NCBI GenBank assembly: GCA_023247255.1
Contig: JAHFGV010000026.1
Location: forward strand, 1 to 32,023
DNA length: 32,023 nt
Reading direction: 5' to 3'
Source: Candidatus Omnitrophota bacterium
Lineage (GTDB): Bacteria > Omnitrophota > Gorgyraeia > Aquiviventales > Aquiviventaceae
Part shown: one piece after another, positions 1 to 32,023 of the stretch
How the letters are laid out: each line of letters starts with the position of its first letter
Position numbering within the stretch: position 1 is the stretch's first letter
Notes under the pieces: model-generated
The model's input: only the letters and a program-made list of their open reading frames with translations
Databases searched by the model: none
What the model was told of the DNA's origin: nothing
Translations under genes and position numbers: made by a program

Positions 1-291
1 GTCAGGCGCGTAGACGAACATCGCTTTGAGATCCTCAATATGCGTGGCGATGCCGTTTGTCTCGTGTCCATCGGGCCAGGTCACCACGATGTCATCAGCG
101 TGGCTCTCATGCAATCGATCTCACGCCTGTCCGCTGAAGACCTCGAAGTCCAGCTCATCGAAGGTTTTCAAATGCTGGGTGACTGGGTCTGGCTGCTGTG
201 TATCCTCTGCCGCGCTCACACCACCCACGCCGATGAGCCACATGCCAAGTACCACCAGTAAACCGGACGGACTCATAGCGATCCTTCTCAT
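1..291 (-). pseudogene. SnoaL/NTF2-like (ester cyclase-type) protein, 5' part, interrupted by in-frame TGA at 121-123; runs off left edge
   Basis: Own minus-strand translation from ATG at 291: MRRIAMSPSGLLVVLGMWLIGVGGVSAAEDTQQPDPVTQHLKTFDELDFEVFSGQA*DRLHESHADDIVVTWPDGHETNGIATHIEDLKAMFVYAPD. Strong SD AGGAGG upstream of the ATG, and a signal peptide. The stop falls where the family usually has Trp. Absent from the ORF track. Confidence 0.7.
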
Positions 292-523
292 CGCTAATCC
301 TCCTGTTAGTTATGGCGGTTACGCCCCTGCCAGCACCAGCCGAAACTCCTCTGCCAGCGCTTCCAGCACCTGGTTGGCGTGCTCGGCTACCGCCGGCTGG
401 GGTGTTTCAGAAAGTCCGGGTAGTCTACTACTATGGTCATCCGTACGTAATAATCGCAAGACGCTTGTTCATCTCAAAAATGCCTGTCCCTCAGGTGCCT
501 GGCACTTCCTCAGTGCGATCGAG

Positions 524-708
524 ATTAGTGGCAGCGCTCACGTTTGTGTCATGAGTCATGTGTTATGTGTCATGAAAAAGCAGGAAATAAACAAGTATCT
601 CAAGCATGGCCAAAGGGCTCCTTTTGCTTTCCATGACTCATGACACATAACACATGAAACAGTCTCTCATGACACATGACTCATGAAACATGACACAATA
701 CTTAAGTC
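524..708. repeat. Fold-back/MITE-like element copy 1 (ATGAGTCATGTGTTATGTGTCATG arms, core 575-631)
   Basis: Inverted arms around a ~57-nt core shared with 3321-3486. Confidence 0.75.
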
Positions 709-738
709 AACGCGTTGGCTATTTTTGCAAAAGCCCAG

Positions 739-1293
739 TTAGTAGGCCCGTTCTTCTCCTCGTTTTGACTCACGGCTCGTCGAGCTCAGAGGAATGCGGT
801 TGTCATGCTCGTCATAGGTGTAGCGCGCCTTGCCACCCACTTTGTGGATGCGTTGGTCGACGACCCTAAGCTTCTCGCCCGTCGCTTTAACATCGAAATC
901 GAGGTCTAACAGATCGCCTGTCTTCTTGTCACGCATATCGGTGCAGGAATAGTACAGCGAGCCCGTCTTGCCAACCCGATCGTGCACCTGCACGAATTCC
1001 AGATTGCGCGTAGTTCTCGTTGCTGGATCTTTGATTGGAAATGCACCTTTCTTCCGTACGGTCCCTTGAACATAACTCTGGATCGTCTGACGAATCTGTT
1101 CAGCTGAGGGTTCGGCTTTCACAACTTGACCGCCATGCTCCTGCGTCGTCCCTCCGTGTTCTTTGGCTGCTGTTGGTGCGGTCGCCGTCCCACCATGCTC
1201 CTGGCCTCCATGTTCCGCTGCGCCTATAGAGATGGCCATGCCCAACACACTCACTCCGACGATCACAAGCCCAGTTACCACTCGACGCGTCAT
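739..1293 (-). CDS. Secreted protein with repeated EHGG motifs, unknown function
   Basis: 184 aa ORF; N-terminal hydrophobic signal; four EHGG repeats (AAEHGGQEHGG...KEHGGTTQEHGG). Confidence 0.75.
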   Translation of the reverse strand: MTRRVVTGLVIVGVSVLGMAISIGAAEHGGQEHGGTATAPTAAKEHGGTTQEHGGQVVKAEPSAEQIRQTIQSYVQGTVRKKGAFPIKDPATRTTRNLEFVQVHDRVGKTGSLYYSCTDMRDKKTGDLLDLDFDVKATGEKLRVVDQRIHKVGGKARYTYDEHDNRIPLSSTSRESKRGEERAY

Positions 1294-2330
1294 GTCGTCC
1301 TCCCCTGTTTAAGGTCCTTGAATTTGACCTCGACGCCCACATCCGAAAACACCCGTCCATCTACTTCAACGTACGGAGAGAAGAAAATGTTCACTGGCTC
1401 GCCCCTCTGTCTGGGCACAAGCCGAATATCCCGGCCTGTGCTGATGAGGAACCGGCTCGGATCACGCGCTCCGAAATAGTACTCAGCCAGCTTGGGATGC
1501 TTCCACGCCTCTGAGGCATCCACGGGCACCCATCCCTGAGCGTCCACATAGAACTCCGCCCAACAGTGATAGCCGGGGGTGACTCCTGACGGTTCCTGGG
1601 GGATCACGACGCCGATCTTGAACCGAGCCGGAATGCGCTCTGCCCGCGCCATCGAGATGAAGAGGGAATGGAAGTCGGTACAGTTGCCCTTGCCGAGCAG
1701 GCAGGCCCGGCGCGTATCGCCCCGACCCCAGCCGGGCACGGTCTTATCGTAGGCCATGGTGTGCCTGACGTAGTCGTAAATCCCCTTCGCCTGCGCAACC
1801 TTCGTCAACCGTCCAGCCGTCGCTTGCCTGGCTCTGGCGCGTACTTCCTCATCGATGATAACTAAGCCGCTGGGCTGAAGGGCCTGTTGGAATTCACGTG
1901 GGGTTGGCGGAGAATCGGCTTCAGCGGTTTCAGCACCGAAGAGTCTGGCGCGGTACTCGATCGCAATCTCCAGACGCCCAGGAATCGGAGGCGTCAGCAG
2001 CGCATGTAGGATGTCATTGTCGTAGTCAGGGTCTTGCGCAATGGTATAGGGAACCGGCACGCGCACGTCACGACGGATGATCTGTTGTTCCGGTCCTGTC
2101 TTCGCCAGCGGAATCCAGATGTGAACGACTTGGGCATCCTGTGGCAAATGATCAACCTCTGTTCGATACACGCACGTCACTTCACGTGCTGATCCAACCG
2201 CTCGTGATGCCGACGCGCTGCCGCGGCTTTCCAGTACAGCCAAGCCACCTCCCAACAATAACATCAGCACTATCCATCGAGAATGTTTGATGGCCACTGG
2301 TCCCACACGCATAAACACCTCCAGAAACAA
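1290..2330 (-). CDS. Transglutaminase-like superfamily protein (start may be internal, e.g. 2312)
   Basis: 346 aa; GKGNCTDFHSLFISMARAERIPARFKIG (Cys) and GYHCWAEFYVDAQGWVPVDAS (His/Asp) match transglutaminase-core motifs. Confidence 0.85.
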   Translation of the reverse strand: MFLEVFMRVGPVAIKHSRWIVLMLLLGGGLAVLESRGSASASRAVGSAREVTCVYRTEVDHLPQDAQVVHIWIPLAKTGPEQQIIRRDVRVPVPYTIAQDPDYDNDILHALLTPPIPGRLEIAIEYRARLFGAETAEADSPPTPREFQQALQPSGLVIIDEEVRARARQATAGRLTKVAQAKGIYDYVRHTMAYDKTVPGWGRGDTRRACLLGKGNCTDFHSLFISMARAERIPARFKIGVVIPQEPSGVTPGYHCWAEFYVDAQGWVPVDASEAWKHPKLAEYYFGARDPSRFLISTGRDIRLVPRQRGEPVNIFFSPYVEVDGRVFSDVGVEVKFKDLKQGRTT

Positions 2331-2663
2331 TGGGTCAGAAACGAGACTCGCGCTGGGGTCACTGATCCATCAGCGTCGTTGTCAGCCTGCAGCGGGATGG
2401 CAGCCAAGTTGTGCGTGGGCAATAGTAGTAGACCGTACAAAGGGGCGAGTTAATCCTCAGGGTGATTATGGTATGAGGAGTCCGCGAGCGCATGAGCAAA
2501 AGCGGTGTGGAAGCAATCGATCCTGAGATGTACAGAGGGCTAACCGCCAGCGGCGCGCTCTGGCGATGGAGCAAACGGAAGAACCAGGACACCAGATTGC
2601 AAAAACCGCATAGGCCCATCGTAGACTGCTCCTTCACGTTGGTCAATCTCACGACGTAGCAGG

Positions 2664-3281
2664 TCACACTCTCTGGAAACGGCAGTAGATGAACTGCTGC
2701 ACCGTGTGAAAGGGGGTGGGGTGTGCGTCCTGAAGCGCCTCAACCAACTTAAACTCCGGCAGTTCCCTCTGGAGAGTTTCAGGACTATATCGGACGACCT
2801 CCAACCCACTGCACCGCGGCGGTCCTTGTAGGCTGAACGTGGCTAAGATCACTTGACCCACCGGCGTCAGCGAGTCACACATGACCTTGAGGTAGCGGCG
2901 GCGCTGGTCGATGGAAGTCAGAAAATGAAAGAGCGCACGGTCATGCCACAGATCATAGCAATGGCTCGGCAGCGTCGCTTCGGTAATGTCCGCCTCGATC
3001 CAGTTGACCCTCCGGGCGCGCTCACCGAGTCTTGCCATCGACCCGGTCATGGCTCGCCCTGAGACGTCCAGCACCGTGAGGTGTTCGATCTGTCGATCGA
3101 GCAGATCGTCCACCAGCGTAGATGCTCCTCCCCCGACGTCAATCACCCGGCTGTTCCGAGAAAGACCCGCCCGTGCGAGCAGTTCTAATGAGACGTGCAG
3201 GTGAGGCGCATACCAACTTACGTCAGTCGGGCGCTTCTGCTGATAGATAGCTTCCCAATGACTCTTCGCTTCCATCGCCAA
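2664..3281 (-). CDS. Class I SAM-dependent methyltransferase
   Basis: 205 aa; VIDVGGGASTLVDDLL motif I and DLWHDRALFHFLT. Confidence 0.9.
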   Translation of the reverse strand: MAMEAKSHWEAIYQQKRPTDVSWYAPHLHVSLELLARAGLSRNSRVIDVGGGASTLVDDLLDRQIEHLTVLDVSGRAMTGSMARLGERARRVNWIEADITEATLPSHCYDLWHDRALFHFLTSIDQRRRYLKVMCDSLTPVGQVILATFSLQGPPRCSGLEVVRYSPETLQRELPEFKLVEALQDAHPTPFHTVQQFIYCRFQRV

Positions 3282-3320
3282 TCTTTACTTAGAGTCTGAG
3301 GTTTTGCAAAATGCAGCGCG

Positions 3321-3486
3321 GTTAGTGGCAGTGCTCACGTCTGTTTCATGAGTCATGTGTTATGTATCATGAGTCATGGAAAGCAAAAGGCGTACTTTGG
3401 CCGTGCTTGAGATGCCTGTTTATTTTCTGCTTTTTTCATGACTCATGACACATAAAACATGACACAGACGTGAGTACTGGGTTTTA
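3321..3486. repeat. Fold-back/MITE-like element copy 2 (core 3379-3436 inverted relative to copy 1)
   Basis: Terminal AGTGCTCACGTCTGT ... ACAGACGTGAGTACT inverted repeats and ATGAGTCATG... arms; core is the reverse complement of copy 1 core. Confidence 0.75.
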
Positions 3487-3521
3487 GGAACAGGACACAG
3501 CACGTGGGAAAATCTCTGGGG

Positions 3522-3908
3522 TTAGCCCTTTTTGTCCAGGCTCCATTTGACCCCGCCGCGACAGGCGATGAGGAGGAAAACAAAGCAGTAGAGAGCGGCC
3601 AACTCACCCTTATTGATCGATGGGAAGAATTGGGAGCCGAGCTGAAACTTCCAGTGGAATTGAAAATAGGCCACGGCCATTGTGCCGCTCGCCAGGAAAG
3701 CCGCCACGCGGGTTTGAAACCCCAGCATCACCGCGAGCCCTCCGATTAGCTCGATGATCCCGCCGAACCAGAGTTGGGACCCCATCGGTGGTTGGAACTC
3801 GGAAAGCACGCCCAGGATCTTCTGGACGCCGTGGAACGCGAACATGAATCCCGTCACGATGCGCATCAAGGCGTACGCGTGGTCCGCGTACTTTTCAAGC
3901 TGTTTCAT
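3522..3908 (-). CDS. DoxX family membrane protein
   Basis: MKQLEKYADHAYALMRIVTGFMFAFHGVQKILG...LWFGGIIELIGGLAVMLGFQTRVAAFLASGTMAVAYF; DoxX-like pattern; ATG at 3908 preferred over the upstream start at 3980. Confidence 0.88.
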   Translation of the reverse strand: MKQLEKYADHAYALMRIVTGFMFAFHGVQKILGVLSEFQPPMGSQLWFGGIIELIGGLAVMLGFQTRVAAFLASGTMAVAYFQFHWKFQLGSQFFPSINKGELAALYCFVFLLIACRGGVKWSLDKKG

Positions 3909-3995
3909 GAGCGTACTCCTTAACCTTTCGGCTAACGTCAAAACGATAATGTAGGCGTTTGGCAATCGCGCAGGCATCATGCGCGAGGCGGCGAG

Positions 3996-4919
3996 CTACA
4001 GACAGTGATCGGGGAGGGAGAGCGGGTCGAGGACGCTGCAATCGTCGAGGATGTCGGTGGTTTCTTCTGACGTGGTCGCGTCGGGATCGATCTCGCTTCC
4101 TGTGCCAAGCAGCGCGTCGCCGAGGGTGTCGCTGCCTGCGCTGACATCCACCGTTAGATTGTCTTCGGTGGTTTCGGTACTGGCGTCGAGAGTGGTCGTA
4201 TCGGTGACGACACCGGCATCGAGCGTGGTGCCGGTATCCGCTGTCACCGTATCCGTTGTTCCGCTGAGATCGGCGCCGGTGCTGAGGTCCGCTTCGATCA
4301 GAGGCTCTCCACCAACACTCAGATCGGTGTTGACTTCACCGGTGCTTGTATTTGCATCCAGGTTTAGGTCAATAAGGCTGCCGGAAGTTCCGGTGCCGGT
4401 GCTTCCGGTTTCGGTTCCACCACCCGTTTCACCGCCGGTTCCGCCGCCAGGCTCCTGAACGCTGCCAGGACCTGTGTCGCCACCGCCCAGGGGTCCGCTG
4501 CCGGTGCCTGTTCCAGTGCTCGTGCCGCCACCAGTGATGCCTCCGCCCTGCTGCGCACCGCTGGTCTGCGTGCCTCCGCCAGCACTCGTGTTGAAGCCGG
4601 TTCCACCCTGCGAGCTAAAACCTCCAGTCGATCGTTGTCCGCCACCTGGCTTGGCGGCACCGGATCCAGGGGAGCCACTGGTCACAGCACCGGCGTCTCG
4701 AGGACTGAGGGTGCCGCCTGGCTTGATCGCCCCGGAGTGGGACTCGGAGGCACCTTGACCTTCTGGAGCGAGCATTCGGCTGCCTTCTTCCAAACCGCCA
4801 AGCGCTTGGTCAACGGCCAGGTCACGCTCATGTTGCGGCTCCGCCTTTGCCAGCGTGGTCTGCCCTGCTCCAACGATGGCAAGCTCAATCACGAGTAAGC
4901 AGACAAGTGATTTTTTCAT
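3996..4919 (-). CDS. Secreted Gly/Thr/Ser-rich low-complexity protein
   Basis: MKKSLVCLLVIELAIVGAG signal peptide, then GGGTSTGTGTGSG... repeats and a TADTGTTLDAGVVTDTTTLDAST tract; ATG (4919) overlaps the stop codon of the upstream gene (TGATG). Confidence 0.75.
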   Translation of the reverse strand: MKKSLVCLLVIELAIVGAGQTTLAKAEPQHERDLAVDQALGGLEEGSRMLAPEGQGASESHSGAIKPGGTLSPRDAGAVTSGSPGSGAAKPGGGQRSTGGFSSQGGTGFNTSAGGGTQTSGAQQGGGITGGGTSTGTGTGSGPLGGGDTGPGSVQEPGGGTGGETGGGTETGSTGTGTSGSLIDLNLDANTSTGEVNTDLSVGGEPLIEADLSTGADLSGTTDTVTADTGTTLDAGVVTDTTTLDASTETTEDNLTVDVSAGSDTLGDALLGTGSEIDPDATTSEETTDILDDCSVLDPLSLPDHCL

Positions 4920-6289
4920 CAATAGGCAAAGACGACCTCGACCCCGGCGATATGCCGTGTGCGATCGAAGAAATCGTTGCGGTTGTCGTTGTTGATAAAC
5001 CGATACAAAGCCCGCGTGGCCAGGTGCTTATTCCAATGATAGGTCAGCGCGGTATAGACGTCAAACCGCTCGTCACGGCGACGCTGCGTGTCGAGCGAGG
5101 AGCGCGAGACAAACCGTGGATACTTGCCCCACTCCAAGCCAGTGGAGACGTCGAAATCGGTCTTCAACAGCCCCGGCATGGGCGTATGGATACCCACGCG
5201 ACTTGCCGTGCCCCGGCGCGTGAAGTCGGCTCCGCGCGTCTGATCCAGATTGATCTCTTGGCTGATAAAAATATACCGGTGGAAATCGGCGGTGTAGAAA
5301 TATTGCGCGAGACCAAGCCCGCCGCGAAATCCATCGCGCGAGGTCTGCGGCGGATTGGGACCGTCCGGGCCGAAATTGGCAAACGAGAATCGTTTGTACA
5401 GATGGGTTCGGGTATGCGGCGTGAAGGCCGTGTCGGTGCTGAAGAGAAAGCGGTTTATGACGGAGAAGAGCTCGCTACGAAGAAAATTGACGCGGGCTCC
5501 GTAGCGGCCGCCCAGGACGACGGCTTGGCGCCCGATCTCCACCCGCCGCTTGCCCACGATCGCCATGCCTTGCATGGTAGTCTCCACATCATCCGTTTCG
5601 CCATCGTGAAAGAGCTGCCGGCTCAGATACAACACATCCAGTCGGCTGTCCCGTTTCAGGACTAGCGGATAGCCCACGGTCAGATCCAGAGGAACTTTCC
5701 ACCCTTGCTTTTCATTGCCTTGGCCCGCAAGGGCTTTGTCGTTGGGCTTGAGTAACGGGTTGCTGTCATATTTCAGACCAGTGAGACCGACGAGATAGAG
5801 CCGTTTCTTCGGCGCCGCCACGCGCTTACCGGTCACGCGCAAGCGCTGAAGCTGAGCCTGCGCCCATTGACGGTAGGGTTTCGAGTTGCTGTGCCGTATG
5901 ACCCATCGCCATTGCTTGGCTGCCGCCTCTGCTTGCCCGTCTTGCAGATATGCCTGTCCGAGAAAGATGCGGGTTGGCGCATGGCGCGGATCCTTCGACA
6001 ACAGTCGTCGATAGAGGGCGATTGCTTCCTGGGTGCGACTAAGCCGAGTGAGCACGCGGGCTCGATAGCGGAGAATTAAAGGATCGTCGGGATAGGTCTT
6101 GAGGAGGGAGTCAAGAGAGTTGAGCGCGTTGGGGTAGTCCTGCGCCTGGAACGCTTTCGCAAACGGGCTGGCGAGGAACTCTTCCGTAGAAATGCGAGGG
6201 GTGCGTTCTGCAGTAGAGGAGGCCCTCGGCTCACGGGCTGCTTCAGCGAAGCAACCCACGTAGCAGACCATCAGCACGGTTCCGCTCAC
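4919..6289 (-). CDS. TPR domain + C-terminal outer-membrane beta-barrel protein (Slam/DUF560-like architecture)
   Basis: 456 aa; TPR repeats (DPLILRYRARVLTRLSRTQEAIALYRRLLSKDPRH), then alternating hydrophobic strands ending in an aromatic residue (...VEVVFAY). Confidence 0.75.
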   Translation of the reverse strand: MSGTVLMVCYVGCFAEAAREPRASSTAERTPRISTEEFLASPFAKAFQAQDYPNALNSLDSLLKTYPDDPLILRYRARVLTRLSRTQEAIALYRRLLSKDPRHAPTRIFLGQAYLQDGQAEAAAKQWRWVIRHSNSKPYRQWAQAQLQRLRVTGKRVAAPKKRLYLVGLTGLKYDSNPLLKPNDKALAGQGNEKQGWKVPLDLTVGYPLVLKRDSRLDVLYLSRQLFHDGETDDVETTMQGMAIVGKRRVEIGRQAVVLGGRYGARVNFLRSELFSVINRFLFSTDTAFTPHTRTHLYKRFSFANFGPDGPNPPQTSRDGFRGGLGLAQYFYTADFHRYIFISQEINLDQTRGADFTRRGTASRVGIHTPMPGLLKTDFDVSTGLEWGKYPRFVSRSSLDTQRRRDERFDVYTALTYHWNKHLATRALYRFINNDNRNDFFDRTRHIAGVEVVFAY

Positions 6290-6409
6290 GATGAATCGTC
6301 TGAACGTATTGATCGAAGTCGGACCTCCGAGTAGACGGGCTCTGGTATCGAAATCGGCTCTACTCTAAGAGAAGTGACCCCCATTGTCAAACGCTTTCTG
6401 ATTTGACTG

Positions 6410-6778
6410 GAAGCTTCCGCAGCAAGGCGGCGAAGCTTGCCTGATCTAGTTTGCCAGAGGCTATGTTCAGCATCGCATCTTTGAGCACACCCTTCGGGTC
6501 AGGTCGTTCAACTCGAGGAACACCAGCGCACATGTTAGGCCAGTCCGCTTGTTGCCATCAATGAATGGGTAGCTTTGGCACAGATGATAAGCGTACGCAG
6601 CCGCCATCTCATGCAGATTCTTGTGGAGCCATTCACCGGCAAAGGACGCTTCAGGCCGAGCGAGTGCTGACTCCAAGAGCCCGAAGTCACGCACGCCTGC
6701 CTGCCCACCATAGCGTTTGAGCTGATCGCTGTGAATCTCAACGACTTCGGCAAGCGTCAAAAAGAGTGGATACTGCAC
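6410..6778 (-). pseudogene. doc: Doc (Fic-fold death-on-curing) toxin, frameshifted
   Basis: MQYPLFLTLAEVVEIHSDQL...YPFIDGNKRTGLTCALVFLELN then frame change; the other frame continues DPKGVLKDAMLNIASGKLDQASFAALLRKLPVKSE. End approximate. Confidence 0.8.
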
Positions 6779-6784
6779 GGAACG

Positions 6785-7312
6785 TCACTGCGCTAGTGCG
6801 TTCAGCGTCTTGCCGTGCCGACGATTCACCCTCTCAAGCGCAGCATGAAATTTTGTGGAGCGCTTCTCATCCCGCACCGGCGAAATGATGAGATTACGAC
6901 CATCCGTGGCGAGTTCGAGTGGCGTCTTCATCGTGATATGTAGCAGCTCAAGCACTGGCTTGTCGATCACAAGGGCTGCGCTGTTACCATGTTGCGTGAG
7001 GTGTTTTACCATATTCCATCCTCCATGTGAGACGTTATCATATGGATGTCCCCCCAGCTTATTGATCAACTCTTCCTTCTGCTTTCTCGTTAGCTTCTTT
7101 AGCTCTCGCTCGGCCTCTAAAGCCCTTTTATAATTCTTGTACTCCCGCGCATACACTAGCTCCACCGGAGCCCGTCCTCTCAGATACTTTGCTCCATTGC
7201 CGGCGTTATGCGATTTGAGTCTCTTCTCAAGATTATTGGTCGCTCCGGCGTAGTACGTTCTATCCGTACCCTCAACGATATAAGCGTAATAGCTCGCACG
7301 GCACTTTCTCAT
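6785..7312 (-). CDS. GIY-YIG (YhbQ/UvrC-type) domain in frame with MazE/AbrB-like antitoxin; the antitoxin probably also starts independently at MVKHLTQHGN
   Basis: SYYAYIVEGTDRTYYAGATNNLEKRLKSHNAGNGAKYLRGRAPVELVYAREYKNYKRALEAERELKKLTRKQKEELI = GIY-YIG; MVKHLTQHGNSAALVIDKPVLELLHI...LIISPV = AbrB/MazE; internal GGAGGATGGAATATG gives a separate SD. Confidence 0.8.
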   Translation of the reverse strand: MRKCRASYYAYIVEGTDRTYYAGATNNLEKRLKSHNAGNGAKYLRGRAPVELVYAREYKNYKRALEAERELKKLTRKQKEELINKLGGHPYDNVSHGGWNMVKHLTQHGNSAALVIDKPVLELLHITMKTPLELATDGRNLIISPVRDEKRSTKFHAALERVNRRHGKTLNALAQ

Positions 7313-7358
7313 CTCATCCTGCCTGTCCCTCAGGTACCGTCACCGTGGTATGAGACCG

Positions 7359-9308
7359 TCAGGGAACGGCTTGTTCGAGGTGCCGTTTGATCACCGAAAG
7401 AAACATTGGGCTGAACTCCCGGAGCTTCTTGTCCCCGACGCCGCTGATGAGTGAGAACGCCTTCTCATCGCGCGGCACATCCCTCGCCATTTGGCGCAGC
7501 GACACGTCGGAAAATATGATATAGGCGGGTACGTTACGCTCGTCGGCCAATTGTTTTCGAAGGCGTCTCAGCCGCTCGAACAGCGCCTCGTCGCAAAGAA
7601 TCTGTCCGTTGCGTCTTGTCTTGGCCGATGGCGAAACGGAGAATGCCCCCGCAGATTTCAACCCCTGCTGCACCCTTTCTTGCTTTCTTGCGAAAGCAAG
7701 AAAGCCTGGGGACGAAACCGCGGGGGGAAAAATCTGCGGGGGCGCGATTCGCTGACTCAACGTGACAGGCTTGCGCTCGTTCAAAACCGCACGGCCCTGC
7801 GCCGTCAGCTCCAAGATGCTGAATTTGTCCGCCGCCTGCTTCACCAATCCGAGCCTCAGGAGCTCTCGTCCAATCGCCGCCCACTCCTGCCGCGTATGCT
7901 CCTTTCCGATGCCATACGTCGACAGCCCTTCATGCCTCCAACGCCGGACCTTCTGCGTTTGCGCACCCGTCAAGACTTCCACCACGTGGTTCAGGCCGAC
8001 TCCGAAGCCGCTTTTCTCGCGGATCCGATAGATGCAGGAAAGAAACTTCTGCGCGGCAAGGGTGCCGTCGAAGGTCTGTCTCGGTGAAAGGCAATTGTCG
8101 CAGGCGGCGCAATTTTTCGTCAGGAACTCTTCACCGAAATAGCCCAGCAGCTCCACTCGTCGACATCGGGAGCTTTCGGCATACTGCACGACTTCTTGCA
8201 GCTGCCGGTGCGCAAGCTCTCGTTCTTTGGGGTCCGACTTCTCCTCGATGAACTGGACGTATTTGACCGTATCGCCCGCCCCGAACAGAAGCACGCACTC
8301 CGCTGGAAGCCCGTCGCGTCCCGCGCGGCCCGTTTCCTGGTAATAGCCTTCGATGTTCTTCGGCAGGTCATAATGGATGACGAACCGCACGTTGGGCTTG
8401 TTGATGCCCATGCCGAAGGCGATCGTCGCTGTGATCACACGGATCTCATCGCGCAAGAACAGCTCCTGATTTCGATTTCGCTCCTCTGCCCCGAGGCCCG
8501 CGTGATACGGCTTGCTGGGAATACCATCCGCGTTGAGCCGCTCGGCGAGGCGTTCCGCGGTCTTTCGGCTCTGGCAGTACACGATGCCGCTTTCGGCCTG
8601 ACGCGCGTTTGCGTAACTGCGCAGTTGCTCATACGCCTGATGCTTGGCCAACACGCGATACGTGAGATTCGGCCGGTTGAAGCCCGCGACATACACGCGC
8701 GGATTTTTCAAGCGAAGCTGGCGGAGAATGTCTTCCCGGACGCGCTCGGTCGCCGTAGCCGTGAGCGCCAAAATTGGCGTATCGGGAAGCACCTCTCGCA
8801 ATTCCGAAAGGCGTCGGTATTCCGGACGAAAGTCGTGTCCCCACTCGCTGATGCAGTGGGCCTCGTCCACGGCGATCAGCGACACGTTCCACCGCCGCAC
8901 ATCCCGCAGAAATCCGGGAAGCATGAGCCGCTCGGGCGCAGCATAGAGCAGGCGATAGTCACCCCTCTTGAGCCTTTCCCGACGTCTTTCGAATTCATCG
9001 GCATCTAGAGACGAATTCAAGAACGTCGCCGGAATTCCCATGACCTGCATGGCATCAACCTGGTCCTTCATCAGCGCGATAAGAGGCGACACAACGACAG
9101 TCAAACCCGCCCGGATAAGCGCGGGCAGTTGGTAACACAGAGATTTCCCCCCACCCGTCGGCAGCAGCGCGAAGACGTCCCGCCCCGCGAGCGAATCCTC
9201 CATGATTTCTCGCTGCAATGGCCGGAACGAGTCGAAGCCAAAGGATCGCTTGAGAAGATCCTCTAAATCGACGGTGTCCGTAGGCAACGCAACAACACGC
9301 TCAAGCAT
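7359..9308 (-). CDS. recQ: ATP-dependent DNA helicase RecQ
   Basis: 649 aa; LLPTGGGKSLCYQLPAL, VDEAHCISEWGHDFRPEY, QETGRAGRDGLPAEC, CxxCDNC zinc motif, C-terminal HRDC. Confidence 0.97.
   Translation of the reverse strand: MLERVVALPTDTVDLEDLLKRSFGFDSFRPLQREIMEDSLAGRDVFALLPTGGGKSLCYQLPALIRAGLTVVVSPLIALMKDQVDAMQVMGIPATFLNSSLDADEFERRRERLKRGDYRLLYAAPERLMLPGFLRDVRRWNVSLIAVDEAHCISEWGHDFRPEYRRLSELREVLPDTPILALTATATERVREDILRQLRLKNPRVYVAGFNRPNLTYRVLAKHQAYEQLRSYANARQAESGIVYCQSRKTAERLAERLNADGIPSKPYHAGLGAEERNRNQELFLRDEIRVITATIAFGMGINKPNVRFVIHYDLPKNIEGYYQETGRAGRDGLPAECVLLFGAGDTVKYVQFIEEKSDPKERELAHRQLQEVVQYAESSRCRRVELLGYFGEEFLTKNCAACDNCLSPRQTFDGTLAAQKFLSCIYRIREKSGFGVGLNHVVEVLTGAQTQKVRRWRHEGLSTYGIGKEHTRQEWAAIGRELLRLGLVKQAADKFSILELTAQGRAVLNERKPVTLSQRIAPPQIFPPAVSSPGFLAFARKQERVQQGLKSAGAFSVSPSAKTRRNGQILCDEALFERLRRLRKQLADERNVPAYIIFSDVSLRQMARDVPRDEKAFSLISGVGDKKLREFSPMFLSVIKRHLEQAVP
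7646..7742. repeat. Nested palindrome inside recQ
   Basis: Outer arms CCCCCGCAGATTT (7646-7658)/AAATCTGCGGGGG (7730-7742); inner arms CTTTCTTGCTTTC (7675-7687)/GAAAGCAAGAAAG (7692-7704); all perfect 13-bp. Confidence 0.9.
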
Positions 9309-9457
9309 GTTCTACCTTAGTACGTTCTATCCCTAACGTATAAACGCAATAGCTCCTAGGCGCTTCCTCATCTCACCCATGCCTGTCCCTCAGTGCCCAT
9401 CACCGCGGTACAAGAGTCACGAGAGCGTCGGGTATCTGCTTGTGCCGACTTATGCGC

Positions 9458-10270
9458 TTAGACTGGCGAGGCAATTTGAATATCAGCTGGGAAGTCCAGT
9501 TCCTTGCTTCGTTGATTGTGATAATTAAGCCACCAGCGATATTTTGGACACATCTTTTGTTCGAATTCAACAGGATGTTTTTGCCTATAGTATCTAGCCA
9601 CCTTTGGTATTCCGTCTTTGATCTCTGAAAGAACACGGCGTGCTCGAGGAAAGTCCAACCTGCCGTAGAGATCTAGATAAAGATGTTTATCCTCTGAGTC
9701 GGAAAGTATGTATCTGTTATCTATTAGTGTTTGCGTGAGACCCTTGCCTATATTACTTCCATCCAACAGAATGCGTGGGTGTCCCGGCTTGACGCGTTCA
9801 AGATTATAAGCCTCCACGAGAGCTTTGCTGAACATAAACTGATAGTTGGGATTGTCATTAAGATCACTTTCATGGTGCTGGCCAATCCAAATTCCACCGC
9901 GATACAAGTGACCGAGTTTACCCATCACGAATAAACAGAACATCGACACCCAGTCGAGAAAACCGAGAACACACGCGATAACATTGTCGTCTTGGCTAAC
10001 GCCCTCTCCCAGTTGGGGAAGATTAAACAGCGGCATGGCGAATAGAGTGGCGTCAGAGAACATGTGCAACTTCAAGTGATGTGCCAGCTTTTTATTTGCT
10101 TCGGCATAAAGGGAGTTGATAGGTCTTGTTTTAAACCCTTCCATTATCTTCACCGCTCCTTCAAATACTCCGTGAATTCCTTTCAGCTTCATGGGATCAT
10201 CCGCATGATCGTTCACGAGATGCGTATAACCTAACAGATCCAGGTAGCAAACAATATGGTTAGAACTCAT
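9458..10270 (-). CDS. Class III nucleotidyl cyclase-like domain protein (start could be TTG at 10315)
   Basis: MSSNHIVCYLDLLGYTHLV ... LKLHMFSDATLFAMP ... LGHLYRGGIWIGQ ... SKALVEAYNLERVKPGHPRILLD; matches the first- and second-Asp metal-site layout of cyclase homology domains. Confidence 0.6.
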   Translation of the reverse strand: MSSNHIVCYLDLLGYTHLVNDHADDPMKLKGIHGVFEGAVKIMEGFKTRPINSLYAEANKKLAHHLKLHMFSDATLFAMPLFNLPQLGEGVSQDDNVIACVLGFLDWVSMFCLFVMGKLGHLYRGGIWIGQHHESDLNDNPNYQFMFSKALVEAYNLERVKPGHPRILLDGSNIGKGLTQTLIDNRYILSDSEDKHLYLDLYGRLDFPRARRVLSEIKDGIPKVARYYRQKHPVEFEQKMCPKYRWWLNYHNQRSKELDFPADIQIASPV

Positions 10271-10299
10271 CCCAAAACCCGTTTCAAGGTAACGAGAAT

Positions 10300-10460
10300 G
10301 AAAATAAGGGGTCAACTCTTGACATTTGACACGTTATGCTCCAAACGTAACAATTTTTCCCTAAGCAGCTCGTCGGTGGCTGCCCTGCGCTCCAAACGCT
10401 TAATTGCTTCTACGATTTTATCTGTTTGTCCGACTTCTGCTCGCCAAGATAACGGGGAGT
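10300..10460. repeat. Relic repeat copy 1: GGGGTCAACTCTTGACA...CTCCAAACG...CTAAGCAGCTCGTCGGTGG (3' end of a lost minus-strand ORF)
   Basis: Near-identical sequence at 12436-12560; minus translation KIVEAIKRLERRAATDELLREKLLRLEHNVSNVK. Confidence 0.7.
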
Positions 10461-10568
10461 TCCGGGGACGTCTATGCATTTTTCCGAGGCGTCCTCAATG
10501 TGCCAGCCCGGATCAGCCAGGCGGCACCATTCGGGACGCTCCGATTTTTTCTTTTTTCACTTCTTAGG

Positions 10569-10665
10569 CTAGTGCTTCGACTCGATTGAAATGAGGGATT
10601 CCTCATTTCAATCTTGCTCAGTCCTTCGACTCGGCCTGCGGCCTCGCTCAGGACTGAAGCACTAG
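10569..10665. repeat. 97-bp nested palindromic element with CTAGTGCTTC/GAAGCACTAG termini
   Basis: Perfect 10-bp termini; inner hairpin GATTGAAATGAG-GGATTC-CTCATTTCAATC; second hairpin around TCGGCCTGCGGCCTCG. Confidence 0.85.
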
Positions 10666-10727
10666 TGGTGAGCAACCCATCATAACAAAGGGGTCGAGTC
10701 ACTAGGTATGTGCTCAGGCATATCCTG

Positions 10728-10946
10728 CTATGAATGCGCCACCCACTGGATGTGTCGATGCGACTGAACACAGTCCCTCAGGTAAAGATTAATCAGATTC
10801 TGATACGGCACTTCCATTTGATTTGCCATTGTCTTGAAATACTCCACGACATCCGCTCCCAACCGAATAGTCACTGGCTTCTTGAGAAGCCTAGCATAGG
10901 GATTGCGGCGGCCTTTCATCTTGGAAAACTCGTATTCTTTTCTCAT
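10728..10946 (-). CDS. brnA: BrnA-type antitoxin (ribbon-helix-helix)
   Basis: MRKEYEFSKMKGRRNPYARLLKKPVTIRLGADVVEYFKTMANQMEVPYQNLINLYLRDC; overlaps the stop codon of brnT. Confidence 0.88.
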   Translation of the reverse strand: MRKEYEFSKMKGRRNPYARLLKKPVTIRLGADVVEYFKTMANQMEVPYQNLINLYLRDCVQSHRHIQWVAHS

Positions 10947-11236
10947 GTGTTTTCCCTCCGATAATGTTTCGCTTCGTGGCGTGTGGCCCTTCTCGCCGAA
11001 ATAATCCTGATCACCGACTGCGCCTCTCTGACGCAATGGCACACCACCAAGAGACGCAACGTGAAACTCAATCCTAACATGATAAAACGGTCTTCCCTCT
11101 CCGAGTGGTCGGGATCGAAGAACTCGATGGCATTCTCATCGTAAAACACCGTCTGCGCCTCTTCGAAAGAGACGCCATGCTTCCTTCTATTCAGTGCGGC
11201 CTTTGTTCTGTCCCAATCGAAGCGGATGTCGTTCAT
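10943..11236 (-). CDS. brnT: BrnT family toxin
   Basis: FDWDRTKAALNRRKHGVSFEEAQTVFYDENAIEFFDPDHSEREDRFIMLG...VIRIISARRATRHEAKHY; BrnT signature. Confidence 0.92.
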   Translation of the reverse strand: MNDIRFDWDRTKAALNRRKHGVSFEEAQTVFYDENAIEFFDPDHSEREDRFIMLGLSFTLRLLVVCHCVREAQSVIRIISARRATRHEAKHYRRENT

Positions 11237-11669
11237 ATGTATAATGTAAATATACTATTCCTGCGGGATATTTTCAAGACTTTCTAGAGGGAATGGGATG
11301 GGTTACCCGCTTAGGCATCTAACAAGGCACACTGGTCTGAAAAGCGGGAAGCATTCCAATGCGATAACCCCCGCGGTTTTGATTGGGACCAACAGGCCAA
11401 ATCAGCGGAGGTGCCAGCCCGTATCAGCTAGGCGTATTTGGGACGCCACCGGTTGTCCTCAACGATATAAACGTAATAACCCGCATGGCGCTTCCTCATC
11501 TCACCCATCCCTGTCCCTCGGTGCCCGGCATCGCGGTAGCTGGTACCTTTCATTCAGCCACTGGAGCGTCGCTTCTTCAACGGTGGACTCGGTCACAGCT
11601 TTCATCTTGAATCAGACATCCCATGTTTGCAGAAAAATAAATCACTTAGGATCAGTGGCCATGGTAAGC

Positions 11670-12341
11670 CTAGAATGCAGTTCGATATCTCATATAAACT
11701 GAGGAATTGCGAAGTTTTCGAATAAACCGAAAGCCTTTGAGTATTCCCAACACCTTTTGACGGTCTTGCTCCCTAAGGCGACTCCCCCGAGTTAGATCTT
11801 GAAAATTTTCAGGCGTCAATTTCTGGTTGTCTCTTAAGTGAGCAATAATCTTAAGGCAAAGTTCGAGCTTTTTGTCCGTTTTCCCCGTTCCAGAAATTTC
11901 CTTGTAGATCTTTCTAACCCAATATTCCTTGCGCAATATGTATTCAATCAATTGACTGCCCAAACCAACCTGCGGTTTATAGTCGTATCGGGTGTATTCT
12001 AAACGTTGTATTCCTCGAACATCAGCCGGAACCTCCCGCGATCGACGTGTGTTGAGCAAGATGTAATATGGTTTTCCGGCTTTCTCCTTTAACCCTTCTG
12101 CTAAGCCAAGCTCCATAGAAACATTCGGATTCCAACCGGACAAATCAAAGATTGCAAAATCCGATTTCTGTATATCCCTCTTCATAATATTCAGAAGGTG
12201 TTCGGTCCGAACATCGGTGTTTCCGTAAATGACCTTAAAGGGCAACTCTTGGAAAAGCTTTCTGAATTTCTTGGTTGCGAAGCGATTGCCAAACGGATGC
12301 CCTACAAAAACCTTTGGAAATCTAGTCCTGACTCGCGCCAT
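11670..12341 (-). CDS. TIR-like / nucleoside 2-deoxyribosyltransferase-like protein with C-terminal helical (wHTH-like) region
   Basis: KVFVGHPFGNRF...IMKRDIQKSDFAIFDLSGWNPNVSMELGLAEGL; typical of NDT/TIR-like predicted nucleotide-binding proteins. Confidence 0.65.
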   Translation of the reverse strand: MARVRTRFPKVFVGHPFGNRFATKKFRKLFQELPFKVIYGNTDVRTEHLLNIMKRDIQKSDFAIFDLSGWNPNVSMELGLAEGLKEKAGKPYYILLNTRRSREVPADVRGIQRLEYTRYDYKPQVGLGSQLIEYILRKEYWVRKIYKEISGTGKTDKKLELCLKIIAHLRDNQKLTPENFQDLTRGSRLREQDRQKVLGILKGFRFIRKLRNSSVYMRYRTAF

Positions 12342-12435
12342 TCAAGCTTTCCTCCGTTTTGGTCCTAGTCTGCCTTGGATATTGTTCGCCCCAAGGTCTC
12401 CCGCTCGGGGATTTGTTGGAGGGGTCTAAAGAAAC

Positions 12436-12560
12436 AGGGGGTTAACCTTGACAATGGATACGTCACGCTCCAAACGGAACGATTTTTTCCTAAGCAGCTC
12501 ATCGGTGGCCGATCTGCGCTCCAAACGCTTGATCGCTTGCGTCACACGATCACTTCTGGC
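12436..12560. repeat. Relic repeat copy 2 (paralog of 10300-10460)
   Basis: CTCCAAACGGAACGATTTTTTCCTAAGCAGCTCATCGGTGGCCGATCTGCGCTCCAAACGCTTGATCGCTT matches copy 1. Confidence 0.7.
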
Positions 12561-13488
12561 GCAACGACGCACCTTGTTTGATGAACGTCCCGGCCTGAAA
12601 CTCCGCAAAGGCGGTCTTGAGTTCCTCCTGGGTGTTCATGACAATCGGGCCGTACCAGGCAACCGGTTCCTTGAGCGGCTTGCCGCAGATCAGCAGAAAG
12701 TGAACGGGCTGCTTCTCGGTCGTCACGAGCACGGTATCCCCGGCGGGCTCGTAGAGCGCGATGGTGCCTTCTTGGCACACACACGCCGGCGTCATGTCGA
12801 AATAGTTCTCGCCGATCGCCTCGCGGCCGAAGGGGTTGCGCCCGGGATCGAAGTGTGCCTCGCCTTCAACCACGTAGGCGAACACGGTGTACCCGGGCTT
12901 GACCGGATGCGTGAACGTCTTGCCTGCCGGCAGCGACACATCTAGGTATTCCGGATCCGTCACGATCTCCCGGACCGGCCCTTGCACATCACCCATCGTC
13001 CCGCAGATGATCCGCACCGTCGCTCCCTCGACGGTCTTCACCGCGGGGATCTGTCGTGCGGTCACTTCCCGGTAGTGCGGGTCCATCATCTTCTGACGTC
13101 TGGGCAGGTTCGCCCAGAGCTGAAAACCCCACATCCGACCCTTCGCGTCGCCCTGGGGCATTTCTTGGTGGATGATGCCGCTGCCCGCCGTCATCCACTG
13201 TACGTCTCCTGAGCGGATCACACCGCTGTTGCCCAGGCTGTCTTTGTGCTCCACGTCTCCATCCAGCACGTAGGTGATCGTCTCGATCCCGCGATGCGGA
13301 TGCCAGGGAAAGCCGCGGACATAGTCGTCGCGCTCGTCGGAGTGGAAGCAGTCGAGCAGGAGAAACGGGTCTAACTGCGGCACCTCATGGAAGCCGAAGA
13401 CGCGCTTGAGGCGCACCCCGGCCCCCTCGATCGTCGGAATGCTCTTCCACACTTTCTTGATTTGTCTGACGGGTGTGCGTGCGTCCAT
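12550..13488 (-). CDS. Pirin family protein
   Basis: PFLLLDCFHSDERDDYVRGFPWHPHRGIETITYVLDGDVEHKDSLGNSGVIRSGDVQWMTAGSGIIHQEMP; classic pirin motif. Confidence 0.96.
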   Translation of the reverse strand: MDARTPVRQIKKVWKSIPTIEGAGVRLKRVFGFHEVPQLDPFLLLDCFHSDERDDYVRGFPWHPHRGIETITYVLDGDVEHKDSLGNSGVIRSGDVQWMTAGSGIIHQEMPQGDAKGRMWGFQLWANLPRRQKMMDPHYREVTARQIPAVKTVEGATVRIICGTMGDVQGPVREIVTDPEYLDVSLPAGKTFTHPVKPGYTVFAYVVEGEAHFDPGRNPFGREAIGENYFDMTPACVCQEGTIALYEPAGDTVLVTTEKQPVHFLLICGKPLKEPVAWYGPIVMNTQEELKTAFAEFQAGTFIKQGASLRQK

Positions 13489-13506
13489 ATAATTCCCAAA
13501 ACAGGA

Positions 13507-14139
13507 TTACTCTGCCCGACTGTAGTAGATCTCCATGGCCTTGAACTCTCGACCCTCGGGGGTGCGCATATAGCTTTCATACGTGTTGTGGGTCGGGTCG
13601 ACTACCGTCCACGCCGAGCGGAATTGCCGGTGTGTTTCCATGGTGAGCGGGCAGCTGAACTTACCCGCATCGGTCAGCGTTTGGGTCGCCGCGTCGAATC
13701 GTCCGGTTCCCATCATCATGCCTGTCGCCATGTTGTCGAACCACACCGATTGGTACTCCTTGCGGAGGTTATCGTAGCCTATGAAACCGATGCCCTCGAA
13801 GGACGGCTGGCCCTCTGCTTCGCCACGAATCTCTTGCTTCAGGAATCGACCGCCGAAGATCAAGGTGTTGGTGGCACTACCCGTCATCGCTTCAGGCGGA
13901 GCATCCGGAGACATCCACCACTGCGCCGTGTAGGTCCAGGAGCCGACGAACGGCTCAAGCGCTTTGTGCTCTTCGCTGGGGCTTCCGAGTCGTTGCATGG
14001 CCTCCATCGCTGCCTGTTTCGCCGGATCCATCGCCGGATGGGACATCTTTTCCTGTTGCGCCTGTACTAACCCTCCGCTCAGTGCGAACATCCCCACCGC
14101 AATCATCAATCGAATCGTCGTACGCATTTTTTCCTCCAT
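13507..14139 (-). CDS. DUF1579 domain-containing secreted protein
   Basis: Signal peptide; EHKALEPFVGSWTYTAQWWMSPDAPPEAMTGSATNTLIFGGRFLKQEIRGE. Confidence 0.88.
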   Translation of the reverse strand: MEEKMRTTIRLMIAVGMFALSGGLVQAQQEKMSHPAMDPAKQAAMEAMQRLGSPSEEHKALEPFVGSWTYTAQWWMSPDAPPEAMTGSATNTLIFGGRFLKQEIRGEAEGQPSFEGIGFIGYDNLRKEYQSVWFDNMATGMMMGTGRFDAATQTLTDAGKFSCPLTMETHRQFRSAWTVVDPTHNTYESYMRTPEGREFKAMEIYYSRAE

Positions 14140-14209
14140 TTGGAATTCTAACCCATGATCATTTTCTGCTTTGGCAGGCTAAAGCAGTCATTCTCACTCG
14201 TTTGCTTCT

Positions 14210-14487
14210 TCAGGCTTTCCTCATAGTGCCTCCTCGTCTCATCCGCGCCCATCCCTCACGCTCACGTGCCAGAGATCCCTTCGCCTGTTGGGCGAATGCC
14301 TTCTGAGCGCGCTCGGCAATTTGTTCCGGGCTCAGATCTCTTTATGCGTTGCGATCGACCAACGGTGGCCGAATGGATCGAGGAGTTGTCCCTGTCGATC
14401 TCCCCAGAACATATCGGTCACCGGCATCAAGACGGTTGCGCCGGCTTTGACCGCCTGGTTAAAGGTCGCGTCCACATCTTCCATTTT
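14210..14487 (-). pseudogene. VOC/PhnB-like (glyoxalase) C-terminal remnant with frameshift
   Basis: Own minus translation: EDVDATFNQAVKAGATVLMPVTDMFWGDRQGQLLDPFGHRWSIATHKEI*; the shifted frame continues LSPEQIAERAQKAFAQQAKGSLA. N-terminal half absent. Confidence 0.85.
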
Positions 14488-15396
14488 TCACAAGGCGTTC
14501 AGCGTATCTTCAGGTACCCAACCAGAGAGGCCGTCGGCGCGCTTGAGCTGGACCCAACCGAATTCATGCCCGAGGACCTGGACGATCGTACCTTCGGGCA
14601 GTTCGAAGTGGGTAGTGCCCGTTGTCTGCGGAGAGAACTTTACATCGATCTGCTCACGCACGACGACTGCCTTTGGCACGCCATCTAGCACTAGCGTTTT
14701 CACGACCAACGCGGTGAAGAAAACAAGAGCAGTGGTCCCTGAGAGCCATACGACAGGCTGCGCAACGCGCCGAGTCTGCGGCTTCCAGGTAGCCAGGCTC
14801 CACATGAGCACCAGCAGCCACCCCGACAGGCCAGACCATCCGGCAAGCTCGGACGTTGCGAATCGTTGCTGGAGCGTCAGCCATCGAATCAGACGAGAGG
14901 GTATCACCGAAGCATTGACCCCGGCTTGTAAGAGCGCCTGGACGTATTCCAAATTTGCCTGGACGTCGGCGTCACGGGGTAGAAATGCTTTTGCCTTCAG
15001 ATAGGCCCAGAGGGCTTCACTTTTTTTCCCGCTTTTCAAGAGCGCGTTGCCGAGGTTGTAGTAGAGTACGCCGTTCTGCCACCCCGCTGCCAGGAGATCT
15101 CGGTAGCCTGACGCAGCCTCAGAGAACTTGCCGTTTCGGTAGTGCTCATTGGCCTGTTGGAAAGTTGACGTTGCACTCACCGAAGCGTTGACGCGAGCCA
15201 CACCGCCACCCCACAGGGTCATGCTGGCGACGATGCCAACGGTTAAGCGGATGGTGTAAAGCCGTACGGGATGAGCCTGTGGCACCGATAAGGCTGCCCC
15301 GATGGGACCGACATCCCGCCCACCCATACGGCTGCTAACTGCCGTGTCGCCCAAAATCCTCGGCCGTGGCGCAATGGCGGGGTTGGATCGTCTCAT
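14488..15396 (-). CDS. TPR + SH3-like protein (BatE-like)
   Basis: FQQANEHYRNGKFSEAASGYRDLLAAGWQNGVLYYNLGNALLKSGKKSEALWAYLKAKAFLPRD; C-terminal EGTIVQVLGHEFGWVQLKRADGLSGWV; ATG at 15396 overlaps the BatD stop. Confidence 0.85.
   Translation of the reverse strand: MRRSNPAIAPRPRILGDTAVSSRMGGRDVGPIGAALSVPQAHPVRLYTIRLTVGIVASMTLWGGGVARVNASVSATSTFQQANEHYRNGKFSEAASGYRDLLAAGWQNGVLYYNLGNALLKSGKKSEALWAYLKAKAFLPRDADVQANLEYVQALLQAGVNASVIPSRLIRWLTLQQRFATSELAGWSGLSGWLLVLMWSLATWKPQTRRVAQPVVWLSGTTALVFFTALVVKTLVLDGVPKAVVVREQIDVKFSPQTTGTTHFELPEGTIVQVLGHEFGWVQLKRADGLSGWVPEDTLNAL
15256..15384 (-). repeat. 129-bp ORF-embedded repeat, copy 1
   Basis: Gap-free alignment to 24421-24549 and 25411-25539. Confidence 0.8.
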
Positions 15397-17261
15397 TTTG
15401 TCTTCCACCGTTCGAGCCGTTTCAGTACCGACTCGGCGCTGTTGAGCGTCGTACTCATCTGGCTGGACGCGACAGAAGTCGGCGCAAACCGCGCCGCGTC
15501 GCACTGGTCAAATAGCGATGCAAGCTCACCCAAGAGTTCTTCCGGAATCTCTCGTGGCTTGAGATGTCGCTCCAGTTCCACTTTTGTGAGGCCTTCGGAG
15601 GCAAGGTTGAATCGGTCACCGATGTACCGCTGCAATGCTCGGAAGACCTCGTCATAACATTCCACGACCTTGCCTGCTTGTTGGAGCTGCTTCGCACGTT
15701 GGCACTGGGTGATTGCACGCTTGAAGGCCCCGCTTGAGCGCGCCAGACCCGGGTCGGCCATCAGCCGCTCGTAATAGCGGTGCAGGATCTCGCTGACACC
15801 TAAAAGGACAAGTGGCAGGATTAACAGAAGCCACGACCATAAAGACCGATACCATGCCCATCCAAGGGGCTGCAACATTCCCAGATCCTCTTTGATGTAG
15901 ATGATGTCGCGGCCTAGAGCCTCTGGTCGTTCCGGACCCACAGGCCCTTGAGGCGCCAAGATAAGGGTGGGGCGTTCCTGCACGGGTGCTGGCTTCACCT
16001 GAATGGGAATGGGTTCCTTGGTCAGCGTGCGGTATTGCCCGATCTCTGGGTCAAAGAAGGAAAATCGAACAGCGGGAATCTGCGTCACCGAGGGGTCGGT
16101 GGGAATCAATACTTGCTCGAAAATCTTCTGCTGGTTTTGACTGTCTCGATTTTGCTGTGGCTTCGGCTCGTAGATTCTAAAATGGATCGGGTCCCCAATG
16201 ATCGCTGGCGGCGCAATCGCGTCAAGATTTCCATTACCCCGCACCGTCATCGTCAGTGTGATCGGCTCACCAGCGGTCGCCTCGACAGGAACTGCGCTCA
16301 CGTCAAGACTGAAGCGTCCGATCGCACCTGCAAAATCCTCAGGTCTATCCTCCGCTGGCAATGGGAGGACTTCGATCGTCACTGGATCGGCCCTCACACT
16401 GACAGGGACCAACTGGGACGATCCGAAGAAATCTTCCAGCAATGAATCGCTGCCGAAGAAACCTTCGAATGGATCGTCTCCGAACGGCGATGCCGAGCGA
16501 CGATGCGACCGATTCCGCTGGACGATCTGGCAGTTGATCGACGCTGGCCCCAGCGACAGAAGTCCTGTTCTGAGCGGGACCACTTCCGTGTTGAACTCCA
16601 GCAGCGTGTACGACTCTGCGCCGATAACGACGTCCGATTGCTTCGGTTGTTGGAGCCCTTTGACTAGGAAGCCATCGGCCTGTAGGGTGGGCATCTCGAT
16701 TCCGCGGACCGCAACTTGGCCAACCAAAAGCTGCAACTTCATGGGAATCGCTTGGTTGAGGTACGCCTTCGTCTTATCGACGCCCAGCTGCAGCTGAAGG
16801 TGATCGCCAAGCTGCGGTGCGCCCCCCGTTTCTTCGGCAGGCTCCGCACCCTGTGTCACGATGGAGGCAGACGGCAGGACTTGGACATCGATCGGCTGCG
16901 TCTGGTAGGTCTTCCCATCCACATTCACAGCAATCGGGCCAATCGTGAAGGTCCCCTCTTTTTTCGGCGTAAGGACATAAGTATGGGAGACCGACGAAGA
17001 CATCTGGCCGTTGATGATCGAAATCTGCGTTGAGGGGCCAAGGTACTGCGCGTCGAATCCGTCAAGCGTAAGATCCGGCGGCCGGGCATTCTGTGTCCCG
17101 TTCACATCGAGGCTCAACTGCATCCGGCCGTTGAGCGGTACGTGGTTCCGGTCGACTCGTGCCTGGACGCTGATCCCCTCGGCAAATGCCAACGAACTCA
17201 CGGCGACTACGGTAAGAAATACACCCACCCTCTGGCACGTCGTCAGCGTAGAGCGAATCAT
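15393..17261 (-). CDS. batD: BatD-like oxygen tolerance protein
   Basis: 622 aa; ISVQARVDRNHVPLNGRMQLSLDVNG...TFTIGPIAVNVDGKTYQTQPIDVQVLP; C-terminal TM. Confidence 0.92.
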   Translation of the reverse strand: MIRSTLTTCQRVGVFLTVVAVSSLAFAEGISVQARVDRNHVPLNGRMQLSLDVNGTQNARPPDLTLDGFDAQYLGPSTQISIINGQMSSSVSHTYVLTPKKEGTFTIGPIAVNVDGKTYQTQPIDVQVLPSASIVTQGAEPAEETGGAPQLGDHLQLQLGVDKTKAYLNQAIPMKLQLLVGQVAVRGIEMPTLQADGFLVKGLQQPKQSDVVIGAESYTLLEFNTEVVPLRTGLLSLGPASINCQIVQRNRSHRRSASPFGDDPFEGFFGSDSLLEDFFGSSQLVPVSVRADPVTIEVLPLPAEDRPEDFAGAIGRFSLDVSAVPVEATAGEPITLTMTVRGNGNLDAIAPPAIIGDPIHFRIYEPKPQQNRDSQNQQKIFEQVLIPTDPSVTQIPAVRFSFFDPEIGQYRTLTKEPIPIQVKPAPVQERPTLILAPQGPVGPERPEALGRDIIYIKEDLGMLQPLGWAWYRSLWSWLLLILPLVLLGVSEILHRYYERLMADPGLARSSGAFKRAITQCQRAKQLQQAGKVVECYDEVFRALQRYIGDRFNLASEGLTKVELERHLKPREIPEELLGELASLFDQCDAARFAPTSVASSQMSTTLNSAESVLKRLERWKTK

Positions 17262-17270
17262 CGTTGAGGT

Positions 17271-18149
17271 TCACCAATCCTGGTCCACATCGGGCTCTCG
17301 CGCTGGACCTTGATGCTCCTTCACCAGCGCTCCACGCTCTTCATTCTTGAGCGTATCGAGAATCCAAAGCGCTTGCTGTTGAGACATGTTCTGCGACTCT
17401 GCAACCGCCTGTGCACTTTGCTCAGATCCCTGCTGGGCTGGTTGTTGCCGTGCGGCTTGAGCCGGCTGTCCCTGTTGCTGTGGATCGGTCCCTTGCGCAG
17501 CTTCCATCGATGATTGAGACTCCGGCTCGGATTTCGATTCGGCAGAGGCGGCTTGTTGCTGTTGTTGCTGCGATTCGCCGGCTTGCTCGGTTTGCTGCTG
17601 AGATTGCGCCTGTTGGGTGGTTTCTGTCTGCGCTTGAGCGGATTGCTGATTCGCCTTCTGCTGCTGGACCTTCGCCGACTGCTGCTCCTGCTGCGTCTTC
17701 AATGCTTTCAGACGCTGTTCAACTAATTCGTAATTATACTTCGCATCCACATCCTTCGGTTCCTGCCGAATCGCGAACCGATAGTCTTCCAGCGCTTTTT
17801 GGTAGAAATCGACCGCTTGGTTGGGCGTAGCCTGTTCTGCGGCACGTCCCAGCCGGGAGTGTGCATTCCCCAGGTTGTAGGAGGCTCGGCCTTGGAGCGA
17901 TGAACCGGATGAGGCGACGGCGCTGCTCAGAGACTCCGCGGCTTTGTCGTAGTGACCCTGCTGATATCGCACCGTCCCAAGGTTGTAGTGCAGCGTTGGA
18001 TCGGTCGGTCGCTGTTTCAGCAAGCGCTCGAAGCGCTCAGCCTGAAAGTCTTGGGAAGCCTTGCGCTCATCGGCGTCGCTCGAAAGCGCTCCTCCAATCA
18101 TCAGCAGAGCGATAAGTATCCACCGCGTTAGTCTCAACCTACCACCCAT
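17271..18149 (-). CDS. TPR protein with Gln/Ser-rich tail (BatC-like)
   Basis: RLLKQRPTDPTLHYNLGTVRYQQGHYDKAAESLSSAV...; start MGGRLRLTRWILIALL at 18149, since upstream sequence is a hairpin repeat. Confidence 0.87.
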   Translation of the reverse strand: MGGRLRLTRWILIALLMIGGALSSDADERKASQDFQAERFERLLKQRPTDPTLHYNLGTVRYQQGHYDKAAESLSSAVASSGSSLQGRASYNLGNAHSRLGRAAEQATPNQAVDFYQKALEDYRFAIRQEPKDVDAKYNYELVEQRLKALKTQQEQQSAKVQQQKANQQSAQAQTETTQQAQSQQQTEQAGESQQQQQQAASAESKSEPESQSSMEAAQGTDPQQQGQPAQAARQQPAQQGSEQSAQAVAESQNMSQQQALWILDTLKNEERGALVKEHQGPAREPDVDQDW

Positions 18150-18237
18150 TGGAATTGTGGATTGTGGATTGTGGAATGCGGATTGAAAGATCGGATAATC
18201 CGCAATCGACAATCCACAATCGAAAATTCGAAAGTGG
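18150..18237. repeat. Inverted-repeat array of GGATTGTG words
   Basis: GGAATTGTGGATTGTGGATTGTGGAATGCGGATT...AATCCGCAATCGACAATCCACAATCGAAAATTC. Confidence 0.8.
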
Positions 18238-18239
18238 GA

Positions 18240-19250
18240 TCATCGGTCTACCATGCGGCGACGATCGCTGATGAGTGGTTCGCACGTCAAGAGGAACAAC
18301 GCCACGGCCAATGCCCACTGAAATCGCAGCTCGTACTGCTTCTTCATCGTGCTCTCGAATTCCTGTTGATGCAGCGCGGCGATCCGGTCGCGATAGAGCA
18401 GATCGAGCCCGAACGCGGTTGGGGTAGCCCGGATGTAGCTGCCGCCGATCTCCAGCGCTATCTGTTGCAGGAGCCCTTCCGCAAGATGAGACTTCACGGT
18501 CCGTCCCTCGCGATCCTTCAAGAACGTCTGGTTGCCCTGCGCATCGGTGATCGGAACAAGCTCCCCTTCGGGTGTGCCGACCCCCACGGTAAAAATCTTC
18601 ACTCCTTGCTTGGCCGCCTCTTTGGCCGCTGACAGCGGATCTCCCTCGTGGCTCTCCCCATCGGTGATGATGATCAAGGCTCGGGAGTCCGGCGCTGACG
18701 ACGCGAAGACCTTGAGGCTGTCACGGATCGCGTTCGCAATCGCCGTGCCGCCACGTGGGATGGAATGGGTGTCGAGTTCATCGAGGGTGAGCGAAAACGC
18801 GCCATAGTCGACGGTCAGCGGACACTGCACGAAGCTCGTTCCGGCGAAAGCCACAAGACCGATCCGGTCGCCTTTCAACATCGGCACCAATTCTTGGATC
18901 GCAAGCTTTGCCCGCTCAAGCCGGCTGGGTTTGACGTCTTGGGCCAGCATGCTCTTTGAGACATCGAGCGCGATGACGAGATCGACTCCGCGTCGCTTGA
19001 TCTCCTGCCAGCGAAACCCCCACTGCGGGCCGATTAGCGCGATAACAAGGAAAAGAACCCCGATCATCACGATCGCCGCTTTGAGCGCTCGGGATCTATA
19101 GTCGACTTGCTCTGCCAACTGCGGCAGTAATCCAGCGTCCACGAGGTGGCTGAGCGCCTGCTTCCGATCGCGCAAGGCCCACACCCACAAACCCAGCAAC
19201 GCAACGATCACCCACCCCCATACCCACCTCTCAGGACAGGCCCAGCGCAT
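18240..19250 (-). CDS. VWA domain protein, BatB/BatA-like
   Basis: VDLVIALDVSKSMLAQDVKPSRLERAKLAIQELV (MIDAS DxSxS); IITDGESHEGDP. Confidence 0.92.
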   Translation of the reverse strand: MRWACPERWVWGWVIVALLGLWVWALRDRKQALSHLVDAGLLPQLAEQVDYRSRALKAAIVMIGVLFLVIALIGPQWGFRWQEIKRRGVDLVIALDVSKSMLAQDVKPSRLERAKLAIQELVPMLKGDRIGLVAFAGTSFVQCPLTVDYGAFSLTLDELDTHSIPRGGTAIANAIRDSLKVFASSAPDSRALIIITDGESHEGDPLSAAKEAAKQGVKIFTVGVGTPEGELVPITDAQGNQTFLKDREGRTVKSHLAEGLLQQIALEIGGSYIRATPTAFGLDLLYRDRIAALHQQEFESTMKKQYELRFQWALAVALFLLTCEPLISDRRRMVDR

Positions 19251-19254
19251 CAGT

Positions 19255-19389
19255 CCACCACCCGATGCTGTCCCGTTTTTCGATGGGACACTGCAACACC
19301 ATTTTCATAGCTGGCTGTCATGAGGACTCTTCACCCATCAAGCGCTTCATCGAATTGCAGGGGCCGACGGCAGCCCGCAGCAAGTGGTG
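19255..19389. repeat. Bat-operon spacer repeat copy 1 (CCACCACCCGATGCTG ... CAGCAAGTGGTG)
   Basis: Aligns with 21336-21476. Confidence 0.7.
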
Positions 19390-19392
19390 AAG

Positions 19393-20385
19393 TCAGGGCA
19401 GCACCCGAAGCCAGGTTTCACTCACCACGGCTTCACCCAACAACAGCAATATGGCTGGGATGACGAACCAAGGATACCACTCTTTATACGACAAGTAGCG
19501 CGGCTGTTCAATCGTGGTCTTTTCCATCCGATCGATCTCGTGGTAGATCGTCCGCAACGATTCGGTGTCGGTCGCACGGAAGTACTGGCCACCGCTCAGG
19601 CGCGCGATTTTCGTCAAGCCCGCATCGTCCACTTCGATTTTCACCTGCTGGTAGACTCTTCGTCCAAAGAGATCGGTGGCCGGATACGGGGCCAAGCCCT
19701 TCGTCCCGGCCCCGATCGTGTAGATGCGCACCCCCAACGTCTTGGCCAGCTGGGCCGCCGCCTCCGGAGTTACCGTCCCGGCGTTGTTCACCCCATCCGT
19801 CAACAACACGACGATGCGGCTTTTCGTCTTTGGATGGCGCAGTCGGTTCAGCGCCGTCGCGATTCCGGAGCCGATGGCCGTTCCATCTTCCACCATGCCG
19901 ATCTCCACTCGGTCGAGCTGGCTCAAGAGCCAGCCGTGGTCCATGGTCAGTGGGCACTGCGTATATGGCCGGCCAGCGAAGATGACGAGTCCGATGCGGT
20001 CGTTCGGACGGTGCTCGACGAACTCTTTCACGACGTCCTTCACGACGTCAAGTCGGTTGTGCCGAACGCCATGGAGGGTGAAATCCTCAGCCAGCATGCT
20101 CCCGGAGATATCGACAGCGAGCACGATGTCGATGCCTTCCGTCTGGAGCCGGCTCGCCTCAAGTCCTTGTTGTGGCCGTGCCAAGGCGACGACGACCCAG
20201 GCGATGGCGATGGCGCGAAGGAGTGTTGGCAGGCGCAGCCAACTGGGATGGCTCTGATGCGTTGCTGACTCAAGCCCTGCGGCGCTTGGAAAGCGCATCC
20301 GAGCCCGGGCAATCCATCGCGCTCCCCACAGCATCAACGCCGGCAGCAGGAGGGCTGCGAACCACAGCGGATCGCGAAAGCTCAT
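19393..20385 (-). CDS. batA: VWA domain protein, BatA-like
   Basis: IDIVLAVDISGSMLAEDFTLHGVRHNRLDVVKDVVKEFVEHRPNDRIGLVIFAGRPYTQCPLTMDHGWL; IVVLLTDGVNNAG. Confidence 0.94.
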   Translation of the reverse strand: MSFRDPLWFAALLLPALMLWGARWIARARMRFPSAAGLESATHQSHPSWLRLPTLLRAIAIAWVVVALARPQQGLEASRLQTEGIDIVLAVDISGSMLAEDFTLHGVRHNRLDVVKDVVKEFVEHRPNDRIGLVIFAGRPYTQCPLTMDHGWLLSQLDRVEIGMVEDGTAIGSGIATALNRLRHPKTKSRIVVLLTDGVNNAGTVTPEAAAQLAKTLGVRIYTIGAGTKGLAPYPATDLFGRRVYQQVKIEVDDAGLTKIARLSGGQYFRATDTESLRTIYHEIDRMEKTTIEQPRYLSYKEWYPWFVIPAILLLLGEAVVSETWLRVLP

Positions 20386-21323
20386 GCGATCTTCCCGGTG
20401 CTTACCACCGCAGACTCCAGCGATGGCGCGGTGTCCTGAACAAACCGACGCGCTGCTTCAAACGCCTCATCCGCTTCGTGCCCAGACGGCTCGTAGCGCG
20501 CGAACTTCACCAGGTCGCAGCGCTCCAAGAAATCCTGCAGCAGCCGACGGTGATTCAGGGAGAGGACTGCTGCGTTCGAGGCGACCTGAAGGAACTCTTC
20601 GGTCGTCATCTCTGGAGCCTTCAGCCCGAATCGGGCCTCAACGTAAGCCCGCACAATGCTAGAAATCCTGACGTAGTACTCCTCATAGCGATTGTGCGAT
20701 GGCAAATCCTCTTGGTGCAGCTTTGATAAGGCATCAAACGCGATCGCGTGCGGTGGCTGGGGCGGGGCTGACGACGTCTTTGCCTGTTTGCGTTGCCATC
20801 TCCACCACCAGACTCCAGTCACCATCCCCATCACCGCCAAGGCTCCGAGGAACAACCCCCACGCTGAGCGCATGGGAATCAGCGGCTTGACGTCTCGGAT
20901 GTCCTGACGTTTCCAATCGACCGGCAACAGGCTTTTGACCGTAATCGGCAAGGCCTGAGTGCGCGCCTCATGGGTCGCGCCATCGCTGGCCTGATACGTC
21001 ACCACGGTCTCAGGGATGGTGTGATGCCCCGTCGAGTAGCTGTACAACCGATACCAGCGTTCTTCAGTCACGATTCCATTATCGGTACGTGGCGCCTCCC
21101 CACCGGATGCCTCCACAACGAAATCACCGAGCGTCCCACCGACCGATGGCCACTCGACTCTCACACCCGATGGGTATTTGAGGCTGACGAAGTACTGGAT
21201 GAAATCGCCCACGAGGACTTCGGATCGGTCGGCCGACGCTTCGGCACTCGGGCGCGATTCACCGGCATAGGCAACCGAGATGCCCAGCAGCAACGTCACA
21301 AAGAATACAAGGACAGATCGTCT
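20382..21323 (-). CDS. Bat-operon protein with N-terminal BatD-like beta domain, TM and DUF4381-like tail
   Basis: MRRSVLVFFVTLLLGISVAYA signal; LVGDFIQYFVSLKYPSGVRVEWPSVGG; YYVRISSIVRAYVEARFGLKAPEMTTEEFL. Start refined to 21323. Confidence 0.85.
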   Translation of the reverse strand, partial: RRSVLVFFVTLLLGISVAYAGESRPSAEASADRSEVLVGDFIQYFVSLKYPSGVRVEWPSVGGTLGDFVVEASGGEAPRTDNGIVTEERWYRLYSYSTGHHTIPETVVTYQASDGATHEARTQALPITVKSLLPVDWKRQDIRDVKPLIPMRSAWGLFLGALAVMGMVTGVWWWRWQRKQAKTSSAPPQPPHAIAFDALSKLHQEDLPSHNRYEEYYVRISSIVRAYVEARFGLKAPEMTTEEFLQVASNAAVLSLNHRRLLQDFLERCDLVKFARYEPSGHEADEAFEAARRFVQDTAPSLESAVVSTGKIA

Positions 21324-21335
21324 CATCAGCTCATC

Positions 21336-21476
21336 CCACCACCTGCTGTTGTCCGGCCTTTCGCTGGGGCACGGCAACACCATTGTCAGAGCCGCCAGTC
21401 ATCAGCACTCTTGCCCACTCTCACTCGCTCCGTCGAGTCGCAGGGTTTGCCACAGGCAACACGCAGCAGGTGGTGG
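21336..21476. repeat. Bat-operon spacer repeat copy 2 with perfect 13-bp TIR
   Basis: CCACCACCTGCTG (21336-21348) ... CAGCAGGTGGTGG (21464-21476). Confidence 0.8.
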
Positions 21477-21478
21477 CG

Positions 21479-22354
21479 TCATCGCCGCATCGATCGCATC
21501 CGGAAGAATCGCAGCAGAGGATCGATATACGGCTGGTCCGTGCGAACCTCCACCAGATCAACGCCGGCCGCGCGGGTTATTTCCTTGACTCGTTGCCGAT
21601 GCACCTGGGCCCATTGCTGGTAGCTCTTACGGACATGCTCATTGGAACTATTGAGAACGATCTCGCGCTCCTGCTCGAGATCTTCCCAACGAATCCATCC
21701 AACCGGCGGCAGAATCTCCTGCCTGGGATCCACCAAGTGCACCGCAATGACATCGTGACGTCTGTTAGCGATTGCAAGTGTGGTCCCGATATCCTCGCAG
21801 AAGAAATCTGAAATAAGAAAGATGACGGCCTTGCGATGCAAGACGCTCGCCAGATAGTCGAAAGCCGTTGTCAAGCGGGTTCCATGGCCGGTAGGCTCGA
21901 AGGAGAGCACGTCGCGGACCACTCGCAGGACATGCTTAGAGCCTTTCTTGGGCGGGATGAAACGTTCGACTCGGTCGGTGAAAAGCAGCAGGCCGACTTT
22001 ATCGTGGTTTTTGATGGCAGAGAATGCAACGACGGCGCAGAGCTCCGTCGCGATGCGGTTCTTTAGCTGGGAACCTGAGCCAAACGCCATCGAACGGCTT
22101 AGGTCGACCAGAAAAATTACAGTCAGCTCCCGTTCCTCGACGAACCGCTTGATGTAGACTCGGCCGGTTCGGGCGGTGACGTTCCAGTCGATGGAGCGGA
22201 TCTCGTCACCCGGCTGGTACTCACGGACCTCTTCGAATTCGACGCCGCGGCCCTTGAAGACGCTCTCGTAGCGACCGGACATCGTCTCGTTGACAACACG
22301 CTTTGTGATTATCTCAATCCGACGAACTTGTCGGAGAATTTCGGGAGGAATCAT
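21479..22354 (-). CDS. DUF58 domain-containing protein
   Basis: GRYESVFKGRGVEFEEVREYQPGDEIRSIDWNVTARTGRVYIKRFVEERELTVIFLVDLSRSM. Confidence 0.96.
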   Translation of the reverse strand: MIPPEILRQVRRIEIITKRVVNETMSGRYESVFKGRGVEFEEVREYQPGDEIRSIDWNVTARTGRVYIKRFVEERELTVIFLVDLSRSMAFGSGSQLKNRIATELCAVVAFSAIKNHDKVGLLLFTDRVERFIPPKKGSKHVLRVVRDVLSFEPTGHGTRLTTAFDYLASVLHRKAVIFLISDFFCEDIGTTLAIANRRHDVIAVHLVDPRQEILPPVGWIRWEDLEQEREIVLNSSNEHVRKSYQQWAQVHRQRVKEITRAAGVDLVEVRTDQPYIDPLLRFFRMRSMRR

Positions 22355-22508
22355 CCTAGCTAAAAACAGTGACTAAATCAGTGGCCAGTGATCAGTGACT
22401 AGTAACCAGTGGAACGTTCGACGAGAAACACGAAGAAATATATCAAGATATTTTTGTCCACCTACTTAGACCCATCCGCGCAAGCCTAGCCTCATCTACC
22501 GTGGAAGA

Positions 22509-23501
22509 CTACGGAACAGGCACGTGCTCAAAGATCCGTTTGAGAAGGTCCTCGGAGGTCAAACCTTCCGCCTCGGCTTCATAGGTCGGTATGATCCGGT
22601 GGCGAAGCACGTCGAGGCCAATCGTCTTCACGTCCTGCGGGACGACGTAGCCTCGTCCCTGCATGAACGCATACGCTTTGGCGGCGAGAGCCAGGTAGAT
22701 CGAACCGCGCGGCGAGGCTCCGTATTGAATCATCGGGCCGAGATCGAGTTTATAGCCTTTCGGATCCCGGCTTGCGAAGACAAGATCCAGAATGTAGTCT
22801 TTGATTTTCTCATCCAGGTAAACATCGCTGACGGTCTGGCGGACCTCCAGTAACTGCTGGGGACTGATGATGGACTGAACCGATGCCTCAGGATTGGTGA
22901 TTGCCATTCGCTCCATGATCTGGCGCTCTTGTGTTTTTTCGGGATAACTGATGAGGACTTTCAGCATGAAGCGGTCGACCTGCGCCTCAGGCAATGGATA
23001 CGTTCCCTCCTGCTCAATGGGGTTCTGCGTTGCCAGCACGAGGAAGGGATCTTCCAACTGAAACGTCTCTTCCCCAATCGTCACCTGATGCTCCTGCATC
23101 GCTTCGAGTAAGGCGCTTTGCACTTTAGCCGGCGCACGGTTGATCTCATCGGCGAGGATAATGTTGGCAAAGATCGGACCCTTCTTGACAGAAAAGCACC
23201 CGTCGCGTGGGTTGAAGATCAACGTGCCGATGAGGTCTGATGGAAGAAGATCCGGGGTAAATTGAATCCGCTGAAACTTCGTTGAGATCGTGCGGGCAAG
23301 TGTCTTGACACAGAGGGTTTTCGCAAGGCCCGGAACGCCTTCTAGCAGGACATGCCCATTGGCGAGGAGCCCAATCAGCAGTCGTTCAACTAGGGCTCGC
23401 TGTCCTATGACGACCTTGCCCAGTTCCTGCAGCAACTGCTGGACGAACGTGCTCGATTCCTTGACCCGCTCGTTGATAGACGCCATGCCAGCTTGTACCA
23501 T
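22509..23501 (-). CDS. moxR: MoxR family AAA+ ATPase
   Basis: LLANGHVLLEGVPGLAKTLCVKTLA; IILADEINRAPAKVQSALLEAMQEHQVTI; VLATQNPIEQEGTYPLPEAQVDRFMLKV. Confidence 0.97.
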   Translation of the reverse strand: MVQAGMASINERVKESSTFVQQLLQELGKVVIGQRALVERLLIGLLANGHVLLEGVPGLAKTLCVKTLARTISTKFQRIQFTPDLLPSDLIGTLIFNPRDGCFSVKKGPIFANIILADEINRAPAKVQSALLEAMQEHQVTIGEETFQLEDPFLVLATQNPIEQEGTYPLPEAQVDRFMLKVLISYPEKTQERQIMERMAITNPEASVQSIISPQQLLEVRQTVSDVYLDEKIKDYILDLVFASRDPKGYKLDLGPMIQYGASPRGSIYLALAAKAYAFMQGRGYVVPQDVKTIGLDVLRHRIIPTYEAEAEGLTSEDLLKRIFEHVPVP

Positions 23502-23572
23502 GGGGCACCTCCTGAGAAAATACGTACCGGTTCTCTTTTAACAGACTGAAACAGTGCGCAGAGACCGCTTGG

Positions 23573-23809
23573 CTATCCGAGTGACAGGCGATGAAGCCAC
23601 AAGAACAAAAACGCAAGAGCACCCAAAGAAATGAGATTAACGATAATCACCCATAGCCAGAACAACCGACGCGAACGTAACCGTCGCCACAGGTACACTA
23701 AACCGGTCCACGTCGCAAGGCGGTTGGCCAGCCATAAAGATAGCTTTAAACGTGTGCCTATCCACAACCATGAAGGCCAAACCATTGTGCCAATCCGCCG
23801 ATCTCCCAA
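23573..23809 (-). CDS. Small hydrophobic (membrane) protein, uncertain
   Basis: 78 aa; two hydrophobic stretches; no homology recognised. Confidence 0.3.
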   Translation of the reverse strand: MGDRRIGTMVWPSWLWIGTRLKLSLWLANRLATWTGLVYLWRRLRSRRLFWLWVIIVNLISLGALAFLFLWLHRLSLG

Positions 23810-23911
23810 AATCCGCAGGAGCCAGAGTGATATACAAACTGCTGATTCGCGTGATCCACAATGTTCTGGCTTCCCCGCATGATCGATGACCGAATCTTTT
23901 CCGCAGTCTGC

Positions 23912-25291
23912 TCAGAATTCAATACGCACCAGAACTCCGACTCCGGTTTCTCCACGATCCGCTCGAACATAGGGACTCAAGGTCCACGCATGGACCGCTT
24001 CTGGAGGCTCAAAGGCAGCAGCAGGAACTGTCGCCTGCGAGATGAGCGAACGCACCGCCAGGCCAATCAGCGCGGTGCTGGCAAGCATCGGGAGATGGTC
24101 GTGAAACTCACTGCCACTGGCCTCCTCAAAATTGGAAGTTAGGTAAATCCCCGCAAATACCAGTGCCCCTATAAGCGTTCCTGGAAACTCTCGTCTCACC
24201 AAAAGGTCCATCCGTGCGAGCATCCCAGGCTTGTATTTGCCAGTTTGATTTGCCTCCACCCGGTTCAGCCCGGCAGGGGGCAACGTGAGTTCATACAGGG
24301 ACGCAGGTGGGACACCCGAGCGTTGAAGAGCTTGTTCCAAGGTTATGGTAATCACGGGAGCCGACGGTGAAATTGACGACGCAATCTGAGGAACGGTTTC
24401 CTCCGTTAAAAAGCGACCCTGTGGAGCCCCACGGGACAAACCCATGGCACCGGTAAGTCCGCCGCGATGGGGGCGATATCCCACCCACCCGCTCGCTGAA
24501 GCAAACCATCTAGGCCCACGGTCAGGGGCCGTGGCCCGATGGCGGGGTCGCGAATCAATCCACCCCCGCCATGGCTCAAGGACGATGACGTGGAGTAAAA
24601 GCGCAGCAGAAACAATGCCAGCAATCGTTTGATATTCTTTGCGCAACTCATGAGTAGAAAAAGAAGCACGCAGACCGACTGAGGGCCACCTCAGCCGCGG
24701 CACCAGCCGAGGGACCTGGCGGCAAAATTCCTCATAGCCGGCACCAAACCGCTCTGTCAGAAAACGCTCTTCGGCCCGGATGATGCGGCTGTAGACAATG
24801 ACGAAATAGAGCGTGCAGGCGACTACGACCACCCAGGAATCTGTGAAACAGGCCAGGCCGAGGCAGAGCAGAAAGTTGCCTGCGTAAATGGGATTGCGAA
24901 TCATTGCGTAGGGCCCTTCTTGGACGAGTCGCTTGGCATTGGTAGAGGCTGATCGGGTTGCCGCCCCAACAATTCCTACGGCCCAAATACGCAGGGACTC
25001 ACCCAGCAGGATAAGCAACACCCCCGCTACCTCAGATACACCTCGCCATTGCGTCCATGAAGATGACTCGTTTGAAAGCAACCGGGTTGCAATTCCGATG
25101 AGTAAAAACGGAATGGGCAGATGATCGCGATGCCCAAACACCCAGGAATTCACACGGCCAGCACCCAGGCGGCGGCTTGTCATATACAAGCCGATTGCGA
25201 ATACGGCAAGTGCGGCAAAAAGAATCCATGGCCACGGCTGCATCATAATGGCGATATTATATCGCACCTCTGATCTCATCGCATCGTTCAT
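23912..25291 (-). CDS. Isoprenylcysteine carboxyl methyltransferase-like membrane methyltransferase with C-terminal extension
   Basis: GPYAMIRNPIYAGNFLLCLGLACFTDSW...SRIIRAEERFLTERFGAGYEEFCRQVPRLVPRL. Start refined to 25291 (or 25279/25246): the upstream part of the track ORF is antisense to the next gene. Confidence 0.85.
   Translation of the reverse strand: MNDAMRSEVRYNIAIMMQPWPWILFAALAVFAIGLYMTSRRLGAGRVNSWVFGHRDHLPIPFLLIGIATRLLSNESSSWTQWRGVSEVAGVLLILLGESLRIWAVGIVGAATRSASTNAKRLVQEGPYAMIRNPIYAGNFLLCLGLACFTDSWVVVVACTLYFVIVYSRIIRAEERFLTERFGAGYEEFCRQVPRLVPRLRWPSVGLRASFSTHELRKEYQTIAGIVSAALLLHVIVLEPWRGWIDSRPRHRATAPDRGPRWFASASGWVGYRPHRGGLTGAMGLSRGAPQGRFLTEETVPQIASSISPSAPVITITLEQALQRSGVPPASLYELTLPPAGLNRVEANQTGKYKPGMLARMDLLVRREFPGTLIGALVFAGIYLTSNFEEASGSEFHDHLPMLASTALIGLAVRSLISQATVPAAAFEPPEAVHAWTLSPYVRADRGETGVGVLVRIEF
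24421..24549 (-). repeat. 129-bp ORF-embedded repeat, copy 2
   Basis: About 76% hand-counted identity with copy 3 over 129 ungapped positions. Confidence 0.85.
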
Positions 25292-25362
25292 CTTAGATAC
25301 CTCACATAATGGGCACATGCCTGAACAATGTGTTACAATTTCAATTCTGAGGGTAGCTACGC

Positions 25363-28257
25363 ATGAAGGAACACATCCACCGCGCAAGACAAAATGAGTG
25401 GTGGGAATTTGTGGAGCCCCACAAGATAAGCCAGTGGCATCGGCAACTCCGCCCCGCGTGGGGCGACATCCCGCCCACCCAATCATTGAAGCAAACCAAC
25501 TGGGCCCTATGCCTTCGGCCGAGGCCCGATGGCTGGGTTGAAACAAATCCTGATGGGCCGGCTTCAGGAACGTTCCGCGCCTGCCAAAGGAATCTTGGCC
25601 GGCTCTACTTTCCCATCGCCAATGAAGCCGGAATGCTTTCATGGACTTCGCCACAGCTCCATGGCTCTGCGGCCATCAGCCACCATGAACACCTTTCAGT
25701 GCCATTAACTGCTGAGGATCTGCCACACACCCTGGTCCATCGCGATTTCTGGATCGTGGAAGAATCTCATCGGCCCTTTTCCGTGGCCGGCCTTTCACCC
25801 GAAGAACTCAGCCCGCGTCATCATCCATCCTCAGAAACAGGCATTGAAGCAGGCATCGGATGGTTTACCCTGAACCGACGCGGACCGAACCGCCGATTTC
25901 TAGCCACAGCCACCCTCTGGTGTCCTGCCGATTTCCATGAACCCGTGGAAATCCTGCGGGTGGTCGTAACCAACACATCTTCGCATCCAATTCGATTCAT
26001 TCCCTACGCCGCCATCCCCTTGTTTTGCCGCTCAGCGGACAACGTACGCGATCATCGACACGTAACCGCGCTGTTGCACCGGGTCGAACTTTTGAAATAC
26101 GGACTCCACATCCAACCCGCCATGTCCTTTGACGAACGCGGACACAAACCCAACACTACCCAGTACACCATCCTTGCACTTGGCCCCCAAGCAACTCCCC
26201 CAACGGATATCTGGGCGCTGGAGGAGGATTTTCTGGGCGACAGCGGCACGTTCGCTGCACCCAAAGCAGTTTGGAATCGACAACGTGCTGCGATTTACTC
26301 CTCGGAAAAACTCTCCGGCCGAGAAGCCATCGGGGGATTTCGTTTTGCTCCGCGCACGTTGGCTCCTAAAGATCAGGCCACCTACTGCCTGATCTCTGGA
26401 ATTTCTCACGATCCCCAACGCCACCGTCACTGGCTGCGATGGGCACGTCAGCTTCATACTATCCATCGGTCGCTTGAGAAGACGAAAAGTCATTGGCTCA
26501 ACCACACGCGACGCATCACGTTCTTTACATCGGACCGACCGCTCGATCACTGGCTGGCTTGGGTAAATGCCCAACCTATTTTCCGTCGGCTGTACGGCAA
26601 TTCTTACCTTCCCCAGTTCGACTATGGACGCGGCGGACGGGGCTGGCGCGACCTCTGGCAGGATTGCTTGGCCCTGTTACTGTCCGACCCTAAAGAGGCG
26701 CGGCCTCTGCTTCTGTATAACACAGCAGGGATCCGGATCGATGGCTCAAACGCAACCATCATTGAACGGGATGGCACTTTCAGTGCTGATCGCAATAACA
26801 TCCCCCGGACATGGATGGACCACGGCATCTGGCCGGTGCATACAATCTTGCTCTATCTGGACCAGACCGTCGACGTTGAGCTCCTTCTGGAAAATCAGAC
26901 TTATTTCCGCGATCCTCAAATCTTGCGTTGTCGTCAACTCGATCCTCGCTGGAGCCCAGCCTACGGACTTAGGCTTCGCACCCGTCGGGGTCGCATCTAT
27001 CAGGGCTCGGTCCTTGAACATCTGCTCGTTCAGACACTGACGGCTTTCTTCAACGTTGGCGAGCATAACGTTTGTCGTCTGGAAGGCGCGGATTGGAACG
27101 ATGGACTGGACATGGCCTCTCACCGAGGAGAGTCGGTAGCCTTCAGCGCCTTTTACGCATGGAACCTGAAACGGCTGGCAGAGTTAATGTCATGGCTCTC
27201 CACACGTGGGATAAAGACGATCGAAGTCTTTGAGGAACTCATCCTTTTGTTGGATCGACTCCCCGCTCAAGAGCCCATTCATTATCGAAGCGCGCAAGCC
27301 AAGCGTAAGCGTTTAAACCAATATCTGGATAGAGTCTCGCACGACATTTCAGGTGAGCGCACCCACGTTCGGCTGCAAGTGCTTGCGGCTGATCTGATGC
27401 AAAAATGCGAAGATTTATCCGAACGCATCCGGAAACAAGAATGGGTGAGAGCTCAGGGAGAGCAATTTTTCAACGGCTACTACGATGATCGAGGCCGACG
27501 TGTGGAAGGCAATCATTCGAAAGGAATCCGCCTGACTCTGACCGGACAAGTCTTTCCGGTCATGACGGGAATGGCTACTGATGTCCAACTCAAGCGTGTC
27601 GTTCGCGCAGTCAATAGATGGCTGCGCGATCCTAAGACCGGTGGAATTCGCCTCAATACGGACTTCAAGGAACCGCAACCGCACTTAGGACGGGCGTTCT
27701 GTTTTGCCTACGGCGACAAAGAAAACGGGGCCGTCTTCTCGCACATGGCCGTCATGTACGCCTATGCCCTCTACGTACGACGACAAGCCCACGAAGGCCG
27801 AAAGGTCTGGAGTAACCTCTATCGAATGGCAACGAATCAGGCAATAGCCAAGATCTTCCCTTGCCTGCCTGAGTATTTCAATCGCAACGGCCGGGGAATG
27901 TACTGTTACCTAACCGGATCGGCTTCATGGCTGGTGTATCTGCTGTTGACTCAAGTCTATGGAATCCGCGGGGAGCGTGGGGATTTGGTCATCGATCCGC
28001 AGTTGACTCGGGAGGACTTTGGAGATCATCACGCTATCGCCGTCGAAACTTCATTCGCCGAACGCCGCCTGCGGATTCATATCGCAAACCCCAAACGTCT
28101 TCGGCCGGGCGAATACGCAGTCCTCGACGTGCGCACCGGAGACAGGTCAGTTCCCTTCACGACACGCTCAGAAGGTGGAGTACGAATCGTGCGTCGAGTC
28201 CTTGAACAACTTCCCGCCACCCATTGCCACCTCCTGTCCATCAGCCTCGGACGATAG
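25363..28257 (+). CDS. GH94-family phosphorylase-like protein (cellobiose phosphorylase / cyclic glucan-related)
   Basis: 964 aa; SADNVRDHRHVTALLHRVEL; RGWRDLWQDCLALL; LEGADWNDGLDMASHRGESVAFSAFYAWNLK. Confidence 0.9.
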   Translation: MKEHIHRARQNEWWEFVEPHKISQWHRQLRPAWGDIPPTQSLKQTNWALCLRPRPDGWVETNPDGPASGTFRACQRNLGRLYFPIANEAGMLSWTSPQLHGSAAISHHEHLSVPLTAEDLPHTLVHRDFWIVEESHRPFSVAGLSPEELSPRHHPSSETGIEAGIGWFTLNRRGPNRRFLATATLWCPADFHEPVEILRVVVTNTSSHPIRFIPYAAIPLFCRSADNVRDHRHVTALLHRVELLKYGLHIQPAMSFDERGHKPNTTQYTILALGPQATPPTDIWALEEDFLGDSGTFAAPKAVWNRQRAAIYSSEKLSGREAIGGFRFAPRTLAPKDQATYCLISGISHDPQRHRHWLRWARQLHTIHRSLEKTKSHWLNHTRRITFFTSDRPLDHWLAWVNAQPIFRRLYGNSYLPQFDYGRGGRGWRDLWQDCLALLLSDPKEARPLLLYNTAGIRIDGSNATIIERDGTFSADRNNIPRTWMDHGIWPVHTILLYLDQTVDVELLLENQTYFRDPQILRCRQLDPRWSPAYGLRLRTRRGRIYQGSVLEHLLVQTLTAFFNVGEHNVCRLEGADWNDGLDMASHRGESVAFSAFYAWNLKRLAELMSWLSTRGIKTIEVFEELILLLDRLPAQEPIHYRSAQAKRKRLNQYLDRVSHDISGERTHVRLQVLAADLMQKCEDLSERIRKQEWVRAQGEQFFNGYYDDRGRRVEGNHSKGIRLTLTGQVFPVMTGMATDVQLKRVVRAVNRWLRDPKTGGIRLNTDFKEPQPHLGRAFCFAYGDKENGAVFSHMAVMYAYALYVRRQAHEGRKVWSNLYRMATNQAIAKIFPCLPEYFNRNGRGMYCYLTGSASWLVYLLLTQVYGIRGERGDLVIDPQLTREDFGDHHAIAVETSFAERRLRIHIANPKRLRPGEYAVLDVRTGDRSVPFTTRSEGGVRIVRRVLEQLPATHCHLLSISLGR
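25411..25539 (-). repeat. 129-bp ORF-embedded repeat, copy 3
   Basis: GTGGAGCCCCACAAGATAAGCCAGTGGCAT...GAGGCCCGATGGCTGGGTT. Confidence 0.85.
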
Positions 28258-28312
28258 CTACCCACGTGGAGCCCCGCCATCGGGCCATGGCCGAAGGCAT
28301 CGGCAGAGACGA

Positions 28313-28397
28313 GGAAATTGTCGATTGTCGATTTTGGATTTTCGATTGAACGGCCGTCTTCCAATCGAAAATCCAAAATCGACAATCGAAAATTCCC
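28313..28397. repeat. 36-bp-arm hairpin repeat between convergent genes (terminator or repeat element)
   Basis: GGAAATTGTCGATTGTCGATTTTGGATTTTCGATTG / CAATCGAAAATCCAAAATCGACAATCGAAAATTCCC, 2 mismatches, 13-nt loop. Confidence 0.9.
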
Positions 28398-28413
28398 AGG
28401 CGGTTTCATGATT

Positions 28414-28495
28414 CCTGAGTTCAAGTTTCTAGCGCAACACCTGTATCCTGGTCTGACCCAGGAGAAAGGAGTTGCGCTAGAAACTTGAACTCAGG
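28414..28495. repeat. Perfect 25-bp inverted repeat at HEPN 3' end
   Basis: CCTGAGTTCAAGTTTCTAGCGCAAC (28414-28438) / GTTGCGCTAGAAACTTGAACTCAGG (28471-28495). Confidence 0.95.
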
Positions 28496-28777
28496 AAAGT
28501 AAAAAGCCGATGCCTCTTGACACAATGCGCGATATTGTTCGAGAGACGGTATCCAGGTGACGACTTCATCAAGCAAGAAACTTAGATTATGGCTTCGCTG
28601 TAATATCCAGCCTCGCGCGATGAGGAACCCTTTCAGGGCTTTCTCAATGGCCTGCTGCAAGTGAAAGGCAGCATCATCGGTATCCCCATATTCAAGGAAA
28701 CGAGGCACTCGCTGCAAGCCCTGTTGAGCTTTACGGAACCACTCGGAAGGATCGCGTGAGTCTCGTTCAGGCGGCAT
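28421..28777 (-). CDS. HEPN domain protein, apparently C-terminally truncated
   Basis: PSEWFRKAQQGLQRVPRFLEYGDTDDAAFHLQQAIEKALKGFLIARGWILQRSHNLSFLLDEV; normal sequence lost after FYFPE. Confidence 0.85.
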   Translation of the reverse strand: MPPERDSRDPSEWFRKAQQGLQRVPRFLEYGDTDDAAFHLQQAIEKALKGFLIARGWILQRSHNLSFLLDEVVTWIPSLEQYRALCQEASAFYFPEFKFLAQLLSPGSDQDTGVALET

Positions 28778-29100
28778 AAAGAATCTCACCGCGGTTAAAA
28801 ACTTCCTCTAAGAAAGGATCGCGCGCACGCTGCTTGCGGGTGATTTCTCCAGGGGTCATCACTATGGGGGAGAAATCAATACCCTTCACAACAAGGCTGC
28901 ACCAGTTGAGAAACCTCCGCCCATCGCCGATGAAACGGCTGATCCGTATCCTTAACGATCAGCAGATCCACATCGTTCTCCTTTGTTGGCTCTCCATAGG
29001 CCAAAGAGCCAAACAAAATGGTTCGCTCAGGGTGGTAGTTTTTCTTGAGCAACGCGACCACTTGATCAATGGCGGTTTGTAGTCGATAAGGCCTTTGCAT
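28767..29100 (-). pseudogene. MNT-type nucleotidyltransferase (HEPN partner), +1 frameshift
   Basis: MQRPYRLQTAIDQVVALLKKNYHPERTILFGSLAYGEPTKENDVDLLIVKDTDQPFHRRWAEVSQLVQP | shift | KGIDFSPIVMTPGEITRKQRARDPFLEEVFNRGEILYAA*. Confidence 0.85.
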
Positions 29101-29208
29101 GGGAAACCTTTGCGCCCTTATACCATGTCGACTGCCCCGGTGTTCTGTCGCGGGCTTGGCCGGAGCTACACCCTCAGCGTTCCAAGCCACTGGATCCGGA
29201 TTCTATCT

Positions 29209-29300
29209 GCTGATCCAACTCCTTGGGCAGAGACGACAGGCTCCGATGGCCGTCAGCGAGATCCATTATTTAGGGGAGCCTTCTTCTTCACGAACTCCAC
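29209..29300. repeat. 92-bp direct repeat A (copy of 3' end of the peptidase gene)
   Basis: 85/92 hand-counted matches with 30018-30109, no gaps. Confidence 0.92.
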
Positions 29301-29322
29301 TCGGGCAATGAGACGGATTCTC

Positions 29323-29381
29323 TTGACTAGAGCATACTTCTATGGCAAAATTTGCATAATGGATATGCTAGAAAAAGGAGG
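29323..29381 (+). promoter_or_regulatory. Putative vapBC promoter/operator and SD
   Basis: TTGACT, 17-nt spacer, CAAAAT; inverted GCAAAATTTGC and GCATAATGGATATGC; AGGAGG at 29376-29381. Confidence 0.45.
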
Positions 29382-29386
29382 AAAAG

Positions 29387-29587
29387 ATGCGCACAACGTT
29401 GGATATCCCTGACCAACTTATGGCAGAGGCCCTTCGGGCGACACAGGCGAAGACGAAAACCACAGTGATTATCTTAGGATTACAGGAACTCATCAACCGA
29501 CATCGCCTGAATCAACTCCGAACCCTGCGAGGCAACCTACCCCTCACTACTCATGTCAGCAAAGCTCGAAAGCGAACCTCCGCTTGA
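29387..29587 (+). CDS. vapB: VapB-family antitoxin
   Basis: MRTTLDIPDQLMAEALRATQAKTKTTVIILGLQELINRHRLNQL; overlaps a PIN toxin gene. Confidence 0.9.
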   Translation: MRTTLDIPDQLMAEALRATQAKTKTTVIILGLQELINRHRLNQLRTLRGNLPLTTHVSKARKRTSA

Positions 29588-29987
29588 GGCCGGTTTAGTC
29601 CTGGTAGATACCTCGGTGTGGATCACTTTTTTTCGCAGTGCCGAGTCTTCTACCACCCGTCTTCTTGACCAGTTGCTCGCTATCGGACCTGTTGCGATTT
29701 GTGCGCCCATTCGCGCCGAGGTCATCTCCGGAGCGCCAACCCGGAGCGATTTTCAGCGACTGCGAACATTCTTTAGCAGCTTGACAGACCTGCCGCTGCC
29801 TCCGAATCTTTGGAACGACCTTGAGGAATCTCGCTTTGCCTTAGCCCGAGAAGGTTATCAAGCATCGCTTATTGACTTGATGATCGCCCATACTGCCCAA
29901 TGGCATCAAGTACCCCTCTGGAGTCTTGACCAGGATTTCCACCGCATCGCTGCAGTCGTTCCCCTACGCTGGTATCCTCCACGATAA
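29553..29987 (+). CDS. vapC: PIN-domain VapC toxin
   Basis: VLVDTSVWITFFR...PVAICAPIRAEVISGA...GYQASLIDLMIAHTAQWHQVPLWSLDQDFHRIA. Confidence 0.93.
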   Translation: MSAKLESEPPLEAGLVLVDTSVWITFFRSAESSTTRLLDQLLAIGPVAICAPIRAEVISGAPTRSDFQRLRTFFSSLTDLPLPPNLWNDLEESRFALAREGYQASLIDLMIAHTAQWHQVPLWSLDQDFHRIAAVVPLRWYPPR

Positions 29988-30017
29988 AAAAAGCTGGTGC
30001 TTAACCAGACTCCGTCG

Positions 30018-30109
30018 GCTGATCCGACTCCTTGGGCAGAGGCGGCAGGCTCCGATGGCCGTCAGCGAGATCCATCATTTAGGGGAACCCTCTTCTTCAC
30101 GAACTCAAC
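30018..30109. repeat. 92-bp direct repeat B (native 3' end of the peptidase gene)
   Basis: See repeat A. Confidence 0.92.
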
Positions 30110-32023
30110 CTGCTTGATGGCAAAGGGGATGCCGTACTCCTTCTCACCGGAATAACACCTCACAATAAACCCTTTGAGCCCTCCCTCCCGCTCAGCATAG
30201 CGCTTCAAATCTCCGGATGAAATATGGATTTCAGAACTTCCTGCAGGGAGTAGCTCTATTCTCCAAAGTCTGCCTGTAGATTCCAAATTTTCGATGTTAT
30301 TACCGTGTACCGACATCACCGAAGGACTAGTTATCGCCGTGACTATACCAACAGCAGCCTCGCGTGTTTCAAGATGAATGATGATTTCCTCAAATGGGCT
30401 TAGATCAACGAGCTCGTCGAACAAAAGCTCGGCCAATCCTCCTGGCTGTAAGGTCTCCTTAAAGAATTTCTCTGGTTCGGAAAATGGGTCAATCGAGCCG
30501 TCTTCAGAAATCCCCCCTGTGTGAATTCCTAGCAGAGTAAGACGATAGCGGTAATAATAAAGACTGTTGAATACCCGTGGGAGATCGGGAAATTGTCTCC
30601 TGGTATTGCCAAGCCAGGGGATCACAATAGATTCTCGATCCGGCTTGACTGTTTGTGGCGGCTGTGGCACAGCCCTCGATGGCTGAAGCTGCTCTGGAGG
30701 AATGATCTCAATGCTGATCGGTGGAGGCTCTTCTTTCTCAGGGAGAGAGATCCTTTTTGTCACTTCCTGTTGAAGCCTCGCTCGCATGGCTTCTTCAATG
30801 GGAATTGGGCTAGGTCGAAAAAGCAAGAGGGCAACTGCAACGACAGTAGCCGGCAGAGCCAATTTAATCGTTTCCTGAGTGACCGTAAGCCAGCTTGCTC
30901 GAATCTGTCTCACTCCCTGCTTTATCCTACCCAGCCAGCCTGTCTGGCGCTTCAATATGCTTGGGCTGTGCACACGAAGAGCAACTAGAGGACGCATGAT
31001 GAATAGGGCACTCGTTGTCAGAAGGGTTACTAGAGCAAGGAGTCGAGGAGGCCACCAGACAAGAGGCGCTTCAATAAACTCAAGATAGGCCAGCAGCCAT
31101 CCAGAGACAGCAGCGATCACAAAGGCAATGCCCATCCCAGAGAACTTCCGCATCTCGGATCGGATCTGCTCGCGCAGCGGTCGACTCACAAATTCCCGTC
31201 CCTGGAATACAAAATCACGCAGAACCTCGTATTTCCTGAGCAGTCCTCCTCCCACCCGTTCGACTTTGCGCTTGAACGCCTCTGGAAAAACCATGTAGGT
31301 GGCAAAGAGATCCGCGGCCTCTTCATCTCGACTGACGAAGGAATACCCAGTCAAAATGGACCAGGGCTTCGTGGAATCGAAGACCTCTATCTCATCCGTC
31401 AGGAAATCCCCGAAGAGCCAGATGATCATGCGGTTGACAAGGCCTCCTGTTATGAACGAAACAAGACCTCCGATGAGCAAAGTGCAGACTAAACCCAGAA
31501 TGAAGAGGGGACCACCGATTGGTAAAAATACGCTAAGAAACGCTGCGGTGAGCGGCACTGCAAACAGCGTGGAGAGGGCAAGCTCCAGAGCCAGGACAAA
31601 CAGTGCTCCCCACACCCGTTCCCGTGGATTGATGGAACGCCAGGACTCACGTGAAATGGCACTCATGGCATCCGGGTGATGTTCCATCACCACATGGCCG
31701 AGCTCATGCGCAAAGACCCATTGAAACGCGGCGCGATGGGGCATCAGCACGGCATTGAGGTGAGAGCCGCCGCTCACATGCCCCCCGACGCCAGCCAACA
31801 AAAATCCAAGGCTTCTATACCAAGGAACCAATCGAATTCGCGAAAGGCCGCTGCGGTCATCATCGGAAAGGCGCCTGAGCATGATCAGTATGTCTTCGAG
31901 ATATTCGACCGATGCCCATTGCCAGCCGATAAACTTTTTATCCTCCATCCGCCACCCCAGTAATTCATTAATCGTTTGTGCAAGCCGTCGTTTCTCTGCG
32001 AGCCGTGGGATGAGCCACCCCGG
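30062..32023 (-). CDS. Large multi-TM HExxH metallopeptidase-like membrane protein, 5' end beyond window
   Basis: FQWVFAHELGHVVMEHH; several TM segments; the frame stays open to 32023 (PGWLIPRLAEKRRLAQTINELLGWRMEDKKFIGWQW). Confidence 0.8.
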   Translation of the reverse strand, partial: PGWLIPRLAEKRRLAQTINELLGWRMEDKKFIGWQWASVEYLEDILIMLRRLSDDDRSGLSRIRLVPWYRSLGFLLAGVGGHVSGGSHLNAVLMPHRAAFQWVFAHELGHVVMEHHPDAMSAISRESWRSINPRERVWGALFVLALELALSTLFAVPLTAAFLSVFLPIGGPLFILGLVCTLLIGGLVSFITGGLVNRMIIWLFGDFLTDEIEVFDSTKPWSILTGYSFVSRDEEAADLFATYMVFPEAFKRKVERVGGGLLRKYEVLRDFVFQGREFVSRPLREQIRSEMRKFSGMGIAFVIAAVSGWLLAYLEFIEAPLVWWPPRLLALVTLLTTSALFIMRPLVALRVHSPSILKRQTGWLGRIKQGVRQIRASWLTVTQETIKLALPATVVAVALLLFRPSPIPIEEAMRARLQQEVTKRISLPEKEEPPPISIEIIPPEQLQPSRAVPQPPQTVKPDRESIVIPWLGNTRRQFPDLPRVFNSLYYYRYRLTLLGIHTGGISEDGSIDPFSEPEKFFKETLQPGGLAELLFDELVDLSPFEEIIIHLETREAAVGIVTAITSPSVMSVHGNNIENLESTGRLWRIELLPAGSSEIHISSGDLKRYAEREGGLKGFIVRCYSGEKEYGIPFAIKQVEFVKKRVPLNDGSR

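Follow-up and report, generated by a model that had tools for sequence, protein, structure and literature searches.

Inversions of 5–50 bp between hairpin-forming inverted repeats of 11–24 bp have been described as widespread in chloroplast genomes, in work cited in PMC12928735, and inversion of the Correia element has been reported in Neisseria gonorrhoeae by studies cited in PMC10969869 and PMC5874624. Among bacterial MITEs, BrickBuilt of Porphyromonas gingivalis contains internal tandem repeats and is present in 19 copies (PMC4596501). Hairpin-loop inversion is usually seen singly; here, about 100 copies with labelled ends were found in one genome, with both states represented at about 1:1. 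The family constitutes a natural replicate experiment, in which the frequency and the breakpoints of inversion at short inverted repeats can be followed in a bacterium without an obvious invertase.

Two copies of the element in the window

The window, which is the whole analysed stretch of 32,023 nt, contains two copies of the element (Table 1). The original prediction described a shared left flank and shared arms, with the core in + orientation in copy 1 and in − orientation in copy 2, and all of these parts are present. The flank TTAGTGGCAGYGCTCACGTYTGT lies at about 526–548 in copy 1 and at about 3321–3343 in copy 2, and the arm ATGAGTCATGTGTTATG has the same orientation in both. The left 56 nt (520–575 and 3317–3372) are 89% identical in direct orientation, and the 83-nt stretches 575–657 and 3353–3435 are 90% reverse-complementary. 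The arm motif was matched 10 times in the window, compared with 0.00 times in 100 shuffles. The likeness of the pair is far beyond chance.

In copy 2, the outer flank consists of TTAGTGGC and the terminal repeat CTGAGGTTTTGCAAAA starting at 3296, and the inner flank module CAGTGCTCACGTCTGT recurs inverted at the right (3464–3479). With the inner flank on both sides of copy 2, only the outer flank tells the ends apart in the pair alone. That this flank stayed put is settled beyond the window pair, by the genome-wide table of copies. Opposite insertion of the whole element, with palindromic ends imitating a flip, was plausible for the pair and was ruled out by the outer ends of 68 copies. A known RNA family was also considered, and the window had no Rfam match. 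A tRNA search of the window found none.

Table 1. Features of the two element copies in the window, with positions counted from its first nucleotide.
Feature	Position	Strand	Basis or remark
Copy 1 of the element, A-core-C form	518..738	+	sequence and family comparison
Copy 1, A-side terminal repeat			missing or degraded
Copy 1, end A remnant GATCGAGATTAGTGGCAGCGCTCACGTTTG	518..546	+	sequence, family comparison
Copy 1, A-side heptad arm TGTCATG AGTCATG TGTTATG TGTCATG A	547..575	+	family pattern
Copy 1, core in + orientation	576..631	+	
Copy 1, inner heptads and CAGTC spacer	632..664	+	in full-length copies, turn with the core
Copy 1, C-side heptad arm	665..698	+	inverted with respect to the A-side arm
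Copy 1, end C with terminal repeat	699..738	+	complement of CTGGGCTTTTGCAAAAATAGCC...
Copy 2 of the element, core in − orientation, A end at left	3296..3499	-	C-side terminal repeat missing
Copy 2, end A with terminal repeat CTGAGGTTTTGCAAAAT	3296..3343	+	
Copy 2, A-side heptad arm and one inner heptad	3344..3378	+	
Copy 2, core in − orientation	3379..3436	-	
Copy 2, distal heptad arm	3437..3463	+	inverted relative to 3344-3378
Copy 2, hybrid C end remnant	3464..3499	+	with inverted A-type inner module CAGACGTGAGTACTG

Copy number and anatomy of the family

The host genome of the window (G000), from an uncultured bacterium, is a draft MAG of 2.18 Mb in 64 contigs. Another genome of its family (G022) showed 300-nt identity, at two loci compared, with named contigs of the Candidatus Omnitrophota MAG nzgw324, which places the host in Omnitrophota. 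Allowing up to 3 mismatches, the core CTCAAGCATGGCCAAAG was matched 112 times in G000; the arm motif, with up to 2 mismatches allowed, was matched 290 times, compared with 0 matches for a reversed control. From these data, 98 distinct copies of the element were extracted. The element is about 190–325 bp long (190–324 bp in 57 complete copies of known orientation), within the range of about 50–500 bp taken for MITEs, and has no coding capacity. From end A to end C, the order is A-arm, core and C-arm; each arm comprises about 4 heptads, those of the C-arm being inverted. Ends A and C are different sequences that together form imperfect terminal inverted repeats, with CTGRGSTTTTGCAAAA at both ends (185 matches in the genome with up to 1 mismatch). 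End A reads CTGAGGTTTTGCAAAATGC...TTAGTGGC...CTCACGTCTG, which in the complete element is CTGAGGTTTTGCAAAATGCATCGAGATTAGTGGC...CTCACGTCTG, with an extra B module in some copies; end C is ...GTCAACGCGTTGGCTATTTTTGCAAAAGCCCAG, with the inward reading CTGGGCTTTTGCAAAAATAGCCAACGCGTTGACCGAGTGTTGTGTC...GAGGATTG. Each end carries an inverted arm of about 4 heptads (TGTCATG/TTTCATG/AGTCATG/TGTTATG), and the core of about 60 nt between the arms reads AAAAGCAG...CTCAAGCAYGGCCAAAG...CTTTCC, accompanied by inner heptads and a CAGTC spacer.

Exact target duplications (TSDs) of 6 bp were observed in 26 and of 7 bp in 6 of the 58 complete copies. Shuffled flanks led us to expect about 0.6 and 0.07, respectively, or about 0.7 together, compared with the 32 of 58 observed. 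Both orientation classes contributed exact TSDs (13 of 28 A-C and 19 of 29 C-A copies). Only 2 of 94 cores were located inside an ORF of at least 120 aa, compared with 200 of 332 random points, which indicates intergenic placement. The terminal repeats, TSDs, copy number, short length and intergenic sites make up the anatomy of a MITE, and the element family is non-autonomous and MITE-like.

Five DDE_Tnp_1 loci were searched for an autonomous partner, and none carried the terminal repeats within the stretch fetched. A REP/RAYT element was also considered. REP/RAYT palindromes are moved by a Y1 transposase without target duplication. Y1 transposases are present in the genome, but the terminal inverted repeats and the 6–7-bp TSDs do not fit this class. 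The Y1_Tnp profile (PF01797) gave 8 matches over the cut-off in G000 (L195–L200), with no link to the element here, and 4 of the 9 reported places were on contig C43.

The terminal repeat was also identified without the element interior in a few short sequences, one of about 70 bp, and other short sequences carrying it (CTGAGGTTTTGCAAAATCCGAGG..., CTGGGGTTTTGCAAAAATACTTCG...) were found at L181 (~2602), L182 (~2547), L187 (~2091) and L179 (~2588). This distribution suggests that one transposase moves several non-autonomous families sharing the terminal repeat. A nested insertion was observed in L177 (~2529–2612), where the A end of one element lies within the C end of another. Additionally, TTCAAGTTTCTAGCGCAACACCTGTA, the 3' end of one and the same gene, lies immediately next to heptad arms or remnants of the element in the window (28415–28440) and in L036, L076, L078, L087, L091 and L185. 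In the window, this sequence is the end of a 122-aa ORF (28421–28789), a putative HEPN-type gene.

Core orientation relative to the ends

Each copy was classed by its outer ends after the core had been set in + direction. Both ends were recognisable in 68 copies, with 36 arranged as C-core-A, 32 as A-core-C and none with like ends (A-A or C-C). For each of three core segments of about 64 nt, identical sequences were identified in both orientations (L007 versus L023/L050; L017/L073 versus L058/L070; L074 versus L029/L044/L089). In the maximum-likelihood tree of the 68 cores, which was built on 64 columns and in which most forks lack resolution, at least 11 orientation changes were counted, 7 of them forced by well-supported branches. 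The evidence of the identical cores stands without this tree. When orientation labels were shuffled on the tree, the mean was about 20 changes compared with the 11 observed, so that flipping is recurrent yet slow relative to amplification, with the lineage signal kept. For instance, the TACGCC haplotype is nearly all C-core-A. Furthermore, a second, unrelated core (GGAACGACNGCAGATATNGGAAGT) was found at 7 places between these heptad arms, likewise in both orientations; examples are L203, with A at left, and L204, with C at left and A-type at right.

It is well supported, from these comparisons, that the core has been turned round many times between the inverted heptad arms. The inversion between inverted arms that had been proposed from the window pair is thus borne out by the 32 and 36 copies, the identical cores in both orientations, the at least 7–11 changes and the second core; tabulating core against ends in the genomic copies gave both orientations, and not one fixed orientation in all the others. 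Inversion in place at a single locus is what we infer from this pattern. Duplicated insertion sites with opposite cores were sought among the copies and none was usable; L087 and L091 share a gene flank, and each is without one end.

Arms, breakpoints and predicted folding

Whichever the orientation class, the usual start of the C-side arm is TGTCATG TTTCATG AGTCATG TGTYATG, and a common pattern of the A-side arm is T[GT]TCATG AGTCATG TGTTATG TGTCATG, with frequent variants. Each end therefore keeps its arm and heptad order irrespective of class, and the inverted unit consists of the core, the inner heptads and the CAGTC spacer. In L049 and L058, the CAGTC spacer lies on the other side of the core; the inversion implied is smaller, and its breakpoints differ. 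L016, L039, L069, L077 and copy 2 of the window have A-type inner modules at left and right, an arrangement indicative of template switching, conversion or similar non-reciprocal events.

When the A-arm and C-arm of the full element were folded as single-stranded DNA, a 22-bp stem was predicted (z −5.4), and the window copies gave z values of −6.55 and −6.42. The hairpin-prone arms envisaged from the pair are supported by these values of −5.4 to −6.6. As expected for hairpin-mediated small inversion, the inverted arms are predicted to form a stem round the inverted segment.

Distribution and related heptad repeats

In the 392 sampled genomes of the class, a search for the core returned nothing beyond arm-like pieces, and the core pattern had 0 matches in GTDB contigs and 0 in IMG/VR. 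G000 contains the exact terminal repeat 128 times; of the 391 other genomes of the class, 2 contain it, each a single time. As judged from these matches, the element is confined to this Omnitrophota species among the genomes compared.

Heptad hairpins of a like kind, with other loops, are common in Omnitrophota. The hairpin pattern had 42 matches in GTDB contigs, more than half of them in Omnitrophota as counted from record titles. Hairpins of the form (TGTNATG)n-loop-(CATNACA)n with varied loops were identified in many Omnitrophota MAGs; some MAGs of Fibrobacter, Chloroflexi and other groups have them too (L117, L121, L127, L134 and L135–L176). Other genomes of the class contain long arrays of heptads in direct tandem (CACATGACACATGACACAGG... 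and ACCCATGACTCATGACCCATT...; L119 and L120). In the window, fold-back repeats of a different 7-nt unit (ATTGTCG / ATTGTGG) are located at 28313–28397 and 18149–18232, with 36-nt arms that are 94% and 86% complementary and loops of 12–13 nt. Heptad-periodic hairpins seem to be general in this genome, and the wider survey points to their being a recurrent feature of Omnitrophota genomes. A literature search found no paper on these elements or on heptad hairpins of Omnitrophota, which is weak evidence of absence.

Proposed mechanism and alternatives

We consider it probable that the family is a MITE-like element in which pairing of the arms flips the core, with both forms amplified in trans and the flips occasional and not regulated. 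The inverted heptad arms would pair, either by folding into a hairpin or cruciform while the DNA is replicated or by recombination over short homologies in one copy or between copies. The core would be turned round by a strand switch or crossover within the arms, and a transposase acting in trans would then amplify both core orientations. The flip may take place within one copy, by hairpin or fork-level template switching, between copies, or both. The flips are probably occasional evolutionary events and not a regulated switch, and they probably serve no function in themselves. Such a history suggests that MITEs may stay mobile while their interior is turned and exchanged.

Exchange of cores between copies is the alternative that survives best, and we hold it as a tentative explanation only. 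Here, the cores would be swapped as cassettes by recombination or gene conversion at arms pairing either way, and not turned in place. Copies with identical ends but different cores are known (L029/L042 and L037/L069), end A is weakly correlated with the core (Mantel r 0.20, p 0.002) and end C is not (r 0.04), and the same arms hold two unrelated cores. However, the small variation among the ends makes the linkage test a weak one; exchange still needs arms recombining in inverted register, which makes it a variant of the same mechanism; and chromosome rearrangements would follow from crossovers between copies far apart. The weak linkage of ends and core, together with the identical ends around different cores, suggests that cores also move between copies, and such exchange could explain part of the mixing. 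A broader version, in which the heptad arms are recombination arms, the core is a cassette both flipped and swapped among the ~100 MITE copies, and kindred heptad hairpins are recombinogenic phylum-wide in Omnitrophota without a conventional invertase, appears rather unlikely.

We regard it as very improbable that the heptad arms are the target of a site-specific invertase, in the manner of classical and possibly phase-variable invertons. Fixed inverted arms do surround a short segment, both states are present at about 1:1 between copies, and the genome encodes two tyrosine recombinases. These were the only two proteins found in a PF00589 profile search of the genome; one adjoins a topoisomerase-like ORF, and both look like XerC/XerD and are putatively XerC and XerD. 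A PF00239 profile search of the genome gave no match to a serine recombinase. The breakpoints also appear variable (L049 and L058), and orientation retains lineage signal. Promoter-like sites were sought in the window and none lay within either element copy, which leaves a regulatory switch without positive evidence. A dedicated invertase for the arms is unlikely. The invertible switch suggested in the original prediction is not supported: orientation tracks core lineage, the window copies have no promoter-like site, and a serine resolvase was missing from the genome search. A fast phase-variation switch was rejected for the same three reasons, orientation not being randomised.

The possibility that the flips are assembly artefacts seems slighter still. 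In a draft assembly of 64 contigs, with high copy number, palindromic inverted arms and about 100 near-identical repeats, some junctions could be misassembled. However, orientation clusters with core haplotype, TSDs match in both classes, and the arms keep the heptad order proper to their own end, a pattern that random misjoins would not yield. The matching TSDs and the clustering speak against random misjoining, and some local misassembly may remain as a residual concern. Least probable of all is a single ancient inversion giving two master elements that were amplified separately, since the clustering of orientation on the core tree and the almost wholly C-core-A TACGCC haplotype, which would suit it, are opposed by the identical cores in both orientations, the changes forced by well-supported branches and the flipping of the second core.

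Comparison with known systems

Like BrickBuilt, the element is small, non-autonomous and intergenic, with inverted ends and an internal array of short tandem repeats. In contrast to BrickBuilt, it has 7-nt repeats that form two inverted arrays with a core in between, this core occurs in either orientation, and the copy number is about 100 compared with 19. The Correia repeat enclosed elements (CREE) of Neisseria, as far as they are described in the citing articles, are likewise high-copy MITEs with inverted repeats and a reported inversion; the sequences are unrelated, and in the present family the core turns relative to two different ends and can be traced across many insertions.

The small inversions of chloroplast genomes, as summarised in the citing article, also involve a short segment that flips between short inverted repeats forming stem-loops, whereas the element described here is in a bacterium, lies inside a multicopy mobile element and has longer arms built of heptad arrays. 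Invertons share the segment bounded by inverted repeats in two orientations, which here are distributed 32 versus 36 between copies and not within one locus; they differ in that no dedicated recombinase was found in the genome searches, a promoter was not seen in the window copies and orientation is not randomised. The family combines known traits: it is a MITE, its interior is turned round between short inverted arms, and the ends of its roughly 100 copies are marked.

Follow-up and report, generated by a model that had tools for sequence, protein, structure and literature searches.

Integrative elements that recombine at tRNA genes or other att sites restore the 3′ end of their target gene and leave a displaced fragment of that end on the far side of the insert. 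Integrons, in turn, can hold arrays of toxin-antitoxin (TA) cassettes separated by repeats, which there are attC hairpins served by an integron integrase. Chromosomal TA modules lack mobility genes, and a scar left at a gene end bears on how they enter chromosomes. The closest described process concerns restriction-modification systems, whose insertion is accompanied by long, variable target duplications on the order of 100 bp (PMC3874152, citing Furuta 2010 and Nobusato 2000; also PMC1643837 and PMC3154945). A review of TA systems cites insertion with long target duplication for restriction-modification systems only (PMC2654758). The searchable literature contained no report of such insertion for TA modules, and the matches for the two subjects together were all reviews or papers that cite it in connection with restriction-modification; since most subscription papers lie outside it, this absence is weak evidence of novelty.

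A vapBC module between two copies of a gene end

The window (the whole stretch of DNA analyzed, 32,023 bp) is one whole contig of a 2.18-Mb assembly, with the contig end at position 32023. A repeat finder returned an ungapped pair of 105-bp direct repeats at 29196 to 29300 (copy A) and 30005 to 30109 (copy B), with 89% identity and a spacing of 809 bp. An earlier, sequence-only reading of this DNA had reported a 92-bp repeat, and we found the same match: 29209 to 29300 and 30018 to 30109 agree at 85 of 92 positions, with 7 mismatches and no gaps. As that reading had also proposed, copy B (minus strand) lies at the 3′ end of the neighboring gene, of which it holds the last 15 codons (about 16 had been counted) and the stop, followed by 57 bp. 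Copy A (minus strand) is a displaced duplicate of this end on the other side of vapBC, likewise with 15 codons, the stop, and 57 bp of downstream sequence, and its frame and stop are kept. The coding ends of copies A and B read VEFVKKKAPLNNGSR and VEFVKKRVPLNDGSR, respectively, each followed by the stop, and they differ by three amino-acid changes. The intact gene (30062 to 31948, minus strand) encodes 628 amino acids with an HELGH motif and membrane segments; its Pfam matches, to Peptidase_M78 and M48, are below threshold, and the name peptidase is a fair, if unproven, one.

The assembly contains exactly two copies of the repeat (E values of 1.5e-49 and 2.6e-33); the third-ranked match has an E value of 0.1, which excludes a chance origin of the repeat, and the 11% divergence between the copies makes an assembly artifact unlikely. 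The same search bears on the idea that dispersed repeats, such as MITE or RayT-type sequences, happen to flank the module. Repeats of this kind are likely at two of the other loci described below (L129 and L042/L176), and palindromic families lie 700 to 900 bp to the left of the window repeat. However, the 105-bp repeat has only its two genome copies, consists of gene sequence, and shows no folding signal in either copy (z scores of +0.84 and +1.08), and we regard chance flanking by dispersed repeats as scarcely credible. The absence of a folding signal also led us to reject an RNA or hairpin function for the repeat.

Between the copies lies an insert of 704 bp (29301 to 30004, plus strand), composed of a promoter region and vapBC and equal in GC content to its flanks. 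vapB (29387 to 29587, plus strand; 66 amino acids; PF09957, E value of 6.6e-12) overlaps by 35 bp with vapC (29553 to 29987, plus strand; 144 amino acids; PF01850, E value of 9.1e-12). The module recognized in the earlier reading is complete, with both proteins above the Pfam cutoffs. In its gene order (vapB, then an overlapping vapC of the PIN family), its pair of domains, and its acidic residues, it resembles type II VapBC systems. The PIN acidic residues are intact (D19, E56, D108, D126, and D128 of VapC are invariant in a six-sequence alignment), and the relatives with solved structures in the PDB are VapC21, VapC11, and VapC15. The module itself is ordinary, with toxin and antitoxin activities that are predicted from sequence, and the bracketing is its sole unusual trait. 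VapC matches on plasmids were all distant; no plasmid relatives of the locus DNA were found, and viral contigs contained neither a match to the repeat nor a relative of VapC.

Beyond copy A, on the side away from vapBC, is an MNT nucleotidyltransferase reading frame (28876 to 29190, minus strand), partner of a HEPN-domain gene (28421 to 28789, minus strand). The two form a second TA-like pair (28421 to 29190) adjoining vapBC, and the gene end does not occur a third time beyond it. Farther out lie long, imperfect palindromes of two MITE- or REPIN-like families (28305 to 28419 and 28404 to 28497), with roughly 40 and 15 genome copies, and a linked element of about 33 bp (28272 to 28304). A 142-bp direct repeat (24420 to 24561 and 25410 to 25551; 75% identity) resembles the GTGGAGCCCC...GGCCCGATGGC element near 28272.

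How does this anatomy compare with the systems above? As in insertion with long target duplication, a small addiction-type module without a mobility gene sits between long direct repeats of its target (105 bp, 89% identity). The cargo differs, being vapBC (or, at other loci, other TA pairs) rather than the restriction-modification systems originally described; moreover, the duplicated piece is typically a gene terminus, the copies have diverged with coding-type substitutions, and the modules stack. The window locus thus resembles insertion with long target duplication and might be viewed as a variant of it, not as a member. As with integrative elements, the gene end is restored and a displaced fragment lies beyond the insert, but the TA inserts lack an integrase, are about 0.7 kb long, and use varied targets at both 5′ and 3′ ends. 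Arrays of TA cassettes with repeats between them recall integrons, although here the repeats are ends of host genes without a folding signal and the insert carries no integrase. Unlike a composite or classical transposon, the window insert has no terminal inverted repeats, flanking insertion sequences, or short target duplication. Finally, homology-facilitated illegitimate recombination, in which one joint is homologous and the other illegitimate, would produce exactly the anatomy seen here, the gene end being a foreign one. We know of no description of this process as a route for TA modules, and a literature search pairing the two found none.

Recurrence at other TA modules

Taken alone, the window locus is of limited interest; it is recurrence that gives it value. 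Among 36 vapC loci inspected at the outset, several showed the same bracketed anatomy. In the first defined set, consisting of VapB-family loci, direct repeats scoring at least 34 bits bracketed 6 of 38 modules and 10 of 558 shifted placements; at 40 bits, the corresponding counts were 5 of 38 and 6 of 558. The 40-bit threshold was fixed on this set before replication on 80 new PIN-toxin loci, where 11 of 78 PIN loci were bracketed compared with 2 of 325 shifted placements (p = 4e-7). Pooling the data within the same class, with the window left out, gave 15 bracketed vapBC/PIN modules out of 115, against 8 of 883 random placements (p = 8e-10).

A stricter control used small gene units (420 to 950 bp) taken from the same regions, and here the difference was smaller: 14 of 115 modules versus 7 of 166 units (p = 0.012). 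Three of the 7 bracketed units are themselves TA modules, and their post hoc removal gives p = 0.001. Both of the strong control matches in the second set bracket or adjoin TA modules (RHH/ParE at L255 and Phd/YefM at L281). Every region surveyed had been picked for containing a TA module. The association with TA modules is real, and the estimate of its specificity is modest.

Several loci first counted as bracketed were left out of the gene-end cases. The repeat at L042/L176 is RayT associated, that at L129 is a 25-mer, short and similar to a dispersed repeat, the brackets at L043 and L228 come from paralogous genes, and at L258 the repeat falls within one long open reading frame.

These counts matter for another alternative, namely, that ordinary local rearrangement duplicated the gene end here in a single event, tandem or displaced, that had nothing to do with the arrival of vapBC. 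The window locus by itself is compatible with such an event, and a few non-TA genes are also bracketed (L241, L173, and L149); at L241 (1827 to 2953), for instance, a formate/nitrite transporter gene lies within 164-bp direct repeats of 96% identity. Yet a local accident does not account for the presence of gene-end repeats, set tightly against the module, at roughly one vapBC module in eight, nor would it or a tandem duplication explain the triplicated ends described below, and we consider it distinctly unlikely. With this frequency among the vapBC modules of the lineage, a duplicated terminus is a recurrent and recognizable scar by which insertions can be found directly and the empty site named.

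Duplicated and triplicated gene ends

In about nine of the 15 bracketed modules, the repeated sequence is one end of the gene next to the module. Gene starts are duplicated at queA (58 bp, at L061, where VapC is 53% identical to that of the window), at thrS (39 bp, below the test threshold), and at an amidohydrolase gene (57 bp). The duplicated 3′ ends are those of glmS (105 bp), prfB (61 bp), a glycosyltransferase gene (66 bp), recG (about 45 to 70 bp), a Wzy_C ligase gene (about 45 to 55 bp), and two further genes that are unassigned. In two weaker cases (L158 and L130), the repeat lies just beyond the stop of the gene. At the glmS locus (L225, 2657 to 3580), a PIN module sits downstream of glmS together with the displaced 105-bp glmS end, in the region known as the Tn7 attachment site; the insert contains no Tn7 genes.

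The inserts at the bracketed loci are compact (677 to 1070 bp). This compactness, the reconstitution of gene ends, and the serial accretion described next recall att-site elements, and one could imagine a mobile islet moved by a site-specific recombinase that acts in trans on gene ends. The inserts, however, show no recombinase gene, no common end sequence, and no terminal inverted repeats beyond 8 nucleotides, and their targets are unrelated. The window insert agrees with this: it holds vapBC only, with no integrase or recombinase gene, and the longest inverted match between its ends is 4 nucleotides. The sequence-only reading had likened the arrangement to that of some integrating islets; in the sense of an integrase element, this likeness is not borne out by these features, and we judge a recombinase-driven islet to be very improbable.

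Three gene ends are present in triplicate, with a different TA or ATPase module in each interval. At L268 (1510 to 3792), the order is gene, MNT/HepT pair, copy, PIN module, copy; at L265 (2155 to 4026), it is recG, PIN module, copy, Phd/ParE pair, copy; and at L171 (5899 to 8292), it is Wzy_C gene, AAA_14/DUF4143 module, copy, vapBC, copy. Triplicated ends separated by different modules imply serial insertion, the best explanation being that one module after another arrived at the same gene end. As arrays, the three loci are cassette-like and yet have no integron.

Origin of the second copy and a possible route of entry

An empty site is available at queA. Relatives of the genome in question possess queA without vapBC, and when the left flank, the left copy, and the body of queA are joined, they are colinear with the queA genes of five relatives, including some 20 nucleotides upstream of the left copy. 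This colinearity indicates that the left copy and its upstream sequence are the resident gene start and that vapBC and the right copy were added. At the window itself, relatives are less helpful. Searches across the family, class, and phylum returned few relatives of the peptidase gene, all partial and 26 to 34% identical; two scans of GTDB contigs returned none, and the gene with its 3′ end was absent from all genomes searched. The closest relatives of the VapBC pair (in G013, G025, and G014, with VapC identities of 62, 60, and 50%, respectively) have no repeat bracket.

Where did the second copy come from? One possibility is that the process of insertion doubled some 40 to 105 bp of the gene end in situ and that the spare copy then drifted. 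Consistent with drift, three of the four coding differences in the window alter an amino acid, and in the displaced glmS copy, nonconservative changes fall close to the conserved C terminus, a stretch in which the gene copy matches glmS of G021 (DIDQPPNLAKSVTVE versus DIDQLLNLAKSVTVE). Over all pairs, however, the differences concentrate at third codon positions. Drift after an in situ duplication would spread them over codon positions, whereas the eight coding pairs show 9, 15, and 37 differences at positions 1, 2, and 3 (p = 2e-5 against uniformity), a pattern that suggests a foreign end. Synonymous differences make up 31 of 61 (51%), against 29% expected. An in situ model in which the gene copy is under purifying selection weakens the contrast: by a rough estimate it would give about 46% third-position differences, and the 61% seen is only moderately higher (p = 0.015); the synonymous share is compatible with that model (p = 0.13). 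The four coding differences in the window fall 1, 2, and 1 by codon position and are uninformative on a foreign gene end. At queA, each variant of the displaced copy but one also occurs in orthologues, and the two copies match the relatives equally well (202 versus 202 matches), which speaks against in situ duplication. On balance, we think in situ duplication rather unlikely. The codon-position pattern and the queA variants instead suggest that the modules bring a foreign gene end with them, for which they are support and not proof.

The reading that we prefer is that vapBC probably entered beside the peptidase-like gene, at its 3′ end, as a minimal cassette of about 700 bp that came to have a gene end on either side. 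The sequence-only reading had already suggested that the module arrived with a reconstituted gene end; this is still the best account of the locus, although its support comes from the other loci and not from this one. Copy A and its outer flank would then probably be the original end of the resident gene, and the cassette with copy B would have restored an intact gene end. The incoming DNA presumably brought along a slightly diverged version of that gene end and would have recombined homologously within it, whether as a circle made up of the cassette and a single gene end or as a linear fragment joined homologously on one side and illegitimately on the other. Joining of this kind would make a dedicated enzyme unnecessary, and the scar permits testing of whether ordinary homologous recombination suffices. 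Given the recurrence, we infer that gene-end insertion may let TA pairs enter chromosomes without breaking the adjoining gene. This would join TA modules with the restriction-modification systems, for which insertion with long duplications was proposed.

A broader and more tentative idea, which we offer as possible rather than probable, is that TA modules move as integrase-free cassettes that dock by homology with the end of whichever gene they adjoin. The two gene-end copies would recombine and release a circle of the cassette plus one gene end; in a different cell, this circle could dock at the corresponding gene, leave it restored, and stack with other cassettes into arrays such as those at recG, L268, and the Wzy_C gene.

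Two other duplications were noted during the survey. At L255 (679 to 1596), a RelE/ParE-type TA pair lies between 113-bp copies (94% identity) of the 3′ end of a transposase-like gene, which has a DnaA_C helix-turn-helix and another partial copy of its end upstream. At L150 (7284 to 8873), a 50-bp duplicate (94% identity) of the 5′ half of a tRNA-Ala-like gene lies about 1.5 kb from the intact copy and perhaps marks an integrated element.
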